From contig JAJFUH010000228.1 of NCBI GenBank assembly GCA_021372535.1, forward strand, positions 1 to 53,873: a DNA stretch of 53,873 nt, read 5' to 3'. Both the position numbers and the translations under genes were made by a program. The notes beneath the pieces were generated by a model that saw only the letters and a list, made by a program, of their open reading frames with translations, was not told the origin of the DNA and did not search any database. Positions 1 through 53,873 of the stretch are shown here, piece by piece. The number at the start of each line of letters is the position of its first letter. Position 1 is the stretch's first letter. Origin of the DNA: a bacterium. Lineage in GTDB: Bacteria; Latescibacterota; Latescibacteria; Latescibacterales; Latescibacteraceae.

Positions 1-1165
1 CGGGATTTTCACGATTAGCAGGATGACCATGATTAAAAATCCGGGTAATCCCTTCAATCCCGGTAATCCGGGTTCCGGGTTTTTGTCCTTAGATGAATCC
101 CTATGCGGCATCAACACATCTGCCTCCCGCACCTCCCCCAAAAAATCTGAACCGGGATTTTCACGATTAGCAGGATGACCACGATTAAAAAAATCCGGGT
201 AATCCCTTAATCCCGGTAATCCGGGTTCCAGGTTTTTGTCCTTAGATGAATCCCTATGCGGCATCAACTCATCTGCCTCCCTCACCTCCCCAAAAAAGCT
301 TTGAACCGGGATTTTCACGATTAGCAGGATGACCATGATTAAAAATCCGGGTAATCCCTTCAATCCCGGTAATCCGGGTTCCGGGTTTTTGTCCTTAGAT
401 GAATCCCTATGCGGCATCAACACATTTTCCACCCGCACTTCCCCCAAAAAAACTTTGAACCGGGATTTTCATGATTAGCAGGATGACCACGATTAAAAAA
501 TCCGGGTAATCCCTTCAATCCCGGTAATCCGGGTTCCGGGTTTTGTCCTTAGATGAATCCCTATGCGGCATCAACACATCTGCCTCCCGGCAATCCCCCA
601 AAAAACTTGAACCGGGATTTTCATGATTAGAAGGATGACCACGATTAAAAAATCCGGGTAATCCCTTTCATCCCGGTAATCCGGGTTCCGGGTATTTGTC
701 CTTAGATGAATCCCTATGCGGCATCACACATCTGCCTCCCGCACCTCCCCCAAAAAACTTTGAACCGGGATTTTCACGATTAGCAGGATGACCGCGATTA
801 TAAATCAGGGTAATCCATTAATCCAGGCAATCCGGGTTCCGGGTTTTTGTCCTTAGATGAATCCCTATGCGGCATTAACTCATCTGCCTCCCGCACTTCC
901 CCCAAAAACTTTGAACCATGATTTTCACGATTAGCAGGATGACCGCGATTAAAAAAATCCGGGTAATCCCTTAATCCCGGCAATCCAGGTTCCAGGTTTT
1001 TGTCTTTAGATGAATCCCTATGCGGCATTAACTCATCTGCCTCCCGCACCTCCCCCAAAAAACTTTGAACCGGGATTTTCATGATTTACAGGATGACCAC
1101 GATTTAAAAAAATCCGGGTAATCCCTTCAATCCCGGTAATCCGGGTTCCGGGTATTTGTCTTTAT
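1..1165. repeat. Tandem array of a ~153-bp unit, eight copies
   Basis: The same unit recurs with starts at 1, 153, 307, 461, 613, 766, 917 and 1071, so the period is 151-154 bases. The last copy is cut off near 1165 and the first starts at the window edge, so the array may be longer. Copies differ by scattered substitutions and 1-3 base indels. Each unit holds a core of CCGGGTAATCCC / CCCGGTAATCCGGG, which can fold on itself, and a conserved block GATGAATCCCTATGCGGCAT. The opening part (GATTAGCAGGATGACCA) resembles the ACAGGATT-type intergenic repeats at 25842 and 37682. Because the period is not a multiple of three and frames break between copies, it does not look coding. There are no unique spacers, so it is not CRISPR. 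Confidence 0.95.
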
Positions 1166-1215
1166 TGGAGGTATCATAAAGAATAGATTTATTGTGAAAA
1201 TAGTTTATTATTTAC

Positions 1216-1243
1216 TTGTAATTCAATAAAAAAATGTTATAAT
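1216..1243 (+). promoter_or_regulatory. Candidate sigma70-type promoter
   Basis: A TTGTAA box (1216-1221) lies 16 bases before a perfect TATAAT (1238-1243) in AT-rich sequence between the tandem array and the gene at 1288. It would drive the two-gene membrane module. This is a motif reading only; no transcript evidence exists. Confidence 0.5.
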
Positions 1244-1287
1244 GGGCATTATGAAGAAGGATAGAATTAACGATTAGGGCATTACTT

Positions 1288-1998
1288 ATGGAAACTCATA
1301 AAATAGAAGCTCATAAAATTACTAGACCAATTCAGTTAATGGCTGTTTGGTTCATAGCGCTTTTGCTCATTGATACTACTTTTCTTACAGCCGCGGCAAA
1401 AATAAATAGCCCTACTTGGATAGCTTCAACTTTAGTGATTTCTGCCATTATTTTTGTGCCTTTATTTCTTACCGGTGTTTTTTTGATGCAGACTGTTTTC
1501 AGAAAAGAGCTCCAAGATGATCCGTTCTATTCAGAGTGGTTGAAGAGACAAGAAGAGACTTTCAAAAATTTTGTCCCAGAAAATGTTTCTGTTGCTGGTA
1601 AAATCAATGTAAATGTTTCAGAACCAATAAAAGTGACAACGGTAAGGGACATTCGCATTGGCGAAGACGATCTTGAGAAAAAAAGAAAAAAATCATATGA
1701 GGAAAAAAAGGGATTATTTCTTGTTCATAGTTGGCGACCTTCTATTACCCCGGGACAAGTAGCGGATATTGTGATTTGGCTTCAACAACATGGAGAAGGT
1801 CCGTTATCAAAAGGGATTATTGATAAAGTGGAGTATCAATTAGGACCAAAGTTTTTTAAGCACCCCATGATAAAAACAAACCAATGCGATTCTTTCAGGC
1901 TAGAAGTATCTGCTTATGGGCCGATGCTATGTTTAGCTCGTGTGTATATAGAAGGTGAAAAAGAACCTTTATTGCTTGAGCGTTACATAAACTTTTAG
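1288..1998 (+). CDS. Membrane protein with C-terminal YEATS-like domain
   Basis: A 236-residue protein. Two hydrophobic helices lie at about residues 14-36 and 44-68, followed by a charged linker rich in Lys/Glu (about 125-145). A C-terminal domain at about 145-236 has the pattern VEYQLGPKFF...F.L..SAYGPMLCLARVYI. That order (a 'K-V-x-[FY]-x-L-x-x-x-F' strand pair, a short loop, then 'F-x-L-x-x-x-[GA]-[YW]-G' and a closing strand) resembles the YEATS fold, whose prokaryotic versions occur as sensor domains in conflict-type systems. The family assignment is my inference. The domain faces the cytoplasm if both helices span the membrane. The start ATG has AGGG about 9 bases upstream. The gene is AT-rich compared with later genes, and a second membrane-protein gene follows 89 bases on. 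Confidence 0.75.
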   Translation: METHKIEAHKITRPIQLMAVWFIALLLIDTTFLTAAAKINSPTWIASTLVISAIIFVPLFLTGVFLMQTVFRKELQDDPFYSEWLKRQEETFKNFVPENVSVAGKINVNVSEPIKVTTVRDIRIGEDDLEKKRKKSYEEKKGLFLVHSWRPSITPGQVADIVIWLQQHGEGPLSKGIIDKVEYQLGPKFFKHPMIKTNQCDSFRLEVSAYGPMLCLARVYIEGEKEPLLLERYINF

Positions 1999-2087
1999 GT
2001 TGCCCCTATCAATGCGCTTCAACTACGGTTTAACATAGTGGCTTAGCTTGGTTATTTAAGGTGCACTATTATTAAAAAGAATAAAAT

Positions 2088-2843
2088 ATGGACATTGTTA
2101 ATAATCCCTGGATAATTGGCATTGGTGGTGGAATATTAAGTGGGCTGGTTGTAACTATTATTTCACGTTCAGTCCTATCAAAAAGAGAAAATAAAGAATA
2201 TATTCAAAAAGTATTTTCAGCAAATCGTGAAATTATTTATTCGATTAGACCTGGTATTTCTGAGAATATTGTGCCTACTCCAGAGATAATAGAATCATTA
2301 AGAAATTCAACAGCCAGAAAATACTTTGTTGATAAAAAAGATATTTATAGTATTAGAGAAATTGCTCAAGAGTTAATAAAAGAAGTAATGGATTCAAGTT
2401 TTATATCTGCAAAAACCAAAGAAGATTATTGCAATCGTTTGGCAGATTTGAATGAATTTGAAAATGAAAAAATAACAAAGAAAGAGAAATTAGAGCAGGA
2501 CATCAAAACATCCTCTTCAATTTTAATTGAAAGTAGGGAACGGTCGGTTCAACTTGTAAGCATCATGTTCGGTATATTATCAGCGATGATGACTATCTTA
2601 ATAGTGTTAACAACAACATATTTAAAAAATACCTCCACAAAATTATCTATATTTCAAGAAAAATCTTTTATAATTTTACCTACATTATTTTCAATAACGA
2701 CCGTTTTAGCTTCAATGTTGTTTTTAAGTGAAATTCAGCGTAGAAAAAAGCGTAGAAAAAAAGGAGAAATCGAGATTATGCAAATTCAATCCGTTGAAAA
2801 GCAAAAAAAAGAAAACATAAAAAATGGTTCAAGTGACCCTTAG
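2088..2843 (+). CDS. Hypothetical membrane protein, three predicted helices
   Basis: I do not recognise a named family. The 251-residue protein starts with a hydrophobic helix (about residues 8-30, glycine-rich, IIGIGGGILSGLVV). A long soluble, charged and largely helical middle follows (35-150). Two more hydrophobic helices (about 155-180 and 192-212) and a very basic Lys/Arg tail complete it. The middle part would be cytoplasmic or form a coiled linker. It lies just after the YEATS-like gene, has the same AT-rich composition, and no terminator is visible between them, so the two are probably one transcript. No clear Shine-Dalgarno precedes the ATG. Function unknown; a two-component membrane module is a reasonable guess. 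Confidence 0.75.
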   Translation: MDIVNNPWIIGIGGGILSGLVVTIISRSVLSKRENKEYIQKVFSANREIIYSIRPGISENIVPTPEIIESLRNSTARKYFVDKKDIYSIREIAQELIKEVMDSSFISAKTKEDYCNRLADLNEFENEKITKKEKLEQDIKTSSSILIESRERSVQLVSIMFGILSAMMTILIVLTTTYLKNTSTKLSIFQEKSFIILPTLFSITTVLASMLFLSEIQRRKKRRKKGEIEIMQIQSVEKQKKENIKNGSSDP

Positions 2844-3283
2844 GGCTGTGTTTCAATTTAATTTTTTATACCTCATAAAAAGTTGTTCAAAGCATGAAAA
2901 CACTAAATATCTCAAGCTTAACCAAGAAATAAAATCGTTTCTTTATAACCAGTTTGCGTAATCACTTACATCGCACCCTTATTGTACACATTAAAAATCA
3001 TCAATTGACCAATATTATCATTTCCTACTGGGATGCAAATACAATGCACATAGTCATCAATTTGCCAGTATGTATCCGTGTCCTTTCGAGCTCGCAGTTC
3101 GTCATTCACTCGTGATCCCTTCCCTACCCCCCTCTGCCTAACCCCTCCAAAATATTTACCCACTTTAAACCGATTTTTTAGCATGCATATTACATCCCTC
3201 GGGCATAGTCGCCACACATGCTTCGGAGCAGAAGAATAAAGGAGCCGGGTTATGCAAGTATTACTTCTTCCTTCCACCCGTCT
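2844..3283. other. Intergenic region, no supported gene
   Basis: About 440 bases between convergent genes. The first ~110 bases are AT-rich. A 103-codon minus-strand reading frame (2966-3277) exists but has no recognisable domain and no convincing composition, so it is not called. No hairpin terminator stands out. Confidence 0.5.
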
Positions 3284-5212
3284 TTACTTCCGTGTCCTCG
3301 GCCCGTATACAACCTCCGGGTCGCCGATCTCATATGCGCCGAGGTCGGGGGCCTTCCCGGAATAGCCGTCGTTGATGTTGGGGAGCACACAGCCTGAATC
3401 GACTGCCTTCGAACCGGGAACAAGACGGAAATCGAAATCCTTTGGATCGTAGATCGTATTGGTTTTCTCCGGATCGGGACGGGTCACCTTCCTGAAGATA
3501 TCGTAATCCACGATCACCCCGTGCTCCTCACGGCCTGTCACCCTGAAAAATTCGTCGAGCGTGGCGAACGAACCGCCGAGCGGCTCCTTCAGGTCGTAAT
3601 CGAATCGTTTACCACCGGCCGGAGAACGCCACATGAACTGTACATCGGAATTGCGGTTCAGCCGGTAGCCGTCGTAGTCGAATGTCGTACTGCTCGTGTA
3701 GGTGCTCACATTCAGGATTGGTCGTTTGGGCGTATCGGTGCCGAGAAAAAGATTGTTGCGCAGGTGGGTGTTCTGGAACGGGGGCGATCCCGCCCACTCG
3801 GAGCAGAGGGTGTTGTGGTAGGTGAGCACGCCGATGGGATAGATATTATATTTGAACGCTCCTCCACGCGGCGCATGGTAGACAATGTTGCGGATGAAGT
3901 AACAGGGGCCACCGTAGATCGGCTGCGCGGACAGGGCGCCGGCCCCTACGTTGAATCCACGGTTTCTGAAAACGCGGATGTTGTGCGAGCCGCAGTCAGC
4001 TTCGATCAAATTGTCCGACATCATGTACAGATCGTTGTTGTAGAAATCGATGGAGCACACTTTCCAGTCCTCACGCTCCGTCGGACCCTGCTCCGTTATG
4101 TCGATGCCATCGTGGAAGTACGCGAGATAATTGTTACAGACCACATGACCGCTGCCGTTTACATCGACACCGATAAATGAGACAAGCGGAGCACGGAGGG
4201 ATTCATCGGCCCATTTTTCCGTCCATCCCGGGAGGTTGATTTTCCTGCCGAGTATCACATTGTCGGCAATATAGAAATTACGACTGCCGCCGTACTGGGC
4301 GTTGATGCCGCAGCCTACATCCACCATGCGGCAATTGCGGACAACGAGCTCCTGGCATCCGTGGGCGAATTTGAGTCCGGCCATGATTGCCACATCACAA
4401 TTCCTGATGGTGATACCCTCGATATGGGTGTAATCGGCATAAATGACATCGAACAAACGGTAAACACCGTCGCCGTCGAATATCGCCTCGCCGTCACCCG
4501 CACCGCGAATGACAATGGGTTTGTCGGGTGTGCCGCTTTTCGTGAGCGCGTATGTTCCGTGGAAATGCATCCACAGGGGTTCGTAGTACGTCAGGCGATC
4601 CGATTTGTAGACGCCGGCATGGATGAGGATGATGTCGCCGGGCCGGGCGCCATGTTCCCCGCCGGACCCCCAGAGACTCCGTCCGGGGCCGTAATAGGCA
4701 TGCATAAGACCTGTGAATGACGGCTCCTCTTTCTGTCCCTTGTAATCGGGCGGATAGACATGGAGCACACGGCCTTCCTCTTGAACCTTCGGTTCCTGCC
4801 GTGTTTTCACCGTGACCGTACTCACCGCATCACCCCTGATCCCGTCGGGGTCCTTCATTTCGAACCGGCATTCGTATTCGGTTCCCGGAGTGAGCTCGAA
4901 GATGCTTCCCGCGAACATGTTCGGCGCGGTATAGTCCAGTGCGACCACCTCGTGAACGATGTGCTCGCCGCCGATGTGGAGAAGCGGGAGCGCGTTTTTC
5001 CATGCGGTATCGCCCTTTTTACGGAATGTCACATCCACCGTGGCGTTACGGTTATCGTCGCCGTTCACCTGCCATTCGAAACCGGCGCACAGCAGTGTCG
5101 GCGGTTCGACGATGAATTTTCCGGGGGTGACGGCGTCTTCGGAAAAAACCGGAGAGAGTGTACATGCCAATACGATGAAATTCACAATGAAAACGATACG
5201 TAATTGCCTCAC
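3284..5212 (-). CDS. Exported right-handed beta-helix (pectate-lyase-like) protein
   Basis: A 642-residue secreted protein. A signal peptide covers about residues 1-24. It is followed by a fibronectin-III-like sandwich (about 30-140) with the pattern L.AGFEWQV...V..R..G...W..A, then a parallel beta-helix (about 160-610) with repeated short strands such as YTHIEGITIRNCDVAIM and ELVVRNCRMVDVG. It ends in DSGCVLPNINDGYSGKAPDLGAYE, a motif common at the end of such helices. The family is used for polysaccharide lyases or binding proteins; no catalytic residues can be assigned safely. The start is GTG, chosen because AAGGAGG sits 6-7 bases upstream. It has the same architecture as the protein at 35931-37628 (paralogue). 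It probably acts in the periplasm or outside the cell on polysaccharide. Confidence 0.88.
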   Translation of the reverse strand: MRQLRIVFIVNFIVLACTLSPVFSEDAVTPGKFIVEPPTLLCAGFEWQVNGDDNRNATVDVTFRKKGDTAWKNALPLLHIGGEHIVHEVVALDYTAPNMFAGSIFELTPGTEYECRFEMKDPDGIRGDAVSTVTVKTRQEPKVQEEGRVLHVYPPDYKGQKEEPSFTGLMHAYYGPGRSLWGSGGEHGARPGDIILIHAGVYKSDRLTYYEPLWMHFHGTYALTKSGTPDKPIVIRGAGDGEAIFDGDGVYRLFDVIYADYTHIEGITIRNCDVAIMAGLKFAHGCQELVVRNCRMVDVGCGINAQYGGSRNFYIADNVILGRKINLPGWTEKWADESLRAPLVSFIGVDVNGSGHVVCNNYLAYFHDGIDITEQGPTEREDWKVCSIDFYNNDLYMMSDNLIEADCGSHNIRVFRNRGFNVGAGALSAQPIYGGPCYFIRNIVYHAPRGGAFKYNIYPIGVLTYHNTLCSEWAGSPPFQNTHLRNNLFLGTDTPKRPILNVSTYTSSTTFDYDGYRLNRNSDVQFMWRSPAGGKRFDYDLKEPLGGSFATLDEFFRVTGREEHGVIVDYDIFRKVTRPDPEKTNTIYDPKDFDFRLVPGSKAVDSGCVLPNINDGYSGKAPDLGAYEIGDPEVVYGPRTRK

Positions 5213-5302
5213 CTGATGCCTCCTTACATCGGATTATCTGAAAATCAAAACCCGTCATTCACATGAACGTAACATGCCCGTATCAAACCCATCCCCCCCT
5301 TT

Positions 5303-6853
5303 TCATCCCTCCGAAACATTGACCCACCGGACGCCGATTTTCGGGCAGGCGTATTCCATCTCACGGGTGTAGTCGCCGCATGCCATCATCCAGTGAAAGC
5401 CGCGGTGATCACGGAGCAGCTTCTTCCAGTCTCCCCCGATTTCGATGTCGTACTGAGAACGGCAGATGTCGTAGAACGGGTTACCGGCGATCGTGCCCCT
5501 GAAACCGAGCCACTCCTTCTGGCCGGAGTCGGGGCAGATCATCGTAACATCAGTGCCGATCGGCAGCTCGACCTTCGGCGCGGCGCCGTAATCGGACTCG
5601 AAGTGCGTCACAATCTTCGCCGCGGCGTACCGTTTCCCGTCCATGCGCCGCGGGGCGGTGCAGTGCGCGCAGGTCACCATGCCGTTGTGCGGGAATGTGG
5701 GATCGTTCAGGAAAACCGGCCTGCCGGAGATGGCGTTCAGGAGAATCCCCGAAGGAATGACATTGAAATCGGACTCGCAGAATGTCGGGATTCCCTCGTC
5801 GTTGAGCAGGCTCAGGGTCAGGCAGGCGGTGGTCTCCGCCATGGGAATCACTGTGGACATGCAGTCCATGATGGTGAACGCATCGGCCTTGTTCGCGGCC
5901 AGGAGGTCCCTGAATATGCTGTGGAGGAGAAAGCAGTTGACCACAAACTGACGGTCGGTTTGGAGGGATGTTCCGGGCATGGAGAGGTAGGTGACGGCGT
6001 TCTTTTCCGCTCCGGAGACACGGTTCCTGTCCGCGCGGGCCGCCTTGATCCGCTCCCCTAATTCATCGTAGGAGACCGTGATGATGTTTATGCCGAATTT
6101 CTCACGGGAAACATCGGGCGATTTCGGACAGCACCAGCCCGAGCAACCGCCGAGCGCGACAATCCGTCTGCCGGTAAAGTTTTTGATGCCGTAGAGCGCC
6201 CTCAGACGGTACGCGAGCTCGCCGTAATCGTCCACGACGATATCGTTGTAATCCATGCCGGCGGGATTACGGTAGGTGTCGAGCTCGAAATTGTCGCCGC
6301 CCGTTCTCAGGAAGCGGTTGTGAATGATTTCGTACCAGAGGTACACGGGGCCCGAACGGTGACGGATAAAGATGAGATTGTTCCTCTTCTCCGATACGGA
6401 GCCCTCGATGACATTCGTCCACCCCGAAGCGGCGTAGATCACCGGGACATCGTAGGTGTCAGCCTCGCGAATACGGGCGGCTTCCTCGACAGTTCTGACC
6501 TTTACGACGGGTAGGATACGGACGGGGAACCCGGCGTTTTTCGCCAAGGAATCGAGCTCTCCGGTGATTCTCGCGACTTCACCGGTTATATCGGCCTCTG
6601 TCTGGAGACCTCCCCAGGGTCTCCATGATGTGGCGGGTTTCTTTTTGAAGAGGTCGTACACGAGAACCGGCTGGACACGCAGCTCCTCCCCCGTGACCGC
6701 AAGCGGCATGTCGGGATTCCACGATCCGGCCGCGGCCGGAGACTGCGGAGCCGCCGATGCCGTATACGCCGCATGTGCACCGGCAACACCGAGGGCTGAC
6801 AGTCCCATGAACATTCGCCTGCTGATATTCATCGCATTGCATTCGCAGCACAT
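5303..6853 (-). CDS. Tat-exported L-fucose/arabinose-isomerase-like protein
   Basis: A 516-residue protein with an N-terminal twin-arginine signal (NISRRMFMGLSALG, then an Ala-rich h/c region to about residue 40). The C-terminal half has the sugar-isomerase pattern CESDFNVIPSG...GRPVFLNDPTF...AHCTAPRRM...GFHWMM.CGDY. Glu360 and Asp384 are 24 residues apart, the same spacing as the metal ligands Glu337 and Asp361 of E. coli FucI; His487 may be the third ligand. It is shorter than FucI (591 residues). Ketol-isomerases are normally cytoplasmic, so a Tat signal is unusual. The upstream ATG has a G-rich AGGGGGG 5 bases before it; an internal ATG at 6832 (MNISRR) is possible but lacks one. Its neighbour at 3284 suggests a role in sugar release or modification. 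Substrate unknown. Confidence 0.82.
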   Translation of the reverse strand: MCCECNAMNISRRMFMGLSALGVAGAHAAYTASAAPQSPAAAGSWNPDMPLAVTGEELRVQPVLVYDLFKKKPATSWRPWGGLQTEADITGEVARITGELDSLAKNAGFPVRILPVVKVRTVEEAARIREADTYDVPVIYAASGWTNVIEGSVSEKRNNLIFIRHRSGPVYLWYEIIHNRFLRTGGDNFELDTYRNPAGMDYNDIVVDDYGELAYRLRALYGIKNFTGRRIVALGGCSGWCCPKSPDVSREKFGINIITVSYDELGERIKAARADRNRVSGAEKNAVTYLSMPGTSLQTDRQFVVNCFLLHSIFRDLLAANKADAFTIMDCMSTVIPMAETTACLTLSLLNDEGIPTFCESDFNVIPSGILLNAISGRPVFLNDPTFPHNGMVTCAHCTAPRRMDGKRYAAAKIVTHFESDYGAAPKVELPIGTDVTMICPDSGQKEWLGFRGTIAGNPFYDICRSQYDIEIGGDWKKLLRDHRGFHWMMACGDYTREMEYACPKIGVRWVNVSEG

Positions 6854-7056
6854 ACTGCCCCCCTGTGAGATAAAGGTGTAAATAAGATGTTTTCACTACC
6901 CTTAATGAACTTTCAGGGAATAATCAGAATAATGTTCATATACAGAACAAAACTGTTTTCATCTTTCAGTGCAAAAATTTTTAATATTTTAAGTTATTTA
7001 TCTATTATTTTTAAAGTTACAAATGCCATAATTAATAGCATTTTTCTAAAAATAAA

Positions 7057-7085
7057 TTGACAAATCTGCACATGTTTGTTATGTT
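7057..7085 (+). promoter_or_regulatory. Candidate strong promoter upstream of the 7189 ORF
   Basis: A perfect TTGACA (7057-7062) is followed after 17 bases by TATGTT (7080-7085). It lies in the AT-rich 6854-7188 intergenic region between the divergent isomerase-like gene and the ORF at 7189. A TATACT at 7103 is an alternative -10. I see no other feature in this intergenic stretch. Confidence 0.5.
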
Positions 7086-7188
7086 TCTTTAAAGATCAGA
7101 CATATACTAATTTAACAATCCTCATAATTGTGATACATGGGCATACCAAAGGATGAAAAAATGAGTTTTCACTTACAAGGGGAATACA

Positions 7189-7581
7189 ATGGAATTAACT
7201 TTTAAAAGTCTTGTGATAAAGTCTGTACGTGTGGATATAAGCTGTCAAGGGTCGTCACAAAGCGCCGATTTACATGCCCTTGACAGCATCAAAACAATAC
7301 ATTTCATTATCGGGCTCGTGAAAACCATACTTTTTCACAGCCCTCTTAATACATTGATAAAATTTAATCTTATTGAAGAATTTGAAAAGAACTTTTTTAA
7401 AAAACTTGTTACTTCAGTATTTAATGATTTTGTAAGTACCATGCAGGATATTATCAGCACTGATCAATTCATCAGAGACTTGCCTTCATTCCTGGGATCA
7501 TCCAATAACATTATCAGACAAGACTTTGTTTCAGCTATCGGTGCTACTCATGCAATCGAAGGCACAGTATTACACAGCTAA
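7189..7581 (+). CDS. Small ORF whose first third is a dispersed structured repeat
   Basis: A 130-codon ORF with AAGGGG about 7 bases before its ATG and a candidate promoter at 7057. Residues 4-53 (FKSLVIKSV...DLHALDS...VKTILFHSPL) match the N-terminal end of the membrane fusion protein encoded at 27336-28721 and a minus-strand reading of 35700-35850. Residues 54-130 are helical-looking and unique in the window. It may be a real small protein, a truncated relic of a longer gene, or an ORF created by the repeat. The good ribosome site is the only reason to list it as coding. Function unknown. Confidence 0.4.
   Translation: MELTFKSLVIKSVRVDISCQGSSQSADLHALDSIKTIHFIIGLVKTILFHSPLNTLIKFNLIEEFEKNFFKKLVTSVFNDFVSTMQDIISTDQFIRDLPSFLGSSNNIIRQDFVSAIGATHAIEGTVLHS
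7195..7344 (+). repeat. Structured dispersed repeat, copy 1 (two hairpins)
   Basis: About 150 bases nearly identical to the inverted copy at 35699-35850. It contains a perfect 11-bp stem GCTGTCAAGGG (7241-7251) / CCCTTGACAGC (7277-7287). A second stem pairs GGGCT-GTGAAAA (7312-7324) with TTTTCAC-AGCCC (7332-7343), with one bulge. A diverged third copy forms the 5' end of the gene at 27336-28721. Confidence 0.85.
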
Positions 7582-7701
7582 GAAATCATAGAGTCTTTAA
7601 AAAGCTGAATTAAAAATGATATATACTATTCAAATCCGTTAACATCCGTGTTCTAATTACTTTATATGTGAAAAGATCGGGATCCTCTCATATTTATCAC
7701 A

Positions 7702-10700
7702 ATGAGATGTTATGATATGAAAAAGAAATTATTCATGGGTGCATTCCTGCTTTGCCGTTTACTGATCGATATCACCATTGCATACGGTATACCGGTCACC
7801 GGTTGGGTATATCTTGAAAATAAACAGGATTACAGCGGTATTTCAGTGTATTTAAACATGGTTACTCCTTCTTCTACTGTGAAATACATCGCTACAACCG
7901 ATTCGACAGGGATGTACTCGCTTGATGTGCAGTCCGGAATATATACGCTCGGTTTCAAGAAAACAGGGTACCGGGATTATACGTTTGAAAATCAAATATT
8001 AATAAGTGGTTATGCAGAATTGCCTGGAATTGTATTATTGCTGGCATATCCCAGGATTCTCAGTGTTCCCGCAGAATTCTCAAAGATTCAATCGGCAGTC
8101 AACATGGCTGTCAATGGAGATACGGTTCTTGTTTCACCGGGGAAATATGTCGGAAATGTCGATTTCAAAGGTAAATCCATAATTCTCGGCTCCCTGTTCT
8201 TTACAACCCGTGACACTACCTACATTTCACAGACCATAATTGACGCCGGCAGATGGGGAAGTGTCGTCGCGTTCAAATCCGGTGAAGATTCAACGTCGGT
8301 CATGGAAGGTTTTACCCTTACCAACGGTGCGTATTATAGTGATTACGGCGGAGGAGGAATATTATGTTTCAGTTCTTCTCCCCGCTTGTCGCATCTCATT
8401 ATTACCGGAAACTGGACTGCCCAGATCCAAAAAGAAAAACAAATCTGCGGAGGGGGAATTTATGCTTATAACTCCCATATGACACTATCGGATATAGTTA
8501 TTACAAACAATACGGGTTATAGCAATGGAGGCGGTATATACTGTTATGAATCCGATTTACGGTGTATAAACCTTACGGTGTCCAACAACAGCGCTAAAAC
8601 ATCAGGGGGCGGAATATACTGTGATAAAAAAAGCAACATGACAATTGAGAATTGTACGATAACCGGAAACGAGAGTTACTCTGGCGGGGGGATATTCAAT
8701 TATTCAAAAATGACAATTAGTAATTCGATAATTGATGGTAATACCGCCAGCATGTTCGGTGGAGGCATATATACCGGAGGTTTATCTTCCGATTTTTTAC
8801 ATATTTCTAATGCCGTTATAACAAAAAACAAAACACTCAATGACAGAGTCGACAATGTAAATGATTACAGCGGAGGCGGGGGTATTTTTTTACGTGGTAC
8901 TGTATTAACGTTGAAGAATGTGACAATCGTTGAAAATTATGCATGTATGAACGGTTGCGGAATCCATATTCGTGATTCGAATTCAAGGTTATATATGGAA
9001 AATTCCATCGTCGCTCATAACCGGGGGGATTATGGGATTTATGCAAAGGATGCATGTATCTATCAGATGCACTACTGTGATTTTTCCGGAAATGAAAAAG
9101 GTAACATCTTTAATAACTATTTCGAATCGGCTGAAGTCATTTCCCGGACCAACGCAAACGGTGATTCATGCGATCTGTACAACAATATATATCTCGATCC
9201 CATTTTTGACGACCACGCCGGGGGGGATTTTCATCTGAGTTCGTACAGCCCCCTCATCGGAGCGGGAACGGTGAATGATACACTGAAAACGGATATCGAG
9301 GGGAAACCGAGGGGAGAGCCGCCCGATATCGGGGCATACGAAAATCCTTCTTCTGCGCCCGATAAATCAGAGGTCATGGTTGACGGGAACGCGCTGCTTC
9401 ATGAACAGGACAATCACGAGGATATTACGGTTTCTTTTATCAATGACGACACTTCTCATGAGTACGGAAATATTACAACCAATATGAACGGCGATTTTTC
9501 GGTCAGCCTGAAACCGGGTAGATATAATATTTATTTCAGAAAAGACGGCTACTATGATAACATATGCTTCGATGTCGAAATAAATGGATCTTTAAGACTT
9601 GAACCGGTTGTACTGTACCCCCACAGTAAATTGCTGACGGTTCCATCCCCGGCATTTCGGACCATTCGTGCAGCGCTCGACCAGGCATCCCCCGGTGATA
9701 CCATTCTTGTAGCGGAAGGAACCTACCCCGAGAATATCGATTTCAACGGCAAATCTCTCGTTGTCGGCTCTCTTTTCCTGACAACGCAGGATACGACATA
9801 TATCCGCAAGACTGTTATCAGCGGGGAATTCACGGGTGATGTGGTCAACTTTGTAAACGGGGAAGATTCAACCTCGGTATTGACCGGTTTCACACTCACG
9901 AGCGGAATTAACAATAGAAATGTAATCTGCTGTAACAACTCGAATCCCATAATCAACAATCTTATAATCACACGGAATGAATACGATTCTTATAAAGGGT
10001 ATGGGATATATTGTAATAATGCAAGTCCTGACATTTCGAATGTTCTGGTCTGGGAAAATAATTCAAATGCGATGTATTTTGAAAATCATTCGAATCCGAC
10101 AGTGCACCATGTTACTTTGCATGAGGCAGAACATCCCTGGAGTCCTATGGGGAACAGTTATGAATTTCACGGGATTGTCTGCATGAACCAATCCAGTCCC
10201 CTGTTGACAGATATATTCTTTGATCATACAGCTGCAAGTAGTATTCAATGTATTGATCATTCTAATCCGACGATAAACCGTGTGTCAGTCATACGATGTT
10301 CTAGTTCGGGAATCTACTGTAAAGATTCAAGCCCTGTGGTAAACGACGTAACGATCATACGATGTTATTATGCGGGAATCTATTGTAACGATTCAAGCCC
10401 TGTGGTTGACGATGTAACGATACAAGATATATATGGGTACGAAGATGGTGCAGGTACAGGATTTTATTGTACCGGGAGTGAATCACACCCATACCTCAAT
10501 AATGTTAGAATAAGTGATTGTGAATCAACAGGTATACTATGTGATGAATTATCCGAGCCGGTGATAAACAATGTATTGATCACTCATGCAGGTAGTTCCA
10601 GTGAAAAACATTCGACAGGTATTTCAATCGTGGGATCATCTCGTCCTGTGATAAGAAATGTTACGATCACCGATATGAAACAGTCATTATCAGATTCTTA

Positions 10701-13017
10701 TGGAATTCGCTGCAGTGAAGATTGTATTCCCGATATTGCAAATGTCATTGTAACCGGTTCAGATTATGGTGTTTATAATGATGGTGGGAATCCACAGATA
10801 TCATATTCGTCCTTCAGTGATATGAATGAGGATATATTTTACGGTCTGCCTGAGTCTTACGGAGTTCTGACCGTTGTAAATGCAAACGGCGATTCATGCG
10901 ATTGTTTCTATAACATCTTTGGCGATCCCCATTTTACCGATGATTACCGGCTCCGCAATACGAGTCCCTGTATCGGCGCGGGAACGTCTCAAAACGCCCC
11001 TCCATACGATATCACCGGAGCTCTGCGAGGAACACCTCCCGATATGGGGGCATATGAGAATCCTGCTTTAAAACCTGTAATGGATTCGTTTATGGTAAGA
11101 GGATATGCGTATCTCAATGGGATGTTGTCGCACAGCGGCATTACCGTTTCATTCGTCAATGCTGATACATCGAAAGAGGCTGGCAGAACAACAACCAGTG
11201 AAAACGGCGAATATTCCATTTTTCTGAAATCCGGAACGTATACGATTAAATTCAGGCATCAGAATTTCTATGGTCAAGTTCTTTACGATATAAAAGTATA
11301 TAACGATATCACGGCCGAATCCGTGACGCTTTTAACCTGTATAATGGTGCCATCGGCAGAATACAAGACGATCCAGTCGGCAATCGATAATGTATTTCCC
11401 GGGGACACCGTCCTTGTCAAGGAAGGTATATATCCCGAAGAGATCGATTTCAAGGGCAAGAGTATCGTTGTCGGTTCGCTGTTTATGACAACACAGGACA
11501 CGACATACATCGGCAGGACAATCATCAGTGGCGGTGATTATGTTAGAACTGTGATTGCGGTCAGCGGAGAAGACTCGACATCGGTATTGAACGGTTTTAC
11601 GCTCAGAAATGATCATGGATTACGAAATATAATTTATTGTAAGAATTCGAGTCCCCTTCTCGAAAACCTCACCATTAGAAGTAAAGATGAAGATTCATAT
11701 TATGGTCTCGGTTTATTTTGTTATAATGCCAGTCCGATTGTTATGAACTTGAATAACGTTGCAGGGTACGTGATTAATGCTTTTCAGATAGACGAACACT
11801 CCAATCCGCGAATTACAAACTCCATAATCAAAAGCGGCGGCATAGAAATAACCAACGGTTCATGCCCGGTAATATCCGATGTTATCATCCACGCATCCTC
11901 TTCTTATGGCATCAGATGTGTCAATTCTAATCCCGTATTCAACCGGGTATCGATTTTATCATACAATGAGGTCGGAGTGTACAGTTTTTATTCCGATATC
12001 GTCGCGAACGATATGGTAATAATTGCGAATCATGGAAACAGAGAAAAAGAAACCATCGGTATATACTGTTCCGGATCGTCGTGTCATCCAAAATTCAACA
12101 ATATCGCCATACGGTACAATAATTCATATAATGCAATGGGAATCTGTTCAAGCGGTTTTACCGGAATTAAATGTCTTTTTGCCAGCGATCCGGTGTTTTC
12201 AAATGTTGTGATATCTCATTTCGGCGGTGAAAATGTAGTTCAGGGTATGGAAATAAAATATGCGGAACCGATAATAAGGAATGTTACCATTGCCGATGTT
12301 GTCAAGCCCGGAACGGATTGTTACGGAATACGTATCAGCGGAGTATGTGTACCCGACATTGCAAATGTGATTATAACCGGCACCGATTACGGCATCTATA
12401 ACGAAGGAGGAAGTCCGGCGGTATCGAATTCGGCATTCTGGGACATCAAAAAGGAAGTCTTTTACGGAATGCCCTCAGCCGCCGGTATTGTATCGGGTGT
12501 CAACGCTAACGGCGATTCGTGCGATATTTCCGGTAATATTCTGAAAGACCCGCTTCTCTTCGATGACTTCCGTCTTCCGGATTCCAGTCCCTGTATCGGT
12601 GCCGGGACACCTGAAAAAACCCCGTTATTCGATATTACCGGAGCTCCGAGAGGAACACTTCCCGATATGGGGGCGTACGAGAATCCTCTCGAACGGCCTT
12701 CCTACTGGACGGGAATAAACGCGGAAGATGATCTGCCGGAAACACTGTATCTGTATCCCTGTTCGCCGAATCCGTTCAATCTGTCCACCACGATTACCTT
12801 TGCGCTTCCTGCTGACGGGTACGTTCATTTGACGATATTCAATATCGAAGGCCAGAACGTCCGTGAGCTTGTCGCGGACAGGTTACAGGCGGGAAAGCAC
12901 CATGTCATATGGGATGGGAAGGATGATCGGGGCGCGGTCGTTTCGTCGGGAATATATTTTCCGCACCTGGCGATGGACAGCAAGGTGACAGCCGGTAAAA
13001 TGCTGCTGATAAAATAA
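7702..13017 (+). CDS. Giant surface protein: three duplicated beta-helix modules plus FlgD-like sorting domain
   Basis: A 1771-residue exported protein. The likely start is the ATG at 7717 (MKKKLFMGAFLLC signal peptide), although 7702 is in frame. Three tandem modules of about 550 residues end near 552, 1120 and 1660. Each has a carboxypeptidase-regulatory-like beta-sandwich (G.V...N....ISV, Y.V.L.SG.YT..F), then KTIQSAIDN..PGDTVLV..G.Y...IDF.GKS..VGSLF.TT.DTTYI, a parallel beta-helix, and a closing SPCIGAGT...DITG..RG..PDMGAYENP. The C-terminal ~90 residues (LYLYPCSPNPFN...F.LP..G.V.L.IFNIEGQ.VREL) form a FlgD/T9SS-like sorting domain, suggesting cell-surface attachment. Probable role: polysaccharide binding or degradation, or adhesion. 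No catalytic residues are assigned. Confidence 0.9.
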   Translation: MRCYDMKKKLFMGAFLLCRLLIDITIAYGIPVTGWVYLENKQDYSGISVYLNMVTPSSTVKYIATTDSTGMYSLDVQSGIYTLGFKKTGYRDYTFENQILISGYAELPGIVLLLAYPRILSVPAEFSKIQSAVNMAVNGDTVLVSPGKYVGNVDFKGKSIILGSLFFTTRDTTYISQTIIDAGRWGSVVAFKSGEDSTSVMEGFTLTNGAYYSDYGGGGILCFSSSPRLSHLIITGNWTAQIQKEKQICGGGIYAYNSHMTLSDIVITNNTGYSNGGGIYCYESDLRCINLTVSNNSAKTSGGGIYCDKKSNMTIENCTITGNESYSGGGIFNYSKMTISNSIIDGNTASMFGGGIYTGGLSSDFLHISNAVITKNKTLNDRVDNVNDYSGGGGIFLRGTVLTLKNVTIVENYACMNGCGIHIRDSNSRLYMENSIVAHNRGDYGIYAKDACIYQMHYCDFSGNEKGNIFNNYFESAEVISRTNANGDSCDLYNNIYLDPIFDDHAGGDFHLSSYSPLIGAGTVNDTLKTDIEGKPRGEPPDIGAYENPSSAPDKSEVMVDGNALLHEQDNHEDITVSFINDDTSHEYGNITTNMNGDFSVSLKPGRYNIYFRKDGYYDNICFDVEINGSLRLEPVVLYPHSKLLTVPSPAFRTIRAALDQASPGDTILVAEGTYPENIDFNGKSLVVGSLFLTTQDTTYIRKTVISGEFTGDVVNFVNGEDSTSVLTGFTLTSGINNRNVICCNNSNPIINNLIITRNEYDSYKGYGIYCNNASPDISNVLVWENNSNAMYFENHSNPTVHHVTLHEAEHPWSPMGNSYEFHGIVCMNQSSPLLTDIFFDHTAASSIQCIDHSNPTINRVSVIRCSSSGIYCKDSSPVVNDVTIIRCYYAGIYCNDSSPVVDDVTIQDIYGYEDGAGTGFYCTGSESHPYLNNVRISDCESTGILCDELSEPVINNVLITHAGSSSEKHSTGISIVGSSRPVIRNVTITDMKQSLSDSYGIRCSEDCIPDIANVIVTGSDYGVYNDGGNPQISYSSFSDMNEDIFYGLPESYGVLTVVNANGDSCDCFYNIFGDPHFTDDYRLRNTSPCIGAGTSQNAPPYDITGALRGTPPDMGAYENPALKPVMDSFMVRGYAYLNGMLSHSGITVSFVNADTSKEAGRTTTSENGEYSIFLKSGTYTIKFRHQNFYGQVLYDIKVYNDITAESVTLLTCIMVPSAEYKTIQSAIDNVFPGDTVLVKEGIYPEEIDFKGKSIVVGSLFMTTQDTTYIGRTIISGGDYVRTVIAVSGEDSTSVLNGFTLRNDHGLRNIIYCKNSSPLLENLTIRSKDEDSYYGLGLFCYNASPIVMNLNNVAGYVINAFQIDEHSNPRITNSIIKSGGIEITNGSCPVISDVIIHASSSYGIRCVNSNPVFNRVSILSYNEVGVYSFYSDIVANDMVIIANHGNREKETIGIYCSGSSCHPKFNNIAIRYNNSYNAMGICSSGFTGIKCLFASDPVFSNVVISHFGGENVVQGMEIKYAEPIIRNVTIADVVKPGTDCYGIRISGVCVPDIANVIITGTDYGIYNEGGSPAVSNSAFWDIKKEVFYGMPSAAGIVSGVNANGDSCDISGNILKDPLLFDDFRLPDSSPCIGAGTPEKTPLFDITGAPRGTLPDMGAYENPLERPSYWTGINAEDDLPETLYLYPCSPNPFNLSTTITFALPADGYVHLTIFNIEGQNVRELVADRLQAGKHHVIWDGKDDRGAVVSSGIYFPHLAMDSKVTAGKMLLIK

Positions 13018-13270
13018 TCCGGTTATTCTTCCGGCTCATAATCACTCATGGCTTCGTTTTTTTCTTCACACACAAATTTACTATTTCCCTCTATTTCTCA
13101 CCGAAATAATCTGTAATCCATCTGTTATAAGTGAAATACAGACCTCAGAAATGAATATCCCGTTTCTGCTGACAATTCTTGTGCTCACAGCCTTTTTATA
13201 TAAGAACTTATCCGCGAAAATCCGTGTTCTATTTATATATGTGCGTAGATCGGACTAACATGCTCCATGT

Positions 13271-13693
13271 TTACGCCATTCCTTCTTTTTTTGCCTCATC
13301 AGCGTTTTTTCCGCGCTTCAGTTCAAAACCGCGAACGACCACATACGCCACGAGCGCGAACAGGAAAAACACAAGCAGCATCCATGCAATGCTCTGGAGG
13401 GTGCTGATTATCGTCCTGTACACCTCGAGAACCCAGCGGTCGGTGGTCAAAAGGAGCGGAATCTCGTCCTTCGTACGCGGGGTGATGTACTTTTCAAGGT
13501 CCCAGATACGGACGCCGCCGGAAATCCCGACCACATAGAGGGCGAACAGGATATACCGCTTCCAGGCCGAGCCGAGTTCCTCGGAAACGATACGGTTGAG
13601 TATCTTGCTGACCGTTTTGTTGAACACCGAAGCCACGATGAACGAGGTTATCACCGCGATGGCGAAGGTAACGAACAGGAGCGTTATGAACAT
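13271..13693 (-). CDS. Small inner-membrane protein, three helices
   Basis: A 140-residue protein with hydrophobic segments at about residues 2-24, 46-62 and 100-122, and a Lys-rich cytoplasmic tail. GGGAGG lies 7 bases before the ATG, which supports translation. No family recognised. It lies downstream of the large LamG/CARDB gene on the same strand (about 118 bases apart) and may share its transcript. Function unknown. Confidence 0.75.
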   Translation of the reverse strand: MFITLLFVTFAIAVITSFIVASVFNKTVSKILNRIVSEELGSAWKRYILFALYVVGISGGVRIWDLEKYITPRTKDEIPLLLTTDRWVLEVYRTIISTLQSIAWMLLVFFLFALVAYVVVRGFELKRGKNADEAKKEGMA

Positions 13694-13810
13694 GACCGAA
13701 CCTCCCGGATAACGAATTGAAACACAATGGAATTCTTTTGATTTTTTCTATGGCATCAAAACGCCAGCCATCAGTCAAAAGTCCCTCGCCAGCACAACTG
13801 CGGTGGTTTT

Positions 13811-16800
13811 TCACTCTATCTCTATCTCGTTGTTCTCCCTGAACATATCATCGATTTTCATGCGGGGATCGACCACGAGACGGAGCCTGCCCTTTTCGGG
13901 GAGACGGTCGAATTCCACCCAGACCGATTTTTCGGCGAAATCGACGGGGGCATCGATCTCGGGGACTTTTTCCTCGGCGATTTTCCTGCCGCTCATGTCG
14001 TACACACGCACCGTGGTCTTTTTCGACCGTGCAGCTCCGAGATTGGAGACGCGCACCCTGAGACCGGTTCCGGAGCGCTCGCAGTCGTATGCCGCAAGGG
14101 CGAGATCGGGAAGCGGCCCCGGATTTCTGTCAGCATTGACCTGACGCACGGTCAGGAGCACGGGGGTTTTCGAGGGGACAAAGAAGCTGACCTTTTCGAA
14201 CCGTGCGATCTCCTGATCGGTCATGGAGAGCACCGTACCCGCAGCGCCGTTCTCATCCTTCGAAAGCTTGATTTCATAGGAGCCGGGGTTCAGTCTGAAG
14301 AAACGGGCTGTGACCTTTCTCGGCAGCGGATCGAAGGAAAACATGCGGCATTCGAGTTTTGTGCTGTCGGCGCAGGTCACCCACCGCGCGAGGTCCTCAC
14401 CGCCGCCCTCGGGCCAGGCAACCGATACGGTCGTATCGGCGGCGCCTCCGAGTATCATCCGCGTGATGCAATGCTCATTGTACATGCTCTGGGCGTCGGT
14501 ATGAATGCGCGCCTCGGTGAAACGGTGGAAGAGGATATCGTCGCAGTACGATGCAAGACGGGAGAGCTGCTCGTCCAGATTTTTCTCATCCCTGTCCTCG
14601 AAGGCAGCGGCAGGAATGTTGACGCCCCAGTACCATTCGAGAATGTTCTTGTCGAAAAGGAACGGTTTCCCGTCGCTCCAGTTGAACGGGGTCGGTTTGT
14701 CCCAGTGCCATGCCGTTCCGAGCGAACGCCTGATTATCGCGGGGTCGCCGAGCCTGAAGATGACGGCACGGTAGCGTTCGCGGACAAAATCGCCGTTGTG
14801 CAGGTTGTCGATGGGCTGTATCTGGCAGAATCCGTCGCCATAGATATTCGTTCTGTCGAGCCCTTCGTACACCTTGAGAAAGATATCGAGCGCACGGCTG
14901 CATCCATCGAGCGGAACATCCGAGTGTCCCCGCAGAATGAGGGTGTCGTCGTTCCACCCGCCGCCGATCTGACCATCGGGATTCTGGTTCGCCGCAAGCC
15001 AGTCGACTATGCGGTACCGGAAGTTCTGGATGATGTGCTGGAGATACGCCCACCGCGGGACGCCCTCCGGCATAGCAATATCCCGAATGGGAAAGTTCTT
15101 CTCCGGGTCGACGAAGCTCCCCCAGTTGTACTTCGGCTTCGCCCACTCGACATAGTATTCCGCGAGCCGCGACCAGGGCAGGACACGCTGCACCGCCAAT
15201 GCGGGCATGATCGAATCGAACTGACCGCCGAGCGTGTGCGGATTATCGATATCGGGCCAGATATTCTCGAATATCCAGGGTTGGTGATGGTAACCCTTGG
15301 TATACTCCGCCATGACCGGCATGAGCGCCTTCGCCTCGTAAGCCGCGATCGATTCGCGGTACGGCGCCGGTTTGAGGATTATACGGGCGGTTTCCGGGCC
15401 TCCGATACGTATCTGCGCGCTGTTGAGCGTCGCGATATCGATCCAGACTGCATCGCCGGGCGCAAGAAAGAGGGGCGGAGAATCGAGCATGAGCCGGAGC
15501 CTGCCGCCGTTTCCGCCGAATCCCCTGAGCCTCATCTCGGCATGGGTCCAGATACGGTGCGGGAGTCCGGGGTCGTGGAGCCGCACGAGGATGACATCGT
15601 CAGCCGTCACCGTTTTGAGCGCCATGTCGAGCACGATCCGGCCGACCTGCTTTTCCCCCGTCACCGGAGCGGTTATGAAATGAACGCGCCTGAGGGAGCC
15701 GGTGGATATCCACTCGTCCCTGCCGTCCTGCGGGGTTTCATACCCGTACAGCGTTGTCCGCTCGGACAGCGGGTTGAGGGTCTGCATGGCGAATTCATAC
15801 CGGGTCCCGAGTTCTCCTCCCGTACGAAGATAACAGACCGTTTCACCGGGAACCGGGCGATTCTCCTCCTCGGTCACATCGAAGAGACCCACCTCGTGCA
15901 CCCTCGTTTCGCCGGAGAGGGGGAGACGGACATTCCCCGTGAACTCACCGGGAGCGCCATAACTCTTGAGGAACGGCAGCGTAAGGCGGGGATGCGGCTC
16001 ACGGTTAACCTGCGCGCCGAAAAAGAACCGGCCGTCCTGAGGAATCCCGGCAAACGGCTTCCCCGTGTAATGGTCGTTCTCTTTGACCGCACCGGTAAGC
16101 ACATCGGTTATGCCGGTGAGGTTTCCCTCGATGGTGATGTAATTGTACGGTACCCCGGCGGGTGCATCGATGTCGAGCTTCTCCGCCTGAAAATCGGCGT
16201 CGCCCGGAATGATGGTGAATACGGAGACCGGGTGCGGCCATGCAAGCTCATACCGTCCGTCCTGGCAGAACCGTCCCGGAATGTGGCCATCGCCCATGAA
16301 CTCCGGCGTTACCTCTCTGAACGAGAGCACACGGGTCTCGTCCATCGGGGTGATGACCGGCAGAGACAGGTTGTCGGTCAGACCGAACGCTTTTGCCAGA
16401 CGGTCGCGCTCCCCGGCGGTTCTGTCGCTGATAACCGAAACGGACTGCGGGACGGTGTTCGTGGCCATGAGTGATTTGATTTCTTCAGCCGTCAGAGGGG
16501 TCGAGAAGATATAGAGCTCGTCATAAACCACATTCGGCATGGGGAGATGAAGCAGGCCCGGAAGAGGTGTCATCCACCAGGAATCCGTACCCCACGACGA
16601 GGCGACCGATACCCCGTTGACAAAGAGCTCGATCCCCTGCGCCTTGTCCCAGTTCAGCACGATGTGGTTCCACTCGTTCCTGTCGAGGTCGACTTTCGAC
16701 TGTATTGTGTGCCGGACATACCGTGAATCGGTGAGATATGCGCCGAGCCGGTCGTACTCGTCGACCGTGACAGCGATAAGGAACCGCTCTTTCCGTCCCC

Positions 16801-17242
16801 ACGCCATGGCGGACTGGTTGAACAGCTCGCCCTCGGTCACCCTGCCCTTGACCCAGAAGGCAACCGCTCCGCTCGATGGATTGAGCTTACCGGCTCCCCA
16901 GAGGAACGGCTCATTGTAACCGACCCAGACATCACGGCGGTGACGGGTGTTGAAAACAACCGCAGTGACTGTATCGAGATCGATTCCGGTCATTTCATCC
17001 TGGGTGGTGACACTCGGAATTTTGTTCATGACGAGGCCTTTGCCGAACCTGCCTTCGACAAGCTCGAGCCCTCGGTCTTCGATGGTCTTGAATCCAGACC
17101 GCGCCACGAAATCCTCGTCGAGGAACTGGAAATCCTCGAACGCAAGATGATAATTGACCGCATCCGATTCCGTCCGTGCATATAAGCTGCCAGTCGAAAA
17201 AATGGCAATTCCGATAATGGCGCAGATACACAATCGTCTCAT
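13811..17242 (-). CDS. Large exported LamG / alpha-toroid / CARDB protein
   Basis: About 1143 residues from the ATG at 17242, chosen because CGGAGC precedes it and MRRLCICAIIGIAIF reads as a signal peptide; the frame is open upstream to 17296. Order of regions: signal peptide, LamG-like concanavalin sandwich (AFWVKG...NEWNHIVLNWDKAQGIELFVNGV...YDELYIFSTPLTAEEI), further beta-rich domains, then a helical part with GVPRWAYLQHIIQNFRYRIVDW and NPDGQIGGGWNDD resembling (alpha/alpha) toroid glycosidases or lyases. A CARDB-type beta domain (LRVRVSNLGAARSKKTTVRVYD...) closes it. It is a paralogue of the gene at 17440. It probably binds and cleaves polysaccharide outside the cytoplasm; the enzyme class is not assigned. 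The long antisense frame 14471-16474 is a shadow. Confidence 0.87.
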   Translation of the reverse strand: MRRLCICAIIGIAIFSTGSLYARTESDAVNYHLAFEDFQFLDEDFVARSGFKTIEDRGLELVEGRFGKGLVMNKIPSVTTQDEMTGIDLDTVTAVVFNTRHRRDVWVGYNEPFLWGAGKLNPSSGAVAFWVKGRVTEGELFNQSAMAWGRKERFLIAVTVDEYDRLGAYLTDSRYVRHTIQSKVDLDRNEWNHIVLNWDKAQGIELFVNGVSVASSWGTDSWWMTPLPGLLHLPMPNVVYDELYIFSTPLTAEEIKSLMATNTVPQSVSVISDRTAGERDRLAKAFGLTDNLSLPVITPMDETRVLSFREVTPEFMGDGHIPGRFCQDGRYELAWPHPVSVFTIIPGDADFQAEKLDIDAPAGVPYNYITIEGNLTGITDVLTGAVKENDHYTGKPFAGIPQDGRFFFGAQVNREPHPRLTLPFLKSYGAPGEFTGNVRLPLSGETRVHEVGLFDVTEEENRPVPGETVCYLRTGGELGTRYEFAMQTLNPLSERTTLYGYETPQDGRDEWISTGSLRRVHFITAPVTGEKQVGRIVLDMALKTVTADDVILVRLHDPGLPHRIWTHAEMRLRGFGGNGGRLRLMLDSPPLFLAPGDAVWIDIATLNSAQIRIGGPETARIILKPAPYRESIAAYEAKALMPVMAEYTKGYHHQPWIFENIWPDIDNPHTLGGQFDSIMPALAVQRVLPWSRLAEYYVEWAKPKYNWGSFVDPEKNFPIRDIAMPEGVPRWAYLQHIIQNFRYRIVDWLAANQNPDGQIGGGWNDDTLILRGHSDVPLDGCSRALDIFLKVYEGLDRTNIYGDGFCQIQPIDNLHNGDFVRERYRAVIFRLGDPAIIRRSLGTAWHWDKPTPFNWSDGKPFLFDKNILEWYWGVNIPAAAFEDRDEKNLDEQLSRLASYCDDILFHRFTEARIHTDAQSMYNEHCITRMILGGAADTTVSVAWPEGGGEDLARWVTCADSTKLECRMFSFDPLPRKVTARFFRLNPGSYEIKLSKDENGAAGTVLSMTDQEIARFEKVSFFVPSKTPVLLTVRQVNADRNPGPLPDLALAAYDCERSGTGLRVRVSNLGAARSKKTTVRVYDMSGRKIAEEKVPEIDAPVDFAEKSVWVEFDRLPEKGRLRLVVDPRMKIDDMFRENNEIEIE

Positions 17243-17391
17243 AGAATGCTCCGTTGCATAGTAAGAGGGCAGTGAACAAGTATCTTTTTCACGCACCCGA
17301 AGGCGAAATACCGGTATCGTATTTATGGTTTATGATCTGTAGTCTTTGGTTTTTATAGTATGTTTATGCCTGTCCTTTTGCTTTTTTCCCC

Positions 17392-17427
17392 TTGTGCCTT
17401 ATGCCTTATGCCTTATGCCTTGTGCCT
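17392..17427. repeat. Short 7-bp tandem repeat
   Basis: About five copies of TGCCTTA or close variants in the gap between the two large minus-strand genes. A simple-sequence repeat; its phase could vary by slippage. It lies upstream of the 13811-17242 gene and just beyond the stop codon of the 17440 gene. Confidence 0.75.
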
Positions 17428-17439
17428 GTCTTTTAAACT

Positions 17440-20400
17440 TCAAGGCACTGTAACCGTATTGTTGCGTCTCGTTATCTCACCGAGCCTGCTTTCGGGGTCC
17501 ACGACGATCCTGTACCCGGAGAGCCGGGTACCCGCGGGAGCGGTCAGATTGACTTCAGCCGTCTTGGGCTCGTAATCGAGAGGAGCCTTGAGAGCCGGAA
17601 TTGCCGCTGTCGCCGCTGTTTTCCCCTCGCGATCGACAAGAGCGATTGTACCTCCCGGCGCATCGACCGAGCCGAGACTGTGTACCCGGACAGTCACCGA
17701 CGAACCGCGGACGGTTATATCGTCCCTGCCTATGCCGAGGTCGGGACGGCTCCAGTAGGATTTCCCCTTTTTTGTGAGCCTGAGCTGGAGAATCGTGGTC
17801 GCCCGGGCGGGAAATGTGAAATCGAGTTCTTCTGTCCGCTCGAAGGAGACCGAGCGTTTTCCGGTCATGGTTTCCGGTTTGTCGTCATTGTTGACGTCAA
17901 TCCCTTCGACGATTTCCCAGGTACCGGAATCGACGAACCATCCGGTCATAACCGCGCTGACCGGCACGTTTTCGAGATTATAGACTATGACGGTCATCCT
18001 GTCCGGCGCTGCATCGGGAATAAGGATGGCGACACTTTCGTCGGTAGCGGGTTCCTTGAATTTCCAGCTTACGGCGTGGCCGGGATAGAGCTGGTTGCGC
18101 CAGAGGGCAACACCGCCGAGCCGCGCCCGCTGGAGCTCGCGTGATTCGCAGTTCACGCGGTCGCTCCACCAGTGACCCTCGGTGTTCATATACATCTGCT
18201 GAGTCTTGACCTGAATCTGGTCGGCATAGTATTCCTCGAGATACTGCTTGTTCCCGGTTATCTGCCATGCCACATGGCGGTAGAGATCGCTGTTCGATTG
18301 CGGTGTCACCCGCGCGGCCATATCGGCGCCCCATGTCTTGCGTCCACCGAGGACATCTATGAAATTACAGTTGAGCTGGGTGATGGCGCCCACATTCCCC
18401 CGTACCGCGCCGTCCGTGACCGGTACGAGGTATTTCCTGTCCCCCGTCCAGTCATACGCCGCCCAGAGGAGGTATACGGCCGTTCCCATGGACCTGCCCC
18501 AGTCCTTGCCGTCCGGGTAGAAAATCTCCTGGGGGAGATAGTAGTTGCCGTTCTCGTCACGTTTCCCGTGGGCAAGAAGACCGTCCGCAAGCTCGAGCAG
18601 GAGTTTCTTTGCCGCGGGATGGCCATTGAACTCCACAAGCGACAGGCCCGGATGGAAAATGAGGTATGAATAGCCTGTCTTCGATTTTGCCCAGACGCCT
18701 TCCGAAAATATCTTCGAGCCGCCATAGAAGGCCGATTTGACCTGACGTTCCCCGAGGCTGTTGATGCCGGTGATGCGGTCGTATTCCTTCGCCGTTTTCA
18801 TGAGCCGCTCGACCACCTTCGGATCGCCGTAGTCAAGGAGCATGGTCTGGGGAAGAACATTGATTCCCTCTTCGTAGACATGGAGCTCATCGGTTATAAT
18901 GCGGTTGAGACCACCATCGAACATGTTTTCGAGGTAAAACGCTTCCATCTCGCGGAGAACGGAATCGGTGATTTTATCCGGCTCGATGCCCATGAGCGCG
19001 GGGCCGGGCCACTGGTTGGTCATGTCGCCGTCATCGGACAGCCCGCCGCCGAATTCACCGTTTTCGATCTGACGGTTGTCGATCCACCAATTAAGGTAGT
19101 GCTTGAGAAGCTTCATGTTTTCAACCTGGCGGAACGCCCAGAGGGGAATTCCCGCCGGGGCTTTCGGCTGCTCGAACGGCGGCCAGCCCTGTTCCTGATT
19201 CTTGATGCTCCAGTAGTACCGCCCCTGCTCGTGGTCGGGATTGACCCTGAGCAGATCGGTAATGTCCTCGCTGTACCGTTCATACATTCTGAGCTTCTTG
19301 ATATTTGGATGCTCCTCGACCATATTGGAAAGGTTGTCTTTCACCTGAGTGAATCGGTCGGTTTCATGCTCGCAGGCGGCTTCCTTTCGGTCTTTGAAAA
19401 CGAGCCGGAGACGAGCGCCTTCGAGGGCGGCGGGACCGAATTCGCCGCTCGCGCACGCCACGGTCAGGCAGAGGCTGTACCCGTTGGGCAGGATACGGTC
19501 GCGGGTATCCATCCAGATTGTCCGTGCCTCGCCGGGCTTCACCGAGAAGGTGAAATCGAAGAGACACCGGTCGGGCCAGAGAGGATCCCTGACCTGGATG
19601 TTGAGCGGGATGTATCCGCCGTGCGTCGGAGTTATCCTGAGCGCGGGGATGTCGAGCGCGATACCGTCGAGTCCGCCGTCAATGTTTTCCCATGTGTACG
19701 AATACCGCGTATATTCGCCGCCGAGCCTTCCGGCCCTGAACTCGAAGGGAACGAGCACATGCACAACCGGCATGGGATGCCCGACCGCCGTCTTCTTCGG
19801 TGTGCGCGGTGCTCCTCCGGGTAAGGCGACCATCATGGCGCGCTCATCCGCCATGAACCGCCCGTTGATGTAGCCGACCAGACGGTCGAGCGAGGGGTTG
19901 TCGGTCCCGGCATTCCCCGTGAGGGTATAGGTGAGGATCGCCCTGCCTTCGGGAACCTGCCCCGGAGCGACATCATACGCCATGAATTCACCGATGGGTG
20001 TTTCCTGTTTGTCGTTGTCGAAACGAACCTTACCGCCGTGAACGGGTTTCGCGAAGCGGTGGAAGGTGCGCTCCTGTCCGGCGGGACGGCTGAACAATTT
20101 CGTTTCCCTGTCCTTTTCGCTCTCTTTGTCAAACGCGAGGAGTGACGCCTGCCCGAAGGCGGCGCCGGCAATCTCGATGTGGTTCCAGTCCTCGTCGGGC
20201 ATGGTGAATGTGACCGATTTACCCGAGAGCGAGTAGCAGTTCCAGTCGGGGAGCTGGAAATAATCGTTACGGCCGGGGATCCTCGAACGGTTGTAGACAT
20301 AGGGCCAGGTGGTTTCGCGGATACCGTCCGTACCTTTCCACATCCACTGCTTGATGTCATAGACATCGTGGATTTCCACCTTGCGGACAGAGGTCACCGG

Positions 20401-21261
20401 CGTTTCGAGGTACGGCGGGATGTCTCCGGGACGGTTCCAGCCGTAGCGGAGCCACCATTCGCTGCGGTACACCGTGTTTTCAAGGTCACGGACTACCAGA
20501 CCGGCGCCGATTGCTGCCGGCGAATCGCCCTTTGCCAGACGGGCGATGGAGTCATCCGGAAGCATGCTGTTAAAGATACAGAGTTCATCGATATCGCCGC
20601 CGCGCTCGTAGTTGTAGAGGCTCTGCACCTGGTAGGGGCTGATGATGCGCGAGTGCGGGCCGAACTGGTCGAGACCGGCGTAAAAGACTGCTGTCGTGTC
20701 CTTGCGGGCAACCGGTCTGCCGTCCACGTACAGGCGTACCCCCTGCGTTTCATCCCAGGAAAAAGCGATGTGAATCCACTGGTCGGGTTTCGGCCGCTCG
20801 GGAACCGTATAGGTGACCCGCGGGCGGGCGAGGTTGGCATCGGTGACGAAAGCATCGAAACCGCTCCCGTTCCAGTCGATGCGGAGCCAGACAAGGTCCC
20901 AGCTCGAGTGATCCGAGTATCCGACTCTGAACACAGGGAACGGCGCATCGCCAACCGGTTCGCGCGACCGCCAGAAAAAGGCGAGCGTTCCCCGTTCGGC
21001 GAAAATGTTTCCCGGAGCATCATAGGCAAGAAGCTGCGAATTTCCGCACTGGAATCCCGCTCCACGGGCGCCGCCGGGGATAATCTTTATATTGTACATA
21101 AAGGTCGGTTCAGGGTCTCCGCCCGCATAATCGGCGGTAAACTCATGGTCGCCGGACAGGTAAAAGAGCAGTCCCGGAACGGCAGTATTCGCCGCGACGG
21201 CCGGTGAAACGGCAAAAACGGTAAAAACAAACAGCATGACAAAATTTCTGATACACATCAC
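17440..21261 (-). CDS. Large exported LamG / alpha-toroid / CARDB protein, paralogue
   Basis: 1273 residues with signal peptide MMCIRNFVMLFVFTVFAVSPAVAA. The frame opens GTG-ATG; AGGAGA lies 5 bases before the GTG and 8 before the ATG, so either may start. A LamG-like domain occupies about residues 30-250 (LAFFWRSR...DQWIHIAFSWDETQGVRLYVDGRPVA...GDIDELCIFNSMLP). Beta-rich domains follow, then a helical region with GIPLWAFRQVENMKLLKHYLNWWIDNRQ and GEFGGGLSDDGDMTNQWPG. The C-terminus is CARDB-like (VTVRVHSLGSVDAPGGTIALVD...IVVDPESRLGEITRRNN). It matches the architecture of the downstream gene at 13811 and ends 198 bases before that gene's ATG. Probably an extracytoplasmic polysaccharide-active enzyme of unassigned family. 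Confidence 0.87.
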   Translation of the reverse strand: MMCIRNFVMLFVFTVFAVSPAVAANTAVPGLLFYLSGDHEFTADYAGGDPEPTFMYNIKIIPGGARGAGFQCGNSQLLAYDAPGNIFAERGTLAFFWRSREPVGDAPFPVFRVGYSDHSSWDLVWLRIDWNGSGFDAFVTDANLARPRVTYTVPERPKPDQWIHIAFSWDETQGVRLYVDGRPVARKDTTAVFYAGLDQFGPHSRIISPYQVQSLYNYERGGDIDELCIFNSMLPDDSIARLAKGDSPAAIGAGLVVRDLENTVYRSEWWLRYGWNRPGDIPPYLETPVTSVRKVEIHDVYDIKQWMWKGTDGIRETTWPYVYNRSRIPGRNDYFQLPDWNCYSLSGKSVTFTMPDEDWNHIEIAGAAFGQASLLAFDKESEKDRETKLFSRPAGQERTFHRFAKPVHGGKVRFDNDKQETPIGEFMAYDVAPGQVPEGRAILTYTLTGNAGTDNPSLDRLVGYINGRFMADERAMMVALPGGAPRTPKKTAVGHPMPVVHVLVPFEFRAGRLGGEYTRYSYTWENIDGGLDGIALDIPALRITPTHGGYIPLNIQVRDPLWPDRCLFDFTFSVKPGEARTIWMDTRDRILPNGYSLCLTVACASGEFGPAALEGARLRLVFKDRKEAACEHETDRFTQVKDNLSNMVEEHPNIKKLRMYERYSEDITDLLRVNPDHEQGRYYWSIKNQEQGWPPFEQPKAPAGIPLWAFRQVENMKLLKHYLNWWIDNRQIENGEFGGGLSDDGDMTNQWPGPALMGIEPDKITDSVLREMEAFYLENMFDGGLNRIITDELHVYEEGINVLPQTMLLDYGDPKVVERLMKTAKEYDRITGINSLGERQVKSAFYGGSKIFSEGVWAKSKTGYSYLIFHPGLSLVEFNGHPAAKKLLLELADGLLAHGKRDENGNYYLPQEIFYPDGKDWGRSMGTAVYLLWAAYDWTGDRKYLVPVTDGAVRGNVGAITQLNCNFIDVLGGRKTWGADMAARVTPQSNSDLYRHVAWQITGNKQYLEEYYADQIQVKTQQMYMNTEGHWWSDRVNCESRELQRARLGGVALWRNQLYPGHAVSWKFKEPATDESVAILIPDAAPDRMTVIVYNLENVPVSAVMTGWFVDSGTWEIVEGIDVNNDDKPETMTGKRSVSFERTEELDFTFPARATTILQLRLTKKGKSYWSRPDLGIGRDDITVRGSSVTVRVHSLGSVDAPGGTIALVDREGKTAATAAIPALKAPLDYEPKTAEVNLTAPAGTRLSGYRIVVDPESRLGEITRRNNTVTVP

Positions 21262-21872
21262 GAGCTTCTCCTGTTAAAATATGCTGTGTAGTTTATTATT
21301 GCTCCGGCGAATAAAGAATGATACCGGAAGTAAAAAAAACATGGATTCCCGCTTTCGCGGGAATGACGGCTTGGTGCGCAATTACACAGATTGTATCGAA
21401 TCACCTTTATAGGGCTCAATTTCCGAAATTTATTTCACTGTTTAATCACCGGAGCAATAATTAATGTGTGGTTCCCGATCATCCCGAACCGAATACTGTT
21501 TGCAGTTAAATCCAGGGCGAACATCGCAGTCTGACAGAATATAAATAAATACACTTTTATATTTTTTCAGCACGCAGTAATCGGTATAATAAACCGTAAT
21601 ATAGTTCTGAGCCGACTCTTGTCAATGCATGTTTACCATTATTTACACTGATAAAGGATTTCGAGGGAAGGAGACGGTTTCGTTGCCTTCGATTTTTCTG
21701 GTCCGGATGCAACTTTTTTTCATCTTGAGAAAGAAAATGTTTGCGATTTCCAAGTTTCTATTATCATACTATCAATAAAATATAATAGCCGGAGTATCTG
21801 TCAGAGAGGTGTTTTCTTCAGGACTGTCCGGCACAGACTCTTTTCCCGTAACAACCCGATGGGAACCCCGCC
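21262..21872. other. 611-base intergenic region between divergent genes; hairpin at 21345-21364
   Basis: Separates the minus-strand LamG gene from the plus-strand GT-C-like gene. A perfect 8-bp hairpin ATTCCCGC-TTTC-GCGGGAAT (21345-21364) belongs to a repeat type seen again at 31407-31430 and, degraded, near 50214. The rest is AT-rich, with several TATAAT-like strings (near 21577 and 21778) that lack convincing -35 partners. No gene seen. Confidence 0.6.
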
Positions 21873-23480
21873 ATGCAGGAAAAAGAATGGACCGGTGTCA
21901 CACGATCTGCCGAGGAAGACCTTGCGCTCATCACGCAGCCGTACAGTTTACGTAAACTGACAATCCTCAGGCTGTCCGTATTCATGGTAATGTCGGGTTT
22001 CATTCTCGGCGTATACCTCTACATGAACCATGCCTTCAATCCGGGATATCCCATTATAACTGTGTTCGCCGAGAAAAACGCGGTGTTCGCCGAACATTAT
22101 CCCCCCTTCCGGATGAATGAATGGACCTGCTACCGTATTACCGAGGATATTATCGGGGGCAGACTCTACAGTGAAGGGAGCTATTCCCGTCTCCATCCGA
22201 TCGGTTTTTCACTTACGAGTGTCCCCCTGACGCTGCTGTGGGGAGAAGCGGGACCCTATTACACCAACGCGCTCATACTCTGGCTCAGCGCGCTTGTCTT
22301 CTTTTTCCTGATGCTCGAGTTCGTGCCGTTCCCCATGGCTGTTTTTTCCACCTGTTTTCTGGCGTTTGCCACGCCGAACCTGTTCTATGCATCGAGCGCA
22401 TTTTCCGAAGCGGCTGCCCAGTTTATTCTTGTTCTTGCCATGTTTCTGTTTTTCAAGGGGATTTCGCTCGGCCATGAATGGATTTTTTATGCCCCCGCCG
22501 GTTTTTTGACGGCGCTCAATCTTTTCGTTCAGCCGGTTATGGCTGTCGCGGCGGTTCCGTTCGTGGTAATCCTTATCTACGAGCATGGCAGAGGGCCGAA
22601 GATGGCCCGGTATCTTTTCATGTTCCTGTGCGGATTTATCGTTCCTCTTGCCGCGTATCTCATCATCAACAAACTGTATCTGGGTCAGTTCTTCGATTTT
22701 ATTTTTTCGACACCCTTCTGTCCGTATAACCTGTCATCGGAGGGTCATTACGGTTCGAGCAGGAACATCATGATCGGCATATGGAAACTTCTGTTTGACA
22801 GCCCCAACGGCCTCGTGTTTATCATGCCGGTTGTAATGCTCATTCCCGGCGGATTTATCGCTCTGTGGCGCAATGAATTAAAACTGATTGCGCTCTTCAT
22901 GGGGATACTCCTGTCAATCGTCATCCTTTTTACCGCTGCAAATACCTGCCCGGTAACCGGGGAATGTGTCGGCTCCCGTCACCTTGTACCCATCATACCG
23001 TTACTCATAATGCCAACCGTATTCATGTGGGGCGAACATGCCGGAGAACGTATATGGTTCGCCGTAACGCTCGCACTGACTGTCTACATGTGTACGTTCG
23101 GCTGGTGGACCGGAATATCGAGAGGAGACGGCTTTTTTATCGGCGCCCTCCAGGATCGTGACGCCCGTATGATTCTCCTTGCCCGCAGCGACAGGCTCGA
23201 ACGGCCGGTTTTTACATCCTCGAACGAGCTCGAGGAGAAGTTTTTCAGCTCCCTGAAAAATCATGACATGAAATTGTGGCTCCAGACCCTCGACACCGAC
23301 TCTATCGCGGAAATCTATGGTTTTGAACGAGTAGTTTTTAAGGATTTTATCAATAAATTCAGCCTCAACGGCCAGAACCGCGACCTGTTTATCCAGTCGG
23401 TCGATCCCGACAGGGGGATACGGCCGGTTATTCCTAACCTGCGGCTTGAAGCGGAGCCTGACGACGGACAGGTGTTCTGA
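21873..23480 (+). CDS. Multi-pass GT-C-like membrane glycosyltransferase
   Basis: 535 residues with about ten to eleven membrane helices. The first helix (about 30-52) is followed by a long periplasmic loop with RLHPIGFSLTSVP, and a later loop carries ECVGSRHLVPIIPLL. This layout (an early extracytoplasmic loop and a late G-x-R-x-L-x-P-x-x-P motif) is seen in PMT/ArnT-type GT-C enzymes, which move sugars from lipid-phosphate donors outside the membrane. No exact family or substrate can be named. The C-terminal ~100 residues are soluble. Ribosome site is weak (GGGA). It lies on the same strand as the S9 peptidase at 23768, but a 287-base repeat-rich gap separates them, so co-transcription is uncertain. 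Confidence 0.7.
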   Translation: MQEKEWTGVTRSAEEDLALITQPYSLRKLTILRLSVFMVMSGFILGVYLYMNHAFNPGYPIITVFAEKNAVFAEHYPPFRMNEWTCYRITEDIIGGRLYSEGSYSRLHPIGFSLTSVPLTLLWGEAGPYYTNALILWLSALVFFFLMLEFVPFPMAVFSTCFLAFATPNLFYASSAFSEAAAQFILVLAMFLFFKGISLGHEWIFYAPAGFLTALNLFVQPVMAVAAVPFVVILIYEHGRGPKMARYLFMFLCGFIVPLAAYLIINKLYLGQFFDFIFSTPFCPYNLSSEGHYGSSRNIMIGIWKLLFDSPNGLVFIMPVVMLIPGGFIALWRNELKLIALFMGILLSIVILFTAANTCPVTGECVGSRHLVPIIPLLIMPTVFMWGEHAGERIWFAVTLALTVYMCTFGWWTGISRGDGFFIGALQDRDARMILLARSDRLERPVFTSSNELEEKFFSSLKNHDMKLWLQTLDTDSIAEIYGFERVVFKDFINKFSLNGQNRDLFIQSVDPDRGIRPVIPNLRLEAEPDDGQVF

Positions 23481-23487
23481 TCACAGA

Positions 23488-23661
23488 TGCCGAAACAGGT
23501 TCGGCATGACGGCGCTCATGGTAAAGCAGCCGGGAATGTCCACCCGGAGACGAATCTCCGGGCTATTACCGAAAGCGCCTCCGGCACTCATGCTGAGACA
23601 CTCATGGTTCAGAGAGTACAGCCAGGGACTTCCCGATAGTAGACCGGCATTTCAATGCCGG
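23488..23661. repeat. Cluster of three perfect hairpins
   Basis: Three separate inverted repeats follow the 21873 gene. TGCCGAA-acagg-TTCGGCA lies at 23488-23506, eight bases after the stop codon. CCCGGAGA-cgaa-TCTCCGGG lies at 23543-23562 and CCGGCATT-tc-AATGCCGG at 23644-23661. None is followed by a T-run, so they look like dispersed palindromic repeats rather than intrinsic terminators, though the first could act as one. Confidence 0.7.
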
Positions 23662-23767
23662 GCATGGTGATATGCAGTATCAACGGTTTTTTGTGTGTTT
23701 TCCGGAATGTCCGCCCGGTATTAATGACCTGCCGGCTTCCAAACGTTTTTTTTAAAAGGAACCCATC

Positions 23768-25771
23768 ATGAACAAAAACATTTTCCCGTTTATCGTGTCA
23801 TGTATCGCGTTCGCAACCGCTGTTTCAGCCGCACAAACGCCGACACGCTGGACACCCGAGCTCATGATAACCTGCAAACGTGTCGGCGACACGGCTGTTT
23901 CGCCGGACGGTAAACTCATCGCCTACACGATATCCTCGCCGATGACGGAAGGTGAAAATTCGGAATTTCTCACCCACATCCGGGTCGTTTCCGTGGATGG
24001 CAGGCTCAGCTACCAGTTCACGCATGGTGATGTATCGTGCACCGACCCGTCATTTTCACCGGACGGGAACTACCTTGCATTCGAATCGAGAAGGGGCAGC
24101 GACGGCAAGAACCAGGTCTGGCTCCTCCGTCTGAGCGGCGGGGATGCCGAACAGCTCACCTCGGCGGAAACCGGTGTGAACTCGTATGCCTGGTCGCCGG
24201 ACGGAACCCGTATCGCCTGCACCATGGACAATCCCGACACCGGGGATGAAGCGAAAGCTAAAAAAGAGAAACGCGACATGAAGGTTCGAGACAAAGACTT
24301 CAAGTTCTCTCATCTCTATACGATCACGGTCGAAGCCGGGCCGGACGGGAAGCGGAAGATGCAGCGCCTCACATCGGGCGATTTCCATGTCACGACCTTC
24401 GACTGGTCACCGGACGGGAAAACAATCGTTTTCGGTCATCAGCCGACGCCATCGCCCGACGACTGGCTCTCCACCGACATTTCATCCGTTCCCGCCGACA
24501 GCGGCGCGGTGAAAAAGCTCGTGTCATGGAAGGGCGCCGACCGGTTCCCGCTTTATTCACCCGACGGGAAATGGATTGCGTTCGCCTCGGACGGCGGCGA
24601 ACCGAACTGGGCGCTCATCTCGGATGTCTACCTTATACCCGCGCAGGGCGGCGAACCCCGTCGCCTGTCACCGACTCCCGACCGGAGCTTCACCTACTAC
24701 GGCCGGTTCATCGGCTGGTCGGCGGACAGCGGAGAAATCTACGTCCAGGAAGCGAACCACACCTACTGGAGCCTGTTCGCGATTCCGGCGAACGGCGGCA
24801 AAACACGCCTTGTCAGCACCACGCCGGGAACATATACCGGGACATCCATGAGCAGGAACGGCGCGGTCATGGCATTCGTGTTTCAGACATCCGAGCTGCC
24901 GCCGGATATTTATGTAACCGATGCGAAAACATTCAATCCGCGGAAACTGACCGACATCCATGCCGGATACCCGAAACTCCCCATGGGCAGAACCGAGGTT
25001 ATCACCTGGAAAGCCCGTGACGGCCTCGAGATCGAGGGCCTGCTCACCTATCCGGTCAACTATGTAAAGGGGCGGCGCTGCCCGCTCATCCTCAACGTTC
25101 ACGGCGGTCCGCACAGCTTCTTCAGTCAGCGGTTCACCGGCGAGGGCTCGACATACCCGATCCAGGCATTCGCGCAGGAAGGTTACGCCATCCTCCGCCC
25201 GAACCCGCGCGGGAGCAGCGGCTACGGCAGGGACTTCCGCTATGCCAACATGAACGACTGGGGTTTCGGCGACTTCGAGGACCTCATGGCGGGAGTCGAT
25301 AAAGTTATCGAGATGGGGATTGCCCATCCCGACAGCCTCTGTGTCACGGGCTGGAGCTACGGCGGCTACATGACATCGGCGGTCGTGACGAAGACGAAGC
25401 GTTTCAAAGCCGCGGTCATGGGCGCAGGGCTGCCCGACCTTATCAGCTTCACCGGAACTTCCGACATCGCGAGCTTTATCCCCAATTACTTCGGCGGGGA
25501 GCCATGGGATCAGGAAGAAACCTACATCAAGCACTCGCCCCAGTTCCACGTCAAGGGCGTGATGACCCCGACGCTCATCCTCCACGGCGAACAGGACAGG
25601 CGCGTGCCCCTGTCACAGGGCGAGGAGTTCTACAACGCCCTCAAACGGCAGAGCTGCAAGACCGAGATGGTGGTTTACCCGAGACAGCCGCACGGTCTCC
25701 AGGAGCCGAAGTTCATCGTGGACGCGGGCGAGCGGATAATCGAATGGTTCAACGGGAATCTGGGGAAATGA
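23768..25771 (+). CDS. Exported prolyl-oligopeptidase (S9) family peptidase
   Basis: 667 residues with a signal peptide (about 1-22). Residues 30-400 form a beta-propeller with TolB-like blades (VSPDGKLIAY, FSPDGNYLAFES, WSPDGTRIACT, WSPDGKTIVF, YSPDGKWIAFAS). The C-terminal alpha/beta hydrolase has catalytic Ser530 in GWSYGGYM, Asp610 in HGEQDRRVP and His642 in QPHGLQ, all present. Members release dipeptides or N-acyl amino acids from peptides that enter through the propeller; with the signal peptide this one acts in the periplasm or outside. Length is normal for DPP/acylaminoacyl-peptidase types. The ATG has AAAAGGAA upstream. High confidence in family, none in exact substrate. Confidence 0.95.
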   Translation: MNKNIFPFIVSCIAFATAVSAAQTPTRWTPELMITCKRVGDTAVSPDGKLIAYTISSPMTEGENSEFLTHIRVVSVDGRLSYQFTHGDVSCTDPSFSPDGNYLAFESRRGSDGKNQVWLLRLSGGDAEQLTSAETGVNSYAWSPDGTRIACTMDNPDTGDEAKAKKEKRDMKVRDKDFKFSHLYTITVEAGPDGKRKMQRLTSGDFHVTTFDWSPDGKTIVFGHQPTPSPDDWLSTDISSVPADSGAVKKLVSWKGADRFPLYSPDGKWIAFASDGGEPNWALISDVYLIPAQGGEPRRLSPTPDRSFTYYGRFIGWSADSGEIYVQEANHTYWSLFAIPANGGKTRLVSTTPGTYTGTSMSRNGAVMAFVFQTSELPPDIYVTDAKTFNPRKLTDIHAGYPKLPMGRTEVITWKARDGLEIEGLLTYPVNYVKGRRCPLILNVHGGPHSFFSQRFTGEGSTYPIQAFAQEGYAILRPNPRGSSGYGRDFRYANMNDWGFGDFEDLMAGVDKVIEMGIAHPDSLCVTGWSYGGYMTSAVVTKTKRFKAAVMGAGLPDLISFTGTSDIASFIPNYFGGEPWDQEETYIKHSPQFHVKGVMTPTLILHGEQDRRVPLSQGEEFYNALKRQSCKTEMVVYPRQPHGLQEPKFIVDAGERIIEWFNGNLGK

Positions 25772-25826
25772 CAATCCGGTGACGGGAAGGTGACATCCGG
25801 GGGTATCATGACGACAGGATAAGATA

Positions 25827-25871
25827 CACAGATTGTTTATAGACAGGATTTACAGGATTAACAGGATAAAG
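25827..25871. repeat. Dispersed ACAGGATT-type intergenic repeat
   Basis: Contains ACAGGATTTACAGGATTAAC followed by AGGATAAAG, in the gap between convergent genes. Related strings occur at 37682-37704 and inside each unit of the 1-1165 tandem array (GATTAGCAGGATGACC). Non-coding. Confidence 0.65.
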
Positions 25872-25994
25872 ACAAAGAAGCCGTGAGACGGACGGTATCG
25901 AATTCCCGGCCGGGCCGGAGAAGGACGAAAACGTTCATCGTTGTGCCGGTGTAAGACATATACAGGTACAGAACCGGCACCGTCGTCATGCCTT

Positions 25995-27233
25995 CTATTC
26001 ATACCGGAGCGCTTCGATAGGCTCCAGTTCGGATGCCTTTTTTGCGGGCAGAAATCCGGAAATAATTCCAACGATAACAGAAACAAAGAAGGAAATAAAA
26101 ACGGAATATACGGTGACATTGGTATTGACATCGGTCACAAGCGATATGGATAACGAGATCGATAATCCAAAAAATACACCTATAAAACCGCCCGTAATAC
26201 TGATAATCATCGCTTCCGTGAGAAACTGAGTCAAAATATCTTTTTTCCTGGCGCCGATTGCTCTTTTAATACCGATCTCCCGCGTTCTTTCCATAACCGT
26301 CGCCAGCATGATATTCATGATGCCGATACCGCCCACCAGCAACGATATCGCTGCAATGGAACCCAGCAAAAAATTATAAATCCGGCGTTCTTTTTCTTCC
26401 TGTTTCAACAGTTCATACGGAATAATGATGCTGTAATCGTCATTTTCAAAATGGCGACGGATCAAAAGATTTTTAATAACGGCCGCAACTTCGAATAAAC
26501 ATTGTGAGTTTTCAGCTCTGATCGTTATCTGTTTAATTTCGCTCTCCAGTTCATTTTCTTTTATGAACCGACTGTTAAAAGTCGTCAGGGGAATATAGAT
26601 GTCGTTATTGAGGTCTCTGGAAGCCAGCTCGCCCACCGTTTCGGTGAATAACGATTTGTTTCGCATGACACCGATAACTTCAAGCCATTGATCTTCCACT
26701 TTTATGCTTTTACCAATCGGCTCCTCGAAGGGGAATAACTGTTTGGCTATCGACGATCCCAGAACGCATACCTTGAGCTTCCGGTCGTAATGATCTTCAT
26801 TGATGAATATGCCTTTTTCCGCAGAATAATTCAGTATGTTCTTGATATTGGGGGTAATACCGATAATGCTTGCCTTGCCGGATTTGTCCTCGTATTTCGC
26901 TTCCGTATCTTTCTCCGTTTGCGGTGCGACATCAAGCACCGAAGGGATGATTTCCCTGATCGCATTCGCATCGGCAATCGATAATCCCTGAGAGAACTTT
27001 GCGCGTGTTTCTTCCAAACCCTCATCGCTGAGGTTCTTATCTCTGATAATGATGTTATTTACACCCAGTTCCTTATACTTGGCGATGGCTGACTGCTTTG
27101 CGCCCTCACCCACCGATAACATGGCGATGACGGCTGCAACACCGAAGATAACGCCCAGCATCGAAAGAAACGATCTGAATTTACGCTGGAGTAATTCGCT
27201 GAAAGAAACGTGTATGTTTTCTTCTAATTGCAC
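25995..27233 (-). CDS. MacB/FtsX-type ABC transporter permease
   Basis: About 412 residues from a GTG at 27233. It has an N-terminal helix in FRSFLSMLGVIFGVAAVIAML, a MacB periplasmic core (about 60-260), and three C-terminal helices with REIGIKRAIGARKKDILTQFL and PAKKASELEPIEALRYE, all typical of the family. The open frame extends to 27293, but those 20 residues are encoded by a dispersed intergenic repeat (accacgaagacacaaagaca on the plus strand), so I prefer the GTG, where the family's usual start (E-N-I-x-V) begins. It is the last gene of the operon with three membrane fusion proteins. Partner ATPases of this type are separate proteins, and none is encoded nearby. Likely role: efflux, or mechanotransmission of an exported lipid, peptide or lipoprotein. 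Confidence 0.9.
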   Translation of the reverse strand: MQLEENIHVSFSELLQRKFRSFLSMLGVIFGVAAVIAMLSVGEGAKQSAIAKYKELGVNNIIIRDKNLSDEGLEETRAKFSQGLSIADANAIREIIPSVLDVAPQTEKDTEAKYEDKSGKASIIGITPNIKNILNYSAEKGIFINEDHYDRKLKVCVLGSSIAKQLFPFEEPIGKSIKVEDQWLEVIGVMRNKSLFTETVGELASRDLNNDIYIPLTTFNSRFIKENELESEIKQITIRAENSQCLFEVAAVIKNLLIRRHFENDDYSIIIPYELLKQEEKERRIYNFLLGSIAAISLLVGGIGIMNIMLATVMERTREIGIKRAIGARKKDILTQFLTEAMIISITGGFIGVFFGLSISLSISLVTDVNTNVTVYSVFISFFVSVIVGIISGFLPAKKASELEPIEALRYE

Positions 27234-27265
27234 TTTTATTTCCGGCCCGGAATATTCATGAAAAT

Positions 27266-27297
27266 ATTCAACCACGAAGACACAAAGACACAAATAT
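27266..27297. repeat. Dispersed 'cacaaagacacaaa' intergenic repeat
   Basis: The string accacgaagacacaaagaca plus trailing caaatat lies between the permease and membrane-fusion-protein genes. A near match (caccacaaagacaccaagac) lies at 35618. It creates a false N-terminal extension of the permease frame. Confidence 0.6.
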
Positions 27298-27335
27298 CTA
27301 TAACATATTATTTATACTGCTTTTAGTAAATAAAA

Positions 27336-28721
27336 TCATATACCTTTCTGCGCAGATTCATTCAATGCCACTTCACTCAACGGTATTACACTCTGACCTT
27401 TTGTGAAATCTCCATAAATGACGGTGTATTCATTGTTGCGGGGTCCTATGTCGATCTCGCATTTTTCGTAATCCTCTTTTTCCCCGGTAAAAATATAGTA
27501 TTTCATCTTTTCCTTCATGATGCAGTCGTTTGAAACATATAAAACGTCATCGAGCTGAGCGATAAAAATCTCGCATCTGACAGTCATGCCGGGCTTCAAT
27601 ATTGGGTCGGATTTGTCCAGCATAACGACAAAATCGAACACTTTCGTTCGTGATTTTTCATCTTTTTTATAACTCAGCCTGCCGATCTCGATGATTGTAC
27701 CTTCGAAGGGGATTGATGGAAAAGCATCGAGCCGGACCATTACTTTTGCATTCAATTGTATTTTGCCGATATCCGTTTCATTCACCGTAGATTTCACTTT
27801 CATCCGGCTCATATCCGGGACACAGGCAAATTGTCCGCCCTGATATAATTCATCGCCCACTTTTACCGTCTGATTGGTTCTCCTGTTTTCAAGGAGCTGC
27901 ATCATCCCGTTCAGCGGACTTCGTATCGTCAGCTGTGTCAATGCGGTGTACGCGTCATTTATATCATTTTCCAGCTGAAATATTTTTATTTTCTGAATTT
28001 TCAATTCGTTTTCAAGAACAACCTGTGTCAGCTGGTAGTTTTTTTCCGCTTTGTTATATCTTATAAGTTCTCTTTCGTATTCGAGTTTTTTGATCTCTTT
28101 CTTTTTTTCCGATTCAAATTCATACTTATCCAATTGTATTTTGTTGAGATTTAAAACGGCCCTGCTTGAAGCAAGCTCTGTTTCCAGTGCTTTCACGGTG
28201 CTTTTATGCTGTACGATCAGCTTATTGAGATTGGCCTGTTCGGTTTCCAGTCTGTTCTGCTGTTCGACAAGAAATTTCAGCACACCATCCCTATCTATCT
28301 GGGCTATTGAATCACCCATGGAAACCTGGGTGCCATGTTCCACAAGTTCCACAAGTTTCATCTGCCAGCCATATTTCCATCCAATATACGGAATAGAAAC
28401 AATGCGGGAATTTACCGCTTCCAACTCTCCGGTTTCATTGAGTGTTGCAATAAATTCACCTTTATTGATCTTATAATTCCGCACATCTTTTGCCGATCCG
28501 CCAAAAAGCCACAATACAATACAAACTGTCAGAAAAACCATAACAGGCAGTATGATTTTAAGAGGGCGGTTCCGAAGCATTGTTTTCACACGTCCGACAA
28601 CGAAACGTAATGAGGTACCGCTGTCAGGGGCATGCAAACCGTCATCATCCCGTGACGGCTGCTGAGAGCTTAAAACCATGCTTACCAGGTTTTTCACCAG
28701 GCTTTTAAATCTTATTCTCAT
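27336..28721 (-). CDS. HlyD/MacA-type membrane fusion protein with repeat-derived N-terminus
   Basis: 461 residues. Residues 1-54 are a cytoplasmic extension (FKSLVKNLV...GLHAPDS...VKTMLRNRPL) homologous to the dispersed repeat at 7195 and 35699. One membrane helix (about 56-75) follows, then a lipoyl-like half, a long coiled-coil hairpin (about 135-245, rich in Leu/Glu/Lys), the second lipoyl half and beta-barrel (VNETDIGKIQLNAKVMVRLDAFPSIPFEGTIIEI), and a membrane-proximal domain. It overlaps the upstream gene by 17 bases and precedes the permease. Such adaptors link an inner-membrane pump to an outer-membrane channel. It has no good Shine-Dalgarno; translation is probably coupled to the upstream gene. 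An alternative start without the repeat would be near Met15. Confidence 0.9.
   Translation of the reverse strand: MRIRFKSLVKNLVSMVLSSQQPSRDDDGLHAPDSGTSLRFVVGRVKTMLRNRPLKIILPVMVFLTVCIVLWLFGGSAKDVRNYKINKGEFIATLNETGELEAVNSRIVSIPYIGWKYGWQMKLVELVEHGTQVSMGDSIAQIDRDGVLKFLVEQQNRLETEQANLNKLIVQHKSTVKALETELASSRAVLNLNKIQLDKYEFESEKKKEIKKLEYERELIRYNKAEKNYQLTQVVLENELKIQKIKIFQLENDINDAYTALTQLTIRSPLNGMMQLLENRRTNQTVKVGDELYQGGQFACVPDMSRMKVKSTVNETDIGKIQLNAKVMVRLDAFPSIPFEGTIIEIGRLSYKKDEKSRTKVFDFVVMLDKSDPILKPGMTVRCEIFIAQLDDVLYVSNDCIMKEKMKYYIFTGEKEDYEKCEIDIGPRNNEYTVIYGDFTKGQSVIPLSEVALNESAQKGI
28560..28712 (-). repeat. Diverged copy 3 of the structured repeat, inside a coding region
   Basis: The 5' end of the membrane fusion protein gene aligns with copies 1 and 2 over about 150 bases: TTTAAAAGcCTgGTGA..., then AAGCT.TCA..., then TGCATGCCCcTGACAGC. 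The outer stem is only partly kept here, but CCGTCA...TGACGG forms an inner hairpin. The peptide reading is conserved with the 7189 ORF. Confidence 0.7.
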
Positions 28722-29937
28722 TGTTATTCATTTTCTTTTTATTCACATCGATAAAAGGATCGGACAAGGCAATTACATCCCCCTCTTCCAATCCTTTTTC
28801 AACAATAATAAAGTCATTATTCGCCACCCCGACTTTCACTTCGGTTTTTTTATACGAATCGCCGTTTTTCAAATAGACAAAATCTTTATTCTGGTCTTTG
28901 ATTATCGCTTCCAGGGGTATGAACAGGACATTGTCGATTGTATCGACAATGATTTTGCAGCTCACCGTTATTCCGGGCATTAAATTTTTTGAGGTTCCTT
29001 CGATCAGTATTCTTACCGGAAAGATTTTAACTTTCGATTTTTTTTCTTCATCCTTATACTTTGCCAGTGCGGCGATTTCTATCACTTTACCGGTATATAC
29101 GGTATCCGAAAAGGCATCCAATTGAATATCGACCTTCTGGTTCAGTTTGATTTTTGAAATATCAACCTCGTTGATTTCCGTCTCTGTTTTCAATTCCCGA
29201 AGGTCCGGCAGATCGATCAACGGCATTCCCGACCAGACCTGATCGCCAACCTGACATTTATTGCCGGTACTCCAGTTTTTACGAATAATTGCGACACCGG
29301 CGCTTCGACTGATTATCACCAAATTCTTTAATGTTACATTCGCCTCCGCTAAATTACTCACCAGCTGTTTGATTTTCAATTCGGACTGATGCTGTTCCTC
29401 CTTATGTATGTTCTTCTGGTTCTCGATTTCATCTTGTGCCTTATCAAGAGAAATTTTCGCCTGTTCCAAAGTGAGCCTGATCTCTTTCTTTTTAACATCT
29501 GATTCGTATGTTGTGAGCTCCAGCTCGATCTGAGATATCTGATGAGATATTTCAAAAACCTTCAAATCCGCTTCCAGCTCCTGTATTTTCGAATCCTGTA
29601 CGGCTTTCTGTTTCTCGAGCTCAGCTTTGGCAATTTCGAGCTCGGCATTGGCGTCTATAATCGCTTTCTGAACTTCCGACGGATCGAATACAATAACCGT
29701 ATCTCCTTCCGCAACCTCCGTGCCGTCGTCGATAATTTTCGTAATTTTCAAGGCACCGAATCTCCACGACATCGCAGGAGAGGAAATATTGATCGATCTC
29801 GTTGCCTGTACTTCTCCGGTTTCGACGACGTTGATATGAAACTCGCCCTTTTTCGCCTTGTATGTCTGAACGCTGCTTTTTGTTTTAGGGCTGCAGCATA
29901 CAAAGAGTAAAAACGAAATGAACAGTAATTTTTTCAT
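28705..29937 (-). CDS. Membrane fusion protein (HlyD/MacA type), probable lipoprotein
   Basis: 410 residues. The N-terminus MKKLLFISFLLFVCCSP looks like a lipoprotein signal with a two-Cys box, so it is probably anchored by lipid rather than by a helix. It has a lipoyl half (about 35-85), a coiled-coil hairpin (about 90-190, with ELEKQKAVQDSKIQELEADL), the second lipoyl half, and the shared beta-barrel motif INEVDISKIKLNQKVDIQLDAF. The C-terminal domain ends in VEKGLEEGDVIALSDPF. It starts 1 base after the stop of the upstream paralogue and runs 17 bases into the next one, so the three adaptors are translationally coupled. Adaptor role as for its neighbours; substrate unknown. Confidence 0.9.
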   Translation of the reverse strand: MKKLLFISFLLFVCCSPKTKSSVQTYKAKKGEFHINVVETGEVQATRSINISSPAMSWRFGALKITKIIDDGTEVAEGDTVIVFDPSEVQKAIIDANAELEIAKAELEKQKAVQDSKIQELEADLKVFEISHQISQIELELTTYESDVKKKEIRLTLEQAKISLDKAQDEIENQKNIHKEEQHQSELKIKQLVSNLAEANVTLKNLVIISRSAGVAIIRKNWSTGNKCQVGDQVWSGMPLIDLPDLRELKTETEINEVDISKIKLNQKVDIQLDAFSDTVYTGKVIEIAALAKYKDEEKKSKVKIFPVRILIEGTSKNLMPGITVSCKIIVDTIDNVLFIPLEAIIKDQNKDFVYLKNGDSYKKTEVKVGVANNDFIIVEKGLEEGDVIALSDPFIDVNKKKMNNNENKI

Positions 29938-29938
29938 A

Positions 29939-31162
29939 TTATTTATCTTTCATCAGTAGTAAATTTTCAGGAGGTTCGGCTAATATTATTTCCTCATTTC
30001 CCTTCAATCCCTCCGCGATAACCGCATAATTATCGCTGTTACACGCTACTTTTACCGTCTGTCTCAGGAATTTTTCACCCTCGGAAATATACACGACTTT
30101 CAGGCTGTCTCTTCCAAAAACCGCCAGTAAAGGCACAACGAGCGTATCGGGAATCGATTCTATGATGACATCACAGGTTACGGACAATCCCGGCTGTATT
30201 TTAAAATGAGTGCTGTCGATCGAAGCAAACACCTCGAAAAAGTTCACTTTGGAATCTTTCTTTATCGGTTTTCCCATGGGTGTTTTTTTCGTTATTTTCC
30301 CTGTCAGCATTATTTCGGGAAAGGCATCTATTCTTATATTGACGATCTGATCCTTTTCAATCTGTTTAAAATGGGTTTCATTTACCGTTAATTTTATCGT
30401 CATCGAAGACATATCCGGGATGCTTATTATGGGCAGATTACCCCATACGATATCGCCTTCTCTGATTTTATTACCGGTGGTCCATGACATTGCATACGTC
30501 ACCATACCGGCAGTCGTCGATGTAAGCACCAGTTTATCGAGCTGCTCTTTCTGACGGGCGACATTGTTTTCCGCCTGTTTTATTTTCATTTCCATTTTCT
30601 TCAATTCGGATGTGTTGATAACCTTCAAAAATTCAAGCTTTTTCTGAATTTTTTCTTTCTCGACTTCGGCTTTTTCGATTTTCAGCTCAATCAATTCTCG
30701 CTGTGCCCGTGAAGTGAAGGCAATCTTGGAGGAGTCCAGACGGGAGATTTCGGCGGATGATTCTATCGTTTTGACCTGAGATTCCAGAAGCAGGTACTGC
30801 AGATTGAGATCGGCGACAGACTTATTATATTCCGCTTTCGCATTTTCAAGGTTTTTGACGGCTTCATCATAGCTATTTTTCAGTTCGCTGGCCTGAAGAA
30901 TACAGACCGTGTCTCCTTCATCAACATATGTTCCTTCGTGAATCAAATATGTAATGGTTGCATCGGTCCAGATTCCGGGGCATGTGACCGAATATGTTTT
31001 AGTCGCTTCAATAATTCCGGAAGTGGTTATTTTATTGACAAATTCCGTTCTTTTGACCTGATGTCTGATGAAAGTATTACTCCGATTCCTCGAAGAACAG
31101 GACACATACAGAAAAAAGAGTAAAAGGGCCAGAAAAAAATATATACCGTTAATTCGCGTCAT
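29939..31162 (-). CDS. Membrane fusion protein (HlyD/MacA type), first of three
   Basis: About 407 residues from the ATG at 31162 (MTRINGIYFFLALLLFFLYVSCSS), which gives a lipoprotein-like signal ending in Cys; the frame is open to 31216. A coiled-coil hairpin lies at about 85-200. VNETHFKQIEKDQIVNIRIDAFP is the beta-barrel motif shared with the two downstream adaptors. The C-terminal VIAEGLKGNEEIILAEPP matches their ends. It is the first gene of the operon that finishes with the MacB-type permease. Upstream lies a 660-base non-coding region. The three adaptors are clearly paralogous but only about as alike as distant family members, so a mixed hexamer is possible. Confidence 0.88.
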   Translation of the reverse strand: MTRINGIYFFLALLLFFLYVSCSSRNRSNTFIRHQVKRTEFVNKITTSGIIEATKTYSVTCPGIWTDATITYLIHEGTYVDEGDTVCILQASELKNSYDEAVKNLENAKAEYNKSVADLNLQYLLLESQVKTIESSAEISRLDSSKIAFTSRAQRELIELKIEKAEVEKEKIQKKLEFLKVINTSELKKMEMKIKQAENNVARQKEQLDKLVLTSTTAGMVTYAMSWTTGNKIREGDIVWGNLPIISIPDMSSMTIKLTVNETHFKQIEKDQIVNIRIDAFPEIMLTGKITKKTPMGKPIKKDSKVNFFEVFASIDSTHFKIQPGLSVTCDVIIESIPDTLVVPLLAVFGRDSLKVVYISEGEKFLRQTVKVACNSDNYAVIAEGLKGNEEIILAEPPENLLLMKDK

Positions 31163-31216
31163 GTCAAATCCATAATTACTATTGTAATAGCAGTTGTTCA
31201 TATGGTAAAAAACCAA

Positions 31217-31876
31217 CGCCAGGGTTTTACTCCGGGCAGTACCCTATGAATGCTATCAAAGTAAAATATATAGCAGAATTGTCACTATAACAACTCTTTT
31301 TACTGTCATAAATCATACTGTTCAAAATTTCCGGTTTCCTGCAATAACCTCCCATATCCATACATGGTAACAACGAAGGATGAAAAAGGTTACAGTCTGC
31401 ACATGGATTCCCGATTAAAGATTCGGGAATGACTTCGTGACAGGATCTCCCGGCACCATGCATGGCATCAGCACCGGGAACCGTCCATGCATTTTCAGAT
31501 ATGTATACTGTCGGTTTTCCCGGTTTCCGCACAGGGGCAATTCCATTATAATTTGCTATAATAACATTGTTTTATTTCTGCGCTCGTTTTACAGATTTGC
31601 ACATATGTCGTCCAGCCGCGGATTTTGGTTTACAAATGAAGTCAACACGACGAACCATGCGGTGAGACCATGGTACCGACCATTAAAAGGCAGACCGAAC
31701 AACCGGCTCATTTTTCTTTGTTGTTCCAAGCAGAATGCCATGAAAATCCTTGACTTGTTGATGACAATCGGTACATAATGGGTAGTATGCTGCTCACCTG
31801 TCATCGCAACACCGATATCCGTTTATTATTCATATGCTGTTCCCCACCGGGAAGTTCCTGCAGAGGAGGATGATCA
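31217..31876. other. Intergenic region between divergent genes, hairpin at 31407-31430
   Basis: About 660 bases holding the promoters of the adaptor operon (minus) and of the lactate permease (plus). A hairpin ATTCCCGA...TCGGGAAT (31407-31430) followed by GAC is a relative of the one at 21345. Small reading frames on both strands have no family features and are not called. Confidence 0.6.
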
Positions 31877-33577
31877 ATGAGCATTGGTATTCAGGCGCTG
31901 CTCGCATTTTCGCCGATACTCGCCGCCGCGGTTCTGCTCGTCGGCTTCCGCTGGCCTGCAAAGCATGCCATGCCCGCCGTCTATGTCATAGCCGCCCTCA
32001 TAGCCCTGACCGCATGGGGGATGTCGTTCGATCTCGTTGCGGCATCGGCCATCCAGGGGCTTGTCATCACTTTTGACCTGCTCTTTATCATCTTCGGCGC
32101 CATTTTGCTCCTGAATACCCTCAAACACTCCGGCGCGGTAACCGCCATCCGCTCCGGCTTCACGAGCATCAGCTCCGACCGCCGTGTCCAGGTGGTCATC
32201 ATCGCCTGGCTGTTCGGATCGTTTCTCGAGGGCGCCGCAGGATTCGGCACACCGGCGGCTATTGCCTCTCCGCTCATGGTGGCGCTCGGTTTCCCGGCCA
32301 TGGCGGCGGTCATGATCGGCATGATGATCCAGAGCACGGCGGTCACTTTCGGCGCGGTCGGCACTCCGATACTCATCGGTGTCCGGGGTGGACTCGAAAA
32401 TCCCGAAATCAATACCCAGCTCGCCGCCGCGGGAATCAACATGGACAGCTACCTCAGCATCATCGCGAGCAGATCCGCAGTATTCCATGCCATCGCAGGC
32501 ACCCTGATTCCGCTCTTCATGGTCATGATGCTCACCCGCTTCTACGGCCGTAACAAATCATGGACAGAGGGACTCTCGATTACGCCGTTCGCCCTGTTCG
32601 GCGGGCTCGCGTTCACCGTACCCTACGTTCTCACCGGCGTATTCATCGGCCCGGAATTCCCCTCGCTCCTCGGTTCGCTCATCGGCCTGGCAATCGTGAC
32701 TTTCGCGGCAAAGAAGGGATTCCTCGTGCCGAAAGACACCTGGGATTTCGCCCCCTCCGACCAGTGGGACCCCGAATGGATGGGCGCTATCAAAATCAAT
32801 CTCGACAGCCAGACCGGCAAAACGATGCCGACATGGCTCGCGTGGTGTCCCTATGTGCTCGCCGCTCTCTTCCTTGTTATCACCCGTCTGCCGCAGCTTC
32901 ATGTGGGAGCGGCCCTGAAAACGGTGACCTTCAAATGGGCGGGCATCTTAGGCACGAATATCACGGCATCCTCGCAGCCGTTATACCTGCCCGGAACGAT
33001 TCTCATAACCGTCGTCTGCATCACGTTCTTCCTCCACCGTATGGACTTCGGCGAGCTGCGGGCGGCGGTCAGCGAATCGAGCAGAATTCTCCTCGGCACC
33101 GGATTTGTCCTCATTTTCACCGTGCCGATGGTGCGTATCTACATGAACTCGGGGACGAACACCGCCGGCCTGCTCAGCATGCCGGTCGCCATGGCGCAGT
33201 GGGTTGCCGTCAACGTCGGGAGCATCTGGCCGCTGTTCGCGCCATCAATCGGGGCGCTCGGGGCATTTATCGCGGGGAGTAATACGGTGAGTAATCTCAT
33301 GTTCAGCCTGTTCCAGCACAGTGTCGCCGAACGTCTCATGATACCGGGAGCGATGGTTGTGGCCCTCCAGGCTGTGGGCGCCGCCGCGGGGAACATGATC
33401 GCTATCCACAATGTCGTCGCCGCATCAGCGACAGTCGGGCTTCTGGGACAGGAGGGGGCAACGCTCAGAAAAACGATTCTTCCAACCCTGTACTATGTCA
33501 CCCTCGTCGGGATCATGGGGCTTATCGCCATCTATGTGCTCCATATCAGCGACCCGGTTGCAGCGCTCAAGGGATAA
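31877..33577 (+). CDS. lldP: L-lactate permease family transporter
   Basis: 566 residues, about the usual length. It has many membrane helices along its length and the family's characteristic stretch IIAWLFGSFLEGAAGFGTPAAIASPLMVALGFP, then QSTAVTFGAVGTPILIGV. A late motif GAFIAGSNTVSNLMFSLFQ and LQAVGAAAGNMIAIHNVVAASATVGL are also typical. Members take up L-lactate, D-lactate or glycolate with protons across the inner membrane. GAGGAGG lies 7 bases before the ATG. No lactate dehydrogenase or regulator lies beside it; it is flanked by the adaptor operon and a REP/RAYT zone. The symbol is by family only. Confidence 0.95.
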   Translation: MSIGIQALLAFSPILAAAVLLVGFRWPAKHAMPAVYVIAALIALTAWGMSFDLVAASAIQGLVITFDLLFIIFGAILLLNTLKHSGAVTAIRSGFTSISSDRRVQVVIIAWLFGSFLEGAAGFGTPAAIASPLMVALGFPAMAAVMIGMMIQSTAVTFGAVGTPILIGVRGGLENPEINTQLAAAGINMDSYLSIIASRSAVFHAIAGTLIPLFMVMMLTRFYGRNKSWTEGLSITPFALFGGLAFTVPYVLTGVFIGPEFPSLLGSLIGLAIVTFAAKKGFLVPKDTWDFAPSDQWDPEWMGAIKINLDSQTGKTMPTWLAWCPYVLAALFLVITRLPQLHVGAALKTVTFKWAGILGTNITASSQPLYLPGTILITVVCITFFLHRMDFGELRAAVSESSRILLGTGFVLIFTVPMVRIYMNSGTNTAGLLSMPVAMAQWVAVNVGSIWPLFAPSIGALGAFIAGSNTVSNLMFSLFQHSVAERLMIPGAMVVALQAVGAAAGNMIAIHNVVAASATVGLLGQEGATLRKTILPTLYYVTLVGIMGLIAIYVLHISDPVAALKG

Positions 33578-33579
33578 AA

Positions 33580-33600
33580 GGGCAGCGACGGGGGACTGTC
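33580..33600. repeat. Degraded REP palindrome
   Basis: GGGCAGCGACGGGGGACTG follows directly on the lactate permease stop. It matches the REP consensus, but the right arm has lost its terminal CCC. Confidence 0.6.
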
Positions 33601-33628
33601 TCTATGAAAATATCTCGAATATTATGAT

Positions 33629-33650
33629 GGGTAACCACGGGGGGTTACCC
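33629..33650. repeat. REP palindrome next to the RAYT gene
   Basis: GGGTAACC-acgggg-GGTTACCC, a perfect 8-bp stem with a 6-base loop, followed by CCTAC. It lies just beyond the 3' end of the RAYT gene, where such transposases commonly have their cognate REP. Confidence 0.9.
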
Positions 33651-33659
33651 CTACGGTTA

Positions 33660-34313
33660 TTAAATATTGCCATCAGGATTTTCACGATCCATTTCCCATC
33701 GGGCCGGATTCGTTTCGATATATTCCCGGATTCGATTCCATTCGGTCTCGTCCCGGATGATATGCTCATAATAATTGCGCTGCCACAACCGTCCATGAAA
33801 CGGCGGCCATCCCATCAATTTCATACCATCAGCATACCGTTTCGTCGTCATCGTTTTGAACCGGTGAACGATATCCGGCAACGACAACGCAGACCCCGTA
33901 GGGGCAATCCCACCGTGGTTGCCCATTACCTCCGGCAAATCATCGTCTGGGCAGCCACAGGGGGCTGCCCCAACAGGGAGGTTACGGTCTTCAAAAGGGT
34001 AGCCACAGGGGGCTACCCCAACAGAACGATTAAGAGGAACTGTCCCGACAAGCACAATGATTGCATGAACGTGATTGGGCATGATAATAAACGCATCGGC
34101 CTCGACCCCAGAATAATGCGACGGAATCCCGTCCCAAACCGCTTTCACCATTCGCCCGGCATCGTTCAATATCATCGAGCTGTCCGTAATCCCGCCGAAC
34201 AGGCACTCCCGGCCGTACGAGCACATCGTTACAAAATATGCGCCGTTTGCGGTGTAATCGTAACCCGCAAGACGGATCGACCGTCGATGATGTATCCGTG
34301 GATCGAATACCAC
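33660..34313 (-). CDS. REP-associated tyrosine transposase (RAYT, Y1/HUH family)
   Basis: 217 residues. Motifs: N-terminal YDYTANGAYFVTMCSYGRECLFG, the HUH site MPNHVHAI with His81 and His83, the catalytic Tyr181 or Tyr182 in WQRNYYEHIIRDETEWNRIREYI, and ETNPARW. Such single-strand transposases nick and join at REP hairpins. The start is GTG with GGAG 7 bases upstream. Between the HUH motif and SLPDIVHRFKTMT there is an insert of about 50 residues (VGVAPCGYP..., VGAAPCGCP..., MGNHGGIAPTG), encoded by three REP palindromes lying inside the gene. Motifs are intact, so it is probably active or recently active. Confidence 0.93.
   Translation of the reverse strand: MVFDPRIHHRRSIRLAGYDYTANGAYFVTMCSYGRECLFGGITDSSMILNDAGRMVKAVWDGIPSHYSGVEADAFIIMPNHVHAIIVLVGTVPLNRSVGVAPCGYPFEDRNLPVGAAPCGCPDDDLPEVMGNHGGIAPTGSALSLPDIVHRFKTMTTKRYADGMKLMGWPPFHGRLWQRNYYEHIIRDETEWNRIREYIETNPARWEMDRENPDGNI
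33902..33924. repeat. REP-like palindrome inside the RAYT gene (a)
   Basis: GGGCAA ... TTGCCC around a loop of CCACCGTGG type; encodes part of the protein's insert. One of three in-frame palindromes in this gene. Confidence 0.7.
33949..33970. repeat. REP palindrome inside the RAYT gene (b)
   Basis: GGGCAGCC-acaggg-GGCTGCCC: perfect 8-bp stem and the same loop as copy (c). Encodes the GAAPCGCP stretch on the minus strand. Confidence 0.9.
33997..34018. repeat. REP palindrome inside the RAYT gene (c)
   Basis: GGGTAGCC-acaggg-GGCTACCC: perfect 8-bp stem. Differs from copy (b) by a C-to-T change in the left arm that is matched by a G-to-A change in the right arm. Encodes the GVAPCGYP stretch. 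Confidence 0.9.
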
Positions 34314-34448
34314 TATAATTCTCCGCGGAATGTGCCCGGTTCCGTCAATGGGCTCATTGCAGTTCGCTGTTTCGTGTCCATTTTCCGGATAAACACTGCT
34401 GGCTGTAAAGATGAGGATTTGCTATCCAACGGACAAGCCTAAAGAACG

Positions 34449-35051
34449 TTATACGGCATTTTCTCGACTCGTTGGCCGGATCCTTTTATAATATTGCCTG
34501 GCTTCTTCTGTTACGCGTTCGATAAACTCCGTTTTGCCTTTTGTATATGCCACCCGGTCATTACGGTGGCCTTCCGAGAGCTTTATCTTCAGATTTCCAT
34601 ACTCCTCCGCAACTTTGGGATGCTCAATAAGGTAGTCACGAAAAAGAAGCCGGTCCCAGTGTTCAAAATGACCCTCGACCATGTGGATGTGGTGTGTTCT
34701 GATTCCGCCCGAATCACGCCTGATAAACCATGCATAGAAAGGCGGTACATCGTCCCCCCATGTCGGCCTCCAGAAGTAATCGTATCCCTGGGCCTCAAGA
34801 ATGGGCGGCACGACTTCCCTGGTTTCCTCAAGCGAAGTCACTTCGACCAGCATGTCGATGATCGGTTTCGCGACAAGGCCCGGGATGGCTGTGCTGCCGA
34901 AGTGTTCGATCCGCCTGATCAATCGAGCGGGGAGGCAGGACAGGAGATGTTTTTTCTCCTCCCCGAACAGATACGGCCATCGGGGATCATAAGGCTTGAG
35001 AGCTATTTCATCCTTCAGCACACGATTGATTTTTTCCTGTAGTGTTTCCAT
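34449..35051 (-). CDS. GrpB family (UPF0157) nucleotidyltransferase-like protein
   Basis: 200 residues, normal for the family. The signature RIEHFGSTAIPGLVAKPIIDMLVEV matches the nucleotidyltransferase-fold G-S motif with a following D (KPIIDMLV). Further typical parts are HIHMVEGHFEHWDRLLFRDYL and YGNLKIKLSEGH.NDR..YTKGK. Members are found alone or fused to dephospho-CoA kinase; the substrate is not established. It sits between an intact RAYT and a decayed RAYT, both on the same strand, so it may have travelled or been bracketed by REP insertions. A GAGAGAGA run precedes the ATG. Confidence 0.93.
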   Translation of the reverse strand: METLQEKINRVLKDEIALKPYDPRWPYLFGEEKKHLLSCLPARLIRRIEHFGSTAIPGLVAKPIIDMLVEVTSLEETREVVPPILEAQGYDYFWRPTWGDDVPPFYAWFIRRDSGGIRTHHIHMVEGHFEHWDRLLFRDYLIEHPKVAEEYGNLKIKLSEGHRNDRVAYTKGKTEFIERVTEEARQYYKRIRPTSRENAV

Positions 35052-35072
35052 TTTTCTCTCTCTGCTCTATAA

Positions 35073-35093
35073 GGGCAGTCACGGGGGATAATC
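35073..35093. repeat. Degraded REP palindrome
   Basis: GGGCAGTC-acgggg then GATAATC in place of GACTGCCC. It lies just upstream of the GrpB-family gene start. Confidence 0.6.
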
Positions 35094-35144
35094 AAGGCGT
35101 TCAGAAAGAACCACCTAAATGAAAGGTTATAAAAACTTAATAAG

Positions 35145-35166
35145 GGTAGCCACAGGGGGCTACACC
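35145..35166. repeat. REP palindrome, one mismatch
   Basis: GGGTAGCC-acaggg-GGCTACAC; identical to copy (c) in the RAYT gene except for one base in the right arm. It lies at the 3' edge of the decayed RAYT. Confidence 0.8.
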
Positions 35167-35300
35167 TACCAAGGCGACCTGGACCGTTTATTAAACGGTG
35201 ACCATCCATTCGGACGTCATCAGAATACCGTTTTACCGTCATCGTTTTAAACCGGTGAACGATTTTCGGCAGGGATAACGTATATCCGTTTAAACCGCAG

Positions 35301-35322
35301 GGGCAACCCACCGTGGGTGCCC
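35301..35322. repeat. REP-like palindrome inside the decayed RAYT
   Basis: GGGCA-a-CCCA-ccg-TGGG-TGCCC: 9-bp stem with one bulge; the counterpart of palindrome (a) at 33902 in the intact RAYT. Confidence 0.75.
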
Positions 35323-35359
35323 ATTTTTCCGGTATGATATCAGAAGGGCAGTCCAATAT

Positions 35360-35381
35360 GGGCAGTCACGGGGGACTGCCC
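35360..35381. repeat. REP palindrome inside the decayed RAYT
   Basis: GGGCAGTC-acgggg-GACTGCCC: perfect 8-bp stem, followed by CCTAC as at 33651. A partial extra arm (GGGCAGTCC) lies just before it. Confidence 0.88.
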
Positions 35382-35698
35382 CTACCGGAGGCAACAATCC
35401 CGGCCATAGACACACATCGTTATAAAATAAACGCCCCTTTCGTTATAATCGCAGTCCAAAAGAAGGATCGACATTCGATATAGAACATCTTTACAAAAAA
35501 ATTATTCACTGCTCGGATTTTCATCAGGTTACACATGAAATATATAGAATTTATAATGTTGTCAAGGAAAAATTTTGATTATACTACATTCAATCCTGAT
35601 ATTCATGAAAGCTTTTCACCACAAAGACACCAAGACACAAACAGATATAACAGATTATTAATACTATCCTAAGTAAATATCTATCGGTCACATCTAAG

Positions 35699-35850
35699 AG
35701 GGCTGTGAAAAAGTATATTTTTCACGAGCCCTATGAAGAAATGTGTTGTTTTATTGCTGTCAAGGGCATGTAAATCGGCACTTCGTGCCGACCCTTGACA
35801 GCTTATATCCACACTTACCGACTTTATCACAAGACTTCTAAATAAAATAT
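35699..35850 (-). repeat. Structured dispersed repeat, copy 2 (inverted)
   Basis: About 150 bases, nearly the same as copy 1 at 7195 but in opposite orientation. Hairpin 1: AGGGCT-GTGAAAAA (35699-35712) pairs with TTTTTCAC-AGCCCT (35718-35732), 14 pairs with one bulge. Hairpin 2: GCTGTCAAGGG (35756-35766) pairs with CCCTTGACAGC (35792-35802) and encloses a nested perfect hairpin TCGGCAC-ttc-GTGCCGA (35775-35791). A minus-strand frame through it stays open, but the flanks are repeats, so no gene is called. Confidence 0.88.
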
Positions 35851-35860
35851 ATAAAATTAA

Positions 35861-35895
35861 ATCCGCGTATATCCGTACGGTCCGCGTATATCCGC
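35861..35895. repeat. Duplicated 'ATCCGCGTATATCCG' intergenic repeat
   Basis: TCCGCGTATATCCG occurs twice in tandem around ACGG. Similar strings (ATCCGTGTTCT) occur near 7645 and 13215, always in non-coding gaps before or after exported-protein genes. Confidence 0.6.
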
Positions 35896-35930
35896 TTTCC
35901 ATTATTTTTTAAACTGTCTGGAGGAACACC

Positions 35931-37628
35931 ATGAAAAAAATTTTTTTGTTTATCATTCCGGTTCTGGCGGCTTTTTTGTTGATTCAATCAGAGCGTATCT
36001 GTGCCAACGGTTTTGAAATCCCTGCCGGAAAAAATCCGTACGCGGTCGCCACATTCGAATGTCTCGGCCTGTACTATAAAGTGGATGCGGATGAACCCGG
36101 CGAGTGCGCGGTCAGCTGCCGTAAAACGGGGACAACCGGGTGGAGGAATGTCATCCCCCTCTGGTTCGACCTCCGCGACCACGAATTCCGCGGAAGCATT
36201 GTCGGCCTCAAGCCCGACACATCGTACGATATCCGTCTGAAGTGCGGTGGAAAAGAGGTATCGTTTTCTGCGCGAACCCGGAGCGATGTCTTTCCTGTCG
36301 GGAAGACCACCTTTCTCGATGACGGCGTTACCGATCAGGAACTCCACATCACCGAAGGGGGAAATCCGGAAGGCTGGCATCTCATCACACCGGCCGATGG
36401 GGCAAAAACGGTGTTCGACTGCGAAAATTCCACCGATTACAACATTGTCATCGAGGCATCGTATGTCATCGTTCGCGGTCTCGAACTGAGAAACGCCGGT
36501 ATCCACAGTATCCTCATCCGCAAGGGGATTCACGATGTGGTTATCGAGGACTGCCGGTTCACGTTCTGGGGACGGAGCGGGGGACCACGATCGTTCGGTA
36601 ATACCGGGGGCAGCGACAGCGCCGTTTTCGCCGAGACCGGGACAGCGGGGCTTGTCGTTCAGCGCAATCTCATGGAATATCCCCGCGGGGCGAGCAACGA
36701 CTGGGATACCGGACATCCGAACGGGCCGCAGGCGGTCACCCTCATCAATTCGTTGGGCGGGAACATCATACGGTCCAACGAGATACGGTCGACCGAGGAT
36801 CACGGCTTCAATGACGGCTTCGGCGGGGGCAGCAACTACAGTTTCGAGGGCAGCCCGAACAGGGATTCCGACATCTACGGCAATATCATCTCGAATGTCT
36901 GGGACGACGCCATCGAGAGCGAGGGCGCAAACATGAATGTCCGTATCTGGGGGAACTACATACACCATACCTATCAGCATGTCGCCACCGCGGTCACCTC
37001 GCGCGGCCCGCTCTACATCTTCAGGAATATCTTCGGTCTGAGCCGCCGAACCCATGAAAATCCCCTCGGCGGAAGCATGATCAAGCTCGGTGAACGCGAC
37101 CCGTATGTCGGCGGGCGACGGTATGTCTTCCACAATACGGCACTCCAGCCGAAAGGCGCGTTTTCGGTGTTCAGCACTCATCCCTGCACGAACACCGTAT
37201 CCCGCAACAACATCTTCGACTGCCCGGGAACGCTGACCGGCCGCAGGGAACCGGCAGTACCGAGCGACCTCGATTACGACCTCTTCACGGGAATCCACCT
37301 TGTCGAGGGTTACGAAGCGCACGGTATCGGTGGAAAGCCATCGTTCGTGCCCTCGTATAATCTCGAATTTTATCTCGCCCCGACAACGACGAGAATCGAG
37401 TGGGGACAGACAAAAAACGTTCATTACGGTAAAGAGGAGAATGTCACCGACAAGATGATAACCGTACCGAACCCTGCAATCGATACCGGAATCGTCATCC
37501 CCGGATTCAATGACGACTATAAGGGAAAAGGCCCGGACCTCGGAGCGTTCGAGAACGGCAATCCGCCGCTGCGGTTCGGACGGCGCGCGGCTGACCCGGT
37601 TGTCGCTGCTCCCTGGGAGATGAAGTAA
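35931..37628 (+). CDS. Exported right-handed beta-helix protein, paralogue of the 3284 gene
   Basis: 565 residues with signal peptide (about 1-24: KKIFLFIIPVLAAFLLIQ). A fibronectin-like sandwich (about 35-120) has ECLGLYYKVDADEPGECAVSCR and TTGWRNVIPLWF. A parallel beta-helix follows (about 140-520, e.g. SYVIVRGLELRNAGIHSILI, DVVIEDCRFTFWG). It ends in PAIDTGIVIPGFNDDYKGKGPDLGAFE, matching the end of the 3284 protein. GGAGG lies 7 bases before the ATG. Likely a periplasmic or secreted polysaccharide lyase or binding protein. It stands alone between a repeat-rich zone and dnaE. Catalytic residues are not assigned. Confidence 0.88.
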   Translation: MKKIFLFIIPVLAAFLLIQSERICANGFEIPAGKNPYAVATFECLGLYYKVDADEPGECAVSCRKTGTTGWRNVIPLWFDLRDHEFRGSIVGLKPDTSYDIRLKCGGKEVSFSARTRSDVFPVGKTTFLDDGVTDQELHITEGGNPEGWHLITPADGAKTVFDCENSTDYNIVIEASYVIVRGLELRNAGIHSILIRKGIHDVVIEDCRFTFWGRSGGPRSFGNTGGSDSAVFAETGTAGLVVQRNLMEYPRGASNDWDTGHPNGPQAVTLINSLGGNIIRSNEIRSTEDHGFNDGFGGGSNYSFEGSPNRDSDIYGNIISNVWDDAIESEGANMNVRIWGNYIHHTYQHVATAVTSRGPLYIFRNIFGLSRRTHENPLGGSMIKLGERDPYVGGRRYVFHNTALQPKGAFSVFSTHPCTNTVSRNNIFDCPGTLTGRREPAVPSDLDYDLFTGIHLVEGYEAHGIGGKPSFVPSYNLEFYLAPTTTRIEWGQTKNVHYGKEENVTDKMITVPNPAIDTGIVIPGFNDDYKGKGPDLGAFENGNPPLRFGRRAADPVVAAPWEMK

Positions 37629-37681
37629 TCATCAAAAAAGGTCAATTGTCAGTTGATACAAAGACGTTGACACAAATTTTA

Positions 37682-37704
37682 AAACAGGATTGACAGGATA
37701 AAAA
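37682..37704. repeat. Dispersed ACAGGATT-type repeat
   Basis: AACAGGATTGACAGGATAAA, close to the element at 25842 and to part of the 1-1165 unit. It lies in the 344-base gap between the beta-helix gene and dnaE. Confidence 0.6.
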
Positions 37705-37740
37705 GAGTAAGAGGGCAAATAAAGAGTGATTATTATTGTA

Positions 37741-37762
37741 ATAGACTGACCGGTCAGTCTAT
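37741..37762. promoter_or_regulatory. Perfect 22-bp palindrome, TetR-type operator candidate
   Basis: ATAGACTGACC followed directly by its exact complement GGTCAGTCTAT. The symmetric core GACTGACCGGTCAGTC has the look of TetR/AcrR-family operators. It lies about 210 bases upstream of the dnaE start in AT-rich sequence with no visible TetR gene in the window. It could also be a remnant of a lost operon. With no spacer, it is unlikely to be a terminator. Confidence 0.6.
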
Positions 37763-37972
37763 CTCTCCTTATATTCGCTTCCACCACCATTCCTTATCTT
37801 CCCTTTTATCATACGCTTTTTAAATTTCCTGCCCCTGAAAAAAATAAATTTTTACACTCTTGCATTCTGCTTCTTATACCATATATTGTATGTGATGGTT
37901 CTTCAACCACGCCATTATCTACTTTTCTACCCGTAACTTTCGATTATACTTTACCATACGGATTGTATCACC

Positions 37973-41419
<3,447 letters not shown>

Positions 41420-41470
41420 AAAAATCTTTTACTTTTTGCACTCTTTCAAAAATCTCGATAGAACCTCCTC

Positions 41471-41839
41471 TTATATTATCCCCCTGATGACTTCCATACG
41501 GTCTTTTGCGTTCGGGTCGGCGACGAACAGCTTGTCGAGCTTTTCGCAGGCATAGTCTGGGCACTGTGCGCAGCTCTTGAGCTTCCTCTGACGGACGCAT
41601 GCCCTGATCCCGCACGCCGCGCACGCCGAGAACAACCGCCCCGTTTCAGACCTGCACCCGTCGCACGGCTCGATGTCCCCGGGCTTGAGCTCCATCTGGT
41701 AGTGTTCTTTGCTGACCTTGATGATAATGGCTTTCAGCTTCTCCTGCACGGCAGGGTCGGTCGTCTGAGTCAGCCAGTAAATGGGGCAGCCCTGGCACAT
41801 GAGACCGCAGTAGGCGGTCAGTTCGAGTATGTTGTTCAT
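41471..41839 (-). CDS. DUF3795 family Cys-rich protein
   Basis: 122 residues with Cys in pairs: YCGLMCQGCPIY, PCDGCRS, CAACGIRACVRQRKLKSCAQCPDYACEKL. The pattern is that of DUF3795, a small, possibly metal-binding (zinc or iron-sulfur) cytoplasmic protein of unknown role. GGAG lies 8 bases before the ATG. It stands convergent to dnaE, with 51 bases between stops. No operon partner is obvious. Confidence 0.9.
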   Translation of the reverse strand: MNNILELTAYCGLMCQGCPIYWLTQTTDPAVQEKLKAIIIKVSKEHYQMELKPGDIEPCDGCRSETGRLFSACAACGIRACVRQRKLKSCAQCPDYACEKLDKLFVADPNAKDRMEVIRGII

Positions 41840-41930
41840 GGTAAACTCCGCATCGTCAATGTTTGTGGATTTAATGTTGTCTTTATCTCAATAATAACAA
41901 TGTGCTATACCGTTATTCCTGCTTTTTCAT

Positions 41931-42031
41931 AATCCCCCTCGGCTTCGCCGTATCCCCCTTATAAAACAAAGGGGGAGCCCACCATTTCCCTCCCCTTAAA
42001 AAGTGGGGATGCCGGAAGGCAGGGGGGATCT
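41931..42031. repeat. Dispersed 'ATCCCCCT...' inverted-repeat element
   Basis: Contains TCCCCCTT-ataaaaca-AAGGGGGA (41953-41976), then TCCCCTTAAAAAGTGGGGA, flanked by ATCCCCCTC on the left and GGGGGGATC on the right. This long composite palindrome lies between DUF3795 and rmuC and looks like a small non-coding mobile or filler element. Confidence 0.7.
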
Positions 42032-42053
42032 TCTTTTTAGAAAACAACGTAAC

Positions 42054-43298
42054 TTATTGTACTTCCCTGTCGTCTTCGCTCCCCTCGTCGAGCAGCACCT
42101 GCCCGTCCTCCTCAAAGCTCTCGACCGGCAGGCCCCGGTGCTTGCGAAGCTCCTCGATCTCGTGGAGGGGACGGTCGAGCTGACGGCGACGGGTCGTGGT
42201 GAGATACTCGAATTCCTTCTGGGCGTCCTCGATGCGCTTGCCTAGCTTTTCAAGGCTTTTGACGAAATTATCCCACTGCTTCTTGAACGAGCCCAACAGC
42301 GACAGTATCCTGTTCGAGGTCTGTTCGAGCGCGAAATTGTCGACCGCCACCCTGATGACCGCAAGCACGGCAAAGAGCGTGAACGGCGAGCACAGGATGA
42401 CCCGCTTTTTCAATCCCTCGTCGACAAGCGCCGAGTCCTGCTCCTGGATATACGCATAAATCTGCTCGTTCGGGATGAACAGGAGAGCATAATCCACCGT
42501 GCTCTGTTCGGGATCGATATAGTCGCGTGTCGTGATCTCGAAAATCCTGTTTTTGACATCCCTGAGGAAGTTTTTCCGGTATGTTTCACGGTCGGAATCG
42601 GATTCCGCATCGAGGAGCCTGATGTAGTTGTCGTATGGGAACTTGACATCCATGTTGAGCTTGAGGCCCCGGGGAAGCCAGAAGGTGAAATCGGGTCGGT
42701 CGCCGGAGCCTTCCACGGCTTTCTGCTTCACATAGTTGACGTTCTCGATGAAACCGGCCAGCCTGAGCACATCGTCGGCCATGCGCTCGCCCCACTGCCC
42801 GCGCGTCCTCGAATGCGCAAGCGCCTCACGGAGCGATTCGGTGGTCCTGATGAGCTCGATCGTCCGCTTCCCGGTCTCTTCGAGGCGGTTCGAGAGCTCG
42901 CCGAATTTCTGCACACGGTCTTTTTCGAGGTCGCTGACGAGCTTTGAAACGCTGTCGAGCTTTGTTGTCATACTCTGGAGCTGCTGGTCGATGAGTTCCT
43001 TTTTAGAGTCGAGCTCCTTTGTGTGAACGGTGCGCTCGGACTCGAACCGCTCCTTGGCTATCGTGAAAAACTGGTCGGTCGTCTTCGAGAGGGCATCATT
43101 GGACAGGTTTCCGAAGTTTACCTTGAGATACTCGAAAAACGCGTCGCGCTCCTGTTTACGCTGTTCTTCCGACCCGGCGAACATCTCTTCCGCAAGCTCG
43201 CGGGCTGTTTTCACCCGTGTAATCTTCAGGATATACGCAACGGAGATTCCCAGAAAGAATCCGGCGACAAGCGCGGCGATCACCGCTATATTGGACAT
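42054..43298 (-). CDS. rmuC: RmuC family DNA recombination protein
   Basis: About 414 residues from the ATG at 43298; AAAGG lies 7 bases before it. The frame continues to 43331, but those residues come partly from REP sequence. It has an N-terminal membrane helix (MSNIAVIAALVAGFFLGISVAYIL), a long coiled coil (about 35-160), then the RmuC core with SRTRGQWGERMADDVLRLAGF, RPDFTFWLPRGLKLNMDVKFPYDNY and YALLFIPNEQIYAYI, the restriction-endonuclease-like fold of the family. It is thought to limit inversions or process DNA ends, but the activity is not settled. An acidic tail closes it. Confidence 0.96.
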   Translation of the reverse strand: MSNIAVIAALVAGFFLGISVAYILKITRVKTARELAEEMFAGSEEQRKQERDAFFEYLKVNFGNLSNDALSKTTDQFFTIAKERFESERTVHTKELDSKKELIDQQLQSMTTKLDSVSKLVSDLEKDRVQKFGELSNRLEETGKRTIELIRTTESLREALAHSRTRGQWGERMADDVLRLAGFIENVNYVKQKAVEGSGDRPDFTFWLPRGLKLNMDVKFPYDNYIRLLDAESDSDRETYRKNFLRDVKNRIFEITTRDYIDPEQSTVDYALLFIPNEQIYAYIQEQDSALVDEGLKKRVILCSPFTLFAVLAVIRVAVDNFALEQTSNRILSLLGSFKKQWDNFVKSLEKLGKRIEDAQKEFEYLTTTRRRQLDRPLHEIEELRKHRGLPVESFEEDGQVLLDEGSEDDREVQ

Positions 43299-43321
43299 GA
43301 TGAGCCTTTCCCTTCCAAAGA

Positions 43322-43374
43322 GGGTAACCACAGGGGGTTACCCCTACAGTCAGATAATCACGGGGGGTTACCCC
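43322..43374. repeat. Two REP palindromes in tandem
   Basis: The first is GGGTAACC-acaggg-GGTTACCC (43322-43343), perfect. The second (about 43353-43374) keeps acgggg-GGTTACCCC, but its left arm is degraded to GATAATC. Both are followed by CCTAC. They lie just upstream of rmuC. Confidence 0.85.
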
Positions 43375-43472
43375 TACAAATAATGAAATGAACAGACAAT
43401 TATTTCGTTATATATAATACCAAAAATAAACAAATATACAGTTATTTTCTTACCCATAAACTCTTTTCACTC

Positions 43473-45854
43473 TCATTTCACCGGTTCGAGAATCAGCGTC
43501 CCGGCAGCGTTTTTCTCTATATCCGCCCGCTCCATGAGAACCGGATGGTACGCGCCGCTGAGCCACAGAGGAGTCTGGTTGTCATAAAACCGGCTGTTGA
43601 ACTGGCCCGAACATCCCGTAGTCAGCACACGGACATCGTTGGCATGATCGGCAAAGTCCGTAATCTGGCGCGTGGAAGTCCCGCTGCCGTTCATATAGGG
43701 CTTCAGGAAATCGAATCCCGCGGCATTGATCGTTTCACTGTTCCCCCCGCGTGAAAAAGGCCCGATATCGAAAATTTTACTCAGCCCGGAAACATTCCTG
43801 AAAACGAGATGACCGGAAACGTGTTCGTGGAGTTTGCCCCACTGCCATTTTTCCATGTTTCCCCCGAAACGTTCCCTGAGATCGAAAACAGCCTGAGCTG
43901 TGCTTCTGATGATTATCTCGTCACGGGTTTCCGTTTTGTCCGGTGTGGAGACATCATCGAACCAGCGGGAATTTTCATTTGCCAGAATAGTGTCAAACCC
44001 TTTACGCATGTTATGATCATAAAAGAGATCATCACCCATCTCGTCACGAAAAATATTTTCGAACAGCTTTACCTGGATTGCATGAAAAATACATGCTGCA
44101 ACACTGTTTTTATCGGTGACGAAATCCCATGTCTTGAGATACACGATCGCCCGTTTTACATCGGAATCGGGATTCGTATCGGTTTCGAGCGCCTGAAGAA
44201 TAACCGGGGTTGTTTCACTGGCCTCTATTGAATATAAATCATTCTGGATGATCATGTTGTCTTCGAATGAAAGCCTGTTTTTTCCAAGAATGCAGTCGGT
44301 AATGCGCTGGGCACGGTATTTCGAGACAAAATAACGGCTGATGTAATAGGGATAATCGTCGGGAACGGTCTTATTGTTGGCGGTGACGATATACCCGCAT
44401 TCCGGGTTATAAAGGTGGGGATTCTGTTCGAACGGAACGTACCCCTGCCATTCATGGAGACCATCCCATCCGGGCAGCGGAAAAGGACCGTCCCCCTTCT
44501 GTGCGCGAATGGGGATACGCCCGGAGCTGTAATACCCGATATTTCCGAGCCTGTCCGCATAATGGATATTCTGCGTGGGGCCATGATAACGGCGGACAGC
44601 ATCGGTGAACTCCTTCCAGTTTCGGGCTTTCATGATACCTGTAAAACACTGGATTCCGCCAAGACTGTCATTCATCGTCCACCGCATGGACAGAACGTCC
44701 TTCACACCCTTTTTCACGTCATTGACAATCGGGCCGTGACGGGTGATAAGAATCTCCTTTGTAACCGGCTCTTTACCTTTGACATTGATGACCGCATTGA
44801 CAACCTTCATATCTTCCCATTTGCCCTCGAAGAGATATTGCCGGGGATTGTCCGGGTTGATTTTCTCGATATAATAATCAACGTCATCCACCATAAAATT
44901 AGTCGGGCCCCACGCGATGTCCCTGTTGTTCCCGGTCAAAATAACGGGAAAGCCGGGAATACTCACACCGATTACATCAAAATCTTCCGCCTTCATATGA
45001 ATCTCGTACCAGATCGAAGGCGTGGAAAGGGCAAGATGCGGATCGCTGCAGAGAATGGGTTTCCCGGAGGTTGTCTTTTTCCCCGAAAGAACCCATCCGT
45101 TGCTGCCGCCGACAAAATCAAAGCGCAGCGGGGCAATGTCGGCAAGCTTCCACCGGGGAATCAGGGAAGCAGCTCCTTCCCCGCCGAACCGCACGCCTTC
45201 GGGCACAATCGTGGGACCGTCGCTCGAATAGGGGGGCATAGCTTCGTCAGCCATCTCCGGGCCGACCCTGGTGACGAGCTTCAGCAGGTTGATATCACCG
45301 CTCCAGCCTGTCTGGAGGACATTGGCCATATAGAGGTGGATATATATACCATCGGTTATCTTCCAGGGTTCGGGCCTGTAGCCGAGAAGCAGGAATTCGA
45401 CCGGGAGCGAATTATGGTGGGTCTCGATAAAAGCGTTGACTCCCTCGGTATAGGCTTCCATGATATCGCGGTATTCACCCGTAAGCGCAGAATCGGCGCG
45501 GTCTTCGGGCCACATTGCAGAAAATATCCTGAGAACATGATCGGTCGGTACGAGCTTCTCACCGAGAATCTCGGAGAGCTCTCCCCTACCGACACGGCGG
45601 AGAAAATCCATCTGAAAGAGCCTGTCCTGCGCCATGACATACCCGGCGGAAAAGTAAAGGTCGCGACTGTTCGCAGCAAAAATATGCGGCACACCCCAGG
45701 TATCCCTGATAACCTCGACGTTGCCGGATATTCCCCTGACCGGGACAGCGCCATCGATTACGGGAAGGGTAGTCCTGAGAAAAATGTAAACCGCTGTTGT
45801 CATCATAAGAATAATCGAACACGCGATGACAGCGACGTACATGAGAAATTTCAT
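43473..45854 (-). CDS. Penicillin acylase family (S45) Ntn-hydrolase
   Basis: 793 residues. An N-terminal signal anchor (about 3-27) is followed by NVEVIRDTWGVPHIFAANSRDLYFSAGYVMAQDRLFQMDFLRR, the classic start of the alpha chain. The nucleophile is Ser251 in FVGGSNGWVLSG, where autocleavage would make the beta chain; SGKPILCSDPHLALSTPSIWYE and GFPVILTGNNRDIAWGPTN follow as in other members. Such enzymes hydrolyse amide bonds of N-acyl compounds such as acyl-homoserine lactones or acyl peptides in the periplasm. AAAGGAG lies 6 bases before the ATG. It stands alone. Substrate unknown. Confidence 0.95.
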   Translation of the reverse strand: MKFLMYVAVIACSIILMMTTAVYIFLRTTLPVIDGAVPVRGISGNVEVIRDTWGVPHIFAANSRDLYFSAGYVMAQDRLFQMDFLRRVGRGELSEILGEKLVPTDHVLRIFSAMWPEDRADSALTGEYRDIMEAYTEGVNAFIETHHNSLPVEFLLLGYRPEPWKITDGIYIHLYMANVLQTGWSGDINLLKLVTRVGPEMADEAMPPYSSDGPTIVPEGVRFGGEGAASLIPRWKLADIAPLRFDFVGGSNGWVLSGKKTTSGKPILCSDPHLALSTPSIWYEIHMKAEDFDVIGVSIPGFPVILTGNNRDIAWGPTNFMVDDVDYYIEKINPDNPRQYLFEGKWEDMKVVNAVINVKGKEPVTKEILITRHGPIVNDVKKGVKDVLSMRWTMNDSLGGIQCFTGIMKARNWKEFTDAVRRYHGPTQNIHYADRLGNIGYYSSGRIPIRAQKGDGPFPLPGWDGLHEWQGYVPFEQNPHLYNPECGYIVTANNKTVPDDYPYYISRYFVSKYRAQRITDCILGKNRLSFEDNMIIQNDLYSIEASETTPVILQALETDTNPDSDVKRAIVYLKTWDFVTDKNSVAACIFHAIQVKLFENIFRDEMGDDLFYDHNMRKGFDTILANENSRWFDDVSTPDKTETRDEIIIRSTAQAVFDLRERFGGNMEKWQWGKLHEHVSGHLVFRNVSGLSKIFDIGPFSRGGNSETINAAGFDFLKPYMNGSGTSTRQITDFADHANDVRVLTTGCSGQFNSRFYDNQTPLWLSGAYHPVLMERADIEKNAAGTLILEPVK

Positions 45855-45997
45855 ATAATTCTCCTTTACAGGAAAAATCTGCCATGAGTTACTTCAAAAA
45901 TCTGTCATCGACGAAGAAAGAATTCGAATTCCCATTTTTCTTGCAAAATTCAAACCGAGATTGTAGCTTATATATCCAATAAACAGGAATGGTTGCC

Positions 45998-46177
45998 ATG
46001 AAAAAAAAGCCGTTCATAGGTGTCACCTTCAAGTGCTGCAACGTCTATTCGAGAGTCTATCTCAACAAGACAGGCACGGCATATGAAGGAACATGCCCCC
46101 GCTGTTACCGAAAACGTGTCGTCATAAAAATAGTGGAAAATGGTGGAACAGCGGCACAGTTTTTCGAGGCGGAATGA
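45998..46177 (+). CDS. Small Cys-rich (CC...CPRC) protein
   Basis: 59 residues from the ATG at 45998; CAGGAA lies about 9 bases upstream, and an in-frame ATG at 45989 would add three. FKCCNVYSRVYLNKTGTAYEG plus TCPRCYRK gives two Cys pairs about 24 apart, likely a small zinc ribbon. Similar small proteins occur widely in uncultured bacteria, but I know no function. It is divergent from the acylase and precedes the rpmH block. Confidence 0.72.
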   Translation: MKKKPFIGVTFKCCNVYSRVYLNKTGTAYEGTCPRCYRKRVVIKIVENGGTAAQFFEAE

Positions 46178-46226
46178 CCTGTTTATGAACAACACAGCCA
46201 GATCTCTTCATAATTCAAAACAAAAC

Positions 46227-46256
46227 TTGACTTCAACAATATATATTACGTATATT
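46227..46256 (+). promoter_or_regulatory. Candidate promoter of the rpmH operon
   Basis: TTGACT (46227-46232) and TATATT (46251-46256) with an 18-base gap, in very AT-rich sequence about 75 bases before rpmH. A TATAAT-like string follows a few bases on and could be an alternative -10. Confidence 0.55.
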
Positions 46257-46330
46257 ATATAATCTATAAGAGATTCTCTTTGAAAGCCAAAAAATAATTC
46301 ATATATAATGTATGCAGAAAGGTTTTAACC

Positions 46331-46474
46331 ATGAAAAGAACATTTCAGCCCTCAAACCGTAAAAAAGTCAACAAGCACGGATTCAGATTACGAATGTCCA
46401 CAAAGGACGGCAGAAAAGTACTGTCCCGGAGAAGGAAAAAGGGCAGAAAGTCCCTGACTCCGTCAGACCGTTGA
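46331..46474 (+). CDS. rpmH: 50S ribosomal protein L34 (bL34)
   Basis: 47 residues, [20 protein letters not shown] followed by [20 protein letters not shown]; all typical bL34 features are present, with a short extra tail SLTPSDR. GAAAGG lies about 7 bases before the ATG. It is the first gene of the rpmH-rnpA-yidD-yidC-mnmE block, which in most bacteria lies near the chromosome origin. No dnaA lies immediately upstream, unlike the classic order. Confidence 0.97.
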
Positions 46475-46478
46475 TATC

Positions 46479-46814
46479 ATGTATTTCAGCCTGAACTCCG
46501 GAACGATACAGAAAATCAAACGTTTCGGAAAAACATACCGCTCAGAAACCGTATCGGTCAAATTCCTTTCGGAAAATCAATACCGGTATTCACCAGTCAT
46601 ATCAAAGAAACAGGGTAACGCGGTACAACGAAACCGGATAAAAAGAATTATCAGGGATATAATGACCTCCGGTAGAATAAATTATCCGAAAGGTATGTAT
46701 ATAATATATCTCAACGCTCCGTGTTCAGATGCAAAACGAGATATTCTGCTGCATGAGATCAATGTACTTATTGAGAATATTAAAACAAGGAATTTGACAA
46801 TCCCGCAGAAATAA
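46479..46814 (+). CDS. rnpA: Ribonuclease P protein component
   Basis: 111 residues, usual length. The RNA-binding motif GNAVQRNRIKRIIRD is intact, and the N-terminus (IKRFGKTYRSETVSVKFL) fits the family. It assists the RNase P RNA in trimming tRNA 5' ends. It starts 4 bases after the rpmH stop, so the two are coupled; there is no separate Shine-Dalgarno. The RNase P RNA itself is not in the window. Confidence 0.95.
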   Translation: MYFSLNSGTIQKIKRFGKTYRSETVSVKFLSENQYRYSPVISKKQGNAVQRNRIKRIIRDIMTSGRINYPKGMYIIYLNAPCSDAKRDILLHEINVLIENIKTRNLTIPQK

Positions 46815-46843
46815 AAAAAAACCGATGATGTGAATTCTTTGCT

Positions 46844-47053
46844 ATGGCAGTCAGACTGCTCATTTTTTTTATAAAAATGTACCAGCGCTCAATTTCACCT
46901 TTCCTGGGACAGAATTGCAGATTTTATCCCACGTGTTCGGATTATGCGGTACTGGCTTTGCAACAGCATGGTTTTTTTAAAGGTACCATGAAATCAATCT
47001 GGCGAATTTTAAGATGCAATCCGTTTAATAAGGGCGGTATCGATTACCCGTAG
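46844..47053 (+). CDS. yidD: Membrane protein insertion efficiency factor YidD
   Basis: 69 residues with [22 protein letters not shown] then [38 protein letters not shown], the full family pattern with its Cys residues. An amphipathic N-terminal helix attaches it to the inner membrane, where it helps YidC-dependent insertion. It lies 29 bases after rnpA and 6 before yidC. Confidence 0.96.
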
Positions 47054-47059
47054 GAAATA

Positions 47060-48784
47060 ATGGATAAAAACTTTTTCATCGCAATTCTCCTGACCGTTCT
47101 CATCATTATCGTATACACTTCTCCTCAGTATCAGAAGCGTTTCGGTAAAGCATTTACCCGTGCGCCACAAGTTGAAACATCGCAGACCGACAGCCTTCAA
47201 ACCTCGGTACCTCCGCAACAGACAGCGGTACAACCTCGACAGGCACCGTCAGCCCTGAACACGCCGACCGTTCAGGCTCCCGTTCAGGAAAAAACGGTAC
47301 AGGATACAGCCTTTGCACAGATTAACGCGCCGGACCGTGAAGAAACAACGATTCTCAAAAACGACGACATAACGGTGGAACTGTCATCGAGAGCGGGTGC
47401 GGTTATTCAGGCAACAATGAATAAATATATAGGTTTGAGTAAAGATGAGAATGTACGCCTTGTCACCAATGGCCAACAATTCTGTACGGGAACAATTCGC
47501 GACAATGACGCGGTAATCGATTTATCGAACATTCTTTTTACCATTACGGACCATACTGATAACCGAGTGACTTTTATCGCAGAACTTACAAACGGCAAAC
47601 GAATCATCAAAGAATACACTCTCGATGCAACCGGTTACATGCTCCATACAGTGACAACGCTCGATGGACAGTGGAGCGACCCGGAACTCTCGTTTTCCTG
47701 GCTCGGTCCTCTGAACAATACCGAAGAACCGACCCGTCAGATCAGGATATGGCCGTTTACCATGTTCATGCGTGATGATACAACCTTATACAACAAAATT
47801 TCGTATCTCGGACAGGGTGACAGGATAGTAAAAGAAGAAGGGAAAAAAACCAAAACAATACGGGCATATTCCAAAGAGGGCGCCCAAAAACTCGAGGTGA
47901 AAAAAGACAAGCCTGTCTATGACACGTTCAAAGGCGACCTCGACTGGTTCGCAATAAGAAACAAATATTTCATGACCGCGGCAATACCGAAAGACAACAA
48001 ACGCTGGCAGGCGGAATCGAACGGTTTTCTCGTCGACGGTTCCAAATGGTTCAACTTCACCATTTCAAAGCCGACTTCCGCCGGCAATACGGCTCTCGAT
48101 ATTTACTTTGGCCCCATTTCGTTCGATACGCTCAAGAGTTACAATTCAAACCTCACAGAAATCATGGAATTATCCTGGCGGTTCATACGGCCGATTTCGA
48201 TCGCATTTTTGTGGACTATAAAGAAGATGTACAAGGTCATTCCAAACTGGGGCATCGTTATTATTGTTTTCTCGGTACTTATAAAAATCGTCCTCTATCC
48301 TCTCTCGAAATCGAGCCTCAGCTCGATGAAGAAAATGTCAAGCCTCCAGCCTCAGATAAACGAGCTCAAAGATAAATTCAAAAACAATCCCCAGAAACAG
48401 CACCTCGAAATGATGGCGCTCTATAAAAAGGAAGGCATCAATCCCCTCGGCGGATGCCTGCCCATGCTTTTGCAACTTCCTGTATTCTTTGCACTTTACC
48501 CCGTTGTAGGCCGTGCGTTTGAGCTCAGGCAGGCGATGTTTATTCCCCATTGGATCGCAGACCTTTCGCGCCCCGATCCATTTTACATTTTACCGGTTGC
48601 CATGGGAATCTCGATGTATTTCCAGTCAAAGGATACCATGAAAGACCCAAACCAGAAACCCATGCTCTATATCATGCCGGTCATGATGGTCATTCTGTTT
48701 GCAAATTTCAGCTCGGGCCTCACTCTCTACTGGTTCATGTTCAATATTCTCACATCACTGCAGCAGAAATTCGTAAAACTCTGA
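47060..48784 (+). CDS. yidC: Membrane protein insertase YidC
   Basis: 574 residues, the long Gram-negative form. It has an N-terminal helix (FIAILLTVLIIIVYTS), a Pro/Gln/Thr-rich linker (about 35-85), a large periplasmic beta-domain (90-370) and five C-terminal helices with WGIVIIVFSVLIKIVLYPLS, NPLGGCLPMLLQLPVFFALY and FANFSSGLTLYWFMFNILT. It inserts and folds inner-membrane proteins with or without SecYEG. It is translated from an ATG 6 bases after yidD. The long periplasmic domain supports a diderm host. Confidence 0.97.
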   Translation: MDKNFFIAILLTVLIIIVYTSPQYQKRFGKAFTRAPQVETSQTDSLQTSVPPQQTAVQPRQAPSALNTPTVQAPVQEKTVQDTAFAQINAPDREETTILKNDDITVELSSRAGAVIQATMNKYIGLSKDENVRLVTNGQQFCTGTIRDNDAVIDLSNILFTITDHTDNRVTFIAELTNGKRIIKEYTLDATGYMLHTVTTLDGQWSDPELSFSWLGPLNNTEEPTRQIRIWPFTMFMRDDTTLYNKISYLGQGDRIVKEEGKKTKTIRAYSKEGAQKLEVKKDKPVYDTFKGDLDWFAIRNKYFMTAAIPKDNKRWQAESNGFLVDGSKWFNFTISKPTSAGNTALDIYFGPISFDTLKSYNSNLTEIMELSWRFIRPISIAFLWTIKKMYKVIPNWGIVIIVFSVLIKIVLYPLSKSSLSSMKKMSSLQPQINELKDKFKNNPQKQHLEMMALYKKEGINPLGGCLPMLLQLPVFFALYPVVGRAFELRQAMFIPHWIADLSRPDPFYILPVAMGISMYFQSKDTMKDPNQKPMLYIMPVMMVILFANFSSGLTLYWFMFNILTSLQQKFVKL

Positions 48785-48817
48785 TCCACGATTCACCTAT
48801 GCTCACGGAACTATCCC

Positions 48818-50164
48818 ATGCTTCACTACAGCGGTGAAAGCGATACGATTGCCGCTCTTGCGACAGCCCCCGGTAAAAGCGGTATAGCAGTTGTAAAATT
48901 GAGCGGCCCGCATTCGGTCGACCTCATGCGCATTCTGTTTAAAAGCACAAAAGACCCCGGTACATACGAACGAAACATGGTATACGGCCACATAGTCGAT
49001 GAGCATGAAAATATCGACAATGTACTCGTCTGCGTCATGAAATCGCCGCGATCCTATACCGGGGAAGATGTTGTCGAGATTCAGAGCCACGGCGGTTCTG
49101 CGGCTGCGGGAACGATCCTCAGAATGCTCGTCGAGGCCGGGGCACGGATAGCCGAACCGGGAGAGTTTACCAAACGGGCTTTTCTCAATGGCAAGCTCGA
49201 CCTCGCCCAGGCGGAAGCTGTCATGGAAATCGTCGCCGCCGAAGGCCGTGAATACCTGAGACAGGCGGAACGTCTCCGTGACGGCGCTTTTTCAAAAAGC
49301 CTCATGGCCCTGCACGATACTCTCCGGGAATGCGCATCACTTGTCGAATTAAACCTGGATTTTCTCAGTCAGGATATCGAAGCAATCGGGGACAGCGACC
49401 TCATTCTCTCGCTCGACACGGTTATCGAAAAACTCGATGCCATGATTTCCTCGTACAGCGCCGCGCGAAGAATCAAAAGCGGGATAACGGTCATCATTGC
49501 CGGTGCGGTTAACACGGGGAAATCGACCCTTTTCAACACTCTGCTCGGTAAAAAACGCGCTATTGTCAATCCTTCTCCCGGAACGACCCGTGACTGGATC
49601 GAGGAAAAAATCGAGCTTGAAGGAATTCCGGTCAACCTCATCGACACCGCCGGAATCCGTGAAACACCCGACACGATCGAACGTGAGGGCGTTCTTGCAA
49701 CAGAGCAACTTCTCGCTACCGCAGACATTATTCTGTACCTGAGAGATGCCAGTAATATTCTTCAAATGGGATCAAATACCACAAGCGGAGACGACCGTTA
49801 CATTCACATCATGTCAAAGGGCGATCTTGTAGAGAATCCATCAGAAAATCCCGGCTGTCTATTGATTTCCGCACGAACGGGCCGTGGAATCGACGCTCTG
49901 ATCGGAGCAATCGCAGAACGGACGCGAACGACGATATCGACTGCTTCAACCGATTCCCTCGTTATCGTGGAACGTCACCATGCGGAGCTTGTAAAAGCTC
50001 GTGAAGCGCTTGTCCATGCCAGGTCGAGCATCGGCACATGGTCTGAAGAGATTATTTCGATGGAAATCCGTGAAGCGCAGCACCATATTGAGTCCATACT
50101 CGGAAAAAACATCGATATGGATGTGCTCGACACCATTTTCAAAAACTTCTGCATCGGAAAATAA
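48818..50164 (+). CDS. mnmE: tRNA uridine-5-carboxymethylaminomethyl modification GTPase MnmE
   Basis: 448 residues with an N-terminal tetrahydrofolate-binding domain (TIAALATAPGKSGIAVVKLSG, EIQSHGG, GEFTKRAFLNGKLDLAQAEAV), a helical domain, and an inserted G domain. P-loop GAVNTGKST is at 229-237, switch GTTRD and DTAGI. The essential C-terminal Cys445 lies in FCIGK. Oddities: the usual GxPNxGKS has Val in place of Pro, and G4 reads SKGD where NKxD is standard. With MnmG it modifies the wobble uridine of tRNAs; mnmG is not in the window. It follows yidC by 33 bases. Confidence 0.96.
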   Translation: MLHYSGESDTIAALATAPGKSGIAVVKLSGPHSVDLMRILFKSTKDPGTYERNMVYGHIVDEHENIDNVLVCVMKSPRSYTGEDVVEIQSHGGSAAAGTILRMLVEAGARIAEPGEFTKRAFLNGKLDLAQAEAVMEIVAAEGREYLRQAERLRDGAFSKSLMALHDTLRECASLVELNLDFLSQDIEAIGDSDLILSLDTVIEKLDAMISSYSAARRIKSGITVIIAGAVNTGKSTLFNTLLGKKRAIVNPSPGTTRDWIEEKIELEGIPVNLIDTAGIRETPDTIEREGVLATEQLLATADIILYLRDASNILQMGSNTTSGDDRYIHIMSKGDLVENPSENPGCLLISARTGRGIDALIGAIAERTRTTISTASTDSLVIVERHHAELVKAREALVHARSSIGTWSEEIISMEIREAQHHIESILGKNIDMDVLDTIFKNFCIGK

Positions 50165-50170
50165 TCCCTC

Positions 50171-50186
50171 TGTTTCACGTGAAACA
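50171..50186. promoter_or_regulatory. parS site 1
   Basis: TGTTTCACGTGAAACA, a perfect 16-bp palindrome equal to the bacterial ParB-binding consensus. It lies 6 bases after the mnmE stop codon. ParB loads here for chromosome segregation; parA and parB themselves are not in the window. Confidence 0.93.
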
Positions 50187-50253
50187 CCAGGTCTTATAAA
50201 GCACGGAGTGTCATTCCCATGAAAACGGAAATCCATAATCCAATGGACAATAA

Positions 50254-50275
50254 GAGCAGTCACGGGGAACTGCTC
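50254..50275. repeat. REP-like palindrome between the parS sites
   Basis: GAGCAGT-cacgggga-ACTGCTC, a 7-bp stem with the same loop type as the other REPs. The G-to-A change in the left arm is matched by C-to-T in the right arm. A degraded 'CATTCCC...GGAAATCC' repeat precedes it. Confidence 0.75.
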
Positions 50276-50498
50276 CAACAGGTATAACAATAGCATGACC
50301 GTAATTTATAGTGACGATAACGCGTCGTTTTTTAACACACTGATAATGAGCCTGAATCTCATACCTAACCACCTGTACCATTTGTTTTACGTCGTTCTCG
50401 CATAATTTTCCTGCTGAAGCGCGTTATATGACATCGCTTTCATTTTTTATTTTTATGTATTACTCTTTTTTTTATCCTACAATTCCGGGAAATGGTTT

Positions 50499-50514
50499 TG
50501 TTTCACGTGAAACA
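50499..50514. promoter_or_regulatory. parS site 2
   Basis: A second perfect TGTTTCACGTGAAACA, 328 bases from the first. The 474-base gap between mnmE and rsmG holds only the two sites, one REP and AT-rich sequence; no gene is seen. Confidence 0.93.
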
Positions 50515-50638
50515 TAATGCCCTTTCTTTTTAAATTTCTTCTCACCGTTGCGTTTTCCTGTTTTAAATGGTACATTTTCATTACATGTAATTTTCATATA
50601 TTTCCCAGGTCATTTAACCTTATCCCTGATGATCCAAA

Positions 50639-51301
50639 ATGATTGAACAATCCCTTTTTTACGATAATTTATATGCCGGCTCGTCCGAATATGGTGTTCC
50701 TCTTGACATGTCGGCTCTTTCTTCCTGCTGGAAGTATTATGAACTTCTTGTCTCATGGAACAGCCGTGTAAATCTTGTTTCTCAGCGCGATCTTGACCGT
50801 TTTATCGATTATCACATGCTCGATTCTCTTAAAATTGCATCTCTCTTCGATTTCTCGCGTGTCAGGACCATGATCGATTTCGGCAGCGGAGCCGGACTTC
50901 CGGGTATTCCTCTTGCTCTTGCCTTTCCTCATATTTCGCTTACATTGATCGATTCACGAACCAAACGGTGCGCGTTTCTCTCTGAGACCGTTTTTTCCAT
51001 CCCGCTTGGCAATACGGTGATTGTTCACTCAAAAATCGAATCTCTTCCCGTTCGGTATAACCGTGCATTTGATGTCGTTGTTACCCGCGCAACCGCATCG
51101 CTCGCTGATTTTGTTTCCAAAACTTCTCGTTTTATTCATGGAAAAGGGTCTCTTATTTCTATTAAAGGCGATCATATCGATAGTGAACTTTCCGCTCTCG
51201 ACCAAATTGTTGACAAACACCTTTTCAACATATCCGTTCATAGTCCGAAAGCGGTCGGATCGGTACGTCAAGGGACAGTCGTTATTATTTCGGGTGTATA
51301 A
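50639..51301 (+). CDS. rsmG: 16S rRNA (guanine527-N7)-methyltransferase
   Basis: 220 residues, typical length. It has an SAM-binding motif IDFGSGAGLPGIPLA (about 80-94), followed by LTLIDSRTKRCAFLSE, and the helical start WNSRVNLVSQRDLDRFIDYHMLDSL, which is diagnostic of RsmG/GidB. It methylates G527 of 16S rRNA. The gene is noticeably T-rich on its coding strand compared with mnmE. It stands between parS and the oriC-like stretch. No clear Shine-Dalgarno. Confidence 0.95.
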   Translation: MIEQSLFYDNLYAGSSEYGVPLDMSALSSCWKYYELLVSWNSRVNLVSQRDLDRFIDYHMLDSLKIASLFDFSRVRTMIDFGSGAGLPGIPLALAFPHISLTLIDSRTKRCAFLSETVFSIPLGNTVIVHSKIESLPVRYNRAFDVVVTRATASLADFVSKTSRFIHGKGSLISIKGDHIDSELSALDQIVDKHLFNISVHSPKAVGSVRQGTVVIISGV

Positions 51302-51493
51302 GTTATTAACAATCGTCTTCTATATATTGAATTATGTATGTTTTTGTATTACAACTCTTTATAAAATACAGGGCTTTTTTTTCAACACTTATTAACATGT
51401 TTTCAACACATATTTTTTCCTTATTTTACGGTCGTTTCTGACCATGTTTCAACTCATCATGAAAAATAACTTTTCAACAGTTTTCAACACCCT
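51302..51493. other. Candidate chromosomal origin (oriC-like)
   Basis: 192 non-coding bases. The first ~70 are very AT-rich (possible unwinding element). They are followed by TTTTCAACA boxes at 51379-51387, 51400-51408, 51471-51479 and 51481-51489, and a weaker TGTTTCAAC near 51445. All have the same orientation, and the last two are 10 bases apart. The box differs by one base from TTTTCCACA, a known relaxed DnaA-box form of TTATCCACA. Two parS sites lie 0.8-1.2 kb away. The box identity is my inference; DnaA is not encoded here. Confidence 0.65.
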
Positions 51494-52198
51494 ATGGAAA
51501 TGTTAAAATCTCACGGTATCCTGTACATTGTTTCCACACCCATTGGTAATATGGGCGATCTCTCGTCACGTGCTCTCGAGTGTTTACGCGCAGTCGACAT
51601 TGTCGCATGCGAGGATACGAGACATACCGGTCTTTTGTTCTCACGGCTCGGATTCAGGAAAAAACTTGTATCGTATAATGATGTCAATGCGCTGAAACGT
51701 CTTCCCCAGCTTATCGAGCATCTCATGAACGGTGAAAATGTCGCGCTTGTTTCGGACGCCGGTACTCCCGGTATCAGCGATCCGGCATACCGCATCGTCC
51801 GGGCCGCTCTCGATGCCGAAGTCGATGTTATCAGTATCCCCGGGGCTTCTGCCGTTCTTTCGGCGCTCGTCGTTTCCGGACTTCCGCTCGACCGTTTCGT
51901 GTTCGATGGTTTCATTCCACCGCGCGAGTCTGCCCGCGCCTCACGGCTCGAATACCTCAAAGATGAATCCCGCACGATCGTGCTCTTTGAATCTCCGCAC
52001 AGAATCATCGCTCTTCTTGAGTCTGTCCTTGTTCATCTCGGCAATCGTGAAATTTCAGTATCCCGTGAACTGACAAAACTTCACGAGGAAACTGTCCGCG
52101 GCCCTGTCGAGGATGTTCTGGCCCGTTTAAAAACCAAGAAACCCCGCGGCGAATATACTGTCGTTATCCGTGGCGTCGGCAAGAAAGGCATTGTATGA
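51494..52198 (+). CDS. rsmI: 16S rRNA (cytidine1402-2'-O)-methyltransferase RsmI
   Basis: 234 residues. Typical tetrapyrrole-methylase-type signatures are present: LYIVSTPIGNMGDLSSRALECL, VACEDTRHTGLLFSRLG, LVSDAGTPGISDPAYRIV, VDVISIPGASAVLSALVVSGL and REISVSRELTKLHEE. It methylates C1402 of 16S rRNA. The start is ATG at 51494 or, two codons on, 51500; there is no Shine-Dalgarno because the upstream sequence is the TTTTCAACA repeat. It overlaps tmk by 4 bases (ATGA), so both are coupled. Confidence 0.96.
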   Translation: MEMLKSHGILYIVSTPIGNMGDLSSRALECLRAVDIVACEDTRHTGLLFSRLGFRKKLVSYNDVNALKRLPQLIEHLMNGENVALVSDAGTPGISDPAYRIVRAALDAEVDVISIPGASAVLSALVVSGLPLDRFVFDGFIPPRESARASRLEYLKDESRTIVLFESPHRIIALLESVLVHLGNREISVSRELTKLHEETVRGPVEDVLARLKTKKPRGEYTVVIRGVGKKGIV

Positions 52199-52818
52199 AA
52201 GGGCACCTCATCTCGTTTGAAGGAATTGACGGCTCCGGCAAGACAACACAGGCCGAACTCCTGTATAACCGTATCCTCAATCTTGGCCATACCGCCCATC
52301 TTTTCCGTGAACCGGGCGGAACCCCTGTCGGCGAGCGCATACGGTCCATTCTTCTCGATGCATCACATAGTGACATGATGCCCCTTGCCGAACTTTTTCT
52401 TTACCTTGCCGCCCGCGTTCAGATTACTTCCCGCAGAATTGCTCCTGCTCTCGGCGACGGCGCTTTTGTCATCATGGACCGCTATATCGATTCTTCCGCC
52501 GCATACCAGGGCTATGCACGCGGTCTCGGAGTCGATCTCGTTCATCATCTTAACTCCATCGCAACCGGCGGTCTTGTCCCCGATATCACGTTTTTCATTG
52601 ACTGCGACCCCCTGACAGCTCTATCACGTGTTTCTCCGACACCGGACCGTCTCGAATCCGAAGGGCTCGTTTTTATGGAACGTGTACGCGATGGTTTCCG
52701 CTGTCTCTGTCAATCGTTTGAAGACCGTTTTGTGCTTGTTGACGGGAATCGTTCTGTGAAGGAAATCGAGGAAACTGTCTTTGATGAAATCCGTAGAAGA
52801 GAGTTTTTACTGAAATGA
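52195..52818 (+). CDS. tmk: Thymidylate kinase
   Basis: 207 residues, usual length. It has a P-loop FEGIDGSGKTTQAE (about 8-21), REPGGTPVGERIRSILLD, and DRYIDSSAAYQGYARGL for dTMP and Mg binding. It phosphorylates dTMP to dTDP in the cytoplasm. The start overlaps the rsmI stop (ATGA). No gene of the classic tmk-holB order follows; the next gene is convergent. Confidence 0.97.
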   Translation: MKGHLISFEGIDGSGKTTQAELLYNRILNLGHTAHLFREPGGTPVGERIRSILLDASHSDMMPLAELFLYLAARVQITSRRIAPALGDGAFVIMDRYIDSSAAYQGYARGLGVDLVHHLNSIATGGLVPDITFFIDCDPLTALSRVSPTPDRLESEGLVFMERVRDGFRCLCQSFEDRFVLVDGNRSVKEIEETVFDEIRRREFLLK

Positions 52819-52879
52819 AGCAGCGGGGAATTCCATATCTTTCTGATCAATCATTTATACGCAGCGTGGAATTTATTTT

Positions 52880-53290
52880 TTAAAAATCACCGGATTCCGC
52901 ATTTCCCTCCGCTGATTTTTCTTCGCTTACCGCCGGACTTCCTTCTCCGTTCTTTACGGTTATTTTCAGCATGATACCAAGAGGAATTGCCGTGTGAAAT
53001 GCAAGCGCCAGTAAAAGTAAACCCCCTGCAAGCAGAAGGGAGTTCCCTCTTTTTTCATATTGTTTATAAAACTGTTCACGGTATGTCGAGTCTTCTTCGC
53101 TGGTAATTTTCTTATAATATTCCTTGTCCGTCTGTTTAATGTACTCAAGCTTGTTTTCCGCTCTTTCTTTATCCATACCATGATAACGGAATCCCGATAT
53201 GATCAGTCCAAATCCGATAACAGTTTCCACCATGATAAGAGAAAGTGCGATCAGAGCGAGATAACGGATTTTTTTTATCATTTCGTCCAT
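52880..53290 (-). CDS. Small membrane protein, two helices
   Basis: 136 residues. Helices at about 8-34 and 82-108 are separated by a charged, helical loop with KERAENKLEYIKQTDKEYYKKITSEEDSTY. An acidic tail follows. AAGGGGAA lies about 7 bases before the ATG, which supports translation. No family recognised. It lies 19 bases after the stop of the YtxJ-like gene on the same strand, so the two probably form an operon. Confidence 0.75.
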   Translation of the reverse strand: MDEMIKKIRYLALIALSLIMVETVIGFGLIISGFRYHGMDKERAENKLEYIKQTDKEYYKKITSEEDSTYREQFYKQYEKRGNSLLLAGGLLLLALAFHTAIPLGIMLKITVKNGEGSPAVSEEKSAEGNAESGDF

Positions 53291-53309
53291 GATGATTCCC
53301 CTTTTATTA

Positions 53310-53645
53310 TTATAGAGGATTTTCAGTTATTTTTTCGAGAGTCTCATGCGTTATCATCATGTGTGAAGCATGCCATGCAGCCGCTCCGTTTTTTAACAGT
53401 ATCGCTTGCGGAGATTCATGCTTAATGCCTGTTTTTTCAGCAATTTTGTTCGATATATCACGGCTGCTGATTACATCAACCATATAGAGGTCTGCTTTTA
53501 TGTCGCATGTTTGTGCGAACCGCTCAAATTCATGTCGTGCGGCTCTTGAAATCGGGCAGAACGGGCTGTTTTTAAAAATAATGACCTGCGGTCTTCTGAA
53601 AATATCATCGAGGTCATCGATTTTTGTAAGTTGTATGATTTTCAT
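53310..53645 (-). CDS. ytxJ: YtxJ/BrxC-type monothiol bacilliredoxin-like protein
   Basis: 111 residues with a thioredoxin fold. VIIFKNSPFCPISRAARHEFERFA gives the CPxS active site (Cys-Pro-Ile-Ser), a monothiol type. It continues with a YMVDVISSRDISNKIAEKTGIKHESPQAILLKNG stretch, as in the YtxJ family. In Firmicutes and Bacteroidota these handle bacillithiol mixed disulfides. It is the first gene of a two-gene minus-strand unit. The family symbol is by similarity only. Confidence 0.9.
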   Translation of the reverse strand: MKIIQLTKIDDLDDIFRRPQVIIFKNSPFCPISRAARHEFERFAQTCDIKADLYMVDVISSRDISNKIAEKTGIKHESPQAILLKNGAAAWHASHMMITHETLEKITENPL

Positions 53646-53755
53646 GATTTAGTTTCTACTGTTTTCAGGTGTAACTTTTTATAAATTACCATTGCTTTTC
53701 TTTCTTACAAAATATATTTTCCCAACATATGCAATAATATCATACGGAGACAAAC

Positions 53756-53873
53756 ATGAAATCTCATCCTTTTTGGGGAAATCCCTTTAACCGTGTATCT
53801 CGCGATCTTGAAAACGATATTGAATTTTTGTCGTCCGTGCCGATTTTTGATTCTCTTTCAAAACGTCAAAAAC
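53756..53873 (+). CDS. Partial CDS: probable cyclic-nucleotide-binding (CRP-type) protein
   Basis: 39 codons before the window ends: MKSHPFWGNPFNRVSRDLEN then DIEFLSSVPIFDSLSKRQK. The 'L-x-x-V-P-I-F-x-x-L-S' start is typical of cNMP-binding domains. GGAG lies 7-8 bases before the ATG. It may be a regulator or a domain of a larger protein; the rest is not visible. Confidence 0.6.
   Translation, partial: MKSHPFWGNPFNRVSRDLENDIEFLSSVPIFDSLSKRQK

What the first reader, a model, noticed from the sequence alone, without database searches (positions are those of the whole stretch)
7195..7344. Hairpin-rich repeat that doubles as the N-terminus of a membrane fusion protein
Copies at 7195 and 35699 (inverted) are almost identical over ~150 bases and form two strong hairpins, one nested. 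A diverged copy at 28560-28712 is the first ~50 codons of a membrane fusion protein, and the peptide reading is kept in all three. Either a gene 5' end became a mobile structured element, or a palindromic element was recruited as a protein extension.
Basis: seen in the sequence. Interest (0 to 1): 0.75.

Follow-up and report, generated by a model that had tools for sequence, protein, structure and literature searches.

The report
MITE inserted in-frame in a gene
The repeat is a small, non-coding jumping DNA piece present in more than 140 copies in this genome, and one old copy landed so neatly at the start of a transporter gene that it added about 49 amino-acid codons without breaking it; the element family looks new but is of a known kind.

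Summary
The 148-bp repeat is one of about 146 or more dispersed copies in this 5.35-Mb genome. It has ~16-bp imperfect terminal inverted repeats, a 4-bp target-site duplication (consensus TTAA, YTAR-like; exact in 36 of 81 copies against 12 expected) and two hairpins supported by covariation. It is a MITE. One 448-aa IS1182-family transposase gene in the genome lies between ends that match it: 26 of 26 bases agree at the right end.

Copy C (28557-28709) is an insertion into the start of a membrane fusion protein gene. Removing 147 bp, including one TTAA copy, restores an ordinary N-terminus, MRIRFKIILPVMVFL..., in frame. The target TTAA also holds the stop codon of the overlapping upstream gene, so both frames survived. 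The element did not come from a gene 5' end: MFP homologues lack it, and no full-length copy examined lies mainly inside a called gene.

The peptide reading is not shown to be selected. In copy C, changes fall 16/15/15 over codon positions, synonymous changes number 11 against 10.8 expected, and chance keeps the frame open with probability 0.40. Copies sit at stop codons more often than expected (16 of 101 against 2.4). Rickettsia palindromic elements are the precedent.

The parts
7202..7349 (+). MITE copy A with both TSD copies: TSD TTAA 7202-7205, element 7206-7345, TSD TTAA 7346-7349
   Evidence: CM match 174 bits
7241..7287 (+). hairpin 1 of copy A (outer stem GCTGTCAAGGG.../...CCCTTGACAGC with nested inner stem)
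7312..7343 (+). hairpin 2 of copy A, containing most of the 3' terminal inverted repeat
7189..7581 (+). 130-aa ORF with copy A inserted after codon 5; empty-site ORF is 82 aa. Shine-Dalgarno-like AAGGGG upstream, but negative coding score and no Pfam match; may not be a gene
35694..35841 (-). MITE copy B with TSD TTAG/TTAG; element 35698-35837
28558..28708 (-). MITE copy C with TSD TTAA at 28705-28708 and 28558-28561; element 28562-28704; 147 bp (49 codons) inserted in frame
27336..28721 (-). membrane fusion protein gene (HlyD_D23/HlyD_3) with 49 codons after codon 5 derived from the MITE insertion
28705..29937 (-). upstream membrane fusion protein gene; its TAA stop (28705-28707) lies in the TSD of copy C; overlaps the downstream gene by 17 bp
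17262..17309 (-). partial MITE copy (3' hairpin only, 83% over 48 bp)

Best explanation
The repeat is a non-autonomous DNA transposon (MITE) of about 140 bp, with a variant about 26 bp longer carrying an extra nested hairpin. It is probably mobilised in trans by an IS1182-family DDE transposase encoded once in the same genome. Shown: terminal inverted repeats, a 4-bp YTAR-like target duplication, co-varying stems and an IS with matching ends. Inferred: that this transposase moves it. Copy C is an old insertion at the TTAA within the 17-bp overlap of two tandem membrane fusion protein genes. The duplicated TTAA kept the upstream stop codon. Because element plus duplication is a multiple of 3 and the element's frame happens to be open, the downstream gene stayed in frame with 49 extra codons between MRIRF and the transmembrane segment. 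The extra peptide is most likely tolerated passenger sequence, if it is translated at all; a start at the ATG inside the element (28580) would give a normal-length protein.
For: CM search: about 146 copies at E<0.001. In 1.63 Mb fetched: 160 copies, 110 full. TSD 4/4 in 36 of 81 against 12.4 +- 2.6 shuffled, maximum 22 of 10,000; no signal at other widths. TIR match and co-change of T/G at 5' position 12 with A/C at 3' position 139, Fisher p = 1.6e-8, not corrected for phylogeny. IS at C167: right end identical 26/26 to the MITE 5' end, TTAA at both ends; NF033551 IS1182 above cut-off; an 87% identical IS in another contig fixes the IS ends. Empty site restores MRIRFKIILPVMVFLTVCIVLWLF. MFP homologues lack residues 1-20. 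No codon-position or S/N signal. Covariation.
Against: No transposition was observed. The IS left end is less similar to the MITE than the right end is. More than half of the copies (45 of 81) lack an exact TSD, as expected of old insertions but not proven. The frame-0 open count in ungapped copies (32 of 41) slightly exceeds a neutral simulation (25 +- 3), though copies are related and S/N shows nothing. No unoccupied orthologue of the C site was found; the empty site is inferred.
Confidence: 0.87

Rival explanations
1. Gene remnant: a membrane fusion protein 5' end was copied around the genome and later folded into hairpins.
For: Copy C is in frame with an MFP; the family consensus frame is open over 50 codons.
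Against: TIRs and 4-bp TSDs; restored gene at the empty site; none of 110 full copies mainly in a called gene; homologues in 64 genomes lack it; C is the most diverged full copy, not a source-like one.
Confidence: 0.02
2. Domesticated element: the MITE-derived 49-aa segment is a functional, selected part of the MFP, for example a cytoplasmic regulatory extension.
For: Frame open after 46 substitutions and a 3-bp insertion; the original start codon is still present.
Against: Changes 16/15/15 over codon positions; 11 synonymous against 10.8 expected; chance of staying open 0.40. An alternative start at codon 48 would bypass it.
Confidence: 0.1
3. REP/RAYT-type element mobilised by an IS200/IS605-like Y1 transposase.
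For: Palindromic, intergenic, high copy; one Y1_Tnp gene in the genome.
Against: A 4-bp TSD is not expected of Y1 transposases (general knowledge); the Y1 locus has no element-like ends; the DDE IS ends match instead.
Confidence: 0.03
4. Structured RNA gene or regulator family (sRNA or 3'-UTR element) kept for host function rather than a transposon.
For: Stem covariation; enrichment at stop codons with the 3' hairpin facing the gene in 14 of 16.
Against: TSDs, TIRs and absence from the same-genus relative point to mobility; no Rfam match. Stem covariation is also expected if folding or TIR pairing matters for transposition.
Confidence: 0.08

Closest known systems
Rickettsia palindromic elements (RPE)
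   Same: About 150 bp, palindromic, inserted in frame in genes while keeping the host frame open (review PMC10969869; original Ogata 2000/2002 cited there)
   Different: Here almost all copies are intergenic; one clear in-frame case; TSD and candidate transposase are identifiable
QMITE1/QMITE2 of Coxiella burnetii (PMC5896051)
   Same: MITEs of 150-400 bp, about 45-78 copies, often at 3' ends of genes and overlapping stop codons
   Different: Different TSD lengths (2-3 and 7-11 nt there); no effect on the 5' end of genes of known function was reported there. Sequences were not compared here
IS1182 family (incl. IS1272)
   Same: The transposase passes the NCBIfam IS1182 cut-off
   Different: IS1272 replaces target stem-loops without TSD (PMC5678879); here a 4-bp TSD is seen and targets show no extended dyad symmetry
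REP/BIME with RAYT
   Same: Palindromic intergenic repeats
   Different: No matching Y1 transposase; TSD present

Membership tests
MITE | short, multicopy, dispersed, no transposase | tested here: met
   about 146 copies, mostly about 148 or 174 bp matched length
MITE | terminal inverted repeats | tested here: met
   about 16 bp imperfect TIR; ten positions match in 45-55 of 55 copies, six mismatch in about half or more
MITE | target-site duplication | tested here: met
   4 bp, 36/81 exact against 12.4 expected
MITE | ends shared with an autonomous element | tested here: met
   26/26 at one end, 17/19 at the other
MITE | mobilised in trans | not testable with these tools
   needs a transposition assay
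IS1182 family (the partner IS) | transposase in family | tested here: met
   NF033551 288.5 bits against cut-off 270; also above the NF033581 IS5 cut-off
Rickettsia palindromic elements | recurrent in-frame insertion in unrelated genes | tested here: not met
   one clear case (C) among 101-102 testable copies; A is doubtful
Rickettsia palindromic elements | sequence homology to RPE families | not tested
   no RPE sequences were compared
REP/RAYT | Y1 transposase with matching ends | tested here: not met
Known structured RNA (Rfam) | match above gathering score | tested here: not met
   none

The most novel reading that the evidence does not exclude
An IS1182-type MITE whose 4-bp target contains TAA/TAG preferentially uses gene stop codons, so insertion rebuilds the stop and drops a hairpin directly after it; at overlapping genes the same rule plus a multiple-of-3 length lets it add a tolerated, possibly functional, N-terminal segment.
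Probability: 0.15. Interest if true: 0.6.

Novelty: new member of a known kind. Interest (0 to 1): 0.36.

Why it matters
It gives this bacterial lineage a defined MITE-IS pair, and a clean example of how a mobile palindrome can enter a coding sequence without damage: overlapping genes, a stop codon inside the target duplication, a length divisible by three and an open frame. The excess of insertions at stop codons is testable in other IS1182 MITEs. It also shows that 'same peptide in several copies' need not mean the peptide is selected.

Tried and rejected
Y1/RAYT association: no matching ends. Rfam: none. Exact core pattern in GTDB contigs: no other genome. Extended dyad symmetry at targets, as for IS1272: none. 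Similarity of the 24 bases upstream of A and C: rank 147 of 5,995 pairs, not remarkable. Orientation bias in tandem genes: 35 against 37, none. The gene caller was a home-made hexamer model; starts are approximate, stops are firmer. Identical copies at contig ends are probably assembly edges of one repeat and not independent.

Full report
Observation. Copies A (7201-7350) and B (35693-35842, minus) share 148 bp at 90.5%. Copy C (28557-28709, minus) matches the family consensus end to end at 69% and forms the first codons of an HlyD/MacA-like membrane fusion protein. A fourth, partial copy lies at 17262-17309. Both hairpins of A and B fold far better than shuffles; C's do not clearly.

Family. 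A DNA search found 40 scored copies. A covariance model built from 21 copies found 150, the scoring cap, about 146 of them at E<0.001. The list does not contain copy C, so it is a lower bound. In 1.63 Mb of fetched sequence, chosen around copies and so not an unbiased sample, a profile search gave 160 non-overlapping copies, 110 full-length. There is a main class of about 148 bp matched length and a class about 26 bp longer with an additional hairpin. The same-genus relative G001 has none. G003 of the same family has 16 matches; of nine read, one is a diverged copy and eight belong to a sister family with the same two-hairpin layout and other ends. The exact core is absent from other GTDB contigs.

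It is a transposon. The four bases before AAG and after CCCTC agree exactly in 36 of 81 copies (12.4 expected, maximum 22 of 10,000 shuffles) and no other width shows this. Target consensus is TTAA, YTAR-like. The ends form an imperfect inverted repeat of about 16 bp, and a T/G change at the 5' end goes with the complementary change at the 3' end (related copies, so the p-value is optimistic). Stems co-vary: 12 pairs changed on both sides against 3.7 in shuffles.

Partner. The genome has two DDE_Tnp_1 genes. One, at C167:311-1657 (448 aa), is an IS1182-family transposase in an IS whose right end is identical over 26 bases to the MITE 5' end, with TTAA on both sides. A second IS, 87% identical, in a contig binned as Methanoregula, ends at the same bases. 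It is the only such gene in this genome; the same-genus relative has a 39% relative. That it moves the MITE is inferred.

The membrane fusion protein. Removing 147 bp (element plus one TTAA) leaves ATG AGA ATA AGA TTT AAA ATC ATA CTG, that is MRIRFKIILPVMVFLTVCIVLWLFGGSAKD, like the short N-termini of paralogues and homologues. No homologue above the cut-off among 64 genomes aligns with residues 1-20. So the gene and its start most likely predate the element. The TTAA target contains the TAA stop of the upstream MFP gene, which overlaps this gene by 17 bp, so the duplication preserved both.

Is the peptide selected? In C, 46 differences from the consensus fall 16, 15 and 15 on codon positions 1, 2 and 3; 11 are synonymous against 10.8 +- 2.5 expected; the same substitutions at random sites leave the frame open with probability 0.40. 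Family-wide, the synonymous share is close to its neutral expectation (0.265 against 0.248), frame 0 is open in 42 of 102 copies, and the chance that a shuffled consensus has some open frame of six is 0.20. The slight excess of open ungapped copies (32 against 25 +- 3) is not independent evidence. Weak selection cannot be excluded with one copy.

Where copies sit. None of 110 full copies lies half or more within a called gene; this gene caller places the MFP start downstream of C, so C itself counts there as intergenic. A stop codon lies wholly inside the TSD in 16 of 101 copies against 2.4 expected (p = 3e-9), and in 7 of 39 copies with exact TSD (p = 4e-5); in 14 of 16 the gene faces the element's 3' hairpin. 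Part of this may be selection against other sites, since insertion at a stop codon is harmless. Tandem orientation is unbiased.

Copy A sits in a 130-aa ORF after codon 5, also in frame, with a ribosome-binding-like AAGGGG, but the empty-site ORF (82 aa) has a negative coding score and the ORF has no family match. I do not count it as a second case.

Verdict. A new MITE family with an IS1182-type partner; copy C is an in-frame insertion at the start of a pre-existing gene. Precedents for in-frame palindromes (RPE) and for MITEs at stop codons (QMITE) exist (PMC10969869, PMC5896051).

Noticed in passing
window 1-1156: Eight tandem copies of a unit of about 153 bp (CGGGATTTTCACGATTAGCAGGATGACC...), beginning at the contig start.
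   Followed up: no
window 33574-35388, 43316-43377, 50248-50282: A second dispersed palindromic repeat, GGG(T/C)AG(C/T)CAC(A/G)GGGGGCT(A/G)CCCCTAC, in several copies.
   Followed up: no
window 27252-27332 and 35599-35679: An 81-bp repeat (ACCACAAAGACACCAAGACACAAA...) at 79% identity, one copy directly downstream of the MFP gene and one 13 bp from MITE copy B.
   Followed up: no
L196-L203 (G003): A sister repeat family in another genus with the same two-hairpin layout and the shared motif CTTGACAGCAAC.A.ACAACATATTTCAAT but different ends.
   Followed up: partly
L194:898-2415: An 87% identical IS1182 element in a contig binned as Methanoregula sp. from Lac Pavin: horizontal transfer or misbinning.
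   Followed up: partly
L183 around 9711: A MITE copy appears to split one gene: the empty site gives a 510-aa ORF with coding signal on both sides.
   Followed up: no
family of 101 testable copies: Excess of copies with a gene stop codon inside the TSD, mostly on the element's 3' side.
   Followed up: partly

Follow-up and report, generated by a model that had tools for sequence, protein, structure and literature searches.

A variant DnaA-box cluster between rsmG and rsmI as a candidate distal half of a split chromosomal origin in Latescibacterota

Between rsmG and rsmI, in a window of 53,873 nucleotides (the whole stretch of DNA analysed here, contig C228 of a 5.35-Mb draft genome in 236 contigs, labelled G000), lies a cluster of variant DnaA boxes that is real and for which chance is excluded. 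The 192 bp concerned (51302-51493) are very probably a part of the origin region that DnaA binds, and we consider it reasonably probable that they serve as the distal half of a split chromosomal origin, a half that does not itself unwind but cooperates with the gap between dnaA and dnaN. The sequence itself shows that the boxes exist, that they are clustered and conserved, and that a second box set, accompanied by DnaA-trios, lies at dnaA-dnaN.

A cluster of variant DnaA boxes between rsmG and rsmI

An earlier note on this DNA had described four exact copies of TTTTCAACA in one orientation, in a strongly AT-rich setting next to two parS sites and rsmG, and all of this was borne out. The copies start at 51379, 51400, 51471 and 51481 on the + strand, the stretch 51302-51493 is 73% AT (which places it in the top 1% of all 192-bp stretches in the window for AT content), and the parS sites are perfect 16-mers at 50171 and 50499. 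Two further boxes, TTATTAACA, each one mismatch away from TTTTCAACA, start at 51303 and 51389 on the same strand, and the boxes fall into two groups with a start-to-start spacing of 10-11 bp. A footprint alignment of four genomes of the family revealed conserved columns across the cluster. The features are as follows:

50171..50186, parS site TGTTTCACGTGAAACA, exact 16-mer
50499..50514, second parS site TGTTTCACGTGAAACA, exact 16-mer
50639..51301, + strand, rsmG; ORF with homologs to E 1e-73 in family members, named from the earlier note and synteny
51222..51230, + strand, TTTTCAACA within rsmG, a possible outlying box; coding, hence weak evidence
51303..51311, + strand, box TTATTAACA right behind the rsmG stop; AAGTTAT..ACA invariant in 4/4 family genomes
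51312..51378, AT-rich stretch without DnaA-trio; 77% AT, measured over 51302-51378
51379..51387, + strand, box TTTTCAACA, exact match
51389..51397, + strand, box TTATTAACA, 10 bp from its neighbour, inside a conserved block
51400..51408, + strand, box TTTTCAACA, 11 bp further; TCAACA invariant at this column in four genomes
51471..51479, + strand, box TTTTCAACA; TTTTC.AC kept in four genomes
51481..51489, + strand, box TTTTCAACA, 10 bp from its neighbour, exact match
51494..52198, + strand, rsmI, immediately 3' of the cluster; ORF, adjoining the cluster throughout the family
52195..52818, + strand, tmk; behind the cluster in the scored relatives, G044 excepted
53737..53873, + strand, CRP-like gene, 5' part, truncated where the contig stops; remainder at the end of the dnaA contig (C206), from its translation against the intact homologs in G001 and G003

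A single box is not rare in this genome, which holds 173 sites of TTTTCAACA, 91 of TTATCAACA and 166 of TTWTCCACA, and some TTTTCAACA sites are coding words, such as the one in mnmE at 49530. The cluster could accordingly be thought a chance repeat or a word derived from coding sequence. This is scarcely credible, given that the genome-wide rate predicts 0.006 copies of TTTTCAACA per 192 bp where four are found (P(>=4) ~6e-11, or ~2e-6 after whole-genome correction), that the footprint is kept in four genomes, and that tandem TTWTCAACA pairs (same strand, gap <=25) are confined to two places genome-wide, each of them within the cluster. None of 20,000 first-order Markov sequences built from the 192 bp contained four copies. 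Thus, the concern that the boxes might be equally common across the genome holds for the single word and fails for the tandem pairs.

The stretch had been called oriC-like, and this stands insofar as a genuine variant-box cluster sits in the origin region. It does not stand for a complete oriC, with boxes and unwinding element at one site: 51302-51493 is AT-rich, but a strict search for TAG-rich DnaA-trios returned no match there or anywhere else in the window, and the trios lie ~6.6 kb away at dnaA-dnaN.

dnaA lies about 5 kb downstream, on an abutting contig

The absence of dnaA, also remarked upon in the earlier note, turned out to reflect a contig break only. The genome encodes a single DnaA, close to the end of contig C206. 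A CRP-like gene that is intact in G001 and G003 is here divided between the window, whose last ORF is one part of it, and the end of C206 (reverse strand), which holds the other; since this gene spans both ends, the two contigs abut, and therefore dnaA starts ~5 kb downstream of the box cluster. In extended window coordinates, which hold to within a few bases at the joint, dnaA starts at ~56510, the trios lie at ~58047 and dnaN at ~58371, leaving several genes between the cluster and the trios. In G003, a relative of the family, a single contig carries gyrB-dciA-dnaN-dnaA, a corrinoid-protein gene, a permease-like gene, a small redox-like gene, tmk, rsmI, the cluster, rsmG and, further on, mnmE.

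Between dnaN and gyrB we observed a small dciA-like gene (L012 14053-14391), a candidate helicase loader named by eye; recF, which often sits between these two genes, was not seen there in L012.

The dnaA-dnaN gap carries a putative unwinding module

In all four family genomes, the gap between dnaA and dnaN contains TAG-rich trios followed, after 0-3 bp, by one or two TGTTGAWAA boxes, i.e., TTWTCAACA read on the other strand. The module of G001 reads TAGTAATAGTAATAG-CCA-TGTTGAAAA-TGTTGAAAA, and that of the window's own genome, with one mismatch, TAGTAATACTAG-AGG-TGTTGATAG-TGTTAAC; a strict search of 135 kb of the latter genome found such a trio-box module at dnaA-dnaN only. TTWTCAACA-type boxes are present, then, in the putative unwinding module of the window genome and three relatives as well as in the rsmG-rsmI cluster.

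A basal unwinding system has been defined as at least three trios no more than 16 bp from a DnaA-box (PMC8287927). Such an arrangement is present at dnaA-dnaN in the four family genomes and was not found in 51302-51493 under our stricter TAG-rich search. The dnaA-dnaN gap therefore appears to carry a basal unwinding system of the B. subtilis type, as it fits the published definition: TAG-rich trios, a 0-3 bp spacer and tandem boxes come in the published order, the difference being that the family's boxes are TGTTGAWAA (TTWTCAACA) whereas the published ones are of the TTATCCACA type.

These findings bear on whether the rsmG-rsmI stretch is itself the unwinding site and main origin, with the dnaA-dnaN boxes serving autoregulation only. 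The stretch is AT-rich, has the most boxes and adjoins parS, and in 4/4 family genomes the AT skew at fourfold sites of genes on the + strand shows a downward step from mnmE to rsmG. Nonetheless, we regard this explanation as very improbable: the stretch lacks trios, the canonical trio-box module lies at dnaA-dnaN in all four genomes, and the GC skew steps at dnaA/dnaN instead. As the AT and GC steps contradict each other, fine-scale skew was dropped as a means of choosing between the two sites.

On a larger scale, with the skew of relatives taken from sampled regions, coding-strand GC skew changes sign across the locus in G009, G019 and G056. In complete relatives the GC-skew flip falls at this locus; G009 and G019 both show it, and G019 has an opposite, noisy change at 3.3-3.6 Mb, half a genome from dnaA (0.38 Mb). 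The window's own genome has little skew, too weak and too fragmented to judge.

We also observed a strong pyrimidine excess at coding-strand fourfold sites in the genes between the two clusters (window 47060-52818 and its extension to dnaA through L012, L050 and L051). In the window's family (f1) it marks rsmG, rsmI, tmk, the permease-like gene and dnaA; yidC and mnmE, which lie just beyond, do not show it. The genes it marks in G009, G019 and G029 are yidC, mnmE and rsmG, and in G009 and G019 tmk and pgsA, just outside, are without it. The excess thus tracks position, not gene identity, in f1 and part of f3, and was not clear in G051, G032, G044, G056 or G020.

Two box clusters recur across the phylum

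We scored DnaA-box windows in 300-bp bins over 32-200 kb per genome in eight genomes drawn from four families (f1: G000, G003; f3: G009, G019, G056; f8: G032, G051; f9: G044). In all eight, the top two windows were dnaA-dnaN and a site beyond rsmG, before rsmI or a pgsA-like gene and usually tmk, and no other bin equalled the weaker of the two. The rsmG-side cluster was comparable in strength to the dnaA-dnaN cluster in every scored genome, and none of 60 shuffled consensuses attained its score. In G020, from a fifth family (f7), a plain box listing again gave these two groups. Judged by its box pattern, the two-cluster arrangement thus recurs across the little-studied phylum Latescibacterota, with a separation of about 6-12 kb (6.3-11.7 kb). 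No TTWTCMACA box was found just upstream of dnaA in any of the eight genomes, and only in G019 are two weaker sites present there, TTTTTAACA and TTATTAACA. In G002 the cluster is weak, with one TTATCAACA and two TTATTAACA.

Gene order indicates that the rpmH-to-tmk block beside dnaA is probably inverted in f1 relative to the other families, and a search with rsmI gave no homolog at the loci of the other families. In every scored relative but G044, the cluster is followed by two genes of which the second is tmk, an arrangement that would suit a promoter through which DnaA controls the operon behind it (rsmI-tmk here, pgsA-like-tmk elsewhere) and so ties dTTP supply to initiation, much as DnaA regulates nrdAB in E. 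coli (PMC8203912). We hold this to be improbable, because the first gene of the pair differs (rsmI versus a CDP-alcohol-phosphatidyltransferase-like gene) and G044 keeps the cluster though its tmk lies elsewhere, without a box window.

The box changed at both clusters

Origin boxes of f1 are almost exclusively TTWTCAACA, at both clusters. Relatives outside f1 carry mainly TTWTCCACA and few TTWTCAACA; the cluster of G009 has two TTATCAACA and the dnaA-dnaN gap of G056 two TTTTCAACA. That both clusters changed the box letter together argues independently for a single DnaA reading the two.

We aligned domain IV of DnaA to the entries 1J1V (E. coli) and 8BTG (B. subtilis). At the published base-contact positions (399, 423, 432-435 and 438-439 in E. 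coli numbering; PMC5043019), R399, K423, R432, D433, H434, S435, I438 and H439 are common to the family and to G009, G019 and G020, whose boxes mostly have C at position 6. Altered base-reading residues, which the earlier note had proposed to look for, were thus not supported as the cause of the box change, the contact positions being identical in relatives that use TTWTCCACA, some of them with a few TTWTCAACA boxes. Ser440 is a trait of the family, yet it also occurs in G004, whose dnaA-dnaN gap has TTATCCACC and no TTWTCAACA; nor is it required, since some Neomarinimicrobiota with Ala440 have single TTATCAACA sites by dnaA. The mollicute consensus, TT(A/T)TC(C/A)ACA (PMC3322544), likewise allows A at position 6, so that TTTTCAACA fits it, although the mollicutes, which are not related, have a mixture of C and A, whereas in this family the origin boxes have A almost throughout. 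As sequence, the box change is genuine, and simple tolerance of the mollicute kind would suffice to explain it.

A proposed split origin with widely separated halves

Bipartite origins usually keep their other half just upstream of dnaA. Here, we arrived at the reading that the two clusters are halves of one split origin because they outrank all other bins in 8/8 genomes and share their box type within the family; because trios adjoin TTWTCAACA-type boxes in 4/4 family genomes; because no TTWTCMACA box lies just upstream of dnaA in 8/8 genomes; because the rsmG-rsmI cluster is footprinted in four genomes and the contigs join; and because GC skew flips at the locus in complete relatives. DnaA would bind the same-strand boxes at rsmG-rsmI, about one helical turn (10-11 bp) apart, and oligomerise there; looping from this site would help DnaA at dnaA-dnaN to spread onto the trios, where the duplex would open. 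Forks would then begin at dnaA-dnaN, and the nearby parS sites would load ParB and thereby segregate the new origins. The f1 box, in turn, would have drifted from mainly TTWTCCACA to mainly TTWTCAACA in both halves together.

Bipartite oriCs (B. subtilis, C. difficile, H. pylori) likewise have two DnaA-box clusters. A precedent is C. difficile, in which unwinding at dnaA-dnaN beside the trios needs both clusters, and oriC1 is without a clear trio (PMC7561715); as in B. subtilis and C. difficile, the dnaA-dnaN cluster here has trios and the other has no clear ones. Two separate clusters were found in the origin region of 8/8 genomes, and a predicted unwinding element in one subregion, dnaA-dnaN, of 4/4 family genomes. 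The layout departs from known bipartite origins, which extend over ~2 kb at most and usually have dnaA as their spacer (PMC4285127): the second cluster lies beyond rsmG and not upstream of dnaA, 6-12 kb off across the phylum, and in the window's genome ~6.6 kb and several genes replace the single spacer gene. The family's TTWTCAACA box is a further difference. The distance speaks against a split origin, as do the weak cluster in G002 and the contradictory fine-scale skew between the halves; since the source says "usually" of the spacer, we take the distance to suggest a variant rather than an exclusion. B. subtilis, moreover, has a DnaA site close to oriC, upstream of trmE (mnmE), that is not regarded as belonging to oriC (PMC4447404), and this too counts against the split-origin reading.

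The chief rival explanation, possible though rather unlikely, is that the cluster is an oriC-proximal one that titrates DnaA or changes its nucleotide state, timing initiation without a role in opening. In E. coli, datA and DARS are sites of this kind. The lack of trios at rsmG-rsmI agrees with it, and no fixed short distance would be needed, which fits 6-12 kb. There is precedent in the six B. subtilis DnaA-box clusters outside oriC, whose joint loss leads to early initiation (PMC5295017), and in the trmE site, which lies in the same gene block. (A placement of that B. subtilis cluster at rsmG-noc was discarded, as PMC4447404 puts it upstream of trmE.) The B. subtilis sites resemble ours in that their boxes lie in the mnmE-rsmG block, a few kb away from oriC, and have no trios; ours differs in lying beyond rsmG and ranking among the two strongest clusters, and in that no TTWTCMACA box occurs upstream of dnaA. 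Two points weigh against titration: the usual partner half upstream of dnaA is missing, and the cluster is comparable in strength to that of dnaA-dnaN in every scored genome, which a mere titration site need not be.

Extending the split-origin reading, we tentatively propose, at less than even confidence, that throughout the phylum the two halves may cooperate across 6-12 kb of housekeeping genes without a consensus box just upstream of dnaA, and that one family may have kept the split despite an inverted block between the halves and a position-6 change at both. In the current picture, origins are one or two gaps within ~2 kb around dnaA. If the proposal is true, a conserved second cluster 6-12 kb off would extend this picture to an uncultured phylum, the question of why origins are split would become testable by comparison, and origin-prediction programs should search beyond rsmG and allow TTWTCAACA.

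Other observations at the locus and in the window

Both parS sites lie in the mnmE-rsmG gap (50165-50638, 474 bp), 0.8-1.2 kb upstream of the box cluster, and are the only two exact occurrences in the genome of the 14-mer parS core, GTTTCACGTGAAAC. Almost every relative scanned has parS or parS-like sites next to rsmG, and no parA/parB gene was found behind rsmG in the window's family.

A third, weaker box group was observed on contig C206 (L161, 11277-11470), with two TTTTCAACA and near matches, ~66 kb from dnaA and upstream of a transporter-like gene; it is possibly a DnaA-regulated or titrating site. Elsewhere in the window, two stretches of lower GC (7702-13017 and 26000-31000; ~0.37-0.45 versus 0.55-0.60 in their neighbours), one of which carries a 1771-aa ORF, are possibly acquired DNA.
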